In this document: positions 1-64,000 of the stretch, in pieces
How the letters are laid out: each line of letters starts with the position of its first letter
Position numbering within the stretch: the stretch's first letter is position 1
Assembly: GCA_021771915.1 (NCBI GenBank)
Contig: JAETNY010000007.1
Location: 1 to 64,000 of the forward strand
DNA length: 64,000 nucleotides
Direction: 5' to 3'
Source: Bacillota bacterium
Lineage (GTDB): Bacteria; Bacillota; Dehalobacteriia; UBA4068; UBA4997
Made by a program: the position numbers and the translations under genes
Notes under the pieces: generated by a model
Told to the model about the DNA's origin: nothing
Databases searched by the model: none
What the model saw: only the letters and a program-made list of their open reading frames with translations

Positions 1-1362
1 ATTATATGACTTATATAAATATTTGTCTGAATTTACATCAACACCTATTAATACAAAAAAATGTTCTATTGCTCTTCGTAAATATTTTACCCCATCGTTA
101 TCTGCTATAGTTAAAGAATTAATATATTGCAACACCCTAAAATGATCTATTTCATCAGATAAATATATTTTGTAATCTTCTATTAATATAGTTAAAATTT
201 CATTTGCTATTTTCTTTCTTAAAGCGATATCTTTACCAGATTCAGTAAATAACAATTTAGTAATTAAACAAAATACATTCATCGAATCATATTTTATTGG
301 CGTAACATCTGGTGCATCAAAATTTACATTTGGTAATAATACTTGTATTTCGTTTAATAAATCATAAAGCAAATGCCATCGTGGCGCAACAATACATATT
401 TCGTTCTCTGCAACCCCTTGAGATAATTCTTTAGTTATAATATTGGCAATTGCTTTATACAAATCAACATTATTTATAAAATTATTATAATACAAAGATC
501 CGCTCTCATCCTTTATATTTGAAACAGAATATATCGGCATAGTTTTCAATTGAAAATTTGAATAAAAATCAATCAATCGTTGCGTTGTTCGATAGCATCC
601 ATCTAATCTTCTCTCAGTAAATACCAAGTCAAATTCCTCTTGTAATTCATAACATGATTTAGCAATTCCCCCCAAATTCCCATATATGGCTTGATCTGTA
701 TCTCCCACAAAAATTACTTGTATATTTTTATTTAATTTTACAATATTGCTAAGTATTTTATATTGCAAATTATTTGTATCTTGATATTCATCAACTAAAA
801 TACTTCTTATTATTCCAGCAATATTTTCAGAAATAAATCTATTTTTACCCACCAACTCATAAGATATTTCTAAAATACTATCAAAATCTATTTCTCTTTC
901 GGTCAATAATCGTTTCTTATATCTAGTTCTTATTTCTATAAAACTTAAAGGATCTTTATATCCAACCTCAATATTAAGCTGTTGCGCAATTTCTTTTGTA
1001 TACATCTCAGTAACATACTCATCTATAATATGATAACCTTGTTTCAAACGATTATGATACATTGTATAGGGTCTAATAATAAATTTAAGACAAAATTGAT
1101 GTATAGTACCAACCCATACCTTATCCTGCTCAACATTCATCTTTTCTAATCTTTCCCTAATTTCATCTGCCGCTCTGTTTGTATAGGTTATTGCAATATT
1201 AAGCTTTCGAGAATTGTTATTTTTTTCAACGATATATGCTAACTTATAGGTTAAGGTTCTTGTCTTTCCACTTCCAGGACAAGCTGTAAGTAAAATATTG
1301 CCTTCATCCATACAAATTTGTCTTTGTTGTGGATTTAAATCATCTAAAAGCGTATTTGTCAT
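1..1362 (-). CDS. gajB: UvrD/Rep-type superfamily 1 helicase, GajB-like, C-terminus off the window
   Basis: My own reading of the minus strand gives an open frame from the ATG at 1362 to the window edge, so the gene is partial; it is absent from the ORF track because no stop lies in the window. It starts MTNTLLDDLNPQQRQIC and shows the SF1 Q-motif, Walker A (ACPGSGKTRTLTYKLAYI), motif Ia (ITYTNRAADEIRERL), GTIHQFC, the DEYQDTN Walker B and GDTDQAIYG motif III. It would unwind DNA 3'-5' using ATP. Its ATG shares one base with the stop of the OLD nuclease gene upstream (TAATG), which indicates translational coupling. An OLD nuclease followed by UvrD is the arrangement of Gabija (GajA/GajB); assignment to that system is inference from gene pairing and domains. 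Confidence 0.85.
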   Translation of the reverse strand, partial: MTNTLLDDLNPQQRQICMDEGNILLTACPGSGKTRTLTYKLAYIVEKNNNSRKLNIAITYTNRAADEIRERLEKMNVEQDKVWVGTIHQFCLKFIIRPYTMYHNRLKQGYHIIDEYVTEMYTKEIAQQLNIEVGYKDPLSFIEIRTRYKKRLLTEREIDFDSILEISYELVGKNRFISENIAGIIRSILVDEYQDTNNLQYKILSNIVKLNKNIQVIFVGDTDQAIYGNLGGIAKSCYELQEEFDLVFTERRLDGCYRTTQRLIDFYSNFQLKTMPIYSVSNIKDESGSLYYNNFINNVDLYKAIANIITKELSQGVAENEICIVAPRWHLLYDLLNEIQVLLPNVNFDAPDVTPIKYDSMNVFCLITKLLFTESGKDIALRKKIANEILTILIEDYKIYLSDEIDHFRVLQYINSLTIADNDGVKYLRRAIEHFFVLIGVDVNSDKYLYKSYN

Positions 1363-3533
1363 TATTCACACCAATCTACACAATATTTATCTACTTCTAC
1401 CAAAAACTTTGATAAAACATCCTTTTCGTATGTTTTTCTGAATTTTTTTATACATTCTTTTTTTGTTTTTACGTCTTTAATATTCTTTATTCTTTGCTCT
1501 AAATCTTTTTTCTTCTCATCAGTATACCTAGATAACGAATATTCAACCATCCCAAAAACGATATTCAATGAAATTACTTCTCTGCTAGCAAACGCAATAG
1601 CCGATAAAATATATTGAGGAATATTAGCATTTTTATCAATATAACTTGCAAGAACAGTAGCATACCAACCCTTTTTCATTTTATCAGCTATTGTCAAAAT
1701 TGTATTGGCACATTCAGCATCTGTACCAGATTTTATTTTCTCTTTATGACTTTGTTTTTTATTATCTTGACGATACTCACTATCTATTATTTCATTAATA
1801 TAACCAGCATTCGCTCTATTCTCGACTAACGCAAAATCAATCTCTAACGTATGCGGCGCATAAAATATTTCAACCCAATTATTATCACCATATAATCTAT
1901 CTAGTTTATCTCTTCTGCTTTTGCCTCTCTTTTCTGCTTCCAGTTTATAAAAATGACTTCTTTCATCTACAATTTGTACATCTTCATCCGTAACAATAGC
2001 ACATGACCTTCGTATTCTTTCCTCACCAAAAAGACTTGCAATATATTCAAATGACACACTTCCTACATTAACCAAACCAATACCCAACTCATCTAATGAA
2101 ACGCCAAATGCCATTTTAGTAATATTAGGTATTAATATTTCTTCTCCATCACCTTCTACTAAAATAACACCTTTTGAAAACAACAAAACAGACCGTTTAG
2201 CATCCAAATAACGTTCAATACAAGTCGACAATGCTAGATTCTTTAATTCAAGATATTGCCGTCCAAAATCATCAAGACTTCTGTTTGGTTGTAATGCAAC
2301 ACTTTTATTATTAATTGATTTAAGCACATTAACACTATGTATAGCTGATACCTCTGCCAAATGTGTTGAATGAGTAGTAGTTATAATCTGTGTATAATCC
2401 TTTGTAATTTTCAACTTATCAAATAATGTTCTTTGAATATGAGTATGTATATGTGCCTCCGGTTCTTCAATTATCATAATATTAATCAGTTCTCGTGTTC
2501 TATTTATCTCATATTCCACAATTTTCAAAGCCATATAAATCATATTTAAATGGCCTAGTCCCAATGATTCAATATCATTCTGCTTTGATGTTTTCATAAA
2601 TAAATATCGTGATAATGAATTTATATCATCTTTTAACCCTGATTCTAAAATAATATCAGGCGAATAAACCATACCAATCATATCTAACAATTTATTATTA
2701 ATTCTTTGACCAACTAATTCAACCTGTTCGACTTCTGAAATAGATTGATTCAGTTGTACAATTTCATTTTTTATTTTATCAATTTCAGATTCTTTTATCA
2801 ACGACTCAACTGATTCCATAATTCGCCGAATAGGGTTTTTAGGTTTTCGTAATTCATTTGCTACATCACGCAAGGCATCAATGAACACTACTGAAATATG
2901 GTCTTGCACATCGGAAATATTAAGTTTACATCCCAAAATTCCGTCATCATCTTTATCTGGATCATTACATTTTCCATTTTCTAAATCTCCAACAATTTTG
3001 GTATACACTTCTTCATTTGTAAAATCAGTTTGAGAACGACTTGTATAATAAAACTCATAATCTGATAACTTTATCTTATTTCTTTCATTTTCAAAATCAA
3101 CAGGATCTGTAATTTCACTTAATTTTTTTCGAATATTTTTTTGAGGGCGAATAAAAAGTGAAATAACACCAATATTTTCACCACCACTTTTTATATATGC
3201 TTTCAAAAAATCTTCATTTTCTTTATCCGGTACAATTTCCGCACAAACCTCTGTTTGTTTATCCTCAGAAGTTATATTGCCAAATATTGCTGAAATGATA
3301 ATCCAATGCCCTTTCCAATTATTAAGTGAACCTGAAAAATCACTTTCCTTCAATCTTTTTGTATTATAATAATATGTATCATCCAACAACATTCTTAATG
3401 CTGTCATAGCATTAGATTTTCCAGAATCATTCTCACCAATAATTGTATTAACACCCTCATTAAAAGATAAACGCATTGCACTAATATTTTTATAATTAAC
3501 AATTTGTAAATAATTTAAAAACACAATATTCAC
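1362..3533 (-). CDS. gajA: OLD-family ATPase with TOPRIM nuclease domain, GajA-like
   Basis: Predicted ATP-sensing DNA endonuclease. The N-terminal ABC-type ATPase has Walker A GENDSGKS (about residues 33-40), Walker B with MIIEEPEAHIHTH (about 355) and an H-loop TTHSTHLAEVS. The C-terminal TOPRIM domain shows the glutamate motif GVILVEGDGEE (about 456) and an acidic IVTDEDVQ motif. In Gabija the nuclease is released when nucleotides are depleted and acts with the UvrD-like GajB; here such a helicase starts on the last base of the stop codon. At 723 aa it is longer than the Bacillus GajA I know of (roughly 580 aa), the extra length lying mainly in the region between the ATPase halves. Sequence is AT-rich like the rest of the island. 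A non-Gabija OLD class 2 protein is the alternative. Confidence 0.85.
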   Translation of the reverse strand: MNIVFLNYLQIVNYKNISAMRLSFNEGVNTIIGENDSGKSNAMTALRMLLDDTYYYNTKRLKESDFSGSLNNWKGHWIIISAIFGNITSEDKQTEVCAEIVPDKENEDFLKAYIKSGGENIGVISLFIRPQKNIRKKLSEITDPVDFENERNKIKLSDYEFYYTSRSQTDFTNEEVYTKIVGDLENGKCNDPDKDDDGILGCKLNISDVQDHISVVFIDALRDVANELRKPKNPIRRIMESVESLIKESEIDKIKNEIVQLNQSISEVEQVELVGQRINNKLLDMIGMVYSPDIILESGLKDDINSLSRYLFMKTSKQNDIESLGLGHLNMIYMALKIVEYEINRTRELINIMIIEEPEAHIHTHIQRTLFDKLKITKDYTQIITTTHSTHLAEVSAIHSVNVLKSINNKSVALQPNRSLDDFGRQYLELKNLALSTCIERYLDAKRSVLLFSKGVILVEGDGEEILIPNITKMAFGVSLDELGIGLVNVGSVSFEYIASLFGEERIRRSCAIVTDEDVQIVDERSHFYKLEAEKRGKSRRDKLDRLYGDNNWVEIFYAPHTLEIDFALVENRANAGYINEIIDSEYRQDNKKQSHKEKIKSGTDAECANTILTIADKMKKGWYATVLASYIDKNANIPQYILSAIAFASREVISLNIVFGMVEYSLSRYTDEKKKDLEQRIKNIKDVKTKKECIKKFRKTYEKDVLSKFLVEVDKYCVDWCE

Positions 3534-3545
3534 CTCATAATATAG

Positions 3546-6500
3546 TTATCTTATCACAAAACATTTCTCCACCAATTCACTTAACCTACCCTGCTTTGCT
3601 GCCTCCGCAGCATCAGCCTGCGCAAAATTATGTGTGGCATTTTTCAATTCCTCATCAAAACCTAAAATATAATTTGTCGCAATCAAATAAATAATGCGTG
3701 TCGGAGCCAGACCATAAACCTGTTTTTGCAAAATATGCTCAATCCGCTCTCTATCATCAGGAAAGGCCGCTTTCAAGCCCTCGCTGCGATACAAACGCTT
3801 AACAATCTCTGTTATATAAAGCCCAGATTTCATATACAAATCAGCAAATGTTTTATCAGGACTATCAAAGCAGCCCGGATTGTTGTCCGCCAACTGGTCA
3901 ACCATCATCGAAACAACCCAGCGAGGCGTAAATATCTGGTTAGTTTTTTGCGGCGGAATATAATCAAAAATATCTTCCGTCTGGGTTTCATCAAAATAAT
4001 TGGCCAACTGCTGTTTTTTATGCAAAAATTCTTCCAGCGCATCATCAAAAACAACTTCGTCAAAAAGATGACCGGCAAAATATTCAATCTCACCTGTATC
4101 TGGATTAAGATACTCACCACCATCTCGCAAAAAGCGAAAATCTTCCAAAGAAATACCCGTTACTTCCCGAAAAGCGTCCGGCTCTACATATTTATCAAAA
4201 TTAGCCAGCGTTAATTTTTCATCACCATAGGCCATAATAAAACTGGGAATTGTGCGAGAAAAACCACGCAAATGAGCCCGCATCTCATCTTCAACCGAGC
4301 GTTTTTCCTGTTCGGCCTTATGACGCTCAACCTGTTCAATAATCTCCTGCGGCTTGTCCGCAATAGTCTTTTGAACTGAATCCTTTACATTTTGCACCAA
4401 ATCTGCCAAAGCAGCTTCCATATTTATGTTATACTCAGCCTCCGCTTTTTGAACCTCATGCTCTGTTTCAGCCGCTTGCCTTTTGCGCTCTAATTCTGCT
4501 TGCGCAATTCTATTCTGTTGCTGGTAATCACTATGAATCTTCTGTAAATTATTATCAATTTCTCGCTCTGTTTGATTTATCAGCCGATTAGCAAAGCCTC
4601 TTTTTAAATCGTAATCAGCAATAACAGGCGCTAATATTTTTTCCTTAATGTCGCTTTTTACTGTTTCAGCAATATTATTGATACTGGCCTGTACTGCATT
4701 TACGCTGTTATTATCCGACAGCTTTTCAACCTGCTCCTGCACATTCTGGCTTATATTATCATATATTTTCGCCCCAAACAAACCCTGCGTCTTGCCAATC
4801 ACTATTTCATTGTCAATCAGAACACCACCATTTTCATCTAATTCTATGGTGTTCATACCAGCCAAACTATTTTGCTTAGGCTTTCTGATTTCTTCCTGCG
4901 CCGGCGTCAGCTTCTCCACAATCTCTCGCACAACAGCCGGTGCACCAAATATGTTGCTGATATTTTGAAACAGGAAATTGCACATAAACCCCCGGCGCAC
5001 AACCTCCTGACTTTTCAGGCGGCGAGGAATGGAAAGTACAGCAGCAGCGTCCAGCTTAACCATTTTGCCGTTTTCATCTTCACCAAGAACTGGTAAGAAG
5101 TTAAGCAGATTTTTAATATTTTCCCGGCGTTCATCTGTTGTGCCACGCCCAGAGGCAGTTTTGCCAGACAAATTATTGGCAAACTCATCAAATATAATAA
5201 GCGTTCTGGCCGGGTCAAAATCAAACACATAGGCAGTTTCTTTACGCAGGCGTTTATTGTCCATGGTTAAAACGCAAGGGTTTTGCGCCCGAAAAGCCGC
5301 CTGCATATAAGCGGCAGGGCTTTTCATATTACAAAGCATCAACACGCCGCTCCATTCGGGGATGGTAACGCCCACCGTCAACTGACCAACTGTTAAGGTG
5401 ATAGTTTTGTCGTTTTCAGCAATAGCCTTTTTCACCCGGTCATAGGCTTTAGTTACCTGCTCGTCATCATCCCGGCCATCACCAACTGCTAAAACAACTT
5501 CATAATCCCCAAAAACCTCATCATCTTTAAGCAGCTTTTTCAATGCCTTAGCGCTGGCAACTCGCTCCAGATACCACATAGTATGGCAAAGTTCCTGCCG
5601 CAGCTCCGGCGTGGAAAATGGATACTTCTCCTGCGTACTTAAAGCGTGCAAAAACTTTTTCACTTCCGCTTCATGAATAAACTTCTGGCTTTCATTGGTG
5701 GCAAAAAATTCATTCAAATCAAAGAAATAATCAACCGTATCTTCATCGGATATTTGAATACCCTTTGCCGCCTTTTCCTGAATCATTTCAGAAAGCTGAT
5801 ATGTAAACAACTCTAAACGAGGCAGCCGTTCATAGGGATTGTAATCGTTGGAACTCCATTTTTCTTTATAGCTTTGCTCGTCGGCATATGACCAGTTAAA
5901 AATCTGCTCTTTGGAAAACTGTTCGCTGGCCAGCGCCTTAAACGGCGTGCCGGATAGATACAGAGTTTTTGAGCGTTTTATTTTTTGAAAGGCTCGCTCC
6001 GTTTTTATGGTGTCCACGCCCTCATGGGATTCGTCCACAATAAGCAGGTCAAATTGCAAATCGGCAAGCCATTTTCGCTTGTCCGTAATATCCCTTTGTC
6101 CACCAAAATGAATGGAGCCTTTTAAGCCCTGCAAAGACTCAAAAGCAATTACCTTTCGGGGATTATTTTTATTGCTTAAATATTCCTCTCTGGAAATAAC
6201 TCCCGGTTTGCCTTTTACAGCGTCATTATCTGAAACAAAAGAGTATTTGCCACGCCAGCCAACAAATTTATAAAAATCGTCAGCCCAGGCATTTGCCACA
6301 CTTGGCCGATTGGTAACTACCAAAACCTTGCTTAAACCCATACGCTGAATTAAATCATAGGCAGTTAAAGTTTTGCCAAAGCGTGGTTTGGCATTCCAAA
6401 GAAACTCAAGATTATCATCTTGGGTATTTTCAAAATACGTCTTAGTCATATCAACAGCCATTTGTTGTTCTTTGCGCAATTCATATATGTACTGTTCAGC

Positions 6501-6872
6501 AGGAATCTGGTTTGTACGCATACAAAATTCATTAAAGTACATTAAAGAAACAGGGCCATTTAAACGAAACCATTCTGTCGAACCGTCAAAACAATTACGC
6601 TCAACATTGTACACATTTTGCAAAAAATCGTGAAACGCATTATCATTAAAATATTCGCCTGAATTATCTTTGAACATCGCATTATCCTGCCACAACAGGT
6701 TAGGACGAATCCCGGCAGTATGTGTTTGCTGTCTTATCCGTTGCGCCACCGTTTGCTTTTCTGTATAGCCAATTTTAGTCCAACCGTCCAAATAGGTTAC
6801 GCCCGGCGCATTATAGGCATAAATCATCGGCACAACTCGTGTAAAGGGCTTTATTTTGGCAATTTCGCTCAT
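3546..6872 (-). CDS. Restriction subunit: GIY-YIG-type N-terminus, SF2 helicase, partial methylase-like C-terminus
   Basis: Domain order as read: residues 12-100 resemble the T5orf172/GIY-YIG nuclease fold (IYAYNAPGV, KIGYTEKQTVAQRIRQQ); about 160-620 is a DEAD/DEAH helicase with Walker A PRFGKTLTAYDL, motif II VDESHEG, motif III LSGTPFKAL and motif VI MQAAFRAQNP; about 770-860 is a charged coiled coil (QAELERKRQAAETE). The last about 120 residues carry an IFTPRWVVSMMVDQL motif and ADLYMKSGLYITEIVKRLY, matching the N-terminal half of an adenine methylase, but there is no NPPY. It would translocate on and cut unmethylated DNA. Its ATG directly abuts the stop of the methylase gene, so the two form a restriction-modification operon. 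GC is higher than in the flanking Gabija-like genes. Confidence 0.85.
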   Translation of the reverse strand: MSEIAKIKPFTRVVPMIYAYNAPGVTYLDGWTKIGYTEKQTVAQRIRQQTHTAGIRPNLLWQDNAMFKDNSGEYFNDNAFHDFLQNVYNVERNCFDGSTEWFRLNGPVSLMYFNEFCMRTNQIPAEQYIYELRKEQQMAVDMTKTYFENTQDDNLEFLWNAKPRFGKTLTAYDLIQRMGLSKVLVVTNRPSVANAWADDFYKFVGWRGKYSFVSDNDAVKGKPGVISREEYLSNKNNPRKVIAFESLQGLKGSIHFGGQRDITDKRKWLADLQFDLLIVDESHEGVDTIKTERAFQKIKRSKTLYLSGTPFKALASEQFSKEQIFNWSYADEQSYKEKWSSNDYNPYERLPRLELFTYQLSEMIQEKAAKGIQISDEDTVDYFFDLNEFFATNESQKFIHEAEVKKFLHALSTQEKYPFSTPELRQELCHTMWYLERVASAKALKKLLKDDEVFGDYEVVLAVGDGRDDDEQVTKAYDRVKKAIAENDKTITLTVGQLTVGVTIPEWSGVLMLCNMKSPAAYMQAAFRAQNPCVLTMDNKRLRKETAYVFDFDPARTLIIFDEFANNLSGKTASGRGTTDERRENIKNLLNFLPVLGEDENGKMVKLDAAAVLSIPRRLKSQEVVRRGFMCNFLFQNISNIFGAPAVVREIVEKLTPAQEEIRKPKQNSLAGMNTIELDENGGVLIDNEIVIGKTQGLFGAKIYDNISQNVQEQVEKLSDNNSVNAVQASINNIAETVKSDIKEKILAPVIADYDLKRGFANRLINQTEREIDNNLQKIHSDYQQQNRIAQAELERKRQAAETEHEVQKAEAEYNINMEAALADLVQNVKDSVQKTIADKPQEIIEQVERHKAEQEKRSVEDEMRAHLRGFSRTIPSFIMAYGDEKLTLANFDKYVEPDAFREVTGISLEDFRFLRDGGEYLNPDTGEIEYFAGHLFDEVVFDDALEEFLHKKQQLANYFDETQTEDIFDYIPPQKTNQIFTPRWVVSMMVDQLADNNPGCFDSPDKTFADLYMKSGLYITEIVKRLYRSEGLKAAFPDDRERIEHILQKQVYGLAPTRIIYLIATNYILGFDEELKNATHNFAQADAAEAAKQGRLSELVEKCFVIR

Positions 6873-8798
6873 TTATTCCATCTCCTTTACATGAGTTTCG
6901 ATAAACTCAATTTCCTTTTCATCTAAACTATATTTAGCATATAGCTGCTTGTCGATTTCAGATATTGATTTTGTCCAGTCAATATCTGAATTAGAAGTAA
7001 AATCTTGCAAAGGAACATATCTCCATTTTGGCGCAGGATTATGCTGTGTTATCTTTAAAATACCCAACATAACACGACAAAACTTACTCTTGATATATTT
7101 AAGCAAATTTTCTACCTCAATAGAAGTTTGAAAATTACCAATAGAAATAAAGGTCTGGGTATGCCCGATTAAGGGCTGCCCGATTAAGGGCTGCCCGATT
7201 AAGGGTGTAGATAAAACCTCGCCCAAAGCGCCAGAACCATTAGCAGCAGGAACAAATACCTTATAAGCAGTAAAATTATCTGGAGCCTTAACATATTCCT
7301 TTTTTATCCATTTTGCCGTTCTATTGCCTTTAATCAAACCAAGAATTTGCACATAATCGCCATCAGCAGGCTTTTGTGAAAAGAAAATAGCATTATCCAA
7401 ATTTTCCAGCACACTGGTCTTAAAATCATATTTATGACCTTTACTCAGCAATCCCTCAATATTTGGATTCTCCTTGTGCATTAAATCAGTAAAACGATAG
7501 GACTCGGAAGCGTAAATAATAGAATTTAAACTTTGATGTGCAGTAGCATTTACCTTATTGGCAATACCTCTTAACTCGTCAAATACAATGAAATGTTCTA
7601 TTGCACCAAAATTTTGCTTGCTATCACGATATGTAATAGCGACGCCGCCTTTTATATCCGTATTAGCGAAAACCTCTGAACTATTGGGTTTATAATATAG
7701 CACTTTCAAATGCTCATCATTCAGCATTTTTTCATTCCACGCTTTAGGAGTGCTGCCAGCATTAAAAAGAAATCTGGCAGGGTGAATAAGTTCCACACAA
7801 TCAGCAATTTTATATGCTTCGTCCATAAACAGATTATAAATCGGCGGCGCATAGGTTTTATTTTCCCCAATAGTTTCATCTTGATAAGGCGGATTGCCAA
7901 TAATAAAATCAAACTTCATTGCCTTTTGCTCCTTTCGCTGCAATGCCAAAAACTCCAAACTGCGCCCCCCACGCCAATTATAAATGCGGCAACAGGGCTG
8001 GTGGTTTTCTTCCTCATCAGCTATGCCCCAGCCAAACAATTCCGCCATACTTACCTGCAAAGAATTGTTTTCGGCTTTTGCATAAGGCACAGTCCCGGTC
8101 AGCCCGTCCATTTGCCAAAGATTCCAACAGATTATGTTGGCAATTTTTTTATATTCAGCAAGTGTAGGTTTACGCTGCCAACGCTCAGTAAGATACTCCT
8201 CAAAGGTCATCAGCAAATTAACACGGGCAATCAGCAAATTATCGCCCTGAAATTCATAACCATAGGCAGCCTGAAAAGCCCTATAAACCCACTTAAGCCA
8301 TTCCGCTTCATTTTGGGCATTTTCATTAACCAAACGCAGCTTTCTATCCAAAATTCCGATACGTTCAGCTATCGGTATCATCTCGCCGCTTTCCACATCA
8401 TAGCGGCTCACCAGATACGGAGCCTCGCCGCAGGTTATCTCCAAGCGCCGGGAGTCCACATAATCCTGCCAGCTTTTGGTTTTGTCCCAAACTTCATCAG
8501 CATAATCATTCATCTTTCGGCAAACCCACAGTGGCGTAAAGACCTCGGCATGTTGCCTTGTCCTTACCGACTGCTGTTCCTGGGCCTTTCTGGCTCTGGT
8601 TTTAATAACCCCAGCATTTAAACCAGTAATCACTTCTGGCAAAATCTCCTCATTACGGCCATATTTTGCCCCAAAAGAGGAGTAAGCGTCAGTCGCCCAC
8701 ATAGTATTGCGCTTTGTCGTTTTATCAATCAATATTCTGTCTAAAATCCCTAAAGAATTTATTTTCAGAATATCGTCCTGAATATTGATAATCACCAA
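6873..8798 (-). CDS. Eco57I-type N6-adenine DNA methyltransferase
   Basis: Modification subunit of the restriction system. Motif X-like EVFTPLWVCRKMND (about residue 107), a motif I region LEITCGEAPYLVSRY, a motif GDNLLIARVNLLMTF and the catalytic motif IV FIIGNPPYQ (about 300) are all visible, so the enzyme looks complete, transferring methyl from SAM to adenine N6. The last about 150 residues should be the target-recognition part and contain three in-frame PLIGQ-type repeats (about 530-545). The GTG start at 8798 is preceded by AAGGGGAAG; the next in-frame methionine is MWATDAY. It is the first gene of the two-gene operon with the helicase/nuclease. Family is clear, target sequence unknown. 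Confidence 0.88.
   Translation of the reverse strand: MVIINIQDDILKINSLGILDRILIDKTTKRNTMWATDAYSSFGAKYGRNEEILPEVITGLNAGVIKTRARKAQEQQSVRTRQHAEVFTPLWVCRKMNDYADEVWDKTKSWQDYVDSRRLEITCGEAPYLVSRYDVESGEMIPIAERIGILDRKLRLVNENAQNEAEWLKWVYRAFQAAYGYEFQGDNLLIARVNLLMTFEEYLTERWQRKPTLAEYKKIANIICWNLWQMDGLTGTVPYAKAENNSLQVSMAELFGWGIADEEENHQPCCRIYNWRGGRSLEFLALQRKEQKAMKFDFIIGNPPYQDETIGENKTYAPPIYNLFMDEAYKIADCVELIHPARFLFNAGSTPKAWNEKMLNDEHLKVLYYKPNSSEVFANTDIKGGVAITYRDSKQNFGAIEHFIVFDELRGIANKVNATAHQSLNSIIYASESYRFTDLMHKENPNIEGLLSKGHKYDFKTSVLENLDNAIFFSQKPADGDYVQILGLIKGNRTAKWIKKEYVKAPDNFTAYKVFVPAANGSGALGEVLSTPLIGQPLIGQPLIGHTQTFISIGNFQTSIEVENLLKYIKSKFCRVMLGILKITQHNPAPKWRYVPLQDFTSNSDIDWTKSISEIDKQLYAKYSLDEKEIEFIETHVKEME
7162..7206 (-). 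repeat. Three tandem 15-bp units inside the methylase gene
   Basis: The unit tgcccgattaagggc occurs twice perfectly and a third time with the last base changed. It is a multiple of three and encodes PLIGQ-PLIGQ-PLIGH on the minus strand, so slippage would add or remove five residues without a frameshift. Confidence 0.95.
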
Positions 8799-8917
8799 AC
8801 TTCCCCTTTCGGTATCAGAAAAACAACGATGTTATATATAATATTTTAGTCTATATTGACAGAAAATGCAATCGGATTATTGCAGGAACTCTGCATTGCT
8901 ATATATTATACATATTA

Positions 8918-9214
8918 TTAAAATTGATCAAACTCATCATAACAAGACAAAACAGGATTCTCTATTACTGATATATCATCTGACTCTATTAAAACATAAT
9001 TTATTGCACCTTCTGGATACTCCCACACTGAGATTTTCATAGATATTTCTGCATTACATTTATCGCAAACAAATTTTTGTTCATCTTTATACTCTATCTC
9101 TGCACCCATATTACGCTCATATGTTGCAACCATATCTAAATCTATATCTTCAATTACAATTAAATGCAAACATTTTTTACATTCTACCACTGCTGGTTTA
9201 ACAACACGCATCAT
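8918..9214 (-). CDS. Small zinc-ribbon-like protein coupled to the HEPN gene
   Basis: A 98-aa acidic protein with two CxxC pairs (CKKC near residue 13 and CDKC near 50), consistent with one four-cysteine zinc site. No catalytic motif is seen. Its ATG overlaps the TGA of the HEPN gene by four bases (ATGA), so the two are translated together. An antitoxin, partner or adaptor for the HEPN protein is inference; the family is not recognised. Confidence 0.65.
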   Translation of the reverse strand: MMRVVKPAVVECKKCLHLIVIEDIDLDMVATYERNMGAEIEYKDEQKFVCDKCNAEISMKISVWEYPEGAINYVLIESDDISVIENPVLSCYDEFDQF

Positions 9215-10407
9215 ACCACCTCATTTAATTTTTTCTCTAAATCAACCATTTTGTTGCAAGCATCTTTCAAGTTTTGAATCACCTGTTCATTAAATTCATC
9301 AGTATGATGAACAATTTGTATTCTTAGATTTATTACATCACGCAAACTTTTATACATATTTTCATCAATCAATCCTTTTCTTAGCAATAACTCTATTGCA
9401 CTTCCGAGAAAACTATATTGTCTATCCATTAATCTTTTTCTTTTTAAACAATTATGTATTGCTATTTCTAACTTTTTATAATTCAGTAAAAATTGCCCCA
9501 CTTGCTGTTCCTTATTAGCTATAATATTTTCAGCTAACAGTTCTTTTGATTCATCATCCACTGTTATTTGATCAAGCTCGGCAATCGCCTTTTCAAGTGG
9601 TTCGCTTATATCTTTATATAGTTCACATATTGTTCTATATTCACTTGCATTTATGCCTACATTATGAGCCACACAACACCTTAGATCATAAAACTTGTTC
9701 CATTCTTTTTTTAAATAATCTCCATCAATGGATACACTTTTCTTAAAGAATTTTTCCCAATTTGACATAGGCAAAAATTTTTCCAGCTCATCTACTTTAA
9801 GTTGTTTACGTTCACTACATAATTTTTTTAATTCTCCAATATTTGAAATTTGATACTCATCAAATAAAAAATTAGCCAAATCAATAAAGTCTAAATCATA
9901 TAAATATCCTCGTTTTCTATTTTTATTTTTATTACGTTCTTTAAATGCGGCAATTTTTGCTGGAACATTTTCTTTTTCCCAATTTGCACCAACATTTATC
10001 AACATAAATTTTGTAATCAATTTTCTCATTAAATTTTCAATTCTGAAAATTTTTGTATATGCTTTTTCTGCATAATATAATCCAACATCATTCCATATCA
10101 CTTCAATTTTTGCTTTTACTGTTCCCATTAGAACTTTAATTGCTCTTAATAATTCTTCAAAAATTTTTAATTCATTATCAAAGTGTTGCCCATTTTCATA
10201 GTTAAATTCGATGCTAATATCATAATAATATATATTATCTTTAATATTACCATTCTGTAAACTATAATGAAAACAAGTATTTTTAAAATAAATCTCATTA
10301 TTACTTATCGTTATATTACTATCTGATTGTAAAAAATACTTAAAAGAATTAATATTTTGGCAAAAATCTTTTTCTGTATCAAAAATAATTATATATTCAA
10401 CTTTCAT
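9211..10407 (-). CDS. Tandem HEPN-domain protein, candidate RNase effector
   Basis: A 398-aa AT-rich gene. The centre (about residues 120-275) resembles Swt1/Apea-like HEPN domains, with IENLMRKLITKF and later YDLRCCVAHN, which contains the RX4-H signature (R-CCVA-H). A second RX4-H appears near the C-terminus in NLRIQIVHHTDEF (R-IQIV-H), so there may be two HEPN units in one chain. The first 110 residues are beta-rich and unrecognised, a possible sensing domain. HEPN proteins with this motif are often metal-independent RNases in toxin-antitoxin or abortive infection systems. Coupled to the zinc-ribbon gene. RNase activity is inference from the motif. Confidence 0.7.
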   Translation of the reverse strand: MKVEYIIIFDTEKDFCQNINSFKYFLQSDSNITISNNEIYFKNTCFHYSLQNGNIKDNIYYYDISIEFNYENGQHFDNELKIFEELLRAIKVLMGTVKAKIEVIWNDVGLYYAEKAYTKIFRIENLMRKLITKFMLINVGANWEKENVPAKIAAFKERNKNKNRKRGYLYDLDFIDLANFLFDEYQISNIGELKKLCSERKQLKVDELEKFLPMSNWEKFFKKSVSIDGDYLKKEWNKFYDLRCCVAHNVGINASEYRTICELYKDISEPLEKAIAELDQITVDDESKELLAENIIANKEQQVGQFLLNYKKLEIAIHNCLKRKRLMDRQYSFLGSAIELLLRKGLIDENMYKSLRDVINLRIQIVHHTDEFNEQVIQNLKDACNKMVDLEKKLNEVV

Positions 10408-10596
10408 AACATATATACCTCACATATTTTATAATTACAAATATAAACAATCCTATATTATACTTTTCTATTATCTACTAAATCCAATAACTTCATTATA
10501 TCATCTTATAATTATAAATAAAAGTCTATTAAGCAAAGTAAAAAAATATATTAACAATAAAAAACTTAAAACAACTCCAAAAACTATCGCAACAAT

Positions 10597-10839
10597 TCAT
10601 TTTCGTCTAAACATTACAGTTTTATTATTAAAATCTACACTCTCAACCTCATATCCTGCGTCAAGCCAAGCATAAGATTGTCTACCCTTACTTTTGTTAT
10701 TAGCCCACCACTGCCTATGCACATAAGCGCTTGCAGGCAATTTATCAACCAAGATTTTTTCAATTTCTGCAAATACTAAACATACATTTGCTTCTTCACT
10801 TTTTATTAAATATTTATACAAAGGTTCATATTTACTCAT
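10597..10839 (-). CDS. Small AWWAN-motif protein (DUF7662-like), copy 1
   Basis: An 80-aa protein with LVFAEIEKILVDKLPASAY, HRQWWANNKSKGRQSYAWLDAGYEV and a C-terminal VDFNNKTVMFRR strand. This matches a small bacterial family I associate with the name DUF7662 (name from memory). A paralogue with the same layout lies at 12251-12484; the two flank the DUF4143 ATPase gene. The fold suggests a compact DNA- or protein-binding domain, but the function is unknown. A stop-to-start gap of about 190 bases separates it from the HEPN gene, so it probably ends its own unit. Confidence 0.75.
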   Translation of the reverse strand: MSKYEPLYKYLIKSEEANVCLVFAEIEKILVDKLPASAYVHRQWWANNKSKGRQSYAWLDAGYEVESVDFNNKTVMFRRK

Positions 10840-10859
10840 ATTTAATACTCCTTATATAA

Positions 10860-12065
10860 TTACTTCAAAAGCCAATCCAAAACATTTTTCTGCTTAATCC
10901 CATTATGCGAAATAACCGGCTCAGCATCCATAGTCAGCAAAAATTTAGGATTATGGTCGTGAATAGCCTGCAATGGCGCTAACTCTCTGGCCAAAATACT
11001 GCCATCAGCGTCCTGCACCGTTTGCGCCACCTGATAATATTCTTCACCCTCCTCGTTTATAGCGATAAAATCAACCTCCACCTTGTCAACCTTACCCACA
11101 TAAACCTCATAGCCCCGGCGCAAAAGCTCCAGATAAACCACATTCTCCAAAATATGCCCAGTGTCTGCTCGCTTGCTGCCCAAAAGATAATAACGCAAGC
11201 CAATATCAGCCAGATAATATTTACTACCAGTTACCAGTAACTGCCGCCCTTTCACATCATAGCGTTTAGCCCGATACAGTATGAAACTGTCGGTCAAGGC
11301 ACTCAAATAACTGTCCACCGTATGAGCACTGATTTTCCGTCCAGCCGAAGTCAGCGTATTAGCAATCTTGGTAGAAGAACATAAATTGCCGATATTGTCA
11401 AACATATAGCTGATAACATTTTCCAGCAACGCCACATCAGAAATTCGCTTTCTAGCCACCACGTCTTTCAGTACCACCGCCGTATAAATGCTCTCCAAAT
11501 AGACGCGAATATCCTGTTTGCGCTGCAAATCAAGCACATAGGGAAATGAGCCGTTCTGAATATAATCCCGATATTTGAATAACAAATCCGTTGGCGCAGG
11601 AAAAGCCGAAACATATTCCTTGAAGGATAGCGGCAGCATTTTGATCTCCACATAACGCCCAGAAAGCAGCGTCGCCAATTCACCAGAAAGCAAATAAGCA
11701 TTAGAGCCTGTTACATAAACATCACAGTTAGGCTTGATAAATAGCCCATCAACCGCCTTTTGAAAGTCCGGCACATTTTGTACCTCATCAATAAAAATGT
11801 AATTCATTTTATCCGCCACAAGCTGATTTTTAATCAAACCGTATAGCTTTTTCCAATCGTCAATCTCTCCCAAATCTGGATCCTCAAGATTTATACGGAT
11901 AATCTGCTCGACCTCCACGCCAACACTGCGCAAATAATCTCCATACAAATCAAACAAAGTTGACTTGCCACAACGACGAATACCTGTTACAATTTTGATA
12001 AGCTGTTTATCCTTAAAAGCGATAAGCTGCTGCAAATAATTTGGTCTTTCAATTAACTTTGGCAT
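10860..12065 (-). CDS. AAA ATPase with C-terminal DUF4143
   Basis: A 401-aa member of the ATP-binding AAA_14/DUF4143 family. Walker A TGIRRCGKSTLFDLY (about residue 26), Walker B IFIDEVQNVPDFQ (about 92), TGSNAYLLSG sensor region, and the DUF4143 part from about 200 with LENVVYLELLRRGYEV and VEVDFIAI, which looks like a PD-(D/E)XK nuclease-like remnant. Members are widespread in bacteria and poorly understood, with biological role not assigned. It lies 20 bases upstream of AWWAN copy 1 on the same strand and may be in one transcript with it. Full length, no damage seen. Confidence 0.85.
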   Translation of the reverse strand: MPKLIERPNYLQQLIAFKDKQLIKIVTGIRRCGKSTLFDLYGDYLRSVGVEVEQIIRINLEDPDLGEIDDWKKLYGLIKNQLVADKMNYIFIDEVQNVPDFQKAVDGLFIKPNCDVYVTGSNAYLLSGELATLLSGRYVEIKMLPLSFKEYVSAFPAPTDLLFKYRDYIQNGSFPYVLDLQRKQDIRVYLESIYTAVVLKDVVARKRISDVALLENVISYMFDNIGNLCSSTKIANTLTSAGRKISAHTVDSYLSALTDSFILYRAKRYDVKGRQLLVTGSKYYLADIGLRYYLLGSKRADTGHILENVVYLELLRRGYEVYVGKVDKVEVDFIAINEEGEEYYQVAQTVQDADGSILARELAPLQAIHDHNPKFLLTMDAEPVISHNGIKQKNVLDWLLK

Positions 12066-12202
12066 AACAACACCACCTTTTATGAAATCATTATATCATA
12101 TATCCGTTGCTATTGCAAATTTATTAAATAGATTTCTTAAAATATATCTAACAAGCAACTTTCAGCACTATAATTATATATAAACATCAGATTGTTTATA
12201 CA

Positions 12203-12242
12203 TTAAAAAGCGCCTACCCCTAGCAAGGATAAACGCTATTTT
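12203..12242 (-). terminator. Rho-independent terminator after AWWAN copy 2
   Basis: On the minus strand AGCGTTTATCC pairs with GGGGTAGGCGCT through G-C, A-U and several G-U pairs, closed by a short loop and followed by TTTTTAATG. It sits just after the stop of the 77-aa gene. Confidence 0.75.
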
Positions 12243-12250
12243 ATAAATTA

Positions 12251-12484
12251 TTATTTGTGAAAAGTTACAGCCTGCATATCCCAATTTACATTATCAACTT
12301 TATAGCCTGCCTCAAGCCAAGCATTAGCCTGTATATGACCACCATTAGCCCACCATGCAGCATATTTATAAGCACTCGCAGGCAATTTATCAGCCAAAAT
12401 TTTCTCAATTTCTGCAAATGTCAAACGCAAATTCAACCGTCCGCTTTTTTTCAAATATTCATTTAAGGGGTCATATTTAGTCAT
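12251..12484 (-). CDS. Small AWWAN-motif protein (DUF7662-like), copy 2
   Basis: A 77-aa paralogue of the 80-aa protein at 10597-10839, sharing KYDPLNEYLKKS, LTFAEIEKILADKLPASAY, AAWWANGG and AWLEAGYKV. The residues KILxDKLPASAY and WWAN are identical between the copies, whereas loops differ, so this is an old rather than recent duplication. It has its own terminator. Spacing to the 802-aa gene upstream is 84 bases, so the two could be cotranscribed. Function unknown. Confidence 0.75.
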   Translation of the reverse strand: MTKYDPLNEYLKKSGRLNLRLTFAEIEKILADKLPASAYKYAAWWANGGHIQANAWLEAGYKVDNVNWDMQAVTFHK

Positions 12485-12568
12485 TTTTACTTTGCACTTC
12501 CTTTCTGATAAATATTTAATCAGAAAATAATAGCATCACGTTATAATGTCAGAATACTAACATTATTT

Positions 12569-14977
12569 CTATTCATTATTCTGTGCCGTATCAAAGCCTA
12601 TCTCGAATGAAGACTTAAATTTTTGCAAGCTTTTTCGTGCCAGATTCATAGCTTTTACGGTTTCTTCTTCCCTTTTAATTTCAGCTTTTATCTCTTTGGC
12701 CTCTTTTTCCTTAGCCTCACCAGCCCGCAATCTTAAATCAACCAGGCCCTTTTCGATTTCGCTAATTTTTTGCACATATTGCTCATAAATGCTATTAGAA
12801 TATTCAATATCTTTTTCATCATTAAGAAATATTTCTCTGACAGCAACAAGCAGTTTGGCTGATTGCATAATAATAGTTTTTTTACCAGCCACACCAGCCA
12901 AACCCACAGCGCCGCCCACGCCAGCGCCAACTCCCAATCCAAGAACAGCGCCGCCGCCAACTATTACCAATCCTCCAGCAAACATTCCCCCACCTCCAGC
13001 AGCAATCGCTCCGCCGCCCAAATAAGCAAGACAAGCACTTGTTAAAGCCGCACCATGCAAACCTACAAAATTTGAACCCACCAAGGCAACTGCTATTGAC
13101 GGCGCAAACACTCCAGCAGTCGCAACAATAACAACAGAAACAACCGCTGTAACGGCCAAACCTGTTACCACATTTTTCAAAACCTCATTCAATTCTCCAA
13201 GCACATTGTCATAGCACTTTCGCAATCGCTTAATATATCCTTTAGGACAGTATTCTTCACAAAAAATATCGTCTAAATATTTATCGCCAAGATCTTTATT
13301 ATAACCGCTAATAATGTTTTGCAGATCCTTATACATTTTACTTGGAACATCATTGCCCTTTTTATCCTTTTCAAGAGTTAGTGTGTAATAGGGTTCAAAG
13401 AGCATTGCTTCCAGCATGACAAGCCGAAACCAAGTGTTCTGTGGATTATTTTCCTTAATTTTGGCAATAAGTTCCTTTTCATTTTGATACCAATGCAGTT
13501 CCGCACCTTCAATCTGCATAAAGCTTGCAAATCCTCTGGTCATATTAACTTTCCATTCTGCAAGCCAACGCTTTTTCAAACTCTTTATACGTTCATTACT
13601 AATTAACACTTTAGTATTCCTTAAATCATTTAATGTCTTAAAATAATCAATATTATATAAAATCTCTGTTTGTTCCATAGTTAAACAAAATTTATCCATA
13701 TTTATACTATTATTCATATCATCACCTATTCGCTTATAAATGTTATTATCTTCCACCAAAAAAGCAAATTGTTTAATATTTTCGTACATCTGCTTAATTT
13801 TTTTAATATTTCTGGTTTTCAAACACCAGCCAACATCTTCGCTAAAAGCAACAGCAAAACGTCCAACACCTATGTAATTAACTGCAACCCAATATTTTTG
13901 TGAAATAACCGCCTCGCCTATATCAAGCGTTGTAAAAACACCAGTTGCTATCAAAAGCATTCTGGAAATCGTTGGGTTGTTTGTCGGAACTACATTTGCC
14001 AATTCGATTTTTTTTATATTCATAAGCGTTTGAACATTACGAGTTTGCATTTCCATTGCCAAGCGACGAATAAAATAAAATGCTCGCACAATACATTCAT
14101 TAGCAACAACAGGAACTGCCTGCTGTCCCAGTTCAATCCCGATACCAAGTTCACCCCGCAAATCAAACCTCAAAACTGTGTCTTTTATAATGGCTCCAGA
14201 TTCATCACGCTGGGCCAGCAATGTTCCGTTAAACAGCTTAGACAAAAATATCGACAAAGAATTACCGCCAATCTTAATATTCTTAAAAAAAGGCAGTACT
14301 GATAATTCCTTAGCTAATGACAATATCGGGCCTGGAATGCCGGTTCCGCCGCTCTGCCCTACCGTACTGCTTGAACCAGCCATATCGCTAACAAGATGAA
14401 AGAACCAAGTAATTGTGCCAAACAATATTTTAGAAGGAATATCACGGCCAATAAAAGCCTTGCTTTTTTCAGGTACCTCTGCCACCATAAAACAACCATT
14501 TACATCTGTGCCATAAGATTTATATGTAAATTGTGTTAACAGCGAAAACATCAAACCAACTATTGTCGGGTGATGTGCAAAATCTCGAAGATGATGTTGA
14601 AGTCCACCACCAAAAACAGGAGTATTTCCATCACTGGGAATGGGAAATTTATTCTCCAAAAATCTAACGGCAGACTCCAAATCATCGCCTTGATAACCAA
14701 GCATTTTGGCCGTCTTTTTAACAAATCCATCAACCTGTTTGCTTGCTACATCCCGTCCTTGTTTCAAACTAAAATCGCCAACCCATAAAATGTCAAGCAA
14801 AGCGCATAATATTCCGCTGCCAACGGCTACTAAATAGTCATATCTATCAGCCTTACTTGACAGCAAGTCAATTTGGCCGTCCAAATCATATAAAATCCTA
14901 TCAATGTCATATTCACTGTTTGCAGCCATTTTATTATCTGACATAAGTTCTACTTGCAGTATTTTCTCTTTTTCCAT
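12569..14977 (-). CDS. Large unrecognised protein with glycine-zipper membrane block
   Basis: An 802-aa protein that I cannot place in a named family. The first 440 residues are mixed alpha/beta with hydrophobic patches (VGSGILCALLDILWVGDF; GLMFSLLTQFTY; ILFGTITWFFHLVSDM). About residues 590-690 are a continuous hydrophobic stretch dominated by Gly and Ala (AIAAGGGGMFAGGLVIVGGG, then GLGVGAGVGGAVGLAG), a glycine-zipper pattern seen in pore-forming or membrane-associated proteins. The last 100 residues form a Lys/Glu-rich coiled coil (EAKEKEAKEIKAEIKREEE). It is the outermost gene of the defence-like island. A membrane-acting effector is one reading; no experimental or family support is available to me. 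Confidence 0.75.
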   Translation of the reverse strand: MEKEKILQVELMSDNKMAANSEYDIDRILYDLDGQIDLLSSKADRYDYLVAVGSGILCALLDILWVGDFSLKQGRDVASKQVDGFVKKTAKMLGYQGDDLESAVRFLENKFPIPSDGNTPVFGGGLQHHLRDFAHHPTIVGLMFSLLTQFTYKSYGTDVNGCFMVAEVPEKSKAFIGRDIPSKILFGTITWFFHLVSDMAGSSSTVGQSGGTGIPGPILSLAKELSVLPFFKNIKIGGNSLSIFLSKLFNGTLLAQRDESGAIIKDTVLRFDLRGELGIGIELGQQAVPVVANECIVRAFYFIRRLAMEMQTRNVQTLMNIKKIELANVVPTNNPTISRMLLIATGVFTTLDIGEAVISQKYWVAVNYIGVGRFAVAFSEDVGWCLKTRNIKKIKQMYENIKQFAFLVEDNNIYKRIGDDMNNSINMDKFCLTMEQTEILYNIDYFKTLNDLRNTKVLISNERIKSLKKRWLAEWKVNMTRGFASFMQIEGAELHWYQNEKELIAKIKENNPQNTWFRLVMLEAMLFEPYYTLTLEKDKKGNDVPSKMYKDLQNIISGYNKDLGDKYLDDIFCEEYCPKGYIKRLRKCYDNVLGELNEVLKNVVTGLAVTAVVSVVIVATAGVFAPSIAVALVGSNFVGLHGAALTSACLAYLGGGAIAAGGGGMFAGGLVIVGGGAVLGLGVGAGVGGAVGLAGVAGKKTIIMQSAKLLVAVREIFLNDEKDIEYSNSIYEQYVQKISEIEKGLVDLRLRAGEAKEKEAKEIKAEIKREEETVKAMNLARKSLQKFKSSFEIGFDTAQNNE

Positions 14978-15054
14978 ACCCCAAAATCACCTTTTAATCT
15001 GCATTTTATTTTTTTATTATACTTTATCGTCAATGATTTTGCAATGCTTTACAC

Positions 15055-15098
15055 AAAAAAGTCGCCTACCCTCCAATCTGGAGGGTAGGCGACTTTTT
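15055..15098. terminator. Strong symmetric terminator
   Basis: AAAAAGTCGCCTACCCTCCA and its exact reverse complement flank a three-base loop, with A-runs and T-runs on both sides, so it can act on either strand. It separates the 802-aa gene from the spoIIID remnant. Confidence 0.9.
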
Positions 15099-15128
15099 CA
15101 TATTATTTTATTACCCAAACAAAACGCT

Positions 15129-15260
15129 CTATAATATTACCTCTATATGTACCGTACTTTTGCTAACCCCAAAAACTCCGGCCGTCTGCCGCACTGTTGA
15201 TTTGCTTTCAATTATATAATTGCTGATTTCCAACACTCTTTTTTGGATATACTCCTGCAT
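15129..15260 (-). pseudogene. Truncated spoIIID (sporulation regulator) remnant
   Basis: From the methionine at 15260 the frame reads MQEYIQKRVLEISNYIIES then STVRQTAGVFGVSKSTVH and stops after IEVIL. This matches the N-terminal half of SpoIIID, including the helix-turn-helix ending VSKSTVH, but normal SpoIIID is about 80-90 aa and continues with a C-terminal basic helix that I do not find downstream in any frame. AAGTTTGTGGCACAAGTGGG precedes a possible GGAGG-like region before the start. The gene is therefore cut after the DNA-binding helix, right beside the island boundary terminator. A functional short form is possible but unlikely. Confidence 0.7.
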
Positions 15261-15395
15261 AAAAAGGCCTCCCCACTTGTGCCACAAACTTTTGTAAAGT
15301 ATATGACTCAAGTGGGGGATTATGCCAAAGAAAAAGTTATCTGTTCCCGTTCCGTTCTAAAAAGCCCTCTATTGCACACCCTGTTTCATCATTTT

Positions 15396-15917
15396 TTATA
15401 TACACGGCCCAATTAAACTTTTAATCTCACCACAGGCGATTTTAGTACCAGAATTGCCAGAGGGTTGTGTAGCAAAATCATCAGGGTTATTATGAATTAT
15501 AACCGTTCGTCCAACAATCTCATCAACGCTGAAGCGATTGGTCAAAAACGCCGAAATCGCAAGTCCCTTGTTACCAAACAGCGGCGGCAAATCACCGGCA
15601 TGATACGGGTGCGCACAATTCGCCAAATCAAAATGCTGCATAGCGTCAGCAAAAGGGTCTTTCATATTGCCCTCGCAGTCCGTTCCTTGGTGTATGTGAA
15701 AGCCAAAAATCCCCTCATAACATGGACGCTGAACATCAGGCAGTCCGCATATCTCAGCAAACACAATCACACCTTCATGGGTTTGATAAAACAGCACCGT
15801 TCCCAGAACATCAGGGTATTTTTCGCTACCCCTGATAACGGCCGCCGCCTGCGCCCGACTGCATAAAATTGACGATAAATGCAAATCGGAATGGCTGCAA
15901 TAAAACTGCTTTGTCAT
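15396..15917 (-). CDS. sodC: Cu/Zn superoxide dismutase family protein
   Basis: A 173-aa protein converting superoxide to peroxide and oxygen. Metal-ligand signatures are visible: GFHIHQGTDCEG, then HFDLANCAHPYHAGDLP for the zinc loop and TVIIHNNPDDF for the last copper histidine, plus ACGEI providing the disulphide partner of an upstream cysteine. There is no signal peptide, unlike most bacterial SodC proteins, which are periplasmic, so it is probably cytoplasmic. The gene stands alone, 78 bases downstream of the permease gene on the same strand. Family confident; enzyme activity in an anaerobe is inferred. Confidence 0.88.
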   Translation of the reverse strand: MTKQFYCSHSDLHLSSILCSRAQAAAVIRGSEKYPDVLGTVLFYQTHEGVIVFAEICGLPDVQRPCYEGIFGFHIHQGTDCEGNMKDPFADAMQHFDLANCAHPYHAGDLPPLFGNKGLAISAFLTNRFSVDEIVGRTVIIHNNPDDFATQPSGNSGTKIACGEIKSLIGPCI

Positions 15918-15995
15918 ATAAAAACGCTCCCTTACAATTAACGCTTAATATACCAGAATATGCAGCTTTATATCAACAGGTTACCGCTTCGGCGC

Positions 15996-17156
15996 TCAAC
16001 CATTAAATTGTAATTTAACAACCAACAGAACAAGAACCGCCAGAAAACAGATATTTCCCAGCGTAAACAATGCAATATATTTACCTTTACTCTGCGGAAT
16101 TTCCTTAGCAACCTGCTTATAAGAAATTAAACTTGCCATGGAAGCAATCAGAGTACCAAGCCCACCCAGATTTGTGCCGATAATAAGGCCGGCAAAATTC
16201 TCCGTAAAACCAGACAAAAGCAGCGCCGCCGGCACATTACTAATAATCTGGCTGGCAATTATAGCGGTATAAATTTCCCGACTGGCAATAATATTCTGCA
16301 AAAACTCACAAAAAACAGGAATACTGCCAACATTACCAATAAAAATAAAAAAGCCTGCAAATGTAAAAAGCAACGAATAATCAACCTGTTTAAATACCTG
16401 CCTGTCAGTTACAAATATAACAATGCAGACAAGTGCCAAAACCAGCAGCCAAGGCAAAATATGCCCCACCGTCAGCAAACAAAGCAAAAATAACGCCAGA
16501 TAAACTATTAACGGATACATGATTTCTTTCTGACGCAGAGAATTGCAGACGGTTGAATTATGTCTAAAACGCAGCGACAGCGCGCCAATTTTACCCAACA
16601 GCATACTGCAAGCCAATAGCATAACAAATGCCAAAAGCGCATAAGGCAACATCAACAGCATAAATTTGCTAACGGAAAGACCGGCTTTGCCGTAAAGATA
16701 CAAATTTTGCGGATTACCTATGGGCGTCAGCATGCTGCCAAGATTAGCCGCAATCGTCTGCATCACAACCACCGGCAGCAGCAGGCGTTTTCTGAGCTTT
16801 GTTCCCAACAGATTAAAAACTGTAAATGTAAAGGGCACAAAGGTAATCAGCGCCACATCGTTGGTAATCAACATGCTGGAGAAGAAACACAGCAAAACCA
16901 AGGTCAGAAAAAGCCCCCGGCCATTTTTAACACGCAGCAAAAGCTTTCTGGCCGTCCATTGAAATACGCCAATTTTCTGCAAACCGGCCATAACAATCAT
17001 CAGGCAAAACAATATCGCTAAAGTTCTGTAATCAATATATTGCCAATAGCTGCTGTTTGGCGGCACAATAAACATCGAGAATATTGCTAAAATAACAGCA
17101 ACACATAAAACCGTTTCTTTTTTGAAAAAATCAATTATTCTATTCATAAAATGCAT
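15996..17156 (-). CDS. SLC13/ArsB-like anion permease (YbiR type)
   Basis: A 386-aa integral membrane protein with about ten hydrophobic helices (for example TVLCVAVILAIFSMFIVPP, RTLAILFCLMIVMAGLQ, LLFTFAGFFIFIGNVG). The conserved TPIGNPQNLYLYG and SNVPAALLLSG loops are those of the ion-transporter superfamily that includes ArsB, CitT and YbiR. Substrate cannot be read from sequence. Its start overlaps the end of the radical SAM gene by 17 bases; MNRIIDFF nine bases further in is an alternative start. Inner membrane. Confidence 0.82.
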   Translation of the reverse strand: MHFMNRIIDFFKKETVLCVAVILAIFSMFIVPPNSSYWQYIDYRTLAILFCLMIVMAGLQKIGVFQWTARKLLLRVKNGRGLFLTLVLLCFFSSMLITNDVALITFVPFTFTVFNLLGTKLRKRLLLPVVVMQTIAANLGSMLTPIGNPQNLYLYGKAGLSVSKFMLLMLPYALLAFVMLLACSMLLGKIGALSLRFRHNSTVCNSLRQKEIMYPLIVYLALFLLCLLTVGHILPWLLVLALVCIVIFVTDRQVFKQVDYSLLFTFAGFFIFIGNVGSIPVFCEFLQNIIASREIYTAIIASQIISNVPAALLLSGFTENFAGLIIGTNLGGLGTLIASMASLISYKQVAKEIPQSKGKYIALFTLGNICFLAVLVLLVVKLQFNG

Positions 17157-18042
17157 CTAATCCAGTTCCAAAATCCCCTAAACTTAACTGCTTCGCCGCA
17201 GTCTTTTCCTCAAATGTTTGCAGATAACGAAATATCTGCTCATTATCATAAACAATGCCAGAATCCCGGCATTTCTGATAAAAAAACTTCATTAAGCGCT
17301 CATTGTTCGGGCTTTCAATTACATACCGATTTCCGTATGTTTGTATATATTTTTCCTTTAATCGCGGAAAAAAACGGTCTAACTGCGCATAAAAATATTC
17401 GCGGTTCCCCTCGCGCAGCGTCAAACCCATACCAAAACAAATTATCCCATAAACCTTGGCCTCAACACACATATCCAAAATCCCGGCAATATTTTCCTCC
17501 GTGTCGTTAATAAACGGCAAAATCGGGGACAACCACACAACAGTCGGTATGCCGGTGTCATGCAGGCGCTTCAGAACATTAAAGCGCTCCCTGGTAGTAC
17601 TGACATTTGGCTCGATTTTTCTGCACAAGTTTTCATCATATGTCGTCAAAGTCATTTGCACAACGCACTTTGTCTTTTCATTTATCTTCTGCAAAATATC
17701 CAAATCTCGCAAAATAAGGGCTGATTTTGTAATAACTGAAAAGCCAAATCCATATTGATAAATTAAATGCAATGCCTTTCGGAGATTGCCGATTTCCATT
17801 TCCAAAGGAATATAAGGGTCAGTCATAGAACCCGTGCCAATCATACATTTTTTTCGTCTATGTTTAAGCGCATATTCCAACAAATCAAGCGCATTTTCTT
17901 TAACTTCAATATCCTCAAAAGCATGCCCCATATGATAACACCGGCTTCTGGAATCGCAATAAATGCAGCCATGCAAACAACCACGATACAGGTTAAGACC
18001 ATTTTTGGCAGATAATATTCCTTTTGCTTTAACAAAATGCAT
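17140..18042 (-). CDS. SPL-like radical SAM protein
   Basis: About 300 aa. The radical SAM cluster motif is GCLHGCIYCDSR (CxxxCxxC), followed by YHMGHAFEDIEVK, the typical opening of the spore-photoproduct-lyase-related (Rv2578c/SplB-like) family. TGSMTDPYIPLE and VVWLSPILPFIND fit the barrel. I place the start at the ATG at 18042 (MHFVKAKGIL) because CAGGAG stands seven bases upstream; the ORF track extends further upstream to MIKSPINRR without a better site. The substrate is unknown. Followed with overlap by the permease gene, so the two are an operon. Confidence 0.85.
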   Translation of the reverse strand: MHFVKAKGILSAKNGLNLYRGCLHGCIYCDSRSRCYHMGHAFEDIEVKENALDLLEYALKHRRKKCMIGTGSMTDPYIPLEMEIGNLRKALHLIYQYGFGFSVITKSALILRDLDILQKINEKTKCVVQMTLTTYDENLCRKIEPNVSTTRERFNVLKRLHDTGIPTVVWLSPILPFINDTEENIAGILDMCVEAKVYGIICFGMGLTLREGNREYFYAQLDRFFPRLKEKYIQTYGNRYVIESPNNERLMKFFYQKCRDSGIVYDNEQIFRYLQTFEEKTAAKQLSLGDFGTGLDAFYE

Positions 18043-18133
18043 GGCACATCTCCTGTTTATTGGTGACTTTATCACTGAATAAGCAACGGTTTAGCTGTAT
18101 AATAAAAAATAATAAAACCAAAGGAGTTTTAAA

Positions 18134-18331
18134 ATGATTAGAAAAAAAGCTGTTGTCAGCATAAATGAATGTGTTGCCTGTGGCTGTTGTCTTAAGGTTT
18201 GCCCCAGAAATGCAATTTCTATCCCAGCTGGTATCCATTCCGTAATCAACCTGGATCTTTGTGTTGGTTGCGGAAAATGCGCCAAAGAATGCCCGGCAAG
18301 CGTTATCTCACTGGAGGTTGTAGAAGAATGA
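18134..18331 (+). CDS. Two-cluster 4Fe-4S ferredoxin-like protein
   Basis: A 65-aa protein with two CxxCxxCxxxCP motifs (CVACGCCLKVCP and CVGCGKCAKECP), each binding a 4Fe-4S cluster for electron transfer. GGAGTTTTAAA precedes the ATG. Its last codon overlaps the next gene as ATGA, so the ferredoxin and the membrane protein are translated together. Confidence 0.9.
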   Translation: MIRKKAVVSINECVACGCCLKVCPRNAISIPAGIHSVINLDLCVGCGKCAKECPASVISLEVVEE

Positions 18332-18921
18332 ACAGAAAAAAGAAATGGTATGATTACCTTTGGCTTGTTTCTCTTACTTATCTGATTTTAGGTTTTTTCA
18401 ATATCCTTTTTGCCTGGCTGGGACTCTTTTGCTTTTTTATCCCACTTCTCATAGCAATTATAAATGGCAACAAGGCATATTGCAACAAATATTGCGGCAG
18501 AGGTCAACTTTTTGCCCTTATCGGCGGCCGATTTGGCCTTTCATCAAAAAAAGATATTCCTAAATGGCTAAAATCCAAAACCTTTCGCTATGGCTTTTTA
18601 ATTTTCTTTCTTACCATGTTCTGCCTTATGCTTTGGAACACCTATCTGGTTTTTGCCGGAAACAACGATTTAAATACGGTTGTAACCCTGCTCTGGACAT
18701 TTAAACTGCCATGGCATTGGGCATATCATGGCACGCTGTTTTCTGCCGGCGTCGCCCAGTTTGCATTCGGCTTTTACAGCGTAATGCTAACGTCTACGGT
18801 GCTTGGACTGTTCACCATGATTTTATTCAAACCTCGCTCCTGGTGCGTATACTGCCCTATGGGAACAATGACGCAGCTTATATGCCAGGCCAAAAACCAT
18901 AACACCGCACAGGAAAATTAA
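18328..18921 (+). CDS. NapH-like 4Fe-4S membrane protein
   Basis: About 197 aa from MNRKKKWYDYLW; the ORF-track start at 18199 would run antisense-frame through the ferredoxin gene and lacks a ribosome site, whereas GGAGGTTGTAGAAG precedes 18328. Four to five membrane helices (YLILGFFNILFAWLGLFCFF, FLIFFLTMFCLMLW) and cysteine motifs CNKYCGRGQ and WCVYCPMGTMTQ resemble the polyferredoxin NapH/YccM group. With the ferredoxin it probably moves electrons across or to the membrane; partner enzyme unknown. It converges on the Crp/Fnr gene. Confidence 0.8.
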   Translation: MNRKKKWYDYLWLVSLTYLILGFFNILFAWLGLFCFFIPLLIAIINGNKAYCNKYCGRGQLFALIGGRFGLSSKKDIPKWLKSKTFRYGFLIFFLTMFCLMLWNTYLVFAGNNDLNTVVTLLWTFKLPWHWAYHGTLFSAGVAQFAFGFYSVMLTSTVLGLFTMILFKPRSWCVYCPMGTMTQLICQAKNHNTAQEN

Positions 18922-18927
18922 CCTATA

Positions 18928-19602
18928 TTAAACAGCTAACTCACGCAAACGATTTTTATTAAGGATAGTAACGCCGCCCCGGGAAACCTCAACCAAACCC
19001 TCGCCGGCAAAATATTTCAACATTCTGGAGATAACCTCACGGGCAGAACCCATATATCGGGCAATCTGCCCGTGCGTCATCAGAATTGTATCTGAACCAG
19101 TCCGGGTCGCTTCATCTAAAAGAAAAATTGCCAGCCTTTTATCTATACTCATAAAAAGTATTTGCTGCATTACCCACATCACATCTGCAAAACGGCTGAT
19201 TACCGCTTCCTGCGCAAATATTTTGATATCAGGATTGCGCTGTGAAACTGCGGCAAAGGCAGGCCCACTAATAACATAACATTCGCTGTCCTCCTCAGCG
19301 TCCACAAGGACGTCAAAAGTGACGCTATCCAATACGCAGGAGGCCGATAACATGCATAAATCGTCCTGATGCAAACGATAAAGCGTAATATCTTTCCCCG
19401 TGTCAGACATCATATACAATCGCAGACTGCCGGAACGCACCAGTATCACACCGGAACATTTACTGCCGTCATGAATATTCTTGCCCCGGGGATAATTAAC
19501 AACATAAGAATTTTGGCAGATATAGTTTCTGTCTTTCGCTGATATTTTCTCCCAAAAAGGAAAAATCTCTTTATAAACATCTTCAAACATTTTTTCTGAC
19601 AT
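18928..19602 (-). CDS. Crp/Fnr-family transcriptional regulator
   Basis: About 224 aa from the methionine at 19602 (MSEKMFEDVY); the longer track start adds 12 residues without a better ribosome site. The N-terminal cyclic-nucleotide-binding-like domain (FPFWEKISAKDR, GKDITLYRLHQDD) precedes a winged helix with THGQIARYMGSAREVISRML as recognition region. No FNR-style four-cysteine cluster is evident, so the effector is unknown. It faces the ferredoxin/NapH pair with only six bases between stops, so it does not share a promoter with them, but this family often controls redox genes. Confidence 0.87.
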   Translation of the reverse strand: MSEKMFEDVYKEIFPFWEKISAKDRNYICQNSYVVNYPRGKNIHDGSKCSGVILVRSGSLRLYMMSDTGKDITLYRLHQDDLCMLSASCVLDSVTFDVLVDAEEDSECYVISGPAFAAVSQRNPDIKIFAQEAVISRFADVMWVMQQILFMSIDKRLAIFLLDEATRTGSDTILMTHGQIARYMGSAREVISRMLKYFAGEGLVEVSRGGVTILNKNRLRELAV

Positions 19603-19677
19603 ATCCTGATTATTCCTCTGTTTTATTTTCAGAACCAATAATCATTATGCCTCTATTCGTGCAAAAAATCAAGTTTT

Positions 19678-19710
19678 TTAAAGAAGAATGGACAATCCAT
19701 TCTTCTTTAA
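19678..19710. terminator. Perfect 15-bp inverted repeat, probable terminator
   Basis: TTAAAGAAGAATGGA, loop CAA, TCCATTCTTCTTTAA. The arms are exact complements. On the minus strand it follows the 85-aa gene and repeat copy 1 and leads into TTTAAAAAAC; an operator for the regulator gene just downstream is the alternative. Confidence 0.55.
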
Positions 19711-19738
19711 TATTTATATTAATTTTCCCCAAAAAAAT

Positions 19739-19800
19739 AGCGCGCAGCCAAACCAGCCGCGCACCACAACAGGAACAGTCATATACGGACTGCACCGTTT
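19739..19800 (-). repeat. Structured intergenic repeat, copy 1
   Basis: Minus-strand reading GTGCAGTCC then TGTTCCTGTTGTGG then a hairpin GGTGCGC-loop-GCGCGCT. Related to copies at 20261 and 21050. It begins seven bases after the stop of the 85-aa gene. The stem holds through G-U pairs that exist only in the minus-strand RNA. Confidence 0.75.
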
Positions 19801-19806
19801 AAATGT

Positions 19807-20055
19807 TTAATCTTTTTCCGAAAAATATCCAGATATAACTGCTAATAAAATTGCAATAAACCAATAGAATTTTAATATCGTTATACTAAAGTTTGCAGGA
19901 ATATGAAAAAAATCTGCGATTGGACTGACCACTGCAACATCAAGCCACCAACCAAACGGTGTAAATAATATTCCAAGAAAGATTATCCCAAAAAAAATCA
20001 TTACAAAGCTAATTATTCCTAAAATATGACCGGTTTTTCTGGATAATTTTTTCAT
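19807..20055 (-). CDS. Small two-helix membrane protein
   Basis: About 82 aa from the ATG at 20055 (MKKLSRKTGHIL); the track start is a TTG three codons earlier. Two hydrophobic helices (HILGIISFVMIFFGIIFLGIL and ILKFYWFIAILLAVISGYF) with a short loop. No family recognised. It lies between repeat copies 1 and 2. Weak ribosome site, so expression is uncertain. Confidence 0.5.
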   Translation of the reverse strand: MKKLSRKTGHILGIISFVMIFFGIIFLGILFTPFGWWLDVAVVSPIADFFHIPANFSITILKFYWFIAILLAVISGYFSEKD

Positions 20056-20218
20056 TTTAAACAATATTAACGCCCAATATCTATCTGATAAATTTTTGAA
20101 GATGAAACCAAGTGTCTTGGATATAGAGTACCATACAAAGAAAGAATATTTTTATAATTTATAAAGTACAAATCCATTAAGATTTCCACTTATTTTTTTC
20201 TTGCTTAATATTCCAATT

Positions 20219-20329
20219 TCCTCCTAAAATTTTAAGTTATTTCAATTTTCTTTACAAAGTTGCGGCGCGCAGCCAGGACAGGCGCGCGCCACAACAGGAA
20301 CAGCCATAAAGCCCAAAATACTGTGCCAC
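20219..20329 (-). repeat. Structured intergenic repeat, copy 2, with shared AGGAGG tail
   Basis: The hairpin GGCGCGC-loop-GCGCGCC is perfect here. It is followed on the minus strand by GAAAATTGAAATAACTTAAAATTTTAGGAGG, which is shared almost exactly with copy 3. The rest of the 300-base gap (20065-20364) shows no gene; a short frame after AGGAGG decays quickly. Confidence 0.75.
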
Positions 20330-20364
20330 TTTTTTAATTCATGTTTCATTTTGGTATAGATGCA

Positions 20365-20823
20365 CTATTCAAAATCGCTGGCCAAATACCCCAACAAAGC
20401 ACGAAATTGCAAACTCTCATTATCATAATCTTCCTGCGATACACCTCGCGCTAACATCATATCAATAAAAAGCTTATTGCTGGAAGAACACATATAACCA
20501 GTCTTTTCCTCAAAAACAATATAACACATATCCTGCATAAGCAACGTGTTGGGTTCAGCAGCAAAATACTGACGGGCACGCTCGTCCATTATTACCTCAA
20601 AGAAACGAAAAACCATTTCATCAGGCATTATTTGCAATTTTTCATTATTAATACAATAAAAGGCGTTAAGTTTAAGCGCCTCACGATAATAATCAGAAAA
20701 TTTTCCTGCGCCTATTTCCTGCACAGTCAATTTGTTTTTTAACAAAATACTCAATTCCAACACAGTTTTAGGGCCGATTTTAATTAAATGCTTAAAACTT
20801 TTTAACTGCTCATCATAATTCAA
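20365..20823 (-). CDS. Hypothetical protein, 152 aa
   Basis: A soluble, helix-rich protein (SFKHLIKIGPKTVLELSILL; MLARGVSQEDYDNESLQF) starting with TTG at 20823 after GGTAGGGTTTCAGC. No transmembrane segment, signal peptide or family motif is recognised. It is followed by repeat copy 2 and preceded by a candidate peptide gene; these look like one duplicated layout of repeat, AGGAGG, small frame and gene. Confidence 0.55.
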   Translation of the reverse strand: MNYDEQLKSFKHLIKIGPKTVLELSILLKNKLTVQEIGAGKFSDYYREALKLNAFYCINNEKLQIMPDEMVFRFFEVIMDERARQYFAAEPNTLLMQDMCYIVFEEKTGYMCSSSNKLFIDMMLARGVSQEDYDNESLQFRALLGYLASDFE

Positions 20824-20848
20824 GCTGAAACCCTACCTTTTCAAAAAT

Positions 20849-20998
20849 CTATTCCTTAAAACATTTACTTAATTTCACCAAGTTTAGATACCATATCAAC
20901 ACTTCTACACATAATAAACATCCGCTACCCAGGCCGGAGCCGCCAGCGCAAAGCACCTGAATAAGACTTAATAAATTCTTCTTTGTTGTTATGTTAAT
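20849..20998 (-). CDS. Candidate 49-aa Gly/Cys-rich peptide with possible ATT start
   Basis: Directly after AGGAGG of repeat copy 3, the frame from ATT (20998) reads INITTKKNLLSLIQVLCAG then GSGLGSGCLLCVEV and runs 49 codons to TAG. It has a basic start, a GG followed by GSGLGSGC, three clustered cysteines and a hydrophobic tail, which is the look of a small secreted or modified peptide. No ATG, GTG or TTG is available at the right distance; an in-frame GTG lies 12 codons in. Real only if ATT is used as a start or the gene has decayed. Confidence 0.35.
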   Translation of the reverse strand: MNITTKKNLLSLIQVLCAGGSGLGSGCLLCVEVLIWYLNLVKLSKCFKE

Positions 20999-21118
20999 TC
21001 CCTCCTGAAAATTTTAAGTTTTTTCAATTTTCCTGAAAATGCCAAAAAGTTGCGGCGCGCAGCCAAACCAGCCACGCGCCGTATAAGGAGCAGCCATATA
21101 TCACAGAGGACTGCACTA
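20999..21118 (-). repeat. Structured intergenic repeat, copy 3, with shared AGGAGG tail
   Basis: Minus strand GTGCAGTCCTCTGTG, TGGCTGCTCC, hairpin GGCGCGT-loop-GCGCGCC (one G-U), then the A/T tail and AGGAGG common to copy 2. It starts about 50 bases after the stop of the 328-aa secreted protein gene. Confidence 0.75.
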
Positions 21119-21166
21119 TTACCACAATTTCTAATCAGAATAAATATATTAAATACAAATATAATC

Positions 21167-22153
21167 TTAACTAAGAGTTACCGCTCTTGCTGTATAACTT
21201 TTCATAGAACCACCGGCACCTATTGACAATACCGGAAGTCCTGTTGCAGATATTGCCACACTTATATTACCAAAACCAAATGTTTTATGTCCATATGCAG
21301 CCTGAATATTAGCCGTACCCTCAGCAATAATACCATATTTTATATATGCACTAAATGAAGTACATTTAGCACTACTTCCACTTGTACAATAATCACATCT
21401 TGTATCAATATTATCAAAATACAAACATGGTACAAAATTATCATAATTCATTACTAAGTCAGCATCAACTGTTGAATTAGCATTTACACTTCTATACCTT
21501 GTAGTTTGTCTGGAACAACCATTTTGACATACAAACGTTTGATTTACATTACCCTGCTCTGTAAAAGCATCATTAAAGAAAGCGTTCGTACCCAATACAA
21601 AAACATCAGACATCTTATTAACATTAATTTTCAGCCAAGTAGCATGCGCCCACACAGTAAAATACTTTTGTGAACCACTGGTCTTTGTTTTGGTAGAAGA
21701 GGTGGTAATTTGCATAACACCATCAGTTGATGTCCAATCAGCTGCCATTGCAATAAGTGCCTCCTCTTTGCTAAGTTCTTCTACCATACCTTGCTCATCT
21801 ACAAGAAGATAAACATTAGATGTTGAGATATTATCATATTCCAACATATCTAATATTTCATTTTCTGGCAGACCTTCACTGTTTTGCTCCGTAAATTCCA
21901 TAATAAATTTTGCTAAATCAATATCAGAAATTTCTAAATGATTATTTCTTACTTCTTCAACAAAACCATTTAAATTTTCAAAAGTGGTTACAACAGCACC
22001 TGATTCTTGTACAGCTTCTGTAACCTGAACAGTAGAATTTGCAATTTCATATAAGTCAATTTCAGCATTTTCAGATGCCAAAGCCGGTGTTGTTAACGCA
22101 AAACATAAGCATAAAGCTAAAATCAAGTTCATTAATGTTCGTTTACTTGTCAT
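21167..22153 (-). CDS. Secreted hypothetical protein, 328 aa
   Basis: A clear signal peptide (TLMNLILALCLCFALTTPALAS) with cleavage after ALA. The mature N-terminal part is acidic and helical (about 25-140), then a Thr/Ser-rich beta region with eight cysteines, several in a CxxGC/CDYC layout (TFVCQNGCSRQTTRYR, TRCDYCTSG). The C-terminus is Gly/Ser beta-like. AAGGAGGCG stands before the ATG. No family recognised. It follows the 128-aa secreted protein gene in the same direction and may be read through from the ECF-type promoter there. Confidence 0.75.
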   Translation of the reverse strand: MTSKRTLMNLILALCLCFALTTPALASENAEIDLYEIANSTVQVTEAVQESGAVVTTFENLNGFVEEVRNNHLEISDIDLAKFIMEFTEQNSEGLPENEILDMLEYDNISTSNVYLLVDEQGMVEELSKEEALIAMAADWTSTDGVMQITTSSTKTKTSGSQKYFTVWAHATWLKINVNKMSDVFVLGTNAFFNDAFTEQGNVNQTFVCQNGCSRQTTRYRSVNANSTVDADLVMNYDNFVPCLYFDNIDTRCDYCTSGSSAKCTSFSAYIKYGIIAEGTANIQAAYGHKTFGFGNISVAISATGLPVLSIGAGGSMKSYTARAVTLS

Positions 22154-22285
22154 TGTAAACGCCTCCTTTTAATTTTCATTATTTTGCATCAACGGGAAAA
22201 TTTAATTTTTTTCCGGGCATACTCCCTTTCAGTTTCTATCAAAATTCCCCCAAAAGGGGAAAAAGCCCACAACAAACTATTAACA

Positions 22286-22672
22286 CTATTTTGTAGCATA
22301 AGCATAAACGGTAATTGCTTCACCGGCCACGTTTATATCGCACTTGATACGATAACTGCCGCTGCCGCTGATTGTATAGCTATCAGAAAAATGGAGAGAG
22401 CCATTATCGCTTAAACCGGACCAGCTTGTCACATAAGCATAGCTGTTATTGGAATTTAACTTCTGCAAGGTTACCGTTGCTGTAATTTTGTAACTGCTAT
22501 ATGCCGCGTCCACGTCCAAGGAACAATATGCATTACTGTTTCTTATAGTAAGTACAGGCTTACAAAGGTCCGTATTATCCCAAATCGGCATAATATCAGA
22601 GGCCAAAGCCACAGAACTGAAAGCCATAGTAAATATCATCACCAATGCCAGGAGCAATGTTTTTTTCTTCAT
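22286..22672 (-). CDS. Small secreted protein (possibly DUF6147-like)
   Basis: 128 aa with signal peptide TLLLALVMIFTMAFSSVALA. The mature part is a single beta-sandwich-like domain: CKPVLTIRNSNAYCSLDV, ITATVTLQKLNSN, SWSGLSDNGSLHFSDSYT. This pattern resembles small Firmicute secreted proteins I know as DUF6147 (from memory, uncertain). AAAGGAGGTG precedes the ATG. An ECF-type promoter matching the one in front of the sigma gene lies about 80 bases upstream. Confidence 0.75.
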   Translation of the reverse strand: MKKKTLLLALVMIFTMAFSSVALASDIMPIWDNTDLCKPVLTIRNSNAYCSLDVDAAYSSYKITATVTLQKLNSNNSYAYVTSWSGLSDNGSLHFSDSYTISGSGSYRIKCDINVAGEAITVYAYATK

Positions 22673-22751
22673 CTTTTACACCTCCTTTCTATATTTTATC
22701 AAGAAACAATTTACCTAACCTCATTTGACAAATTTACCCTAATTTGTTTCT

Positions 22752-22789
22752 CATATATATAGACGCATTTAGAAACATGATTGTGACAA
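22752..22789 (-). promoter_or_regulatory. ECF-type promoter of the 128-aa secreted protein gene
   Basis: Minus strand TTGTCACAAT, 14 bases, then CGTC and TATATATATG. The same 38-base layout with TTGTCACAAT at one end and AAATnCGT plus TAnATATATG at the other stands before the sigma factor gene. Confidence 0.65.
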
Positions 22790-22856
22790 AAAAATTTTTT
22801 TTCTTAGATTTTTTTCAAAAATAAAATATTCATTTTGAATATAAACACCCCATAAG

Positions 22857-23555
22857 CTATTTTATCAAAATATCATTGGCAATCTTTATTAATTCTTTTG
22901 CTGATAAATCGCCATTAATGCTTAAAGCAATATTGTCATCAAACTCTGTCCATAACAAACTGTTCCGCCTATTTTCCTTATCGCGCACAAGGAAAATAGC
23001 CTGCCGGCCATTGTTTAAAGCAATACGTTGCTGTTTATGATACTCATTATCATAATACATCTTGAAATTCGCATCGTTAACGTCAGCATAAATTGTTAAA
23101 ATTTTTCCGTCAGTATTTACATATTCCCAAACTGCATGAGTTTTAGCTCCATTTATATCAAAATAATCAAGTTCATAGCCCTCTGGAATATAGGCAATTT
23201 CAATCTCAGGTAAAATTAACTTTTCATCTTTCAACGCATAAAAAGCAAAATGATAACTATTATACCCCTCATGCCATTCTGTGAACAGGTTGGTAGCGAT
23301 AACTCGCAACTGCGGCACGCCGAAAAGGACGCCACAAGCAATCGCCAACAGCACCATAGCCGTCATCATATAACGCCGCAGTTTCAGCAATGGTCTTTCC
23401 TGCCAGTGCTTAACATACTCAAAAGGATTTGCCAACATTCGCTTAAAACGCCAACGATATTTAAGGGAAAGTACCCCTTGCCAATCTGGAGTTTCCGCAT
23501 AATAATCAGCTAATGCTTCAGATAAAACACGGTCAAATTCACAATCTTCTAACAA
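22857..23555 (-). CDS. Membrane anti-sigma-like protein with DUF4367 domain
   Basis: 232 aa. Cytoplasmic N-terminus about residues 1-64, one membrane helix (MMTAMVLLAIACGVLFGVP, about 66-85), and an extracytoplasmic domain whose YIPEGYELDYFDI and later TDGKILTIYAD are typical of DUF4367. Located eight bases after the sigma factor gene and so very likely its anti-sigma factor, releasing it on an envelope signal; that role is inference from arrangement. Confidence 0.8.
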   Translation of the reverse strand: MLEDCEFDRVLSEALADYYAETPDWQGVLSLKYRWRFKRMLANPFEYVKHWQERPLLKLRRYMMTAMVLLAIACGVLFGVPQLRVIATNLFTEWHEGYNSYHFAFYALKDEKLILPEIEIAYIPEGYELDYFDINGAKTHAVWEYVNTDGKILTIYADVNDANFKMYYDNEYHKQQRIALNNGRQAIFLVRDKENRRNSLLWTEFDDNIALSINGDLSAKELIKIANDILIK

Positions 23556-23563
23556 ACTATCAC

Positions 23564-24088
23564 CTACTTAAAATTCTCTGTCAACCTCTCACGCAGCATT
23601 TTTCTGGCGCGGCTCAATCTTTGTCTGGCATTATCCGATGATATTCCCAGCATCTCAGCAATTTCTGAAATTCCATAGCCAAAAAGATAATATAATGCCA
23701 ACGGTTCCCGATATTTTTCGGGCAGATTTTTAATTTCATCAAGCAGAAAATTGCGCTCTTCCACTCTATCAACATAAGGCTGCTGTTCCCAAAATTCATT
23801 ACTCATTGGCAAACCAGATTTATACTCTTTCCTTAAAATATCTTTCGCTGTGTTAACTGCAACCGCCACCAGCCAAGCCGCCCGGCGTTCCGGCGCCACC
23901 GCGCGCAGCTTTTCTATCGACTTAATAATTTTTAAAAAACTCTCATGCACCGCTTCCGCCGCCAAACCCTTATCATGTGTAACATTTGTTGCCGACAACA
24001 TCATCTTGCGCCAATATAAATTGTAAACATCTGTAATAAGCTGTTTGTCAGCGTCAGTTTTCAGAATGCTTAAATATAATGCTAACAT
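23564..24088 (-). CDS. ECF-subfamily RNA polymerase sigma factor
   Basis: 174 aa. Region 2 covers AVHESFLKIIKSIEKL and AAWLVAVAVNTAKDIL; region 4 is LPEKYREPLALYYLFGYG followed by ISEIAEMLGISSDNARQRLSRARKML, the DNA -35 reading helix-turn-helix. It would direct RNA polymerase to the two matching promoters seen here, one upstream of its own gene. Followed by the DUF4367 anti-sigma candidate. Confidence 0.9.
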   Translation of the reverse strand: MLALYLSILKTDADKQLITDVYNLYWRKMMLSATNVTHDKGLAAEAVHESFLKIIKSIEKLRAVAPERRAAWLVAVAVNTAKDILRKEYKSGLPMSNEFWEQQPYVDRVEERNFLLDEIKNLPEKYREPLALYYLFGYGISEIAEMLGISSDNARQRLSRARKMLRERLTENFK

Positions 24089-24144
24089 ATATTATCCCCG
24101 CCCCGGTTTATATTTTAACTGAAACGCGAATATCTGTCAACACG

Positions 24145-24182
24145 CATATATTTAAACGAATTTCAAACTTTAATTGTGACAA
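24145..24182 (-). promoter_or_regulatory. ECF-type promoter of the sigma factor gene
   Basis: Minus strand TTGTCACAAT, 14 bases, CGTT and TAAATATATG; identical in length and in about 25 of 38 positions to the promoter at 22752-22789. It suggests autoregulation. Confidence 0.65.
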
Positions 24183-24317
24183 GGAGAATAAAAATATTTT
24201 TCACCAGCGCAAAGAAACGGCCAACACACCCATTTTTGCGCTAAAATATTGCTATTTTGCCCCCAACATGGTATTATTAAATATTATAACAAATTAAATT
24301 TAAATGAGGAAAAAACT

Positions 24318-24773
24318 ATGCCAAAAATTGAAAGATTACTTCTGGTCTGCACAGGCAACACCTGCCGCAGTCCCATGGCTGAAGCCCTTTGCCGGCAATA
24401 TCTGCCCCACATCGAAACGCTTTCCGCCGGCGTAGGCGCAATACCCGGATTGCCGGCCAGTATTGGCGCCATAGAAGCCATGCAGCGGCGCGGTCTGAAC
24501 CTGGACCACCACCGCAGCCGGCCGCTTTCCAGCTATCTGCTGGCCGACGCCGATTTGGTGCTGTGTATGAGCCAAAGCCATAAACAAGTCATTTTACAGG
24601 CTTTGCCAGAGGAATGTAATGGCAAGGTGTTCACCCTCGCCGAGTATGTAGACGAGCCAAATCAGGAAATTGACGACCCTTTTGGCGGCGACCAGGAGGT
24701 TTATGAAGCCTGTGCCCAACAAATTGAAGAACTAATCAAAAAGCTGGCTGCCAAATTAGAGGAAAAAGCCTAA
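24318..24773 (+). CDS. ywlE: Low-molecular-weight protein arginine phosphatase
   Basis: About 151 aa from MPKIERLLLV, with TGAGGAAAAAACT before the ATG at 24318; the upstream track start lacks a site. P-loop VCTGNTCRSPMAEA: the threonine in CTGNTCR is the residue that marks arginine rather than tyrosine phosphatases in YwlE. The general acid is in DDPFGGD. It removes phosphate from phospho-arginine in proteins, opposing McsB-type kinases. Followed by rpiB and the UPF0340 gene, the same order as ywlE-ywlF-ywlG of Bacillus subtilis. Confidence 0.88.
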   Translation: MPKIERLLLVCTGNTCRSPMAEALCRQYLPHIETLSAGVGAIPGLPASIGAIEAMQRRGLNLDHHRSRPLSSYLLADADLVLCMSQSHKQVILQALPEECNGKVFTLAEYVDEPNQEIDDPFGGDQEVYEACAQQIEELIKKLAAKLEEKA

Positions 24774-24844
24774 ATACAGCGAATAATTTAACAGTTGTTT
24801 AAATTAACCAAAATTTAACTCTAATAAGGAGGCTGCCAAAAAAC

Positions 24845-25360
24845 ATGAACAATGCTTCAGCAAAAATTGCTTTGGGCTGCGACCATGCCGCCTATCAGCT
24901 TAAAGAACAGATTAAAACGCATCTGCTGGCCAAGGGGCTGGAAGTGAAGGATTTTGGCACTTTTGACGAAACTTCTGTGGATTATCCCGATTATGCGTTT
25001 TTTGTCGGCAAAGCCGTCACCAGCGGCGAATGCAGCCGCGGCATTGTGCTTTGCGGCACTGGTATCGGCATTAGTATTGCCGCCAACAAAATTCCCGGTG
25101 TGCGCGCCGCTCTCTGCCATGATTTATTCACCGCAGAAGCCTGTCGCCAACATAACAACGCCAATGTTCTGGCTATGGGCGCACGCGTTCTGGAGCCGGA
25201 ATTGGCATTGCAGATTTTGGACGTCTGGCTGAAAACTGAATTTGAGGGCGGCCGTCATCAACGCCGTCTGGACAAAATAACCGGCATTGAGGATACTATG
25301 GCCGTGGAACATGCCCAGGAATTGGCGAATATTGTAAACAATGTGAATAACACCAAATAA
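24845..25360 (+). CDS. rpiB: Ribose-5-phosphate isomerase B
   Basis: 171 aa. Interconverts ribose-5-phosphate and ribulose-5-phosphate in the pentose phosphate pathway. Family signatures: ALGCDHAAYQLKEQI at the start, GIVLCGTGIGISIAANK with the catalytic cysteine, and ALCHDLFTAEACRQHNNANVLAMG. The C-terminus extends about 20 residues past the usual length with an acidic/Asn-rich tail. AAGGAGGCTGCC precedes the ATG. Confidence 0.93.
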   Translation: MNNASAKIALGCDHAAYQLKEQIKTHLLAKGLEVKDFGTFDETSVDYPDYAFFVGKAVTSGECSRGIVLCGTGIGISIAANKIPGVRAALCHDLFTAEACRQHNNANVLAMGARVLEPELALQILDVWLKTEFEGGRHQRRLDKITGIEDTMAVEHAQELANIVNNVNNTK

Positions 25361-25386
25361 TCTAAGCCCAAAGGAGCAAAATCTAC

Positions 25387-25968
25387 ATGAATAAGCCTGA
25401 ATATCTGGAATTGGAACTCCCGGCGGAACAGCTGAAAGCGCTGCATGATGAAGCCGCAGAGTTATTTTATGATTTTTTACAGGCCGCCATGCCGCCCCAA
25501 GGCGGTTTGCTGGTGATTGGCTGTTCCACCAGTGAAATTTTGGGCGGTCAAATCGGTCAAAATGGCTGCCGCCGCCTTGGCGAAGTTCTGGCACAGGCCG
25601 CACTAGCTGAAGCTGAAAGCTATGGACTGACAGCCGCCGCCCAATGCTGCGAGCATTTAAACCGCGCGCTGGTTATGGAAAAAACCGCCGCTTTAAGCAG
25701 GGGACTGAATATCGTAAGCGCCGTGCCGAAACCGCATGCCGGGGGCAGTTTTGCCGCCGCCTTTTATCAGCAGCTGCAAGACCCGGTGCTGGTGGAAACG
25801 GCTACCGCGGATTGTGGGCTGGACATCGGCCAAACCCTGATTGGCATGCACCTGCGCCACGTTGCCGTTCCTCTGCGTCTGCCCCAGAAAATGCTGGGAC
25901 AAGCTGTGATAACCGCAGCCTCCACCCGTCCGCCGCTGATTGGCGGTGAACGCGCGGAGTATAAATAA
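25387..25968 (+). CDS. ywlG: TIGR01440/UPF0340 family protein
   Basis: 193 aa. Contains LLVIGCSTSEILGGQIG, AAQCCEHLNRALVMEK and KPHAGGSFAAAFYQQ, the conserved blocks of the YwlG family. Function is unknown in the family. Gene order after rpiB matches Bacillus. AAGGAGCAAAATCTAC precedes the ATG. Four bases separate it from the DUF1836 gene. Confidence 0.88.
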   Translation: MNKPEYLELELPAEQLKALHDEAAELFYDFLQAAMPPQGGLLVIGCSTSEILGGQIGQNGCRRLGEVLAQAALAEAESYGLTAAAQCCEHLNRALVMEKTAALSRGLNIVSAVPKPHAGGSFAAAFYQQLQDPVLVETATADCGLDIGQTLIGMHLRHVAVPLRLPQKMLGQAVITAASTRPPLIGGERAEYK

Positions 25969-25971
25969 GCC

Positions 25972-26475
25972 ATGCAGTCACTGGTAATGCCGGAATGGCG
26001 AGCGCCTAAATTTGCCGAATTGCCAAAAGTAGAATTATATATGGATCAGGTGCTGCTGATTTTGGAAGAAGCCTTGCAGCCATTGCTGCTCCAGTCGGAT
26101 ATGCCGAACAAAGTCGGCAAAATCAGCAAAGCCGAGCGACCGCTCACGGCCAGCATGATTAACAACTATGTCAAGCAGGGGTTAATCGAGCCGCCGCAGA
26201 AAAAGCGTTATACTCGCCAGCAGGTTGCGGCGCTGCTGCTTATCAGTCTGCTGAAAAATCTGCTGCCGATTTCCGATATTAAGCTGCTTTTGCAGGCGGC
26301 GGCAGAACAGGGATTGGCCGATTTCTATGACCGCTTTTGCGAGCAGCTGACGGCGCTGCTTGGCGATTTAAGCGCCGCCACGGCCGCCGAACAGCAGGAT
26401 TTGGCGCAGGCCGCCGCTTTGGCGCTGGCTCACAAAATTTATTTACAGAAACAGCTGCACAACCTGACAGTTTAG
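25972..26475 (+). CDS. DUF1836 domain protein
   Basis: 167 aa with LTASMINNYVKQGLIEPPQK and YTRQQVAALLLISLLKNLLP, the MerR-like winged helix of DUF1836. Probably a DNA-binding regulator, but target unknown. It sits at the end of the ywlE-rpiB-ywlG run, 42 bases before the transformylase gene. Confidence 0.82.
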   Translation: MQSLVMPEWRAPKFAELPKVELYMDQVLLILEEALQPLLLQSDMPNKVGKISKAERPLTASMINNYVKQGLIEPPQKKRYTRQQVAALLLISLLKNLLPISDIKLLLQAAAEQGLADFYDRFCEQLTALLGDLSAATAAEQQDLAQAAALALAHKIYLQKQLHNLTV

Positions 26476-26517
26476 TTATCGACACCAAAATATCAGAATT
26501 AAGAGAGGATTTTTTAT

Positions 26518-27696
26518 ATGCAGGAATTAGCCTTAAAATATGGCTGCAATCCCAATCAGAAGCCGGCACGTATTTTTACCAGCCAGGGCGAACTACCCAT
26601 CACTATTTTGAACGGTAACCCCGGCTATATCAATCTGCTGGACGCTTTCAACAGCTGGCAGTTGGTTCGGGAGTTAAAAGCGGCTTGCGGTCTGCCGGCG
26701 GCCGCCTCATTCAAACACGTCAGCCCGGCCGGAGCGGCCGTGGGTGTGCCGCTGGACGAAACACTGAAACAGATTTATTTTGTGGAGGGTCTGGAATTAT
26801 CGCCTATTGCTACGGCCTATGTTCGTGCGCGCGGAGCCGACCGTATGTCGTCTTATGGTGATTTTGCCGCCCTTTCTGACGAGTGTGATGAAGCCACCGC
26901 CCGTTTTCTGCTGCGCGAGGTTTCCGACGGCATTATTGCGCCCAGTTATTCCCCGGCGGCGCTGGAGATTTTGCGCCAAAAGCGCAAAGGAACCTATCTG
27001 GTCATTCAGATTGACCCTGATTATCAGCCTCAGCCTTTGGAGTTAAAGCAGGTTTTTGGTATCAGCTTTGAGCAGCAACGCAATGATGTGCTGATTAATG
27101 CTGATTTGTTAAACGCCTGCCCTCGCCCCACCCAAAACCAGGAAATACCGGAAGACGCTTTGCGTGATTTGCTGATTGCTCTGATTACTTTAAAATATAC
27201 GCAGTCTAATTCCGTCTGCTATGCCAAAGGCGGTCAGGCTATTGGTATTGGCGCCGGGCAGCAGTCGCGTATTCACTGTACAAGACTGGCCGGCAATAAG
27301 GCTGATATCTGGTTTTTGCGTCAGCACCCCAAGGTTTTGAATCTTCCTTTTAAAGCGGATATTCGCCGCCCAGACCGCGATAATACGATTGACGTTTATA
27401 TTTCCGAGGAATGGGAGGACGTGTTGGCCGACGGTGTTTGGCAACATTTCTTCACCAGCCGGCCGGAGCCTTTAAGCCATGAGGAAAAGCGTGAATGGCT
27501 GAAGCAGCTTGATGGCGTTGCGCTTGGTTCCGACGCTTTCTTCCCCTTTGGCGATAACATTGAGCGCGCGCATAAAAGCGGCGTGACTTATATCGCCCAA
27601 ACCGGCGGCTCGGTACGCGATGATAATGTGATTGAAACCTGCGATAAATATGGTATTGCCATGGCCTTTACCGGCGTGCGTTTGTTCCACCATTAA
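26518..27696 (+). CDS. Stand-alone AICAR formyltransferase
   Basis: 392 aa. Transfers the formyl group of 10-formyl-THF to AICAR in purine synthesis, the last transfer step before ring closure. The catalytic-type segment SFKHVSPAGAAVGVP matches the KHxxPxG motif of the transformylase half of PurH; GGQAIGIGAGQQSRIHC and FFPFGDNIERAHKSGVTYI are further conserved blocks. The IMP cyclohydrolase half is absent, so cyclisation must be done by another protein. AGAGAGGATTTTTTAT precedes the ATG. Confidence 0.88.
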   Translation: MQELALKYGCNPNQKPARIFTSQGELPITILNGNPGYINLLDAFNSWQLVRELKAACGLPAAASFKHVSPAGAAVGVPLDETLKQIYFVEGLELSPIATAYVRARGADRMSSYGDFAALSDECDEATARFLLREVSDGIIAPSYSPAALEILRQKRKGTYLVIQIDPDYQPQPLELKQVFGISFEQQRNDVLINADLLNACPRPTQNQEIPEDALRDLLIALITLKYTQSNSVCYAKGGQAIGIGAGQQSRIHCTRLAGNKADIWFLRQHPKVLNLPFKADIRRPDRDNTIDVYISEEWEDVLADGVWQHFFTSRPEPLSHEEKREWLKQLDGVALGSDAFFPFGDNIERAHKSGVTYIAQTGGSVRDDNVIETCDKYGIAMAFTGVRLFHH

Positions 27697-27720
27697 AAAC
27701 AAATGTCTCATAAAAACAAA

Positions 27721-27751
27721 AAAATCCAAGCAAATTTACTTGGATTTTTTT
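27721..27751 (+). terminator. Terminator after the formyltransferase gene
   Basis: AAATCCAAG, loop CAAATTTA, CTTGGATTT followed by a T-run. The remaining bases to 27966 show no gene. Confidence 0.9.
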
Positions 27752-27966
27752 GTTTTTTGGTGGTATAAAAATATGAAAAAAAGAAATGTTTGGAAAACAT
27801 TTACACAACCGAATTTATCAAACAGAAAGGGTTTGGCGACCGTTTGGAGGGAAGCCATAAAGCCGCCAAACCAAAAAGGGATTAAGTAAAAAAGAAAGTT
27901 AAAAGGGGAAAAACTAAAAGAATGTTGAAAAACGCATTACATCTCAGGCAGATGCTTAAAACAATA

Positions 27967-28021
27967 AAACCCATCAAACACCGATGGGAAAACAAAAAAC
28001 GGCTCAACAGGTGAACCGCGG
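27967..28021 (-). terminator. Tandem terminators of the riboswitch RNA
   Basis: Minus strand: CGGTTCA-CCTGT-TGAGCCG then TTTTTTGTTTT, and immediately after CCCATC-loop-GATGGG then TTTTATTG. Both fit rho-independent terminators. Together they end the transcript before it could reach the transformylase gene. Confidence 0.75.
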
Positions 28022-28091
28022 ATAAAACATCAATGACGAAATAAAAGCGCAAGCTGATATTTCCTGCCAAAGCCTCCCACCCTAAAGGCAA

Positions 28092-28285
28092 AAGCAACAT
28101 TTACGGCAAATATCCTGACTTATGACTCTTTCTCCCAGAAACCTTCTCAAGCCAAAGCAAAAAACGGCTCAATGGTGAACATTCTGTTCGTCGTCAAATA
28201 CAGTAGAGTTTGGACTGCGCCGGATTCTCACCGGCTTCCTTTTTAAGCTGTTAACATAAGTTAATTCAGCACCGTAAACTTTCAA
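28092..28285 (-). ncRNA. Cobalamin riboswitch
   Basis: Minus strand matches the conserved core of the cobalamin aptamer: GGTGCTGAATT, GCTTAAAAAGGAAGCCGGTG, AGAATCCGGCGCAGTCC, CTACTGTA, CACCATTGAGCC and AGTCAGGATATTTGCCG. A consensus promoter lies just upstream. No gene follows on this strand; the frame of the 72-aa track ORF runs across both terminators and is not convincing. It probably controls a short RNA. Confidence 0.85.
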
Positions 28286-28302
28286 TATTCAGTTATACTC
28301 AT

Positions 28303-28331
28303 ATTATACACAGAAGATTGGGGATTGTCAA
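28303..28331 (-). promoter_or_regulatory. Consensus promoter of the riboswitch RNA
   Basis: TTGACA, 17 bases, TATAAT on the minus strand, an exact sigma-70-type match placed to start transcription just before the cobalamin aptamer. Confidence 0.85.
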
Positions 28332-28372
28332 GGGTTTGCGGCAAAATAAATGCCTATATTACCCGGTTTTTT

Positions 28373-28894
28373 CTACATTTTTTCCACAGGCTGACCGGCC
28401 ACCCCGGCCACCAGATGCGCAGGAATTTCCGGCATCAATTCATGATTGATTACCTGCAAAAATTTGGTGATAACAGCCAACTGCTCTGCTGGAAAATATT
28501 CCCGGATACGCTCCATCACCCGATTAACATAGGTACGGCTTAAATTATAATATTCATAATATTTATCTGTAACCATCAGATGATATTCGCGCTTATCATC
28601 AGCTGAACGCACCTTTTTTATATAGCCCTTGCTAATCAGACTATTAATCTTATAAGCTGCATTAGGCGGTGATATTTTAATAAATGAGGCAAATTCATTA
28701 ACCGTCGGATTATTCAAAGCATGAATAGTTTCCACACAAAGCGTTTCCACCGTCGTCAAAGAAGCTTCCCGTTCATGCAGCTGTGAGAACATCTCCTGAT
28801 AAAAATGAATTTTAAATTTAGCATAAATTTCGGCAAAATTTGCCTCCAGCTTGTTATCAAACTGCTTATTTTCCGCTATCATCTCTATGCGCAC
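28373..28894 (-). CDS. MarR-family regulator, FabT-like
   Basis: 173 aa. Winged helix with VNEFASFIKISPPNAAYKIN as recognition helix region and KKVRSADDKREYHLMVTDK as wing. It is the last gene of the fatty-acid operon (58 bases after fabZ), and MarR-type FabT represses fab operons in other Firmicutes, so it probably binds the repeats in front of acpP; that link is inference. A long-chain acyl-ACP corepressor would be expected by analogy with FabT. Confidence 0.8.
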   Translation of the reverse strand: MRIEMIAENKQFDNKLEANFAEIYAKFKIHFYQEMFSQLHEREASLTTVETLCVETIHALNNPTVNEFASFIKISPPNAAYKINSLISKGYIKKVRSADDKREYHLMVTDKYYEYYNLSRTYVNRVMERIREYFPAEQLAVITKFLQVINHELMPEIPAHLVAGVAGQPVEKM

Positions 28895-28951
28895 CTACTT
28901 AATCTTACTTCCCACCCAATCAACCTTACCCAAACCTTTTACCAAGCCAGC

Positions 28952-29389
28952 TTATTCGCCAATCGCAAAGGAAAGTTCTGCCATCGCCGCCACTTTGCCG
29001 TTTACCTTAGCCACGCCCTTGCCAATACCCAACGGCCCCCGGCGATTAATCAACTCACACTCTAACTCCAGAATATCGCCCGGCTCCACTTTAGCTTTAA
29101 AGCGAGCGTTTTTCACGCCGCCAAAAAACACCAGCTGACCAGCCGCCTCCGGGTCGGTCAGGGTTGCTACCGCGCCCACCTGCGCCAGCGCCTCCAAAAT
29201 CAACACGCCAGGCATAACATGCCGCCCCGGAAAATGACCGCAAAACTGATGCTCATTAGCTGAAACGCATTTATAACCCTTGGCCCATTTACCCGGCTCA
29301 TAATCGGTTATTCTATCCACCAGCAAAAATGGATAACGATGCGGCAGAATTTTTTCAATCTCATTAGAATTTAACTGCATTTTCTTCAT
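28952..29389 (-). CDS. fabZ: 3-hydroxyacyl-ACP dehydratase
   Basis: 145 aa. Dehydrates 3-hydroxyacyl-ACP in each elongation cycle. HRYPFLLVDRITDYEPG near the start and GHFPGRHVMPGVLILEALAQ with the catalytic His and Glu are intact. Follows fabF by 19 bases. No FabM or FabN isomerase is seen in the operon, so how unsaturated acids are made is not explained here. Confidence 0.94.
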   Translation of the reverse strand: MKKMQLNSNEIEKILPHRYPFLLVDRITDYEPGKWAKGYKCVSANEHQFCGHFPGRHVMPGVLILEALAQVGAVATLTDPEAAGQLVFFGGVKNARFKAKVEPGDILELECELINRRGPLGIGKGVAKVNGKVAAMAELSFAIGE

Positions 29390-29408
29390 TCCTATTCTAA
29401 TCTGTTAA

Positions 29409-30653
29409 TTAAAGCTTGCCAAAAATCAATGAGGCATTATGACCGCCAAAGCCAAAGGAGTTGGACATGGCCAGACTAATTTCTGCTGTGCGCGCTTTAT
29501 TCGGCACAATATCCAAATCACAATCCGGGTCCGGTACCTGATAGTTAATAGTTGGCAAAATAATGCCATTATGCATGGAAAGTGCGGTAAACACTGCCTC
29601 CACGGCGCCGCTGGCGCCCAACATATGCCCCACCATCGACTTGGTGGAACTGACTTGCAGCTTGTTAGCCGCTGCACCAAAAACCTGCTTAACGGCTCCG
29701 GTTTCCGCCTTATCGTTCAGCTGAGTGGAAGTGCCATGCGCATTTAAATAAACAATATCCTCCGCCTGCACGCCAGCATCAGCCAAAGCCAGGCGCATGC
29801 AGTTGGCCGCCCCGGAACCGTCCGGACGCGGCGCTGTGATGTGATAAGCGTCACAATTAGAAGCATAGCCTTTCAATTCACAGTAAATCTTAGCGCCCCG
29901 GGCCATGGCATGCTCATATTCCTCCAAAACCAGAATACCAGCGCCCTCGCCCATTACAAAGCCATTACGTTCCTTATCAAAAGGAATGGAAGCGCGGCTT
30001 GGGTCCTCACTTTCCGAAAGCGCACGCATGGAAGTAAAACCGCCTACGCCCAGCGGTGTAATGCTGGCTTCTGCGCCGCCGCAAACCATCATATCCGCAT
30101 AACCGTCACGTATCAGACGGAAAGCATCGCCAACCGCATTAGTGCCGCCGGCACAGGCCGTCACCGGGCAAGTACACATACCCTGCAAACCATAAGTAAT
30201 TGCAATATGGCCAGCCGCCATATTACCAATAGACATGGGAATAAAAAAGGGCGAAACCCGGTCAAAGCTGTAATCCAGACCTTTTGAGTGTTCACGCTCA
30301 ATCGCACTTAAGCCGCCAATACCACTGGAAACTGTCACACCAATACGGCCGGCGTCTTCTCGCTCAACATGCAGGCCACTGTCCAGCATGGCCTCCTGCG
30401 CCGCAATCAAAGCAAACTGCGTAAATCTATCCAACTTGCGCGCTTCTTTTTTATCCAAAAAATCCTCAACGCGCAGATTTTTAACCTCTGCCGCCAGCTT
30501 AACCTTGTGGTCGCTGACATCAAAGGCTGTAATCGTCGCAATGCCGCAGCTGCCCTCTTTGGCCGCCGCAAAACTGGCCTGCGCTGTATGGCCAATCGGT
30601 GTTACCGCCCCCAGGCCGGAAACAACCACCCGTCTTTTTTCGCTTTTTTCCAT
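29409..30653 (-). CDS. fabF: Beta-ketoacyl-ACP synthase II
   Basis: 414 aa. Condenses malonyl-ACP with acyl-ACP. The Cys-His-His triad is visible: CPVTACAGGTNAVGDAF, YLNAHGTSTQLND and KSMVGHMLGASGAVEA. Ends with NSFGFGGHNASLIF. Follows fabG at 22 bases. Full length. Confidence 0.95.
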   Translation of the reverse strand: MEKSEKRRVVVSGLGAVTPIGHTAQASFAAAKEGSCGIATITAFDVSDHKVKLAAEVKNLRVEDFLDKKEARKLDRFTQFALIAAQEAMLDSGLHVEREDAGRIGVTVSSGIGGLSAIEREHSKGLDYSFDRVSPFFIPMSIGNMAAGHIAITYGLQGMCTCPVTACAGGTNAVGDAFRLIRDGYADMMVCGGAEASITPLGVGGFTSMRALSESEDPSRASIPFDKERNGFVMGEGAGILVLEEYEHAMARGAKIYCELKGYASNCDAYHITAPRPDGSGAANCMRLALADAGVQAEDIVYLNAHGTSTQLNDKAETGAVKQVFGAAANKLQVSSTKSMVGHMLGASGAVEAVFTALSMHNGIILPTINYQVPDPDCDLDIVPNKARTAEISLAMSNSFGFGGHNASLIFGKL

Positions 30654-30675
30654 ATCTGCTTAAACTCCTTATTAT

Positions 30676-31437
30676 TTACATTGCCATGCCGCCGTCTACG
30701 CGCAGCACCTGTCCAGTGATGTAGGCGGCCTGCGGTGAAGCCAGAAACAGCGCGGCCGCCGCCACGTCCTCCGGCTGCCCCATGCGTCCGGCAGGTATGC
30801 CCTCCAGCATTTTAGCGCGCACCGCCTCTGGCAGTTCTGCCGTCATGGCAGTTTCAATAAAGCCCGGCGCCAGTGCATTTACCGTCACATTACGACTGGC
30901 CAGTTCTCTGGCCAGTGATTTGGTCATACCAATAATACCGGCCTTGCTGGCTGCATAATTGACCTGACCGGCGTTACCACGCAGCGCAACCACGCTGCTG
31001 ATATTGATAATCCTGCCAAAGCGCTGCTTCATCATCAACTTGCTGGCCTGTTTCATACACAAAAAAGCGCCGCGCAGGTTGGTGGAAAGCACCGCGTCAA
31101 AATCATCTGCTGAAAGACGCAGCAGTAACGCATCACGCGTAATACCGGCGTTATTCACCAGAATATCCACGCCGCCCAGCTGCTGCACCATCTCCGCAAA
31201 CAGCTTTGCAACATCTTCTTCCTTGCTGATATCCGCATAACAGCAGACCGCCTGAACACCAAAAGCCCGACATTCCGCCGCCGTGGCCTCGGCCTCCTCC
31301 TCGCTGCCCACAAAGTTTATCATAATATCCGCGCCGGCCTCCGCCAGCTGCAAGGCAATGGCCCGGCCAATGCCCCGGTTGCCGCCCGTAACCAGCGCCC
31401 GGCGGCCTTTTAAGGTTTCGCTTAACAACTTGCTCAT
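30676..31437 (-). CDS. fabG: 3-oxoacyl-ACP reductase
   Basis: 253 aa short-chain dehydrogenase using NADPH. Cofactor motif TGGNRGIGRAIA, NNAGITRD, catalytic Ser-Tyr-Lys in INISSVVALRGNAGQVNYAASK, and the C-terminal TGQVLRVDGGMAM. Its ATG overlaps the fabD stop by four bases. A second SDR of similar type lies at 59548. Confidence 0.94.
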   Translation of the reverse strand: MSKLLSETLKGRRALVTGGNRGIGRAIALQLAEAGADIMINFVGSEEEAEATAAECRAFGVQAVCCYADISKEEDVAKLFAEMVQQLGGVDILVNNAGITRDALLLRLSADDFDAVLSTNLRGAFLCMKQASKLMMKQRFGRIINISSVVALRGNAGQVNYAASKAGIIGMTKSLARELASRNVTVNALAPGFIETAMTAELPEAVRAKMLEGIPAGRMGQPEDVAAAALFLASPQAAYITGQVLRVDGGMAM

Positions 31438-32381
31438 GCCAGCGCCCCCTGGTTATGCAAAGCAGCAATCGTCTGGCGGAAACTTTCCGCGTCCTCAATG
31501 TTATAGGTTTTAATACCTTTAACCGTCTTGCGGATAAAACCAGAAAGCGCCTTGCCCGGACCAATCTCAATCACTGTATCAATGCCCTGCTCCGCCATAT
31601 AGCGTACAGTATCCTCAAACAGAACGCTCTGGTGTACCTGCTTTTCCAACAACTCCGGCAATGTTTCGTCCTGTCCCAGCGGACGCGCCGTAGCATTGAA
31701 AATAACCGGGAAATCCATCTCTCCAAATTCAGCATTCTGAAATTCATCATGAAGTTTTTCCGCTGCCGAGTCCATTAACGCCGTATGGAATGGCCCGCTG
31801 ACTTTCAAGGGCAGGCAACGTTTGGCGCCGGCGTCCAAAGCCATTTTAGCCGCTTCGTCCACCGCTGTTTGCGCACCTCCGATTACCAGCTGCATCGGGC
31901 AGTTATAATTGGCAATGGAAACCACGCCCAGTCCCATAGACTCGCACTGCTCGCAAATGGCCTGCAATTTCTCACGCTCCAGACCCAGAACAGCCGTCAT
32001 ACCACAGGGAATATCTTTAACCGCTTCCTCCATAGCCTGGCCGCGGAAAGCTGCCAGCGCCACCGCTGTCTGGGCGTCAAAAACACCGGCCGCCTGCAAA
32101 GCGGAATATTCGCCCAGGCTTAAGCCGGCCGCCATCTGCGGCTGCAAACCAGCGTCGCGCAGAAGCGCATTCACTCCGGCCGCAAAAGCCACCATACAGG
32201 GCTGGGTATATTCTGTACGTGTCAAAACATCTTCAGGCCCCTCAAAAGAAATACGCTTCAAATCAAAATCCACGTCCAAATTATCAATAACCTCACGGTA
32301 ACGGTCAAACTCCTGATAAAAATCGCGCCCCATACCAGCACGCTGACTTCCCTGACCGGCATAAACAAATGCTAAATTCAA
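31434..32381 (-). CDS. fabD: Malonyl-CoA:ACP transacylase
   Basis: 315 aa. Loads malonyl groups onto ACP. AFVYAGQGSQRAGMG at the start, the nucleophile elbow AAGLSLGEYSAL, and the histidine in KVSGPFHTALM. Starts about 80 bases after the NMO-like gene; next gene fabG overlaps its stop. Confidence 0.94.
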   Translation of the reverse strand: MNLAFVYAGQGSQRAGMGRDFYQEFDRYREVIDNLDVDFDLKRISFEGPEDVLTRTEYTQPCMVAFAAGVNALLRDAGLQPQMAAGLSLGEYSALQAAGVFDAQTAVALAAFRGQAMEEAVKDIPCGMTAVLGLEREKLQAICEQCESMGLGVVSIANYNCPMQLVIGGAQTAVDEAAKMALDAGAKRCLPLKVSGPFHTALMDSAAEKLHDEFQNAEFGEMDFPVIFNATARPLGQDETLPELLEKQVHQSVLFEDTVRYMAEQGIDTVIEIGPGKALSGFIRKTVKGIKTYNIEDAESFRQTIAALHNQGALA

Positions 32382-32462
32382 GTTCTTATCCCCCTATTCT
32401 AATGCTTAACTATACTAAAATCATTTTTTTGATATACTTAATTATGCTTATTTTCCTGAAAA

Positions 32463-33527
32463 TTATTTTTTGATTTCCTTACACAATTCAGCCAGCAACT
32501 CATCAACATGCAGCATTTTCTGCACCCGGCCGACATTGCTGCCGCAGAAAAACAGACCTTTTTCCCAGTTGCCGCGCACCGCCTCAATCAAAGCCTGGGT
32601 GATGCAATACGGCGTTTCCTGCGGCTTACAGCTGGTTATACAGGCAGCGCAGCGCTGTGGCGCAATCCGCCCCAATGACGCCAGCCGCTCCAACAAAGGA
32701 CTCTTCAGCGCCCGTCCCGGCATGCCAACCGGGCTTTGCACAATCTGCACATCTTCCGGTTTGGCCGCCAGCATAATTTCTTTATAACCCGGAGCAGCGT
32801 CACATTCATAGGTGGCAATAAAACGTGTTGCAATCTGGGCGCCGGCCGCCCCAGCCTGAATATATTCCGCCACGTCCTGACCCGTAAACACACCGCCGGC
32901 CACAAAAATCGGTATCTGACAGTTATATTTCTGCTCATAAGGCACCAACTCCGCGCGCACCTCCGGCAGTAATTCGGCCAGTGTTTTAGTATGTCCGGCC
33001 AGCAGTTCATCGCGCTTAAAGCCCAGATGACCGCCAGCCTCAGCCCCCTCAATTACCACAAAATCAGGCACATGGTTAAAACTGCGATCCCAACGACGAC
33101 AGATAGTGCGCGCCGCCTTGCCACTGGAAACAATCGGCGCCAACAAAACGTCCGGATTATCAACAGCCAGTCCCGGCAAATCTAAAGGCAGGCCCGCGCC
33201 GCAAATAATAGCGTCAGCCCCAGCCCGCACGGCCGTCTGCACCGCCTGCGGATATTGTCTGGTGGCTACCATAATGTTCACGCCCACCAAACCTCGTCCG
33301 GTCGCCATACGCAAAGCCTTTTTTATTTCCTCCTGTAAGGCGCGCAGATTAGCGCGCCAGGGGTTTTGCCAGAAATCCGGCTCATTAAAACCAGTATTCG
33401 CACTGCTAATAACCCCCAAAGCCCCACAGGCGGCTACGCTGCCAGCCAGATTACCCAGTGATACACCAATGCCCATACCACCTTGGATAATCGGCAATGT
33501 TAAATGCCGACCTTTAATCAGCGTCAT
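32463..33527 (-). CDS. Nitronate monooxygenase-like flavoprotein
   Basis: 354 aa TIM-barrel FMN protein of the NMO/FabK superfamily: IIQGGMGIGVSLGNLAGSVA, VEGAEAGGHLGFK, PIFVAGGVFTGQDVAEY. Unlike FabK it carries a C-terminal cysteine cluster, CAACITSCKPQETPYC (CX2CX3CX7C), which could bind a metal or Fe-S cluster. Its ATG shares one base with the fabK stop, so it is tied to fatty-acid synthesis; an alternative reductase or nitronate detoxification role cannot be decided. Confidence 0.82.
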   Translation of the reverse strand: MTLIKGRHLTLPIIQGGMGIGVSLGNLAGSVAACGALGVISSANTGFNEPDFWQNPWRANLRALQEEIKKALRMATGRGLVGVNIMVATRQYPQAVQTAVRAGADAIICGAGLPLDLPGLAVDNPDVLLAPIVSSGKAARTICRRWDRSFNHVPDFVVIEGAEAGGHLGFKRDELLAGHTKTLAELLPEVRAELVPYEQKYNCQIPIFVAGGVFTGQDVAEYIQAGAAGAQIATRFIATYECDAAPGYKEIMLAAKPEDVQIVQSPVGMPGRALKSPLLERLASLGRIAPQRCAACITSCKPQETPYCITQALIEAVRGNWEKGLFFCGSNVGRVQKMLHVDELLAELCKEIKK

Positions 33528-34471
33528 TACTCATCGCTCCCAATTTTTTCGCCCAGGCTCTGCCAAACCGGCTGCAAATTGCCGACCAATTCCGTAAAAA
33601 TCTGTCGCAGCGGTTTAATTTCTTTCAGCTGTCCAGCCACCTGACCAGCCATTAAGCTGCCGCGCTGCACATCGCCATCAAATACGGCGCGACGCAGGCT
33701 GCCCAGCGTAAATTTTTCCAGTTCTAAAAGTTCTGCACCGTTCTTTTCCAGCTTAAGATAATCACGCGTCATCGCATTTTTCAAAATGCGCACCGGAGCG
33801 CCGGCAATACGCCCGGTAACGGTGGTGCTGTTATCTTTGGCTTTCAAAACAGCTTCTTTATAATTGGCGTGAATTGGACATTCCTCACTGACCAGCAGGC
33901 AGGTTCCCAACTGCGCTCCCACCGCGCCCAGGGCAAACGCCGCCAGCAGCTGCCGGCTGTCTGCAATGCCGCCCGCCGCCACCACCGGAATTTGCACCGC
34001 GTCCACAACCTGCGGCAATAAAGCCATTGTAGTCGCTTCACCGATATGACCGCCGGACTCACAGCCCTCGGCAATCAACAGGTCTGCGCCGCCCTGTTCC
34101 AGACGGCGTGCCAATGCAACGCCGGAAATTACCGGAATAACCTTAATGCCGGCGCCTTTCCACATTTCCATGTATTTGCTGGGACTGCCGGCGCCCGTGG
34201 TAACCACCGGAACCTGCTCTCTGACCAGCAGCTCCGCCATTTTATCACATTCCGGATTCATCAGCATTAAATTAACGCCAAACGGCTTATCGGTCAGGCT
34301 TTTAGCGCGCTTAATATGCTCCTCCAGCATTTCCGCGTTCATGCCGCCGCTGCCAATTATACCCAAAGCGCCAGCGTTAGAAGCCGCCGCAGCAAATTCA
34401 CCAGTGGCAATATTAGCCATGCCGCCCTGAATAAAAGGAAATTCCAAACCTAAAATTTCCCGTAAAGTCAT
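33527..34471 (-). CDS. fabK: Enoyl-ACP reductase II
   Basis: 314 aa FMN-dependent enoyl-ACP reductase. IQGGMANIATGEFAAAASNA, PFGVNLMLMNPE, GCESGGHIGEATTMALLP and VVAAGGIADSRQLLAA are FabK blocks. No FabI is present in the operon, so this is the likely last-step enzyme of elongation. The residue after MAN is IATG where many NMO proteins differ, which helps separate it from its neighbour. Confidence 0.9.
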   Translation of the reverse strand: MTLREILGLEFPFIQGGMANIATGEFAAAASNAGALGIIGSGGMNAEMLEEHIKRAKSLTDKPFGVNLMLMNPECDKMAELLVREQVPVVTTGAGSPSKYMEMWKGAGIKVIPVISGVALARRLEQGGADLLIAEGCESGGHIGEATTMALLPQVVDAVQIPVVAAGGIADSRQLLAAFALGAVGAQLGTCLLVSEECPIHANYKEAVLKAKDNSTTVTGRIAGAPVRILKNAMTRDYLKLEKNGAELLELEKFTLGSLRRAVFDGDVQRGSLMAGQVAGQLKEIKPLRQIFTELVGNLQPVWQSLGEKIGSDE

Positions 34472-34585
34472 ATTTTGCTTTCCCCTCTTTATTGGTTTTG
34501 TATCACAAAATTTAATTATATCATATAATAACTATATATGCCATATTTTTTTATATTTATTAACAATTCTTTTTTAACAGCCCGT

Positions 34586-35587
34586 TTACCAGGTGAGCAG
34601 ACATGCGCCCCAGGTAAATCCGGCACCAAACCCCACACAGATTATTCGCTGACCGGGCTTAAGCAGTCCTTGTTCCCACATATCGTTAAGCGCCAGCGGT
34701 ATGCTGGCCGATGATGTATTGCCATAATGCTGTAAATTGATAAAAAACTGCTCCGGCGCTGCGTGCATTTTTTTAACCACATGTGAGATAATCCGATTGT
34801 TGGCCTGATGACATACCACATGGTCAATATCCGCCAGCTGCAGATTTGCCCTGGCCAGAACCTGTTCGATGCTATGCGGAATAATATCAACCGCAAAGCG
34901 AAAAACCTCCTGACCCTGCATATGCACCACACCGCCGGGACGCCCCTGCTGCTGGTCGGCCAAACCGCTGCAATACAGCATATTTTCATTATCCGTGCGC
35001 GAACCGCAAATTGCCAAATACGGCTTTTCCTCAGAAAGTTCAACCACCGCCGCCGCCGCCGCATCACCAAACAAAACACAGGTGTTGCGGTCGGTAAAAT
35101 CCATAACGCGCGATGGCGTTTCTGAACCAAGCACCAAAGCATAAGGCCGTGTCGGCTCCGCCGTCAGCAGCAGCTGACGCGCTGTTTGCAGACCATACAG
35201 AAAACCGGCACAGGCCGCATTCAAATCAAACATTACGCTGTCCTGCGGCAGCCCCAGCCGCTCCTGCAACATGCAGGCCAAAGAGGGCGACATTCTATCC
35301 GGCGTAAATGTAGCCACCAGACAAACGCCAACTTGTTCCGGCTTTATGCCGGCTCGGCTCATCGCTTCCTCCGCCGCAGCCTGCGCCAACTCAATATTGG
35401 TCTGCTCCGCGCAGAAATAACGCTCCTTAATGCCGGTGCGGCTGACAATCCATTCATCACTGGTATCCACCAGCCGCTCCATATAAGTGTTGGGCACCGC
35501 CCCAGCACTCGGCAGCGCATGCCCTACACCTAAAAATTTCAAACCAATATGCGGCCATTCAGCACGCAACATTTCCAGTTTAGTCAT
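34586..35587 (-). CDS. fabH: Beta-ketoacyl-ACP synthase III
   Basis: 333 aa. Starts fatty-acid synthesis by joining an acyl-CoA to malonyl-ACP. Catalytic Cys in FDLNAACAGFLYGL, His in VVCHQANNRII, Asn in HYGNTSSASIPLAL. The N-terminus is about ten residues longer than usual (MTKLEMLRAEWPHIG). Lies 30 bases after acpP. Confidence 0.93.
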   Translation of the reverse strand: MTKLEMLRAEWPHIGLKFLGVGHALPSAGAVPNTYMERLVDTSDEWIVSRTGIKERYFCAEQTNIELAQAAAEEAMSRAGIKPEQVGVCLVATFTPDRMSPSLACMLQERLGLPQDSVMFDLNAACAGFLYGLQTARQLLLTAEPTRPYALVLGSETPSRVMDFTDRNTCVLFGDAAAAAVVELSEEKPYLAICGSRTDNENMLYCSGLADQQQGRPGGVVHMQGQEVFRFAVDIIPHSIEQVLARANLQLADIDHVVCHQANNRIISHVVKKMHAAPEQFFINLQHYGNTSSASIPLALNDMWEQGLLKPGQRIICVGFGAGFTWGACLLTW

Positions 35588-35617
35588 CTTGACTTTTTAT
35601 TTTTTTCAGCCGCAGGA

Positions 35618-35860
35618 CTATTCAGCCTTGGCCTCAGAGTGAGAGTCGATATAAGCAACAACATCGCCAACCGTTTTCATGCCGGCAATATCCTCATCAG
35701 GAATTTTGATGGAATAAGCGTCTTCCAGCGCCATATTTAATTCCACAGCGTCCAGAGAATCCGCGCCCAAATCTTCAAACAAAGTGGCCTCCGGTTTTAC
35801 CAAATCCTCATCGCAGCACAAAGTATCCACAATAATTTCTTTAACCTTATCAAAAGTCAT
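35618..35860 (-). CDS. acpP: Acyl carrier protein
   Basis: 80 aa acidic carrier. The phosphopantetheine serine is in EDLGADSLDAVELNMAL. First gene of the fab operon. AGAAAGAGGTAAAAAAAC precedes the ATG, and the upstream 300 bases hold a promoter and operator-like repeats. Confidence 0.95.
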   Translation of the reverse strand: MTFDKVKEIIVDTLCCDEDLVKPEATLFEDLGADSLDAVELNMALEDAYSIKIPDEDIAGMKTVGDVVAYIDSHSEAKAE

Positions 35861-35951
35861 GTTTTTTTACCTCTTTCTCAAATTTGAATGTTTTTTAATT
35901 TTCATGTTTTGAATGTTTTTTCTTTTAAGACAAGCCCAGTTAATTTTTTTA

Positions 35952-36052
35952 GTTTAAATTCAGTTTATAAAATTTTTAACTAAATTTTTTTACTTAAAAA
36001 ATTTTAACTAACTCGTGATATAAAGAATATCATGTTTTAACCAAATTGTCAA
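35952..36052 (-). promoter_or_regulatory. fab operon promoter and operator-like repeats
   Basis: Minus strand TTGACA (36052-36047), 17 bases, TATTCT, then two AGTTAAAA-TTTT elements (around 35970-36012) with AAGT or AAACT ends, each an imperfect palindrome. Position just after the start site fits repressor sites for the MarR gene at the operon end. The rest of 35861-36082 shows no gene. Confidence 0.55.
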
Positions 36053-36082
36053 GCAAAAGTTGGAAAATTATACGCTCAATCT

Positions 36083-36128
36083 CAAAAAAAATTAACACCA
36101 CCGCGAAAAAGCAACAGCAATGGTGTTA
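36083..36128 (-). terminator. Terminator after the cysE unit
   Basis: Minus strand AACACCA, 20-base loop, TGGTGTT then AATTTTTTTT. Long loop but a good T-run; it separates the cysE unit from the fab promoter. Confidence 0.6.
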
Positions 36129-36174
36129 TTTGTCAAATATATGTACAATCTGCCGTATAATTATCAACTGTTAT

Positions 36175-36618
36175 TTAATATTGACGCAGGCAATCCAATA
36201 TCTGCTCCCGATTAGCCAGATGGTTGGGCATGCCGCCGCCCAGCCCGGCGCGTTTGGGCATTTGCAGCTTAATAAAACCGCCGTCGCACATAGTCAGCGC
36301 ACAATTTACAGCGCCCATAATACCCTTTTTAATTACGCAGCTTTGAATATCGGCCAAGGCAAAACAGACGCCCAAATCCTCCGCCACCGTTTTGCGCCAA
36401 TCGGGAATTTTGTATTCCGAACATAAATATTGGCGATTCTCACACTCGATTACCAGCAAGTAATTTTCGCTCAAACCAACGTAAACATCAAAAAAAGAGG
36501 TTTTTTTCTTATTTACCTGTAAAGTAATCGCCTTAATAGCCGCCAGCAGTTTCTCCCCTGGCGGCAGACATGGCCGCAATAAGTTCAGCATATAGTTTTC
36601 GTCCCAAATATCCGCCAT
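36175..36618 (-). CDS. Hypothetical protein, 147 aa
   Basis: Soluble alpha/beta protein without signal peptide or membrane helix (ITLQVNKKKTSFFDVYVGLS, NYLLVIECENRQYLC). The strand pattern resembles a PH-like or bYDR domain, but no family is recognised. GGGGGGCTTATC precedes the ATG. It begins 14 bases after the cysE stop and is probably cotranscribed. Confidence 0.65.
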   Translation of the reverse strand: MADIWDENYMLNLLRPCLPPGEKLLAAIKAITLQVNKKKTSFFDVYVGLSENYLLVIECENRQYLCSEYKIPDWRKTVAEDLGVCFALADIQSCVIKKGIMGAVNCALTMCDGGFIKLQMPKRAGLGGGMPNHLANREQILDCLRQY

Positions 36619-36632
36619 GATAAGCCCCCCAA

Positions 36633-37280
36633 TTAATCTTCCCTGCGGCCCAGCTGCCGCAAATCGTCACAGAGCGTATTCAGGCGCTGCTGCAACTGGT
36701 CGATTTCCTGTTGAATGGGGTCTGGCAGGCTGACCTGGTCCAGTTCCCAGCTGCAATACTGCTGCTGATTATCGCCGCGTGTTACAATTACACCCGGCAC
36801 ACCCACCACAGTGGCATTGGGCGGAACCTCTTTAAGAACCACCGCATTACCGCCAATGCGTGCATTATCGCCCACCGTAAACGGCCCCAGAATTTTAGCG
36901 CCGGCGCCCACCAGCACATGATTACCCAGAGTGGGGTGGCGTTTACCCTTATCCTTACCGGTACCGCCCAGCGTTACGCCATGATAAATGTTACAATAAT
37001 CGCCAACCTCGGCAGTTTCACCAATTACAATGCCCATACCATGGTCAATAAACAGACATTTGCCGATTTTCGCCCCCGGGTGAATTTCCACACCTGTCAA
37101 AAAACGCGCAAACTGTGATATCCCACGCGCCAAAGTGCGCATTTTATGTACATGCAGCCAGTGTGAAATACGATGCCAGCGCACGGCATGATAACCCGGA
37201 TACATGAAAAACACCTGCCAGGGACCGGTGGCCGCCGGGTCCTGCGAGGCTATATATTTTGCATCTTCCCAAAAACCCAT
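36633..37280 (-). CDS. cysE: Serine O-acetyltransferase
   Basis: About 215 aa from [12 protein letters not shown]; the track start adds 14 residues without a ribosome site, whereas GAAAGGATAG precedes 37280. Left-handed beta-helix acetyltransferase with [38 protein letters not shown] and [11 protein letters not shown]. Makes O-acetylserine for cysteine synthesis. No cysK is adjacent. Short N-terminal form, as in EpsC of Firmicutes. Confidence 0.92.
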
Positions 37281-37536
37281 ATTCAGGTCTATCCTTTCAT
37301 TATATAATATTATATTTCTCAATTAGATTTATATCATAATATTATATGATGGTATGCGGCAAAATGCAAGCTATTTTTTTATCCCCAAATTTTTATAAAT
37401 AATAAAAGTCAAGGCTGACGGCATGTCCAACACGCAAAACATCGTAAATGGGCGCAAATCAAAGCAATTGCAAGCATAACCGGATATATCTGCCAGATTT
37501 TGGTTTGAAATTCCAATAATTGATGTTTTTTCAGAC

Positions 37537-37565
37537 TTGCACTGAATGGCATAATTAGCTATCAT
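37537..37565 (+). promoter_or_regulatory. groESL promoter
   Basis: TTGCAC, 17 bases, TATCAT, 12 bases before CIRCE. Bases 37281-37536 show no gene. Confidence 0.75.
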
Positions 37566-37576
37566 ATAAACAGTTG

Positions 37577-37603
37577 TTAGCACTCGAACAGTTAGAGTGC
37601 TAA
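37577..37603 (+). promoter_or_regulatory. CIRCE operator
   Basis: TTAGCACTC, nine bases, GAGTGCTAA: an exact CIRCE inverted repeat, the binding site of the heat-shock repressor HrcA, placed at the transcription start of groESL. Confidence 0.97.
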
Positions 37604-37661
37604 CAAAAGCAAAAAGTCAAAAATTATTCAATAATAAACATTTTTTTAGGAGGGACAAACA

Positions 37662-37952
37662 ATGAACATCAGACCCATTGGTGAACGTGTGGTTATCAAA
37701 CCCATGCAAAAGGAAGAAAAGACACAAAGCGGTATTCTGCTGCCGGACAGCGCACAGGAAAAACCGATTGAGGGCGAAGTTATGGCCGTTGGCCCTGGCC
37801 GTATCAATGAAAAAGGCGAGCGCGTGCCGCTGGAAGTTAAAGTTGGCGATATCGTGGTTTTTGCCAAATTTATCGGCACCAATGTTAAGCAGGACGGCGT
37901 TGATTATTTGATTGTTAACGGCGAACGCGATATTTTATGCGTAATTGAGTAG
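37662..37952 (+). CDS. groS: Co-chaperonin GroES
   Basis: 96 aa. [37 protein letters not shown] and the mobile loop region are typical. Forms the lid of GroEL. TAGGAGGGACAAACA precedes the ATG. First gene after CIRCE. Confidence 0.96.
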
Positions 37953-37993
37953 ACTGCTGTAAATTTTGCGAATTTATAAAGATAAAAATTTAG

Positions 37994-39634
<1,641 letters not shown>

Positions 39635-39636
39635 GT

Positions 39637-39859
39637 GAACACTTAATGAAATCAAGCCGTAGGCGCAGATTGAATTTAGTGTGAACTTATCCAGACGGCA
39701 AAGCCGGTTGGAAACCTATACCGAACACTTAATGAAATCAAGCCGCAGGCGCAGATTGAATTTAGTGTGAACTTATCCAGACGGCAAAGCCGGTTGGAAA
39801 CCTATACCGAACACTTAATGAAATCAAGCCGCAGGCGCAGATTGAATTTAGTGTGAACT
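39637..39859 (+). repeat. 86-bp tandem repeat downstream of groEL
   Basis: Two full units and a 51-base third unit beginning GAACACTTAATGAAATCAAG at 39637, 39723 and 39809. Units 1 and 2 differ by one base. Each carries an imperfect hairpin (ACACTTAAT to TTTAGTGT) and a second one around CGGC-AAA-GCCG. It begins immediately after the groEL stop and ends before the terminator. Confidence 0.97.
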
Positions 39860-39875
39860 AATAAAGAATAATCAG

Positions 39876-39913
39876 AGCCCTTTAATGCCAAACGGTATTA
39901 GAGGGCTTTTTTA
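39876..39913 (+). terminator. groESL terminator
   Basis: AGCCCTTTAATGCC, loop, GGTATTAGAGGGCT followed by TTTTTT. Stem contains one bulged or wobble position. Overlaps the 3' end of the convergent gene. Confidence 0.9.
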
Positions 39914-40300
39914 TCCCATCATAAAATAGCCCAGCAAATCCAGCTTGGTAATTTCTGTTTCCACCAAATCGTCCAGACTGATATCCATAGCATTAGCCAG
40001 CGCCGCCGCATAAAAAAGCAGCGAGCCCAGCTTATCCTTAATTTCATGCCGACATTCCGGGCAAAGGCCGGCCAACTTATCCCCCGTCGGTTGTTGTTTT
40101 AGCTGCTGCCAGTTTAAACTGCCAACCGATGGCAATTTGTCCGTTCCCAGTTTGATACAGCCGCAGGTGTTGGCAGCACGCAACGTCGCCTGGTTCAGGC
40201 GTAGAGCGTTTTGCTGCATTTGCAATAAAATTTGCAATACGGAAGGATTGGCCAACAAATATTCATCAGCCTTTTGTTGCAAAGTTAAAAGCTTGTTCAT
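39911..40300 (-). CDS. Conserved Firmicute protein with NCGCI-type motif
   Basis: About 129 aa from MNKLLTLQQKADEYL, where GGAGGCTAACCCAC precedes the ATG. Contains TCGCIKLGTDKLP, LCPECRHEIKDKLGSLLFYAAAL and ANAMDISLDDLVETE; the second half recalls MazG-like helical proteins. I know similar proteins in clostridia that are labelled DUF1573, but am not certain of that name. Function unknown. Confidence 0.75.
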   Translation of the reverse strand: MNKLLTLQQKADEYLLANPSVLQILLQMQQNALRLNQATLRAANTCGCIKLGTDKLPSVGSLNWQQLKQQPTGDKLAGLCPECRHEIKDKLGSLLFYAAALANAMDISLDDLVETEITKLDLLGYFMMG

Positions 40301-40453
40301 GTGGGTTAGCCTCCTTGGGCAATGCTTAAACATAGTTTATGCAGAAAAAATGCCGTTGGTCATATTTTCTCACCCCAGCGCATAGATTTATTAAACGGCC
40401 TTGGCCGTTGGCGTTGAGAGTTGATAAGCAAGCAAAAACAGGGAGGCGTTAAT

Positions 40454-40969
40454 ATGTATCAAATTGGCGATAAGGTGGTTTATCCGGTGCATGGCGCCGG
40501 CTGGGTGGAGGCTATTGAAAACCGCGAGGTTGCCGGATGCAACCGCAGTTATTATGTTTTAAACCTGCCTTTTAACAGCCTGCGGATTATGGTGCCGCAG
40601 GAGGAGGCAGAAAAAGTCGGGTTGCGCGATTTGATGCCGCCGGAAACCGCCGACCAGGTTTTACGCATACTGGAGGGCAAACAAACCGAAAGTGAGATGA
40701 GCCAGACCGTGCGTGAGCTGAATTTGGAAAAATGGAACAACCGTTTTCGGCTGCAAATGTCGCGTATTAAAAACGGCAATGTTTATGAACTGGCAGAGAT
40801 TGTTCATGGTCTGACCGTGCGCGACCGCTTAAAACCGCTTTCCACCGGCGAACGCAAAATTTTTGAGCAGGCCAGAGAAATACTGTTCAGTGAACTTTTG
40901 CTGATAAGCGACGACGCACAGCCGGAAACCGCCAGCCGCATTAAAAACATTTTAGACCTCCCTAATTAA
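40454..40969 (+). CDS. CarD-family transcription regulator
   Basis: About 171 aa from MYQIGDKVVYPVHGAGWVEA; GGGAGGCGTTAAT precedes the ATG at 40454, so the 11 extra residues of the track frame are dropped. The N-terminal CarD/CdnL/TRCF domain binds the RNA polymerase beta subunit; the rest is helical (LRDLMPPETADQVLRILEG). It modulates promoter opening, often for rRNA genes. Own terminator follows. Confidence 0.88.
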   Translation: MYQIGDKVVYPVHGAGWVEAIENREVAGCNRSYYVLNLPFNSLRIMVPQEEAEKVGLRDLMPPETADQVLRILEGKQTESEMSQTVRELNLEKWNNRFRLQMSRIKNGNVYELAEIVHGLTVRDRLKPLSTGERKIFEQAREILFSELLLISDDAQPETASRIKNILDLPN

Positions 40970-40983
40970 ATTAAAAATTTACA

Positions 40984-41014
40984 CCAAAAAGACCAGCCTC
41001 TGCTGGCCTTTTTA
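40984..41014 (+). terminator. Terminator after the carD-like gene
   Basis: GACCAGC, loop CTCT, GCTGGCC followed by TTTTT. Confidence 0.85.
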
Positions 41015-41176
41015 TCATTTAAATCAAAGTATCTGAAGATATTTAACGGCTCAAGCAGGTATTTTTATCTCAGAACCGGCTAAAAAATTCCATAACCGGC
41101 AGGAAACACTAACTATATGTCGAATAAAAAATAGTTAAACTAATTAAAATAGGAAATGAAAATTCAGGAGGCACTA

Positions 41177-43306
41177 ATGACAGAAATTTTAAGAAAAAGC
41201 CTGGAAGTCGGCGGACGTACGCTGACATTGGAAACCGGACGCATGGCCAAACAGGCCAGCGGCGCAGTTTTTACAACTTATGGTGATACGGCCGTTCTGG
41301 CAACTGCCACCGTGGCCGCCAAAGCCAAAGATGGTATTGATTTTTTTCCACTAACCGTGGATTATGAAGAAAAAATGTACGCTGTGGGCAAAATTCCCGG
41401 CGGCTTTATCCGTCGGGAGGGACGCGCCAGCAATCAGGCAATTTTGAACGCACGTCTGATTGACCGCCCCCTGCGCCCTTTGTTCCCCAAAGCTTATCGC
41501 AAGGACGTTCAGGTTGTGGCCACAATTCTCTCCGTAGACCATGATTGTCCGCCGGAAATTACCGCCATGTGCGGCGCGTCAGCAGCGCTGCATATCTCGC
41601 ATGCACCATTCAACGGACCAATTGCCGGCGTAATTATGGGCATGGTGGACGGTGAATTTATCATCAACCCAACCGTTGAGCAAAAGGCCAACAGCGTTAT
41701 GCATATTGCCGTGGCCGGCACCAAAGACGCTATCATGATGGTAGAAGCCGGCGCTGCGGAAATTCCGGAGGAAACTATTCTGGAGGCCATTTTGACCGCT
41801 CATGAGGAAATTAAACGCATTGTAGCCTTTATCGAAGATTTCAGAGCCGAGGCGCTGACGCTTGGTCTGGCCAAAGAAAAAGAGATTTTTGTTGAAGAAC
41901 AGGTTGACGAAGAATTGGAAGCCGCCATCATGGCGCATAAAGAGAAGTTAGCGGCCGCTGTGCATAAATGTGCCGTGGAAAAACTGCCCAAACAGGAGCG
42001 CGAAGATTTGCTGGAAAGCACCAAAGCCGCTATTGTTGAGCAGTTTACCGGCGAGGAATATGCTGAAGTACAGGATAATATTGCTCACTTCATTGACAAA
42101 ATGGAAAAGGACGTCTTCCGCACCATGATTGCACGGGACAAGCTGCGCATTGACGGCCGTGCGCTGAATGAGGTGCGCCCGATTACCTGCGAGATTGACA
42201 TTTTAAACAAGGTACATGGTTCTTCCTTGTTTACACGCGGCCAGACGCAGGTTTTGAACATCTGCACACTGGGTATGCTGAGCGACGCCCAAACGCTGGA
42301 CGGACTTGGTCTGGAAACTTCCAAACGCTATATGCATCAATATAATTTCCCACCGTACAGCACTGGTGAAACACGCCCCATGCGTGGTCCCGGCCGGCGA
42401 GAGATTGGCCACGGCGCACTGGCGGAGCGCGCTTTGGAACCGGTAATCCCCAGCCCGGAAGAATTCCCCTATGCTCTGCGCCTAGTTTCAGAAGCTATTG
42501 AGAGTAACGGTTCAACCTCTATGGCCTCCGTATGCTCCAGCACCATGAGCCTGATGGCCGCCGGCGTGCCAATTTCCGCTCCGGTTTCCGGTGTGGCGAT
42601 GGGCTTAATCAGCGACGGCGAAAACATGACAATTCTAACGGATATTCAGGGCATGGAAGATTTCCTTGGCGATATGGACTTTAAGGTGGCCGGCACCAGC
42701 CGCGGCGTAACCGCCATTCAGATGGATATTAAAATTGCCGGCATAAACAAGGAAATTCTGACCAAAGCTTTGGCACAGGCCAAAGAGGGACGCGCCTTTA
42801 TTCTGGGCAAAATGCTGGATTGCATTGCCGAACCCAGAGCCGATATTTCACCCAACGCACCGCGTATTATCTCCATGTCTATTCATCCGGACAAAATCCG
42901 TGAGGTTATCGGCAGCGGCGGCAAGGTTATCAAGCGGATTGTGGAAGAAACAGGCGCTCAGATTGATATTGATGATGACGGCAAGATTGCTATTGCCAGC
43001 GTGGACGGCGAAGCCGGTTTGCGTGCCAAAGCCGTTATTGAAGCTATTATCACCGAGCCGGAGGTTGGCAAAACCTACACCGGCAAAGTGGTTGGTATTA
43101 AGGATTTCGGCGCCTTTGTAGAGATTATTCCCGGCGTTTTCGGCGGCAAAGGCAAGGAGGGCATGGTGCATATCTCTGAGTTGGATAAATCACGTGTGGC
43201 GCAGGTAACCGATATCTGCCATGAGGGCGATATGCTGACGGTTAAGGTCATCGCCATTGATTCCCAGGGCAAAATTAAGCTTTCTCGCAAAGCAACATTA
43301 AAATAA
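41177..43306 (+). CDS. pnp: Polynucleotide phosphorylase
   Basis: About 709 aa from [26 protein letters not shown] precedes the ATG at 41177. Degrades RNA 3'-5' with phosphate. Two RNase PH domains ([36 protein letters not shown] reads as [10 protein letters not shown]), then KH domain [20 protein letters not shown] and S1 domain [16 protein letters not shown]. Full length. Followed by a terminator. Confidence 0.96.
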
Positions 43307-43345
43307 TATTAAACAGCCCTGCACCAGGCATGGCTATATAGAAAT

Positions 43346-43398
43346 AAAGCGGCTTATTTTTGTCTATACAGTCAGGCGAGTTTAAGCCGCTTTTTTTG
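43346..43398 (+). terminator. Terminator after pnp
   Basis: AAAGCGGCTTA, a loop of about 28 bases, TAAGCCGCTTT followed by TTTT. Confidence 0.8.
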
Positions 43399-43416
43399 GG
43401 AGGGAGAAATTAAATC

Positions 43417-44217
43417 ATGAAAACAGCAGCAACGGAAAAAATTAAACCCAAGAATCTATATCAAAAACTTAATCTTATTTTAATTTTAACCTCCTGCCTT
43501 TTTTACATATTATTAATTCGCACCACGATTAACGCCGTAACGCAGTATAACCGTCTGCAAGATTTTACCGAAACTTATATTGCCTGCCAGAAAGCTGACG
43601 CGCAGCTGGCCGCCGGTTCCGATTATTTAACAGAGCAGGCGCGCATGTATGTTATTATTCAGGACGAGCAAAATTTGCTTAACTATTTTGCCGAGGCTGA
43701 AGAAACGCGCCGGCGAGAGCGCGCCATTAATGATTTGGCCGCTTATCAGCCGCAAAACGCCACCTATGATTATCTGACGGCCGCGCTGGACGCTTCCAAC
43801 CTTTTAATGCAACGTGAATTTTATGCCATGAAATTGACAGCTTTGGCCCAGGGCAAAAAGCCAGAGGATATGCCGGCGAGTTTGCAGAACATCATATTAA
43901 TTGACGAGGACTTAAATTTAACCCCAGAAGAAATGTTAACCAAAGCCCAGGATTTAGTTTTCAATGAGCGCTATAATTTATCAAAGAACACGATTAACAA
44001 AAACCTGGAATATGCTATCAGCAGCCTTTTGAACACCACTATCCAGGAACAGCAAAACGCCAAACAAAACCTGAATCGAACTATTAATGTACAATTTGTG
44101 CTGATAAGTATTCTGTTTCTGGAAAATCTGCTGCTGGCGGCGCTTTTCTGGCTGCATCACAAACATCGGCTCGCCAAAAATCAGCCGCCCCAAATTAATT
44201 ATCAACCCAGCAGATAA
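43417..44217 (+). CDS. Two-helix membrane protein with extracytoplasmic helical domain
   Basis: 266 aa. Membrane helix about residues 20-42 (LNLILILTSCLFYILLIRTT), about 180 residues of helical loop (ADAQLAAGSDYLTEQARMYV), and a second helix near 228-248 (VQFVLISILFLENLLLAALF). This resembles the four-helix-bundle sensor part of chemotaxis receptors and histidine kinases, but the protein ends soon after the second helix, so no output domain is present. GGGAGGGAGAAATTAAATC precedes the ATG. Converges with the next gene, overlapping by 16 bases. Confidence 0.72.
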   Translation: MKTAATEKIKPKNLYQKLNLILILTSCLFYILLIRTTINAVTQYNRLQDFTETYIACQKADAQLAAGSDYLTEQARMYVIIQDEQNLLNYFAEAEETRRRERAINDLAAYQPQNATYDYLTAALDASNLLMQREFYAMKLTALAQGKKPEDMPASLQNIILIDEDLNLTPEEMLTKAQDLVFNERYNLSKNTINKNLEYAISSLLNTTIQEQQNAKQNLNRTINVQFVLISILFLENLLLAALFWLHHKHRLAKNQPPQINYQPSR

Positions 44218-45212
44218 TTTTCTACAAAGCAGGCCGCACCCAAAGAAACGGTGTTTTCCGCCTTTATCAGATAGATTGGAATTTGCGCCAGCTGTTTTCG
44301 GAAAGGGCAGTCTTTCAAAAAAGACTGATAAAAAACCGCACGGTCAAATAATTCTCCGATTTTGGCAATTACCCCACCGCCAATATAAATGCCGCCGCTG
44401 CTGAAATAGCACAGCGCCAAATTGCTTAAGGCCTGACCGGCGGCTTCGCTGAACAGCTGAAAGGTCTGTCGGCAAGCGGCCGCCAACTCTGGCGCAGCCG
44501 ATTTTTCACCTCTGGCTATGGCGGATACGTCGGCCGGCGATAATTCTGCGGTTATGTTGGCCAATTCTGCCTGTCCGTCAATAAAACAAGCACGCAAAAT
44601 ATTCACCAGACCGCGTCCTGAAAGTAAATCCTCATTGCAAGGCCGCTCAATAAAACGGCGCATATTCTGCCATAGCTTAACCTGTGCCGGGCTTTCCGGC
44701 GCAAAACTGCAATGACCGGCTTCAGTGCTCAACACTCTGCCGCTGCCCATTCTGGCGGCCACACCCAGACCGGTGCCAACTGCCACCGCCATGCAAACCC
44801 CCTGCAAACCATACTCGGCAGAAGTTTCCGCATTAATCAATTCAATCTGTTCTAACGGCATTTTATGCAACGACGGCAGGGCATGCGCAAAGGCGGCCAA
44901 ATCATTAAGCATTGTCCAATGCTTAATCTCTCTCAAGCCAAGGCTCAAATTGGCCAAATCCAGACAACAGGAATTATTAGTCAGCTGCACCCTGCCCTCC
45001 TCATTCGTCACACCGGCCACCGCCAAAGCCGCGGCTTCAATCTGGTGCCCCTGACAAAGCTGCTGCAAATGCGGCAGAAGCCCCTGCTCATCTGCAAAAT
45101 CAGTGGGAACAGTAAGCGTCGCCAACTCCTGCGGCAGAGCCGCACAACTGCTTTGCCAGATAGTCAGCGCGCATTTACTGCCGCCGCAATCAATCGTAAG
45201 TATTTTCGACAT
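44202..45212 (-). CDS. BadF/BadG/BcrA-type ATPase, likely amino-sugar kinase
   Basis: About 336 aa from the ATG at 45212 (MSKILTIDCGGSKCALTIW); AGGAGGTTGAAT precedes it, so the TTG two codons earlier is not needed. ASKHA-fold kinase: phosphate-1 loop IDCGGSKC, VAVGTGLGVAARMGSG and YFSSGGIYIGGGVIAKI. Closest to N-acetylglucosamine kinases of the BadF group. It diverges from the phosphohexomutase gene, with which it could share sugar metabolism. Confidence 0.75.
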   Translation of the reverse strand: MSKILTIDCGGSKCALTIWQSSCAALPQELATLTVPTDFADEQGLLPHLQQLCQGHQIEAAALAVAGVTNEEGRVQLTNNSCCLDLANLSLGLREIKHWTMLNDLAAFAHALPSLHKMPLEQIELINAETSAEYGLQGVCMAVAVGTGLGVAARMGSGRVLSTEAGHCSFAPESPAQVKLWQNMRRFIERPCNEDLLSGRGLVNILRACFIDGQAELANITAELSPADVSAIARGEKSAAPELAAACRQTFQLFSEAAGQALSNLALCYFSSGGIYIGGGVIAKIGELFDRAVFYQSFLKDCPFRKQLAQIPIYLIKAENTVSLGAACFVENYLLG

Positions 45213-45375
45213 ATTCAACCTCCTGTTTTAATATTTCCCCCAAATAAATAGAAATATATTTTAATAAATTATTGCTATTCTGCATATTTTTTATTAAAAT
45301 TATAGCATATCCAAGGCATATATTACAGGTCTTTTGCCTAAAAAATTATTAAATACAGAAAGTGGAGTGATTTTT

Positions 45376-47148
45376 ATGTTATCCCCGGAAATCATGGCTC
45401 GTTATCAGGAATGGCTAAACGCAGACTGGTGCGACGCAGCCACCAAGACAGAACTGCAAAATCTGCAAAAGAATGAAAAAGAACTTGAAGACCGCTTTTA
45501 CTGTGATTTGGAGTTCGGCACCGGCGGCATGCGCGGACTGCTGGGCGCCGGCACCAATCGCATGAACATCTATTTAATTCGGCGTTTAACACAGGCGCTG
45601 GCTGACTGTATCAGCGACCACGGCGAGGCCGCAAAGGCACGCGGCGTGGCAATCTCCTATGATTCGCGGCGTTTTTCCCGGGAATTTGCGCTGGAAACCG
45701 CACTGGTACTGGCTGCCAATGGTATTAAGGCCTATCTTTTTGCAGAACTGCGCCCCACTCCAACTCTTTCTTTCGCCGTCCGTGAAAAACAGGCGATTGC
45801 TGGCGTTATGGTAACGGCCAGCCATAACCCCAAGGAATATAACGGGTATAAGGTTTATTGGGAGGACGGCGGCCAGCTGCCTCCGGAACAGGCCGACGTT
45901 ATCATTGCCAAAATGCAGCAGCGAAACACCTGGCAAATTGCCGTGGCTGATAAGGGGCAGGCTTTAAATCAGGGGCTGCTGGAGATTATGGGACCGGAAC
46001 TGGACGACGCCTATGTTGCCAAAGTGCATGAGCAGATGCTAAACCACCAGATGACTGCCGCGCGCGGCGCCAACCTGAACCTGGTGTATACCCCCCTGCA
46101 TGGCACCGGTACCAAGCTGGTGGGGCGTATTCTGCGCGAGAACGGCTTCAGCAGTCTGCATATGGTAACAGAACAGGCCGAGCCAGACACCGAATTTCAT
46201 ACCGTGGCCGTACCCAATCCGGAAGAAGCCGACGCCTGGCGGCTGGCGGAAAAACTGGCGGCCAAGATTGAATCGGCAGGCCAGGGACATGTTGATTTAT
46301 TACTGGCCACTGACCCGGACGCAGACCGTTTGGGCGTTTGCTGCCGCCGCGCAGACGGCGCTTATCAGCGGCTGACCGGCAATCAGGTAGGCGTGCTGTT
46401 GGCCTATTACATCATCAAACAGGCCAAAGATTTGGGCAATCTGCCCATTGACGGCATGGTAATTAAAAGCATTGTGTCCACAGCGCTGGCCAATAAAGTG
46501 GTAACCGGTCTGGGCGTAACCATTAAAGATGTGCCTGTTGGCTTCAAATATATTGGCGAGCAAATTAAGCTAATGGAAGAAAGCGGCCACGGCAACTTTT
46601 TGCTGGGCTTTGAGGAGAGCCTTGGCTATTTGAAAGGCACCTATGCCCGGGACAAAGACGCTGTTTTAGCGGCGGCGCTGGTGGCCGAGGCGGCGCTTTA
46701 TTATCGTGAACTGCTGAATATGAGTCTGCTGGACGTTTTGCAGACAATTTATGACAAATTTGGTTATTTTCTGGATACACAAGTGGCCTGCACCCTTTCC
46801 GGCATTGACGGACGTGAGCAAATAACCGAGATTATGCGTATTCTGCGCGCTGATGAACGACCGGAAATTGGCGGCCTGCCCGTAATGCGCCGGGAATATT
46901 TTGACCGCGCCGAGGTTTGGGAGCAAGCCGATAACGCCCTCAAACCGCTGGATTTTCCGCAAGTGGATATGCTGGGCTTTGTCTTTGCCGACGGCGGCTT
47001 TATCCGTGTCCGCCCCTCTGGTACAGAACCGAAAATCCGTTTCTATTTCTGTATTGCCGGTGAGAATGAAGCAGACGCGCAGGCCAGGGTTCAAAACATC
47101 AAACAGGATTTTTTCCAGCCTGTCAGCCAATACATTAAAAAATTCTAA
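45376..47148 (+). CDS. Phosphoglucomutase/phosphomannomutase family protein
   Basis: About 590 aa from MLSPEIMARYQEWLNADW; the longer track start lacks a site, while AGTGGAGTGATTTTT precedes 45376. Alpha-D-phosphohexomutase with phosphoserine loop GVMVTASHNPKEYNGYKVY, metal loop LLATDPDADRLGV and C-terminal RVRPSGTEPKIRFYF. PgcA-type length. Interconverts hexose-1- and -6-phosphates, feeding glycogen and envelope sugars. Confidence 0.92.
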   Translation: MLSPEIMARYQEWLNADWCDAATKTELQNLQKNEKELEDRFYCDLEFGTGGMRGLLGAGTNRMNIYLIRRLTQALADCISDHGEAAKARGVAISYDSRRFSREFALETALVLAANGIKAYLFAELRPTPTLSFAVREKQAIAGVMVTASHNPKEYNGYKVYWEDGGQLPPEQADVIIAKMQQRNTWQIAVADKGQALNQGLLEIMGPELDDAYVAKVHEQMLNHQMTAARGANLNLVYTPLHGTGTKLVGRILRENGFSSLHMVTEQAEPDTEFHTVAVPNPEEADAWRLAEKLAAKIESAGQGHVDLLLATDPDADRLGVCCRRADGAYQRLTGNQVGVLLAYYIIKQAKDLGNLPIDGMVIKSIVSTALANKVVTGLGVTIKDVPVGFKYIGEQIKLMEESGHGNFLLGFEESLGYLKGTYARDKDAVLAAALVAEAALYYRELLNMSLLDVLQTIYDKFGYFLDTQVACTLSGIDGREQITEIMRILRADERPEIGGLPVMRREYFDRAEVWEQADNALKPLDFPQVDMLGFVFADGGFIRVRPSGTEPKIRFYFCIAGENEADAQARVQNIKQDFFQPVSQYIKKF

Positions 47149-47331
47149 AAATTTTGGCGAAACTTAACGGCAATAAAATTCACTTCCGCCTGTATAAGAC
47201 GCGCCGCAACTGGGCAATTTTATTAGTGTAAAGGCATTAAGGTAATGGAAGATGCAGCGCATCGGCCTACATAAGCCAGGCTAGGACGTTTAAGCTGTAA
47301 TCTGCCAAAAAAATTGCAGGGAGTGAGTGAA

Positions 47332-47694
47332 ATGCCCTTAAAAAGAGGAGATATTTATTTTGCAGAACTTAACCCGGTGCAAGGCTCTGAACAGGGAGGC
47401 ATGCGCCCGGTGCTGGTAGTGCAAAACGACGTGGGCAATAATTACAGCCCAACGACTATTGTTCTACCGATAACCTCTCGTTTGCAAAAGCCCAAATTAC
47501 CCACCCACGTGGCCTTAAGCCGGCAGGAATCCGGCCTGACCCGGGATTCTGTGGTGCTGGCTGAACAGATACGCACGATTGACAAGGTGCGTTTACAGCA
47601 AAAAGTGGCCTGTCTGGACGCTATAACCATGAACCGCATCAATCAGGCCATGGAAATCAGCATGGGAATTGCGCCGGAGCATTATTTGCATTAA
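47332..47694 (+). CDS. MazF/PemK-family endoribonuclease
   Basis: 120 aa from MPLKRGDIYFAELNPVQGSE; GGGAGTGAGTGAA precedes the ATG at 47332. RPVLVVQNDVGNN and SVVLAEQIRTIDK are standard MazF blocks, close to EndoA of Bacillus, which cuts mRNA at UACAU. No antitoxin gene of the EndoAI type is found in the 180 bases upstream, where I see no gene, or downstream. Confidence 0.9.
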   Translation: MPLKRGDIYFAELNPVQGSEQGGMRPVLVVQNDVGNNYSPTTIVLPITSRLQKPKLPTHVALSRQESGLTRDSVVLAEQIRTIDKVRLQQKVACLDAITMNRINQAMEISMGIAPEHYLH

Positions 47695-47712
47695 AAACGT
47701 ATCATACAAACA

Positions 47713-47747
47713 CAAAACCGCCCGGGCGTTAACCCAGGCGGTTTTTA
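47713..47747. terminator. Bidirectional terminator between mazF and ilvA
   Basis: AAAACCGCC-CGGG, short loop, CCCA-GGCGGTTTT with A- and T-runs on both sides, serving both convergent genes. Confidence 0.85.
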
Positions 47748-47764
47748 TATGCTTAAAATCATGT

Positions 47765-49003
47765 TTAATAAATACGTTTAACAGCAAAGCCCTCATCTTG
47801 CAGCGCTTCTAAAACTTCCTGAATATGCAGATGGCCGTTGGTTTCCACCGTAACCTCAAGCACCACCTTATTGGAATAGCGGTCAATGGCCTTAAACTGG
47901 TCATGCTCCAACTCAATAACATTGGCATTATGTTCCGCCAGCAGATTGGCCACCTTGGCCAGCTGCCAAGGCTTATCCGGCAATTCCACCGAGAAACACA
48001 TAATCCGGCCGCGGCTAATCATACCCTGATTGATAATAGAAGAAATTGTCACCATATCAATATTACCGCCGGAAAGAGTACAAATTATCTTTTTACCGGG
48101 CTGCGCCCGTTTTTTAACCGCCGCCAGCGGAATAACCCCAGCCGTTTCCACAACCAATTTCTGTTTTTCCAGCGTCAGTAAAAAGGCTTCCATAATATCC
48201 TTTTCCGTCACCGTTATAATATCGTCCAGGTAGTGCGAACACAAGGCATAGGTTAAATTACCGGGACGACGCACCGCCACGCCCTCAGCGCAGGTTTTAA
48301 TAGTTTCCAGAGTGGAGGGACGCCCCTGCTCCAGAGAACGCTTCATCGACATCGCCCCAACCGGCTCCAAACCGATTACCTTAATTTTAGGATTAACTGC
48401 TTTGGCCGCCATGGCTATACCGGCCGCCAAACCGCCGCCGCCAATCGGCACCAGAATTTCGTCCGCGTCCGGCAACTCTGCCAAAACCTCCAGCGCAATA
48501 GTACCCTGACCGCAAATAACATCATAATCGTCAAACGGCGGAATAAAGGTATAACCATACTCCTCTGCCAAATGAAAAGCTTTTTCCTGGGCTTCATCAA
48601 AAACATCACCGCTGATTACCACATCAGCACCCAGATTTTTAGTAGCCTCAACTTTCAAAAGCGGCGTTACGTTAGGCATAACAATCGTGGCCTTAACGCC
48701 CTTCTGACGAGCCGAAAGCGCACAGCCCTGCGCATGGTTGCCGGCAGAAGCCGCAATAATACCGCGCGCGCTTTCCTCTGGCGTCAAATTGCTGATTTTG
48801 TTATAAGCGCCACGAATTTTGAAAGACCCAGTGCGCTGCAAATTTTCCGGCTTGATATAGACCTCACAATTATATTCATTGCTGAAAAAACCGCTGCGCA
48901 TAAGGTGCGTGGGCAACAAAATCCCCTGCAAATTGGCCGCCGCCTGCTTAACATCGGCCAGATGGTCGCGCCGCATAAATTCCTCTACCTGTTGTTTATC
49001 CAT
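47765..49003 (-). CDS. ilvA: Threonine ammonia-lyase with ACT domain
   Basis: 412 aa PLP enzyme turning threonine into 2-oxobutanoate. The PLP lysine is in TGSFKIRGAYNKI, the serine-rich loop in AASAGNHAQG, phosphate loop in PIGGGGLAAGIAMAAK. From about 330 an ACT-type domain (RIMCFSVELPDKPWQLAKVA). 2-Oxobutanoate can lead to isoleucine or to propionate; with the catabolic-length ACT form both remain possible. Follows metG by 51 bases, same strand. Confidence 0.92.
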   Translation of the reverse strand: MDKQQVEEFMRRDHLADVKQAAANLQGILLPTHLMRSGFFSNEYNCEVYIKPENLQRTGSFKIRGAYNKISNLTPEESARGIIAASAGNHAQGCALSARQKGVKATIVMPNVTPLLKVEATKNLGADVVISGDVFDEAQEKAFHLAEEYGYTFIPPFDDYDVICGQGTIALEVLAELPDADEILVPIGGGGLAAGIAMAAKAVNPKIKVIGLEPVGAMSMKRSLEQGRPSTLETIKTCAEGVAVRRPGNLTYALCSHYLDDIITVTEKDIMEAFLLTLEKQKLVVETAGVIPLAAVKKRAQPGKKIICTLSGGNIDMVTISSIINQGMISRGRIMCFSVELPDKPWQLAKVANLLAEHNANVIELEHDQFKAIDRYSNKVVLEVTVETNGHLHIQEVLEALQDEGFAVKRIY

Positions 49004-49054
49004 TAATTTTTACGCCTCCAAATAAATTATAGCCCTTTTTTTATCTGCCAAAAC

Positions 49055-51001
49055 TTAGCGAACAATACTACCCGGCAAAATCTCCGCCGGTACCTGCAAA
49101 ACCTGCAATTTATCGCCATCTGAAGCCGCCAAAATCATACCGCGTGATTCAATACCGCGCAGCTTGGCCGGCTTCAAATTAGCCACCAGCACCACCTGCC
49201 GGCCAACCAACTCGTCCGGCTGATAATATTGCGCAATGCCGCTAACCACCGTTCGCTCTTCATTGCCAAGCTTAACCGTCAGCTGCAAAAGCTTGTCCGC
49301 CTTTTTCACCTTTTCACAGGCCACAACCTGACAAACGCGCAGATCAATCCGCTCAAAATCCTCAATGCTGATTTCCGGCTTAATTGGAGCAATTTCAGCC
49401 ATAGGTTCTTCAGCTGCCGCCGATTCCTCCGCCGCGCCCTCATTTTCCTCAGCCAACTGCTTTTCCCAGTCAATCCGGGGGAACAACGCTTCGCCGCGCT
49501 GAATTTTGGTGCCAGCCGGGAAACCGCCCCAAGCCAGCGCCTCCCAATCCTGCCCGGCCGTAGCGGCGTCCAAACCCAGCTGCTGCCAAACCTTAGCCGC
49601 CACATTAGGCATTACCGGAGAAATTAAGATTGTTACCTGACGCAGAACCTCGGCCAGATTATACATCACGGTTTTCAGTTTTTCCGTTTCACCATTCTTA
49701 TTCAGCGCCCAAGGCGCTGTATCATCAATATATTTGTTAGCCTTGCCAACCAGCTTCCAAATTTCAGCAATAGCATTAGCAATATCCAACTTGTCCATAT
49801 ATTTGGCCATGTTAGCCGGGGTCTGCGCCGCTAGCTCCCACAACACCGCATCAAACTCCGTGCCCTCGCTACCGGGCGCTACCTCGCCGCCCAAAAACTT
49901 CTCAATCATAGCTGTGGTGCGAGAAAGTAAATTGCCGTAATCATTAGCCAAATCAATGTTAATGCAGTTTACCAATGCTTCCTCGCTGTAATTAGCGTCC
50001 ATGCCGTAGGCCATCTCGCGCAGCAGGAAGAAACGGATAGCGTCCACACCATATTTTTCGGCCAGCACCACCGGGTCTACCACATTACCTTTACTTTTAC
50101 TCATTTTGCCGTCCTGCATCAACAGCCAGCCATGCGCCACTACTTTTTTGGGCAACGGCAGACCGGCCGCCATCAGGATAATCGGCCAGATAATTGAGTG
50201 AAAACGGATAATATCTTTGGCCATCAAATGCACGTCCGCCGGCCAGTATTTTTGATATTTGCTGTCATCATCGCTATCCACACCCAGCGCTGAAATATAG
50301 TTAACCAGCGCGTCAAACCAGACGTAAACCACATGTTTGCTGTCAAAAGGCACCTTGATGCCCCAATCAAAGGTAGTACGTGATACGCACAAATCCTCAA
50401 GCCCCTGCTTAACAAAGTTTATCATCTCATTGCGGCGCGTATCCGGCTGAATAAAATCCGGGTTATCCTCAATAAATTTCAGCCACTGGTCAGCGTATTT
50501 ACTCATCTTGAAAAAATAGCTTTCCTCTTGCGCCAGCTGCACCGGACGGCCACAGTCCGGGCAAACATGCCCCTCTGCCAGCTGATGTTCCGTGAAAAAA
50601 GTTTCACAGGGCATGCAATACCAACCAGAATACTCTGATTTATAAATATCACCCTGGTCATAAATCTTCTGGAAAAGCCGCTGCACAACCTGCTCATGAC
50701 GCGACTCTGTGGTACGAATAAAATCGCTGTAATCAATATTCAAAAGCTGCCAAAGCTGCTTTATGCCAGCCACAATGCCGTCCACAAATTCCTGCGGCGG
50801 TTGACCAGCCTCTGCCGCGCGCTGCTGAATTTTCAGGCCATGTTCATCGGTGCCGGTCAAAAAATAAGCGTCATAACCGCGCTGCCGTTTATAACGGGTC
50901 ATCGCGTCTGCCGCCACCGTAGTATAAGCATGACCGATATGCAGCTTATCGCTGGGATAATAAATCGGCGTGGTAATATAAAAGGTAGGCTTCTCTGTCA
51001 T
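49055..51001 (-). CDS. metG: Methionyl-tRNA synthetase
   Basis: 648 aa. HIGH motif in PSDKLHIGHAYTTV, zinc site YCMPCETFF and VCPDCGRPV, KMSKS in QDGKMSKSKGNVVDP. C-terminal tRNA-binding domain from about 540 (EDFERIDLRVCQVVACEKVK). Linker is Glu/Ala-rich. GGGGGGAAAGAAGT precedes the ATG. The region 51002-51119 shows no T-box. Confidence 0.96.
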   Translation of the reverse strand: MTEKPTFYITTPIYYPSDKLHIGHAYTTVAADAMTRYKRQRGYDAYFLTGTDEHGLKIQQRAAEAGQPPQEFVDGIVAGIKQLWQLLNIDYSDFIRTTESRHEQVVQRLFQKIYDQGDIYKSEYSGWYCMPCETFFTEHQLAEGHVCPDCGRPVQLAQEESYFFKMSKYADQWLKFIEDNPDFIQPDTRRNEMINFVKQGLEDLCVSRTTFDWGIKVPFDSKHVVYVWFDALVNYISALGVDSDDDSKYQKYWPADVHLMAKDIIRFHSIIWPIILMAAGLPLPKKVVAHGWLLMQDGKMSKSKGNVVDPVVLAEKYGVDAIRFFLLREMAYGMDANYSEEALVNCINIDLANDYGNLLSRTTAMIEKFLGGEVAPGSEGTEFDAVLWELAAQTPANMAKYMDKLDIANAIAEIWKLVGKANKYIDDTAPWALNKNGETEKLKTVMYNLAEVLRQVTILISPVMPNVAAKVWQQLGLDAATAGQDWEALAWGGFPAGTKIQRGEALFPRIDWEKQLAEENEGAAEESAAAEEPMAEIAPIKPEISIEDFERIDLRVCQVVACEKVKKADKLLQLTVKLGNEERTVVSGIAQYYQPDELVGRQVVLVANLKPAKLRGIESRGMILAASDGDKLQVLQVPAEILPGSIVR

Positions 51002-51119
51002 ACTTCTTTCCCCCCAAAAAAGTTTTTTATCTTATATATAACTGTATAATATTCTGTAAAAAATAGCATTTTCCTCTTTATAATTTACATTTTTAGTCAG
51101 CAGTTTTGGGATATTTGGC

Positions 51120-51177
51120 TTGACTTTTCAACAAGCCTGTGTTACAATTACAGCACAATAATTAAACTATGAGTTTA
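51120..51177 (+). promoter_or_regulatory. Promoter and palindromic operator of the TetR gene
   Basis: TTGACT (51120), 17 bases, TACAAT, then the palindrome TAAACT-ATG-AGTTTA at 51163-51177, about 15 bases after the -10 box. A place where the TetR protein could block its own transcription. Confidence 0.75.
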
Positions 51178-51203
51178 GTTAATTTAATAAAGGAGGTTCC
51201 GAT

Positions 51204-51857
51204 ATGGGACGACGCAAAAAAGAACCGCCCAGCACCCACCGGGAAAATATCGCCGCCACCGCTGCTCAGCTTTTTCATACCAGGGGCTTCGCCGCTACCA
51301 CCATGGACGATATTGCGCGCCAAGCTGGTTACAGCAAAGCAACCCTATATGTATATTTCACCAGCAAACAGGAAATTATCAGTCTGCTGGCGCTGAAAAG
51401 TATGCAGCAGCTTTATGAACGCCTGCAACAGGCGCTATCGGCTAATTCAGCAGCTGCCATGCCAGAAAAATATCTGCTGATTTGCCAAAGCCTGCGTCAA
51501 TTTCAGGCGGAGCAGCCGTTATACTTTCAAATGGTCTTAAACAAAATCAACGCCGCACCTGATAACGCTGACAATTTGCCGGAGGAACACGCTGCCTATC
51601 AGGTGGGCGAGGAGATTAATAACCTTATTCGTGATTGCCTGCTGGAGGGTATAGCGCAGGGGGAACTGCGCGCAGACCTGCCGGTTATGCCAACAATTTT
51701 CAGCTTTTGGGGCATGCTGGCCGGCCTTATCCAGCTGGCCGCCGCCAAACAGGAGTATATAGCCGCCGCTTTCCAGCAAAGCCAGGAGGATTTTTTGGAA
51801 TACGGCTTTCAAATGCTTTATCGTGCCATTGCCAAACAGGAGGAAAATTATGAGTAA
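51204..51857 (+). CDS. TetR/AcrR-family regulator
   Basis: 217 aa. HTH about 25-55 with [20 protein letters not shown] and [13 protein letters not shown]. The C-terminal ligand domain is unlike known ones to me. AAAGGAGGTTCCGAT precedes the ATG. The next gene starts inside its last codons, so they are an operon and the reductase is a likely regulated product. Confidence 0.9.
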
Positions 51858-52416
51858 AAACATACTGGCTATTTTAGGCAGTCCACGCCCTAATGGTTTA
51901 ACAGCGTCTATGCTGAAATATGCTATCAGCTGCGCAGAAAAGACCGGCCATACCGTTCGCCAGCTAAATCTTTATGAACAAAATCTGGCCTATTGTACCG
52001 GCTGTCAGGCCTGTTATCAAACGCAGTTATGCGTCCAGCAGGACGATATCCAACAAATTGTGCCAATGCTGCGGCAGGCCGATGTCATTATTCTGGCTGC
52101 TCCTGTTTATTGGGCCAATGTGCCGGCGCCGGTAAAAAATCTGTTTGACCGTCTGCTGGGTACGGCCATGCAACCCACCGCCACCTTTCCCCAGCCGCGT
52201 CTTTCAGGCAAGCAATATCTGTTGCTGACCGCCTGCCACACCCCCTCCCCCTGGTGCTGGGTTTTCAACCAAAGCCGCAGCGCTTTTCATAATATGGAAG
52301 AATTTTTTAAAACCGCTGGCATGCGGCCGCTGGGCAAGGTAGTTTGCGCCAACAGTGAAAAAATCCATACGCCGACCCCCAAAGCGCTACGCCAAATTGC
52401 CAAAGCATTTTGTTAA
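51850..52416 (+). CDS. Flavodoxin-fold NAD(P)H-dependent oxidoreductase
   Basis: About 188 aa from [28 protein letters not shown] precedes the ATG at 51850. FMN-binding [13 protein letters not shown], the [13 protein letters not shown] motif of iron-sulphur flavoprotein-like reductases, and [20 protein letters not shown]. Substrate unknown; quinones or FMN are possible. Overlaps the TetR gene by eight bases. Confidence 0.85.
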
Positions 52417-52443
52417 TTTTTATCATGAAAGGACTTAAGTAAT

Positions 52444-53295
52444 ATGAAAATGACCCTAACCCCACTGGATTCTCCGCTCTGGGATAAATATCATGGCGCT
52501 TACGGTAATGTGCGCCAAGAGGTTGCCATTATTTCCGGTGCAGAAAAAAAAGCGCCTTCTATTGAACGGCTGCGCAGGCTGGATTTGGCCGAAAAAGATG
52601 ATTTTCAGATAGCGTTTGAAAATCTGTGCGAAAATTTAAGCCACCAGATGACATTCTATGAAGCCAACTATCTGGCGCTGCCCTATATCGTCAAACTGCT
52701 TTCACGCAAGATTGCCGAGGGTGATTTCAGCTGGCAGGTAAATATTTTCTCCGAAGTCGGCTGCTGTCTGGCGGCAGATATTCCCGACGAGCGCAGTCGC
52801 GCCTTTGAGGCCACCCTGCCGCCGGAAATTCTGGAAAGTTATCGTGCTGCTGAAATGCGCATTAAAGATTATGCCAAAAAGTTTATCGTCAACCAAATGA
52901 AAGGACTGCAACTGCTGAATGAGAGCACCCGTGAATTTCTCTTGATTGGCCTGCTGGCTATTTTGGGCAATCATATTCTGGCACAGGTTTTAATCCTTTC
53001 TGATTATGACTCCTGCGGTTTGGCCTGCTCCCAATGCGATTATTATGATGAGGAAGTTTATTTGGACGACCCTGAAATTCAAAGTCGTATTGTCCTGCCG
53101 CCAACCGAAAACTGGGACGGCCAATCCCTGGATAAACCGCAGGTCTGGCTGCCGGCGCTTTTAAGCAAATTTGGCGGCGATATAAAACTGAAACAGAGTT
53201 TAATACCATATTTATTCGGTGAATATACCTGCCCGGAATGTGGCCGTCGGGCACCGCTGCTTGATTTCGCCAAACAATGCTATTGGAGTGAATAA
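52444..53295 (+). CDS. Hypothetical protein with C-terminal zinc-ribbon-like cysteines
   Basis: 283 aa. Opens with LDSPLWDKYHGAYGNVRQEV, an opening I know from HEAT-repeat-like bacterial proteins that read adjoining loci; the middle is helical. Cysteines are in CGLACSQCDYYDEE and YTCPECGRRAP, enough for a metal site. ATGAAAGGACTTAAGTAAT precedes the ATG. It ends at the scar of mobile DNA. Function not recognised. Confidence 0.72.
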   Translation: MKMTLTPLDSPLWDKYHGAYGNVRQEVAIISGAEKKAPSIERLRRLDLAEKDDFQIAFENLCENLSHQMTFYEANYLALPYIVKLLSRKIAEGDFSWQVNIFSEVGCCLAADIPDERSRAFEATLPPEILESYRAAEMRIKDYAKKFIVNQMKGLQLLNESTREFLLIGLLAILGNHILAQVLILSDYDSCGLACSQCDYYDEEVYLDDPEIQSRIVLPPTENWDGQSLDKPQVWLPALLSKFGGDIKLKQSLIPYLFGEYTCPECGRRAPLLDFAKQCYWSE

Positions 53296-53410
53296 CCTGT
53301 CAAAACATGCAATTCTCACAGGATTGCCATTATTACTCATTTTTTACTCTGCTTTGTCTCATTCCCCTATTGCTGAACAGAAAAATAAGTGATAAAATGA
53401 AAAGGAAATG

Positions 53411-53757
53411 GGAACTAAGCGCAGCTATATTAACCAGGTCTGGGTTGGCGACACCACCTATATTTACACTGATGAAGGCTGGCTATATTTAACTATTGTC
53501 AAGGATTTATATGATAAGAAGATTGTTGGTTATTTTTGGGATAACATATTGATACCAATTTAACTTTAGCTGCGCTAAATATGGCGATAAGCAGGAGAAA
53601 ACCGGGTATTGGGCTAAATATTTTATCGTGACAGGGGCGTACAGTATGCTTCGACAAGTTATCGTGAAAAATTTGAGCTCTGTTATATTTTTCAGAGTAT
53701 GTCGCCAAGTGAACCCCTATGACAATTTTGTTGCTGAAAACTTTTTCAGCTGCCTTA
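53411..53757 (+). pseudogene. Decayed IS3-family transposase fragment
   Basis: Joined frames read NQVWVGDTTYIYTDEGWLYL, VKDLYDKKIVGYF, TNLTLAALNMAISRRKPG, YRDRGVQYASTSYREKFEL, FQSMSPSEPL and DNFVAENFFSCL. These are the DDE core blocks of an IS3-group OrfB, including the second-aspartate HSDRG region (here YRDRG) and the final-glutamate block. At least two frameshifts and stops break it, and both ends are missing. Confidence 0.88.
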
Positions 53758-53774
53758 TTCGCCTACATTCTGCT

Positions 53775-53987
53775 TTAGGCTGGATTTCGGGAATGGCGCA
53801 CTTGCTCAAACAGCTGTTTAACCGTCTGTTTGCCTTTGTGCTTAACTGGGCTATTCATGGCCTTATTTAGTTTAACCGCCTTGCAGTGCGCCAGATATTT
53901 GCCGACAGTTTCCTTGAGGGTTCTGTCAATAAATTTGCTGCTGCTGACAATTAAGTTTAAAATGCGGCTTTCTATTTCTTCTTGCAT
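53775..53987 (-). pseudogene. PcfB (DUF3801) conjugation protein, truncated
   Basis: 70 aa reading MQEEIESRILNLIVSSSKFI, VGKYLAHCKAVKLNKAM and HKGKQTVKQLFEQVRHSRNPA. This is the N-terminal half of PcfB-type proteins of Firmicute integrative elements, which run to about 150 aa; it breaks after the GKQTVKQL block, next to the transposase remnant. Function is therefore lost. Confidence 0.75.
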
Positions 53988-54151
53988 TTTTAATCATCTC
54001 ACAATTTAAGATATATTAACGAAATAATACTAGTCACTTGACTGTCTGGAAAGTTAGAATGGATATAGAATTAGGATTGTTTTTCGTAATTATGTATGGT
54101 ATAATTTCTTTTAGTACAAATCTATAAATCGGGATTATTGGAGGATAAACT

Positions 54152-54427
54152 ATGGATTATAAGGACTATATTAAGCAAGGTTTAAATGGAAATGCCCCAT
54201 TAAAATTAATATTATGCGGAAATATACAGAGGACCGAAAATGATAAAGTAGGTGTTGTATCAGTTGTGTATGCTACAAATGATAAAGACCTGGCAGAACA
54301 AAAAATGAATGAATTGATTGTCGCCAATCCCAATAATTATTATATGGTTTATAGCGTGCCACTAAATGTTGATTTGACGGAACTTTCCCATTATCCTTCA
54401 ATAGCAATTTCCAAAGATGATTTATAA
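54152..54427 (+). CDS. Small hypothetical protein, 91 aa
   Basis: Soluble, alpha/beta, with LKLILCGNIQRTENDKVGVV and ANPNNYYMVYSVPLNVDLTE. GGAGGATAAACT precedes the ATG, and a good terminator follows, so it is probably expressed despite lying in the mobile scar. No family recognised. Confidence 0.65.
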   Translation: MDYKDYIKQGLNGNAPLKLILCGNIQRTENDKVGVVSVVYATNDKDLAEQKMNELIVANPNNYYMVYSVPLNVDLTELSHYPSIAISKDDL

Positions 54428-54470
54428 GCAAAGCAATGCCGGTTTAGCGGTTAAAAAATAGCCCAAACAG

Positions 54471-54510
54471 GGCGGTGAGGGTAGGTGTTGACTGTTCTCA
54501 CCGCCTTTTC
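54471..54510 (+). terminator. Terminator after the 91-aa gene
   Basis: GGCGGTGAG, 17-base loop, CTCACCGCC followed by TTTT. Confidence 0.85.
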
Positions 54511-54597
54511 TGTTATTGCTCCGTTGCGGCCATATCGTGATTAACCTGCATAGCATACAAACCGCCCCTGCACATATGCTGTTGGATATTCCATATC

Positions 54598-54864
54598 TCA
54601 CACCAGCTTAATCACCAGGGCTTTTGTTAATGCAACCTCCAGCATAAGTTCTACCAGCTTCTCCATCTGCTGCTGGTTAATGACGTTGGCTATGTAGGCA
54701 TAACCGACATGTTCTTCGATTTTATTCCGGAGAGTTTGAATGTCCGTCTTTCCAGCAGTTTTAATATTTTTGTTTTTGACCAAATGAATGAGTATTTGAT
54801 ATATATGTGATTCATTAAGATTTGAAGCTACTTGCCTGACGAGTGGTTTTCGATATACAATCAA
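54598..54864 (-). pseudogene. Possible fragment of an ICE replication protein (RepA/DUF6017-like)
   Basis: 88-aa frame with no good start (TTG) or ribosome site. LVRQVASNLNESHIYQILIH and EKLVELMLEVALTK weakly recall the C-terminal module of RepA-type proteins of Firmicute integrative elements. The gap below (54511-54597) has one frame reading CRGGLYAMQVNHDMAATEQ then stop, perhaps another remnant. Low certainty. Confidence 0.3.
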
Positions 54865-54960
54865 CCAGCCGCTGCCCTAAAAGGCGCGACTGGTCGAAAT
54901 GATTCACACCAATCTCTGTCTGCGTCCACTTAAGTGGCCTTGCCAATCGCTAAGTGTTCA

Positions 54961-55000
54961 TACAAAAATAAGCCGCCCCAAAAGGAGCGGCTTATTAATA
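54961..55000 (-). terminator. Terminator of the decarboxylase operon
   Basis: Minus strand AATAAGCCGC, loop, CGGCTTA followed by TTTTTGT, 20 bases after the mmdB stop. Confidence 0.85.
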
Positions 55001-55021
55001 ATCTTAACGCATACACCAAGA

Positions 55022-56224
55022 CTATGCCAGGAAAACACCGTTCAACGTCAGCAGAATACCAGCCGCAACAGCGGTACCGATACAACCAGCTACGTTCGGG
55101 CCCATTGCGTGCATCAAGAGGAAGTTAGCAGGGTTATCAGCCTGACCTACTTTTTGAGCTACACGAGCAGCCATAGGTACAGCAGATACGCCAGCAGCAC
55201 CAATCAACGGGTTGAGCTTTTCTTTCAGGAAGATGTTCATGATATGGGCTACAATAACACCGCCGGCGCAAGCCATAGCGAATGCGAATACGCCCAATAC
55301 AAAGATGGACATTGTCTGTGTGGTCAAGAATGTAGTACCCTCGGTGGTAGCGCCCACGGAAGTGCCCAGGAAGATGGTAACAATGTTACACAAAGCATTC
55401 TGAGCAGTATCAGACAGACGGTCTACGCAGCCAGATTCTTTGAACAGGTTGCCGAGCATCAGCATACCAATCAAAGAAGATGCAGAGGGAACAATCATTG
55501 AAACAACGATTGTGTTAACAACCGGGAACAAAATTTTGGTTAATTTCTTAACCTGTTTTTGCTGCTTCATAACAATCTGACGCTGTGCTTTGGTGGTCAA
55601 AGCTTTCATAACAGGCGGCAGAATAATCGGCACCATTGCCATGTAAGAATAAGCAGCAACTGCAATCGGACCCATCAAATGCGGAGCCAGTTTACCAGAC
55701 AGATAAATACATGTCGGGCCGTCAGCACCACCAATGATACCGATAGAAGCAGCTTCAGCAAAGTTGAATTGTACAGCAGGTACATATTCGTCCAGCATCA
55801 AAGCGCCCCACAATGCAATAAATACACCGAACTGAGCAGCACCGCCCAAAATCAAGCTCTTCGGGTTAGCCAAAACCGGACCGAAGTCAGTCATAGCACC
55901 AATACCCAAGAACATCAGAGGCGGGAAAACGCCCAAATGGTCGCCTTGATACAGATAATACAGCATACCGCCGATTTCAGTTACAATAGTATGACCGGCG
56001 TCATCAAAACCCAAGGTGGGGTGAAGCATAACACCGCTGCCGGGAATGTTAACCAACAGCATACCGAAGGAAATCGGAACCAGCAGCAAAGGCTCGAAAC
56101 CTTTCTTAATTGCCAAATACATAAACAGCAAGGCAACCAAAATCATAACGCCGGAGCGCCAATCAAAGATTGCGAAAGATGTGCTTTTGTAAAAATCAAC
56201 AAGAGCAGCACTGATAATTTCCAC
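55022..56224 (-). CDS. mmdB: Na+-transporting methylmalonyl-CoA decarboxylase, beta subunit
   Basis: 400 aa integral membrane protein, OadB family. About ten helices; the conserved aspartate loop is IGIIGGADGPTCIYLSGKLA and the NMAP-like region lies in GLPGSG-type loops such as VNIPGSGVMLHPTLG. Couples decarboxylation of carboxybiotin to export of two Na+ ions. Last gene of the operon; AGGAGGGAAAGC precedes the ATG. Full length. Confidence 0.94.
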   Translation of the reverse strand: MEIISAALVDFYKSTSFAIFDWRSGVMILVALLFMYLAIKKGFEPLLLVPISFGMLLVNIPGSGVMLHPTLGFDDAGHTIVTEIGGMLYYLYQGDHLGVFPPLMFLGIGAMTDFGPVLANPKSLILGGAAQFGVFIALWGALMLDEYVPAVQFNFAEAASIGIIGGADGPTCIYLSGKLAPHLMGPIAVAAYSYMAMVPIILPPVMKALTTKAQRQIVMKQQKQVKKLTKILFPVVNTIVVSMIVPSASSLIGMLMLGNLFKESGCVDRLSDTAQNALCNIVTIFLGTSVGATTEGTTFLTTQTMSIFVLGVFAFAMACAGGVIVAHIMNIFLKEKLNPLIGAAGVSAVPMAARVAQKVGQADNPANFLLMHAMGPNVAGCIGTAVAAGILLTLNGVFLA

Positions 56225-56273
56225 AAGCTTTCCCTCCTATATCCAGTTTATTTTTTTCATAATTGCACAGCAA

Positions 56274-56654
56274 TTACATGGATACCAGAGGATCGCCAGA
56301 CTGAACAGTAGCACCCTGAGCAACGTGAACAGCGGTAACTGTGCCGTCAGCAGGAGCCATAATTTCATTCTCCATCTTCATAGCTTCCAGAATCATCAAA
56401 ACGTCACCAGCTTTAACAGACTGACCAGCAGATACGTTTACTTTCAAAATCGTGCCCGGCAGAGGGCTGGTGATATCGCCAGCGGCAGCAGCAGCCTTCG
56501 GAGCCGGTGCCGGAGCGGGAGCCGGGGCAGCCAACGGAGCAGCAGCCGGGGCAGCAGCAGGAGCAGCAGCTCTCGGAGCAGAAGCTACGGAGCCAGCATC
56601 TTCAACCTCTACAGCAAAAGTTTCACCGTTTACAGTAACATTAAACTTACGCAT
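56274..56654 (-). CDS. mmdC: Methylmalonyl-CoA decarboxylase, biotin carrier subunit
   Basis: 126 aa. Ala/Pro-rich flexible linker in the middle ([17 protein letters not shown]), then a biotinyl domain with [11 protein letters not shown] in which the lysine carries biotin. It shuttles CO2 between the carboxyltransferase and the beta subunit. Overlaps the delta gene stop by one base. Confidence 0.95.
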
Positions 56655-57040
56655 TATTTATTTCCTCCTTCAGTAAGTCTGGCACGGTCTCCCATAATAG
56701 TACCGTTGCCGGCAGCAGCCCAAGGCAGCAGCGGAGCGCCAGTTCTTTCAATAGCTTTAAATTTCAGCTCAGTAGAACCCATAGCCATAGTTACCGCAGC
56801 AACAATAGCGGCAATCTTGGCATTGTTTTTAGCAGCCGGAGCAGGCGCAGCAGCAGGGGCTGCGGCTTTCGGCGCGGCAGCCGGAGCTGCCGGTTTCGGG
56901 GCATCGGGAGCAATCTGATCCACGATTTTATTCAGCAACCATGTGGTAAAGGTCAAAATTGCCAAAATGCAAAATACGCCGCCCATACCAATGACAGTTG
57001 CCAAAGTACCCATCATAAAATTACTGTATGCATATTCCAT
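56654..57040 (-). CDS. mmdD: Methylmalonyl-CoA decarboxylase, OadG-like delta subunit
   Basis: 128 aa. One N-terminal membrane helix ([20 protein letters not shown]), an Ala/Pro linker, and a short C-terminal tail ending TEGGNK that would contact the carboxyltransferase. Holds the complex at the membrane. GGAGGTAATATTCT precedes the ATG. Position between alpha and biotin subunits matches Veillonella-type operons. Confidence 0.87.
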
Positions 57041-57057
57041 ATTAGAATATTACCTCC

Positions 57058-58602
57058 TTACAGCGGAATGTTGCCATGCTTTCTAGCAGGGCGAGATTCC
57101 TTCTTGCCCAACAAGCTGTCCAGGGATTTGCAGAGATAGTAACGAGTCTTATCAGGCTCAACAACCAAATCAACAAAACCGCGAGCCGCAGCCTTATAAG
57201 GATTAGCGAATTCTTCTTCGTATTCGGCAATCTTTTCAGCGCGTGTCTTCTCGGGATTAGAGGAGTTCTTGATTTCCTTAGCAAATACGATGTTTGCAGC
57301 GCCGGAAGCACCCATAACAGCAATCTGCGCAGTCGGCCAAGCAATAGCAACGTCAGCGCCCAAGGACTTGCCGCACATTGCCAGATAAGCACCACCGTAA
57401 GCTTTACGAGTAATCAGAACCAGCAGCGGAACGGTAGCTTCAGAATATGCGTACAACAGCTTAGCGCCGTGGCGGATAATGCCGCCATGTTCCTGAGCAA
57501 CACCAGGCAGATAGCCAGGAGTATCAACACAGGTCAAAATCGGAATATTAAATGCGTCGCACAGACGGATAAAGCGAGCAGCCTTATCAGAGCAGTCAAT
57601 ATCCAAGCTGCCAGCGCCCACTTTGGGCTGGTTAGCAATAACGCCTACGGAACGACCATTCAGACGGATAAAGCCAGTCACGATATTTCTGGCGAAGTTT
57701 TCATGTACTTCAAACAGATAGCCGTTATCAGCAATGCCTCTAACAACTTCTTTCATGTCATAAGGTTTGTTCGGATTGTCCGGAATGATGCTCAACAAGG
57801 ATTCCTCGCAGCGTTCAACCGGGTCATCACAAGCAAATACAGGAGCGCATTCCATGTTGTTGCTGGGCAGGAAGCCTAACAGGGTTTTAACCTGCTCAAT
57901 ACATTCGTCCTCAGTAGCAGCATAGAAATGAGCGTTACCACTCTTGGTGTTGTGGGTACGTGCGCCACCCAAAGCTTCAGCAGTTACAACCTCACCGGTT
58001 ACAGACTGAATTACAGCCGGGCCGGTAATGAACATCTGACATTTATCTACCATGAAGATAAAGTCAGTCAAAGCCGGGGAATACACAGCGCCGCCAGCGC
58101 AGGGGCCCATGATGATGGACAGCTGCGGCACAACGCCAGAAGCCAAAGTGTTCAGTTTGAAAATACGGCCATAGCCGTTCAAAGCGTCAACTGCTTCCTG
58201 AATACGAGCGCCGCCGGAATCGTTGATGCCGATGCAGGGCGCGCCGTTTTTAACAGCCAACTCCATAACTTTACAAATCTTAGCAGCGTGCATTTCGCCC
58301 AAGGAACCACCCTGAACAGTGAAATCCTGAGAGAAAACATAAACCAGACGGCCGTCAACTGTGCCGTAACCAGTTACAACGCCTTCGCCAGGAGCTTTAA
58401 CTTTGTCAAAGCCAAAAGCAGTACCGCGGTGTACCACGAACTGATCCAACTCTACAAAGCTGCCCTCGTCCAGAATTTTGTTAATTCTTTCACGAGCAGT
58501 ATATTTGCCCTTAGCATGATGCTTATCAATTTTGTCTTGCCCACCGCCCAAAATAACTTCTTCACGTTTTTTGATCAACTGAGCCAACTTATCTGTAGCC
58601 AT
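57058..58602 (-). CDS. mmdA: Methylmalonyl-CoA decarboxylase, carboxyltransferase alpha subunit
   Basis: 514 aa. Crotonase-fold carboxyltransferase: GVVTGYGTVDGRLVYVFSQD, MGPCAGGAVYSPALTDFIFM, and acetyl/propionyl-CoA blocks CVDTPGYLPGVAQEHGGII. Moves the carboxyl from (S)-methylmalonyl-CoA to biotin, releasing propionyl-CoA. Length and GEVVTAEALGGARTHNTKSG fit MmdA rather than glutaconyl-CoA decarboxylase alpha. Second gene of the operon. Confidence 0.94.
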   Translation of the reverse strand: MATDKLAQLIKKREEVILGGGQDKIDKHHAKGKYTARERINKILDEGSFVELDQFVVHRGTAFGFDKVKAPGEGVVTGYGTVDGRLVYVFSQDFTVQGGSLGEMHAAKICKVMELAVKNGAPCIGINDSGGARIQEAVDALNGYGRIFKLNTLASGVVPQLSIIMGPCAGGAVYSPALTDFIFMVDKCQMFITGPAVIQSVTGEVVTAEALGGARTHNTKSGNAHFYAATEDECIEQVKTLLGFLPSNNMECAPVFACDDPVERCEESLLSIIPDNPNKPYDMKEVVRGIADNGYLFEVHENFARNIVTGFIRLNGRSVGVIANQPKVGAGSLDIDCSDKAARFIRLCDAFNIPILTCVDTPGYLPGVAQEHGGIIRHGAKLLYAYSEATVPLLVLITRKAYGGAYLAMCGKSLGADVAIAWPTAQIAVMGASGAANIVFAKEIKNSSNPEKTRAEKIAEYEEEFANPYKAAARGFVDLVVEPDKTRYYLCKSLDSLLGKKESRPARKHGNIPL

Positions 58603-58623
58603 CCTTTTACCTCCTAAAGATCC

Positions 58624-59031
58624 TTATTTGTGTTCGCAAAGTTCCAGCAAAATGCCGCGTGTAGCCTTCGGGTGCAAGAAAGCAATTCTTGCGCCGCCAG
58701 CGCCATTGCGAGCCACTTTGTCAATCAGACGAACGCCAGCAGCATCCAAATCAGCCAGAGCCTGGTCAATATTATCAACCTTGAATGCAACGTGCTGGAT
58801 ACCCTCGCCGTTCTTTTCCAGGAACTTGGCAACGGGACCATCAGGAGTGGTAGATTCCAACAACTCTACCCAGCTATTTTCAACAGGAATAAAACCAGTA
58901 GTGGTTTTCTGTTCCTCAACTGTTTCTTTGAAGTCCAGCTTCAAACCCAAAGCCTCACCCCAAAAAGCCATAGCCTCGTCAATGTTATTAACTGCCACAC
59001 CCAGATGATCAATTCTTTCTACCTTGAACAT
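58624..59031 (-). CDS. mce: Methylmalonyl-CoA epimerase
   Basis: 135 aa vicinal-oxygen-chelate protein. Metal ligands in IDHLGVAVNNIDEAM, GEGIQHVAFKVDNI and ILLELCEHK. Converts the (R)-isomer made by the mutase to the (S)-isomer used by MmdA. First gene of the operon, 21 bases before mmdA, after AGGTGAAAAA. The cobalamin mutase itself is not in the window. Confidence 0.95.
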   Translation of the reverse strand: MFKVERIDHLGVAVNNIDEAMAFWGEALGLKLDFKETVEEQKTTTGFIPVENSWVELLESTTPDGPVAKFLEKNGEGIQHVAFKVDNIDQALADLDAAGVRLIDKVARNGAGGARIAFLHPKATRGILLELCEHK

Positions 59032-59380
59032 ATTTTTTCACCTCCAAAAATTTTTTGCAGAGCCACAGTATTTTGGACAGTATAACCATGCCCCTGCGTT
59101 TAAATAAAATGATTAGGATTTATATAAGAAAAGCACGGATTAAAACCAGCTTTTTCCTACCTTGGCCAAAACTCCGCCCGGCCACATTTTCCAGGCTATG
59201 AGTTTTTTATGAAAATTCTTCTGTTAATCTCCATAATTCGCTTATTATATTACACTAGTTATATAATAACATTAAACACAGATTTTAGCAATACAATTTT
59301 GCGAAAAATTTTATCTATTCTGCATTATTTTTATTCATTTGTGATAAAAAAATGCCGCAAAAATTTTTCTCAAAAAAACA
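59032..59380. other. Intergenic region between mce and tRNA-Arg
   Basis: About 350 bases, AT-rich. I see no gene. It must hold the start of the decarboxylase operon on the minus strand, but no promoter box stands out; a TTATTATATAAC stretch around 59250-59260 is a candidate -10. Confidence 0.6.
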
Positions 59381-59409
59381 TTGACTTCCAACGAAAAATA
59401 GTTTAAAAT
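59381..59409 (+). promoter_or_regulatory. tRNA-Arg promoter
   Basis: TTGACT, 17 bases, TAAAAT, 18 bases before the tRNA. Confidence 0.8.
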
Positions 59410-59427
59410 AAAAAGTACATAAAATTT

Positions 59428-59502
59428 GCGCCTGTAGCTCAGTGGATAGAGCGTCGGCCTCCGGAGCCGAAAGCGTAGGTTCGATTCCTATCAGGCGTAC
59501 CA
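59428..59502 (+). tRNA. tRNA-Arg (anticodon CCG)
   Basis: Acceptor GCGCCTG pairs with CAGGCGT; D arm AGCTCAGTGGATAGAGC, anticodon loop CTCCGGA inside TCGGC/GCCGA, T arm TAGGTTCGATTCCTA, and encoded CCA end. Reads CGG. A terminator follows. Confidence 0.97.
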
Positions 59503-59509
59503 TGCGCGA

Positions 59510-59547
59510 AAAACCTTGGGTATATCAGCCCAAGGTTTTATTTTTTA
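59510..59547 (+). terminator. Terminator after tRNA-Arg
   Basis: AACCTTGGG, loop TATATCAG, CCCAAGGTT then TTATTTTTTA. Confidence 0.9.
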
Positions 59548-60294
59548 TTACACGCGCGCCATACCGTCAACGCTCAAAACCACGCCGTTTATGTATGCCG
59601 CCTTATCAGAAGCCAGGAATACAAAAGCGTTGGCAATATCCTCCGGCTGTCCCAAACGACGCAGAGGAATTTGTGCAATCAAAGGCTCAATAACTTCCAG
59701 CGGCACGGCGCGCATCATGTCCGTTTCAATAATGCCGGGCGCCACCGCATTAACCCGAATACCCTTCGGGCCAAGTTCTCTGGCCAGAGAAACCGTAAAG
59801 CCGTTAACCGCAAATTTAGAGGTCGGATAAGCCACGCCGCTGGGCTGGCCGTAAATGCTGACCATCGAAGAAGTGTTTAAAATAACCCCACTGCCCTGCG
59901 GCACCATATAATCAACCGCCGCCCGGGTACAGTTATAAACACCTTTAACATTCAAATCAAAAACTTTGTCAAATGTTTCCTCGCCATACTCCGCAAAAGG
60001 TGTGCTATCTGACATACCAGCATTATTTACCAAAATATCAATGTGGCCGTATTTTTCGGCAATCCGGCTAAAAGACTGCTTAACAGACTCCGCCTCCGCC
60101 AGCTTGGGACAAATCCCCTCCACTTTTCCCTGCGGATAAGCCGCCTGCAAACTTTCAACCGCCTGGTCCGCCGTCGTCTGCCGGCTGGCACAAAGCACAA
60201 CCACTGCGCCCTCCGCCAAAAATGCTTTGGCCGTGGCCAAACCGATACCGCGACTGCCGCCGGTAATCACTGCAACCTTGTTCTCTAACAGCAT
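59548..60294 (-). CDS. SDR-family oxidoreductase (FabG-like)
   Basis: About 248 aa from MLLENKVAVITGGSRGIG; AGGAGGTTTTGGAAA precedes the ATG at 60294, so the extra 25 residues of the track frame are not coding. NAD(P) loop TGGSRGIGLA, NNAGMSDS, and Ser-Tyr-Lys in NTSSMVSIYGQPSGVAYPTSK. Ends with VLSVDGMARV. Stands alone outside the fab operon; substrate unknown. Confidence 0.88.
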   Translation of the reverse strand: MLLENKVAVITGGSRGIGLATAKAFLAEGAVVVLCASRQTTADQAVESLQAAYPQGKVEGICPKLAEAESVKQSFSRIAEKYGHIDILVNNAGMSDSTPFAEYGEETFDKVFDLNVKGVYNCTRAAVDYMVPQGSGVILNTSSMVSIYGQPSGVAYPTSKFAVNGFTVSLARELGPKGIRVNAVAPGIIETDMMRAVPLEVIEPLIAQIPLRRLGQPEDIANAFVFLASDKAAYINGVVLSVDGMARV

Positions 60295-60476
60295 TTTCCA
60301 AAACCTCCTGCAAAAGTTTTTACAACTATGTCTGTTCTCTATTATAACAAGTTTCGTCAGAAAAATCAATCATCAAATTTATACAAATTTTGTCAATGAT
60401 TTAATCTCATTCATAAAATATTGCTTAATCAAGCCAGACAACGCTATCTTATCATATTTCAGCAGACAACATCTTA

Positions 60477-61862
60477 TTACAACTCCGCCCAGGGCAAAAC
60501 CTGCCCCTGTTCATCAACCAAACCCCAAATTAACGGCTCAATTTGCGGCGGTTCAGGCAAAACCGATAAAATACCCTGCAAATCACGCGCGGCCGTCTCC
60601 GCTCTTAATAAACTGCTGGCATAAATTTCAGCCAGCACATCGCCGGCCTCCACCCAAGCGCCAGCCGGCTGCTTAAAGCGCACGCCAACCTGATAATCAA
60701 TTTCATCTTCCAAACGCTCACGCCCAGCGCCCAAAAACTGCACAATCTCCGCCACCCTGGCCGCATCTGCCGCCGCCAGATAACCGGAACTCGCCGCCAA
60801 AACCGGCAACACAAACTCTGCCTGAACCAGCTGCCCGGCCTGCAAAGCGCTGACATCTCCGCCCTGCGCCTGTAAAAACTGCAATAACCTTTGCCAGCCC
60901 AAACCATTTGCCAAAGCAACCTCGGCCTGCTGCCAGCCAGTCGCCCTATCCGCCGCCAAACCGCCCAAATACAGCAACTCGCCGGCCAAAACCACGGAAA
61001 GCCGCCGCAAGTCCGCAGAAACCTCATTGCCGCGCACAGCCTGACCAGACTGCAAAATCTCGGCGGCCTCGGCCACCTCCAGAGCGTTGCCCACAGCGGC
61101 TCCCAATGGCGAAGCCATCGCCGAAATAACCGCCGTAACGCGCCGCCCGGCGCTGCGTCCCAGCTTAACCATCAAACGCGCCAGCTCCACCGCACTGGCC
61201 GCATCTGGCATAAACGCCCCTGAGCCGTATTTCACGTCCAGCACAATCACGCCGGCGCCGGCCGCAATTTTTTTCGACATCACACTGGCGGCAATCAACG
61301 GCAGAGAGTCCACCGTGGCCGTCATATCGCGCAACGCATAAAGACGCTTATCCGCTGGCGTTAAATTTTTATTCTGCGCCACAACCGCCAGGCCAATATC
61401 GGCCACCTGCGCCAAAAGTTCCGCTTCTGTCAAATCCAGCTTAAACCCCGGCACAGCCGCCAGCTTGTCCGCCGTACCGCCGGTTTTGCCCAGACTGCGG
61501 CCGCTCATTTTGGCAATCTTTAGGCCACAGGCCGCTGCCAGCGGCATGGCAATCAACGTCGTTTTATCGCCCACACCGCCGGTAGAGTGCTTATCAGCCG
61601 TCACGCCCTCAATACCGCTTAAATCCAGCTGTTCCCCGGAAGCCACTATTTCCTCTGTCAGCGCAAATGTCTCCGCCTCATTCAAACCACGCCAGAAAAT
61701 CGCCATCAACATGGCCGCTGTCTGATAATCCGGCACCGAGCCGTCCAGCATACCGCGCAGCCAGAAGCTAATTTCCTCCGTCTGCAAACAGCCGCCGTCC
61801 CGTTTCCTGGCAATCAAATCATACATTGAAAATCTACTATTTAAAAAAGAATTATCCGCCAT
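60477..61862 (-). CDS. pdp: Pyrimidine-nucleoside phosphorylase
   Basis: 461 aa. Phosphorolysis of uridine and thymidine. VTADKHSTGGVGDKTTL with the phosphate site, MSGRSLGKTGGTADKLAAVP, and SYPxS-type MSKKIAAGAGVIVLDVKYGSGAF. The C-terminal alpha/beta lobe is rich in Ala. It follows deoB by 36 bases, so the two form a salvage operon giving ribose-5-phosphate. Confidence 0.92.
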   Translation of the reverse strand: MADNSFLNSRFSMYDLIARKRDGGCLQTEEISFWLRGMLDGSVPDYQTAAMLMAIFWRGLNEAETFALTEEIVASGEQLDLSGIEGVTADKHSTGGVGDKTTLIAMPLAAACGLKIAKMSGRSLGKTGGTADKLAAVPGFKLDLTEAELLAQVADIGLAVVAQNKNLTPADKRLYALRDMTATVDSLPLIAASVMSKKIAAGAGVIVLDVKYGSGAFMPDAASAVELARLMVKLGRSAGRRVTAVISAMASPLGAAVGNALEVAEAAEILQSGQAVRGNEVSADLRRLSVVLAGELLYLGGLAADRATGWQQAEVALANGLGWQRLLQFLQAQGGDVSALQAGQLVQAEFVLPVLAASSGYLAAADAARVAEIVQFLGAGRERLEDEIDYQVGVRFKQPAGAWVEAGDVLAEIYASSLLRAETAARDLQGILSVLPEPPQIEPLIWGLVDEQGQVLPWAEL

Positions 61863-61898
61863 ATCGATGCCCCCATTATCCGTTTTCTAAAATTGCTA

Positions 61899-63101
61899 TC
61901 AGACCAGACCTATTTCCGGCAGAAAACTTCGGCCGGCCGGCAATTCCGCGGCCCCCAGATAAGCCGCCGCCGTTGCGCCCAAATCCGCAAAACAGGAACG
62001 CACGCCCAAATCCACGCCACGGCGCATAGCCGCCGCCTGCGCAATAACCGGCACATATTCCCGGGAGTGGTCGGTGGAGGGCGTAGTCGGGTCGTTTCCG
62101 TGGTCAGCCGTAATCAGCAGCAAATCCTGCGGCCGCAAAGCCGGCCAAAGCTGCGGCAGCCAGGCGTCAAAAACCTGTAAGGCAGCCGCATAACCGGCCA
62201 CGTCGTTGCGATGCCCAAACTGCATATCAAAATCCACCAGATTGGCCCAAATCAAACCGCTGGAGTGACTGGCCATCGCCGTCAAAATTTTTGTCATACC
62301 GTCGGCATTATTTTCCGTAGGATAACTGAAATCAATATGCTGGTCAGCAAAAATATCATGTATTTTGCCAATCGCCACCACCGGCAGGCCAGCCGACTGA
62401 ACCGCTTCCAGCAGATTACCGGCCGGCGGCAGCAGTGAAAAATCGCGCCGATTGGCCGTGCGCCGAAAACTGCCCGGCTCACCCACAAACGGACGGGCAA
62501 TCACGCGCCCCACGCCGTGCTCACCAACCAGCAAATGGCGCGCCACTGCGCACATCTCATAAAGCTGCGGCAGAGGGATAATCTGCTCATGCGCTGCAAT
62601 TTGAAAAACACTGTCCGCAGAGGTATAAACAATCGGCCGCCCCGTGCGCAAATGTTCCTCGCCCAGCTGCTCAATAATTACCGTGCCAGAGGCAGTAATA
62701 TTACCCAGCGTGCCGCGGCCAATCTGCTTTTCAAACTCCGCCAGCAAATCAGCCGGAAAACCGTCGGGATAGGTCGGCAACGGCCGCAACAGCGGCGTGC
62801 CGGCCAGCTCCCAATGCCCAGCCGTGGTGTCCTTGCCGCAGGAAACCTCCTGCATTTTGCCAAAGGCGCCAGCCTGCGCCAACTCCGCCGGCTTAATCAG
62901 TGGCGGCACACCTGACAGCGGCAAAATATTACCCAAGCCTAATCGCTGCAAGTTTGGCAGGTTTAAACCGCCCACAGCTTTGGCAATATTACCCAGCGTA
63001 TTGCTGCCAACATCACCATAAGCCGCCGCGTCTGGCGCTTCGCCAGCACCGACACTGTCCAGCACAATTAAAATCACTCTTTTTTCCGTCATATAAATCA
63101 A
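61899..63101 (-). CDS. deoB: Phosphopentomutase
   Basis: 400 aa alkaline-phosphatase-fold metalloenzyme. [20 protein letters not shown] at the start with the metal Asp, [15 protein letters not shown], and the metal histidines in [19 protein letters not shown]. Converts (deoxy)ribose-1-phosphate to the 5-phosphate. Starts the deoB-pdp pair. Confidence 0.94.
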
Positions 63102-63194
63102 CCCCCAATGCCTTTGCCTATTCAGTATGGCGCTGTGGCCTGTTTTATATGCTTATTCGTGAAAAATTGCCCATATCCTGCTTTTTATTCGCGT

Positions 63195-63728
63195 TTAATA
63201 TGGCTGAACCGTCGCCTGCTCCCCAAAAATTACCGCTTTCAAGCGCTCCAAAAGCCCCGGCTTATCAACTTCCTCCTCTGTACTTCCTGTACTTTCCGTA
63301 TTCTCTGCATTTATCGTACTTTCCGTACTGTTTGCGCTCTCTGCACTATCCGTGCTCTCTGTGCTTTCAGTATTTTCTGCATTACCGGATTTTTCGGCAT
63401 TTCCGACACTTTCGGCACTATCGGAATTATGGACATTTTCCGTTGGCACAGCGCCGGCCTGTTCATCAGGCGCTGCCGCGGCATTTTTTTCGTTATTCAA
63501 CGGTTGGCTGTCGCCTGGAGCCTGTTCTGGCGGCGCACTCTGCTCCGTTGGCACGCCTGTTTCAGTCTGCACACTTTCTCCCGATGCGAACAGGCTCATC
63601 GCGCCCACGGTTTGCAGGCCGTGATAAATCCCTGGCACCACCACACCCAACAGCAGCAGCAAAGCGCCGCCTTTAAGCAGACGTTTTAATTTGCGTCGCG
63701 GTTTGGTAACAGTTAACATAATCATCAA
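63195..63728 (-). CDS. Single-pass membrane protein with Ser/Thr/Glu repeat domain
   Basis: 177 aa. Basic start (TKPRRKLKRLLKG), one helix GALLLLLGVVVPGIYHG, then an extracytoplasmic low-complexity part: Pro/Glu/Gln (about 50-90) and an array of NAENTES/STES units (about 95-155). Ends in a basic-hydrophobic stretch LLERLKAVIFGEQAT. TAGGAGGGATTTTTG precedes the ATG. It follows spo0A on the same strand; no family recognised. Confidence 0.7.
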   Translation of the reverse strand: MMIMLTVTKPRRKLKRLLKGGALLLLLGVVVPGIYHGLQTVGAMSLFASGESVQTETGVPTEQSAPPEQAPGDSQPLNNEKNAAAAPDEQAGAVPTENVHNSDSAESVGNAEKSGNAENTESTESTDSAESANSTESTINAENTESTGSTEEEVDKPGLLERLKAVIFGEQATVQPY

Positions 63729-63789
63729 AAATCCCTCCTAAAACCAATTAAAATATCAAATTCAGGCTTTAATAAATATGCTGAAACTA

Positions 63790-63830
63790 AAAAAAAATGA
63801 GCATCACCCAACAGGTTCGCTCATTTTTTT
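63790..63830 (-). terminator. Terminator after spo0A
   Basis: Minus strand AAAAATGAGC, 16-base loop, GCTCATTTTTTT. Perfect ten-base stem. Confidence 0.9.
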
Positions 63831-63899
63831 ACTATTAAATTGAAAAAAATGCATTTGATAAAACATCGAACTTTTATTCACTATCCCTAAAAAACTTTT

Positions 63900-64000
63900 T
63901 TAAATAACTTTTTCGCCAATACGCAGACGGTCGGCTACCATAGCAATAAATTCACTGTTGGTGGGCTTGCCACGCTCCATATTTACTGTATAGCCAAAGA
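63900..64000 (-). CDS. spo0A: Spo0A C-terminal end (partial)
   Basis: The last 33 codons read [20 protein letters not shown] then [12 protein letters not shown] and stop. [16 protein letters not shown] is the strongly conserved end of the sporulation master regulator Spo0A. The rest lies beyond the window. Not in the ORF track because it has no start here. Confidence 0.93.

Follow-up and report, generated by a model that had tools for sequence, protein, structure and literature searches.

A conserved RNA gene headed by a cobalamin aptamer, probably a B12-controlled regulatory RNA, in relatives of Candidatus Avidehalobacter

We find that a 64,000-nucleotide stretch of DNA from a gut bacterium of the Bacillota (the window) carries on its minus strand a conserved RNA gene headed by a B12 aptamer. 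The RNA is probably a B12-controlled regulatory RNA. We consider it reasonably likely that the gene is an autonomous B12-sensing unit, with a B12-dependent switch at two terminators (T1 and T2) and a longer read-through form. To our knowledge, few riboswitches control a noncoding RNA. Many gut bacteria must take up B12, and a gene of this kind would offer a testable system where B12 sets the level of a regulatory RNA. The genome of the window (2.3 Mb in 47 contigs) contains seven cobalamin aptamers.

The unit starts with a sigma-70 promoter (28303-28331, minus strand) that matches the consensus at 12 of 12 positions, with TTGACA at 28331-28326, a 17-nucleotide spacer and TATAAT at 28308-28303; transcription is expected to start near 28296. 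The 5′ leader, AUAACUGAAUAUUGAAA (28280-28296, minus strand), lies outside the aptamer core, has a mean identity of 98% across eight species and is complementary to positions 27915-27930. Performing the covariance search that a preliminary description of this DNA had proposed, we obtained a match to Rfam Cobalamin (RF00174) at 28088-28291 on the minus strand, which covers the full model (1-189) and scores 91.7 bits (E 1.9e-21) against a gathering score of 31.5 bits. The aptamer shows compensatory changes in P1 and in a peripheral stem, and it presumably binds a cobalamin in the cell.

On the same strand, the unit lies behind the fatty-acid synthesis operon, with fabZ (28952-29389) and then a MarR-family gene (28373-28894) preceding the promoter. 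The downstream neighbour is a convergent purH-type gene (AICARFT/IMPCHase; 26518-27696, plus strand), and no coding gene lies on the same strand between it and the RNA unit. The promoter, the aptamer, the two terminators and the lack of a same-strand gene had all been claimed in the preliminary description, and each is borne out here. The sole same-strand ORF (27882-28100, 72 aa) is without a Pfam match. Elsewhere in the window, at 1362-8798 on the minus strand, three large genes resemble a defence island, judging by their sequence; they code for an OLD-like ATPase, a helicase-like protein of very large size and a methylase-like protein.

The RNA unit is present in eight of the nine genomes of the genus (relatives of Candidatus Avidehalobacter). 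Besides the window's own copy, seven genomes carry it as 76-98% identical DNA; the ninth genome is 81% complete and gave a short fragment match only. In all eight genomes with the unit, fabZ-marR lies directly upstream on the same strand, and the promoter keeps its perfect match and 17-nucleotide spacing although the spacers have diverged; the MarR protein of the distant species is 58-65% identical. A pattern search over 43 genomes of the class found the combination of aptamer and P13 hairpin (see below) confined to this genus, and the RNA unit had no match in phage records. The genes behind the unit vary. The next gene is a convergent purH in the window's genome and in its sister G008, relBE-like genes followed by a convergent purH in G004 and G005, an S-layer-type gene about 1 kb away in G002, cspA with a promoter of its own behind the RNA in G001 and G006, and a gene that reads as ferritin-like in G007. 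The next gene is convergent in four of the eight species, and the other four differ among themselves. Since the unit stays fixed in place in eight species while its downstream neighbours change, the best reading is that it forms an independent gene; the changing downstream gene makes it unlikely to be a leader in decay or a switch acting in cis on one gene. The preliminary description of an orphan cobalamin riboswitch whose own promoter yields a noncoding RNA is thus well supported by the eight genomes, whereas its word "controls" follows from the anatomy.

Directly behind P1, we find a two-tier hairpin with a G-rich loop (28064-28097, minus strand) that is conserved in the eight orthologs and that we read as P13/L13 after a published model (PMC10653944). 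Its inner part is GCCUUUAGGGUGGGAGGC (28072-28089), and its loop, AGGGUGGG, is nearly invariant. The inner stem changes in a compensatory manner, from GCC/GGC to GUC/GAC in G005 and to GCU/AGC in G002. By its place and its G-rich loop, the hairpin fits the P13/L13 of transcriptional corrinoid riboswitches. The L5 region reads UCC (CCC in G004 and G005) and could pair with GGG/GGA of L13, both being short, highly conserved segments. The stem-loop GGUGNGAAUCC was considered as L5 and rejected in the light of the published model (PMC10653944). We also rejected the G-rich loop as a Shine-Dalgarno element, for neither a start codon nor a reading frame is conserved behind it.

Behind P13 follow a middle hairpin (28038-28063, minus strand), whose sequence is replaced with its pairing kept in G006, G001 and G007, and the two terminators listed by the terminator scan. 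T1 (27993-28019, minus strand) has its stem at 28019-27999 followed by six U, and this U tract is invariant in all eight species. T2 (27966-27988, minus strand; stem 27988-27970) keeps its stem though the sequence differs between lineages, and its U tract is weak in G004 and G007. By species, P13 and T1 are 53, 47, 48, 46, 43, 43 and 37 nt apart, with differences that are not multiples of three. In P13, the middle hairpin, T1 and T2 alike, pairing is maintained through sequence change. The aptamer stretch at 28158-28180 (GTTCACCATTGAGCCGTTTTTTG) closely resembles T1 at 27993-28016 (GTTCACCTGTTGAGCCGTTTTTTG) in the window's genome and G008; the resemblance is absent in the other species, and local copying is possible.

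In every species, T1 and T2 each have a 5′ arm complementary to the 3′ strand of P13, GGGUGGGAG. The GGGUGGG of this strand makes 7 of 7 pairs with the T1 arm (UUCACCU or CUCACCU) in all orthologs, and the strand keeps seven to eight pairs with T2 arms that differ by lineage (CCCAUC, UUCCAUCC, UUCCACCU, CCCACCC and CCCGCCC). Compared with 121 terminators from a sample of the window's genome, the T2 arms rank in the best 1-4% by pairing with the P13 strand and the T1 arms in the best 6-10%. In the metE riboswitch of Priestia megaterium, which has been dissected by mutation, the ligand stabilises P13 via an L5-L13 kissing loop and thereby permits the terminator, and the antiterminator consists of the 3′ side of P13 and the 5′ arm of the terminator (PMC10653944). 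Together, the complementarity and this precedent strongly suggest a switch of the same design. With cobalamin bound, the L5-L13 contact would hold P13, T1 (and T2) would form, and transcription would stop at about 305-330 nt. Without a ligand, the P13 3′ strand would be free to pair with the T1 5′ arm. The polymerase is past T1 when T2 is made, so the same strand could then pair with the T2 5′ arm and disarm both terminators in turn. In the literature searched, we found no description of one antiterminator for two successive terminators. Without B12, read-through would extend the RNA to as much as about 520 nt. We infer from this anatomy the switch, the successive antitermination and the long form, as well as any action in trans; both T1 and T2 being terminators, the RNA may always end there.

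An end of the unit at T2 is probably too short, for conserved sequence runs to about 27868 and possibly to 27776. Behind T2 lies a 3′ segment (27915-27930, minus strand) complementary to the 5′ leader, reading UUUCAACAUUCUUUUA here and UUUCAAMAUUCGGUUA in most relatives. It is 88% identical in the eight species, its surroundings 33-48%. The first 16 nt of the RNA form 13 of 16 pairs with this segment in the window and 14-15 of 16 elsewhere, and RNAalifold draws the helix unprompted. Among 200 shuffles, the duplex energy is reached by 0 to 3 in the seven relatives and by 12 for the window's own copy, where the complementarity does not beat shuffles. One internal mismatch of the helix is filled in G002; the 5′ arm hardly varies, and two-sided changes are absent. 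The window reads CTTTTA at 27915-27920 where the 98% identical G008 and most relatives read CGGTTA, and two pairs of the helix are lost in this genome alone. Elsewhere in the genomes, the pair of leader and segment motifs occurs no oftener than a control pattern. The inverted repeat that the two motifs make was also considered as a transcription-factor site or the end of a mobile element; both were rejected, as it is confined to this locus and keeps a constant syntenic place.

Next to this segment, a CU-rich tract beginning UUUUUCCCCUUUUAACUUUCUUUUUU (27868-27913, minus strand) keeps its polypyrimidine composition in all eight species and may serve as a target-pairing region. A candidate terminator T3 (AAAUGUUU-UCC-AAACAUUU followed by seven U; 27776-27802, minus strand) was read directly; it is weak and A+U-rich, below the G+C threshold of the terminator scanner. 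Its counterpart in G006 is a G+C-rich hairpin with a T run, as it is, by reading, in G001 and G007; T3 is weak in G004 and G005 as in the window. Searching Rfam with the 3′ part yielded sub-threshold chance matches only. A 5′ leader complementary to a conserved segment behind T2 indicates that the read-through RNA probably matters, and a read-through RNA of about 520 nt is plausible from the sequence. In this long form, pairing of the 3′ segment with the 5′ leader would close the molecule, and the CU-rich tract could pair with purine-rich ribosome-binding sites.

An RNA made under B12 shortage would most simply spare B12, in the way that RyhB and FsrA are sparing RNAs for iron, with the difference that the metabolite sensor would be built into the RNA. 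In its full form, this idea is a long shot: B12 depletion would give the long form by way of the one strand that disarms two terminators in turn, and the CU-rich tract would cover the ribosome-binding sites of enzymes that depend on B12, methylmalonyl-CoA mutase (mutA/mutB) among them. Ranking start sites by ungapped helices with the CU-rich tract, we find mutA at 14 of 354 in the window's genome (with background start sites drawn from about half a megabase of it), 2 of 131 in G006, 80 of 140 in G002 and 1 of 20 in G007; the ranks of mutB are 19 of 354, 15 of 131, 6 of 140 and 2 of 20, and both sets are to be read with the caveat that CU tracts favour purine-rich start sites. This pairing with methylmalonyl-CoA mutase start sites is suggestive and serves as a lead only. 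The enzyme is encoded in seven of the nine genomes, in one of them by a partial gene at the edge of a contig; G004 and G005 lack it but keep the RNA and the CU-rich tract. The link to a B12-dependent propionate pathway drawn in the preliminary description is therefore weak: the mutase occurs in the window's genome and most relatives, but two species keep the RNA without the enzyme. Its suggested search for complementarity to B12 genes left mutA/mutB as the lead; MetH-type genes occur in most genomes of the genus, but the metH start site is not a hit for the tract, and metE is absent from the genus and so cannot be a target. Free duplex energies over whole tracts gave no discrimination among targets.

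Related RNAs occur at other loci. A shorter, AdoCbl-type aptamer, with the same P13 hairpin and a pair of terminators behind it, is found at C46 and C3 of the window's genome, at C11 of G005 and, diverged, at C55 of G004; the loci are L038 16448-15990 (minus strand), L039 8007-7587 (minus), L041 around 7661 (minus) and L102 around 13160-13760 (plus). The C46 copy scores just below the cut-off of RF01482. About 400 nt of conserved, apparently structured sequence follow. Three of the four copies lead into no same-strand gene and face convergent genes; the exception is the C3 copy, with a btuFCD-like operon about 490 nt downstream on the same strand. No match to the paralogous RNA was found in plasmid records. 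On L038, tandem and divergent cobalamin aptamers (668-1131 and 16449-16898) surround an operon that encodes large surface proteins and transporters; this region is nearly identical in G005, which suggests recent transfer.

We weighed four other explanations of the unit at the window. The aptamer with T1/T2 could be a B12-dependent 3′ terminator of the fab-marR operon that sets the end of a long fab mRNA, the separate promoter being secondary. The constant position of fabZ-marR directly upstream on the same strand is consistent with this, as is the terminator scan, which lists no minus-strand terminator between marR and the aptamer, and the LysRS riboswitch of Listeria, which lies between two genes and also ends transcription of the upstream gene, is a precedent that senses lysine rather than B12 (PMC8079631). 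However, a pure 3′ terminator would not need the perfect promoter found between marR and the aptamer in all eight genomes, and a link between B12 and fatty-acid synthesis is not obvious; we regard this explanation as unlikely. We give still less weight to the short, B12-bound RNA ended at T1/T2 as the active regulator (SreA-like), with the 3′ segment of the long form only hiding the 5′ leader. The leader is the most conserved part of the RNA, and in the long form it would be covered by the 3′ segment, but a search for targets of the leader found none, its matches elsewhere in the genomes being at the level of a control pattern.

The unit could also be an ordinary cis-acting leader that regulates a more distant downstream gene, or whose target gene has given way to a different one in each species. 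This reading gains something from the C3 paralog, since its position before the btuFCD-like operon shows that the design can serve a gene. The convergent or differing next genes and the separate cspA promoter in G001 and G006 argue against it, and synteny largely refutes this explanation, which we hold to be very unlikely. Least probable of all is that a former riboswitch is decaying here and has lost its function. Nothing regulated follows, and the 3′ segment of the window has two pairs fewer than that of G008; against this, eight species keep a perfect promoter, an aptamer core and compensatory stems. The autonomous, B12-sensing RNA gene remains our preferred reading.

Among known systems, EutX of Enterococcus faecalis and Rli55 of Listeria are noncoding RNAs headed by a cobalamin aptamer with its own promoter, and B12 shortens them (PMC5821096). 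The unit described here shares the B12 aptamer, its own promoter and the lack of a coding gene. Their RNAs, however, carry an ANTAR dual hairpin that sequesters EutV; performing the ANTAR search proposed in the preliminary description, we found the 3′ part to carry no pair of ANTAR hairpins with A1/G4 hexaloops in any of the eight species, and a single such hexaloop, in P13, in five of them. Most genomes of the genus encode one ANTAR protein, G002 two. In the window's genome (L188 7402-8004, minus strand) and in G006, the ANTAR gene adjoins glutamine synthetase/glutamate synthase-type genes rather than eut genes.

AspocR of Listeria is likewise a noncoding RNA behind a B12 riboswitch; B12 stops its transcription early, at about 230 nt instead of 1,400 nt, and the RNA is antisense to pocR (PMC8079631). 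Here, there is no coding overlap and no conserved convergent gene: the predicted RNA reaches at most to about 27776, the purH-type gene ends at 27696, and other species have no or a different convergent gene. The preliminary analogy to EutX, Rli55 and AspocR thus stands for a B12 aptamer before a noncoding RNA and fails for the dual hairpin and the convergent coding overlap. The metE riboswitch of P. megaterium is similar in its aptamer, its P13 and the match of the P13 3′ strand to a terminator 5′ arm, but it has a single terminator and regulates a coding gene. Here, two successive terminators match one P13 strand, and none of the eight genomes has a conserved regulated gene downstream. A genus-wide case without an ANTAR sponge or antisense overlap would make metabolite-gated sRNAs more varied than EutX and AspocR suggest.
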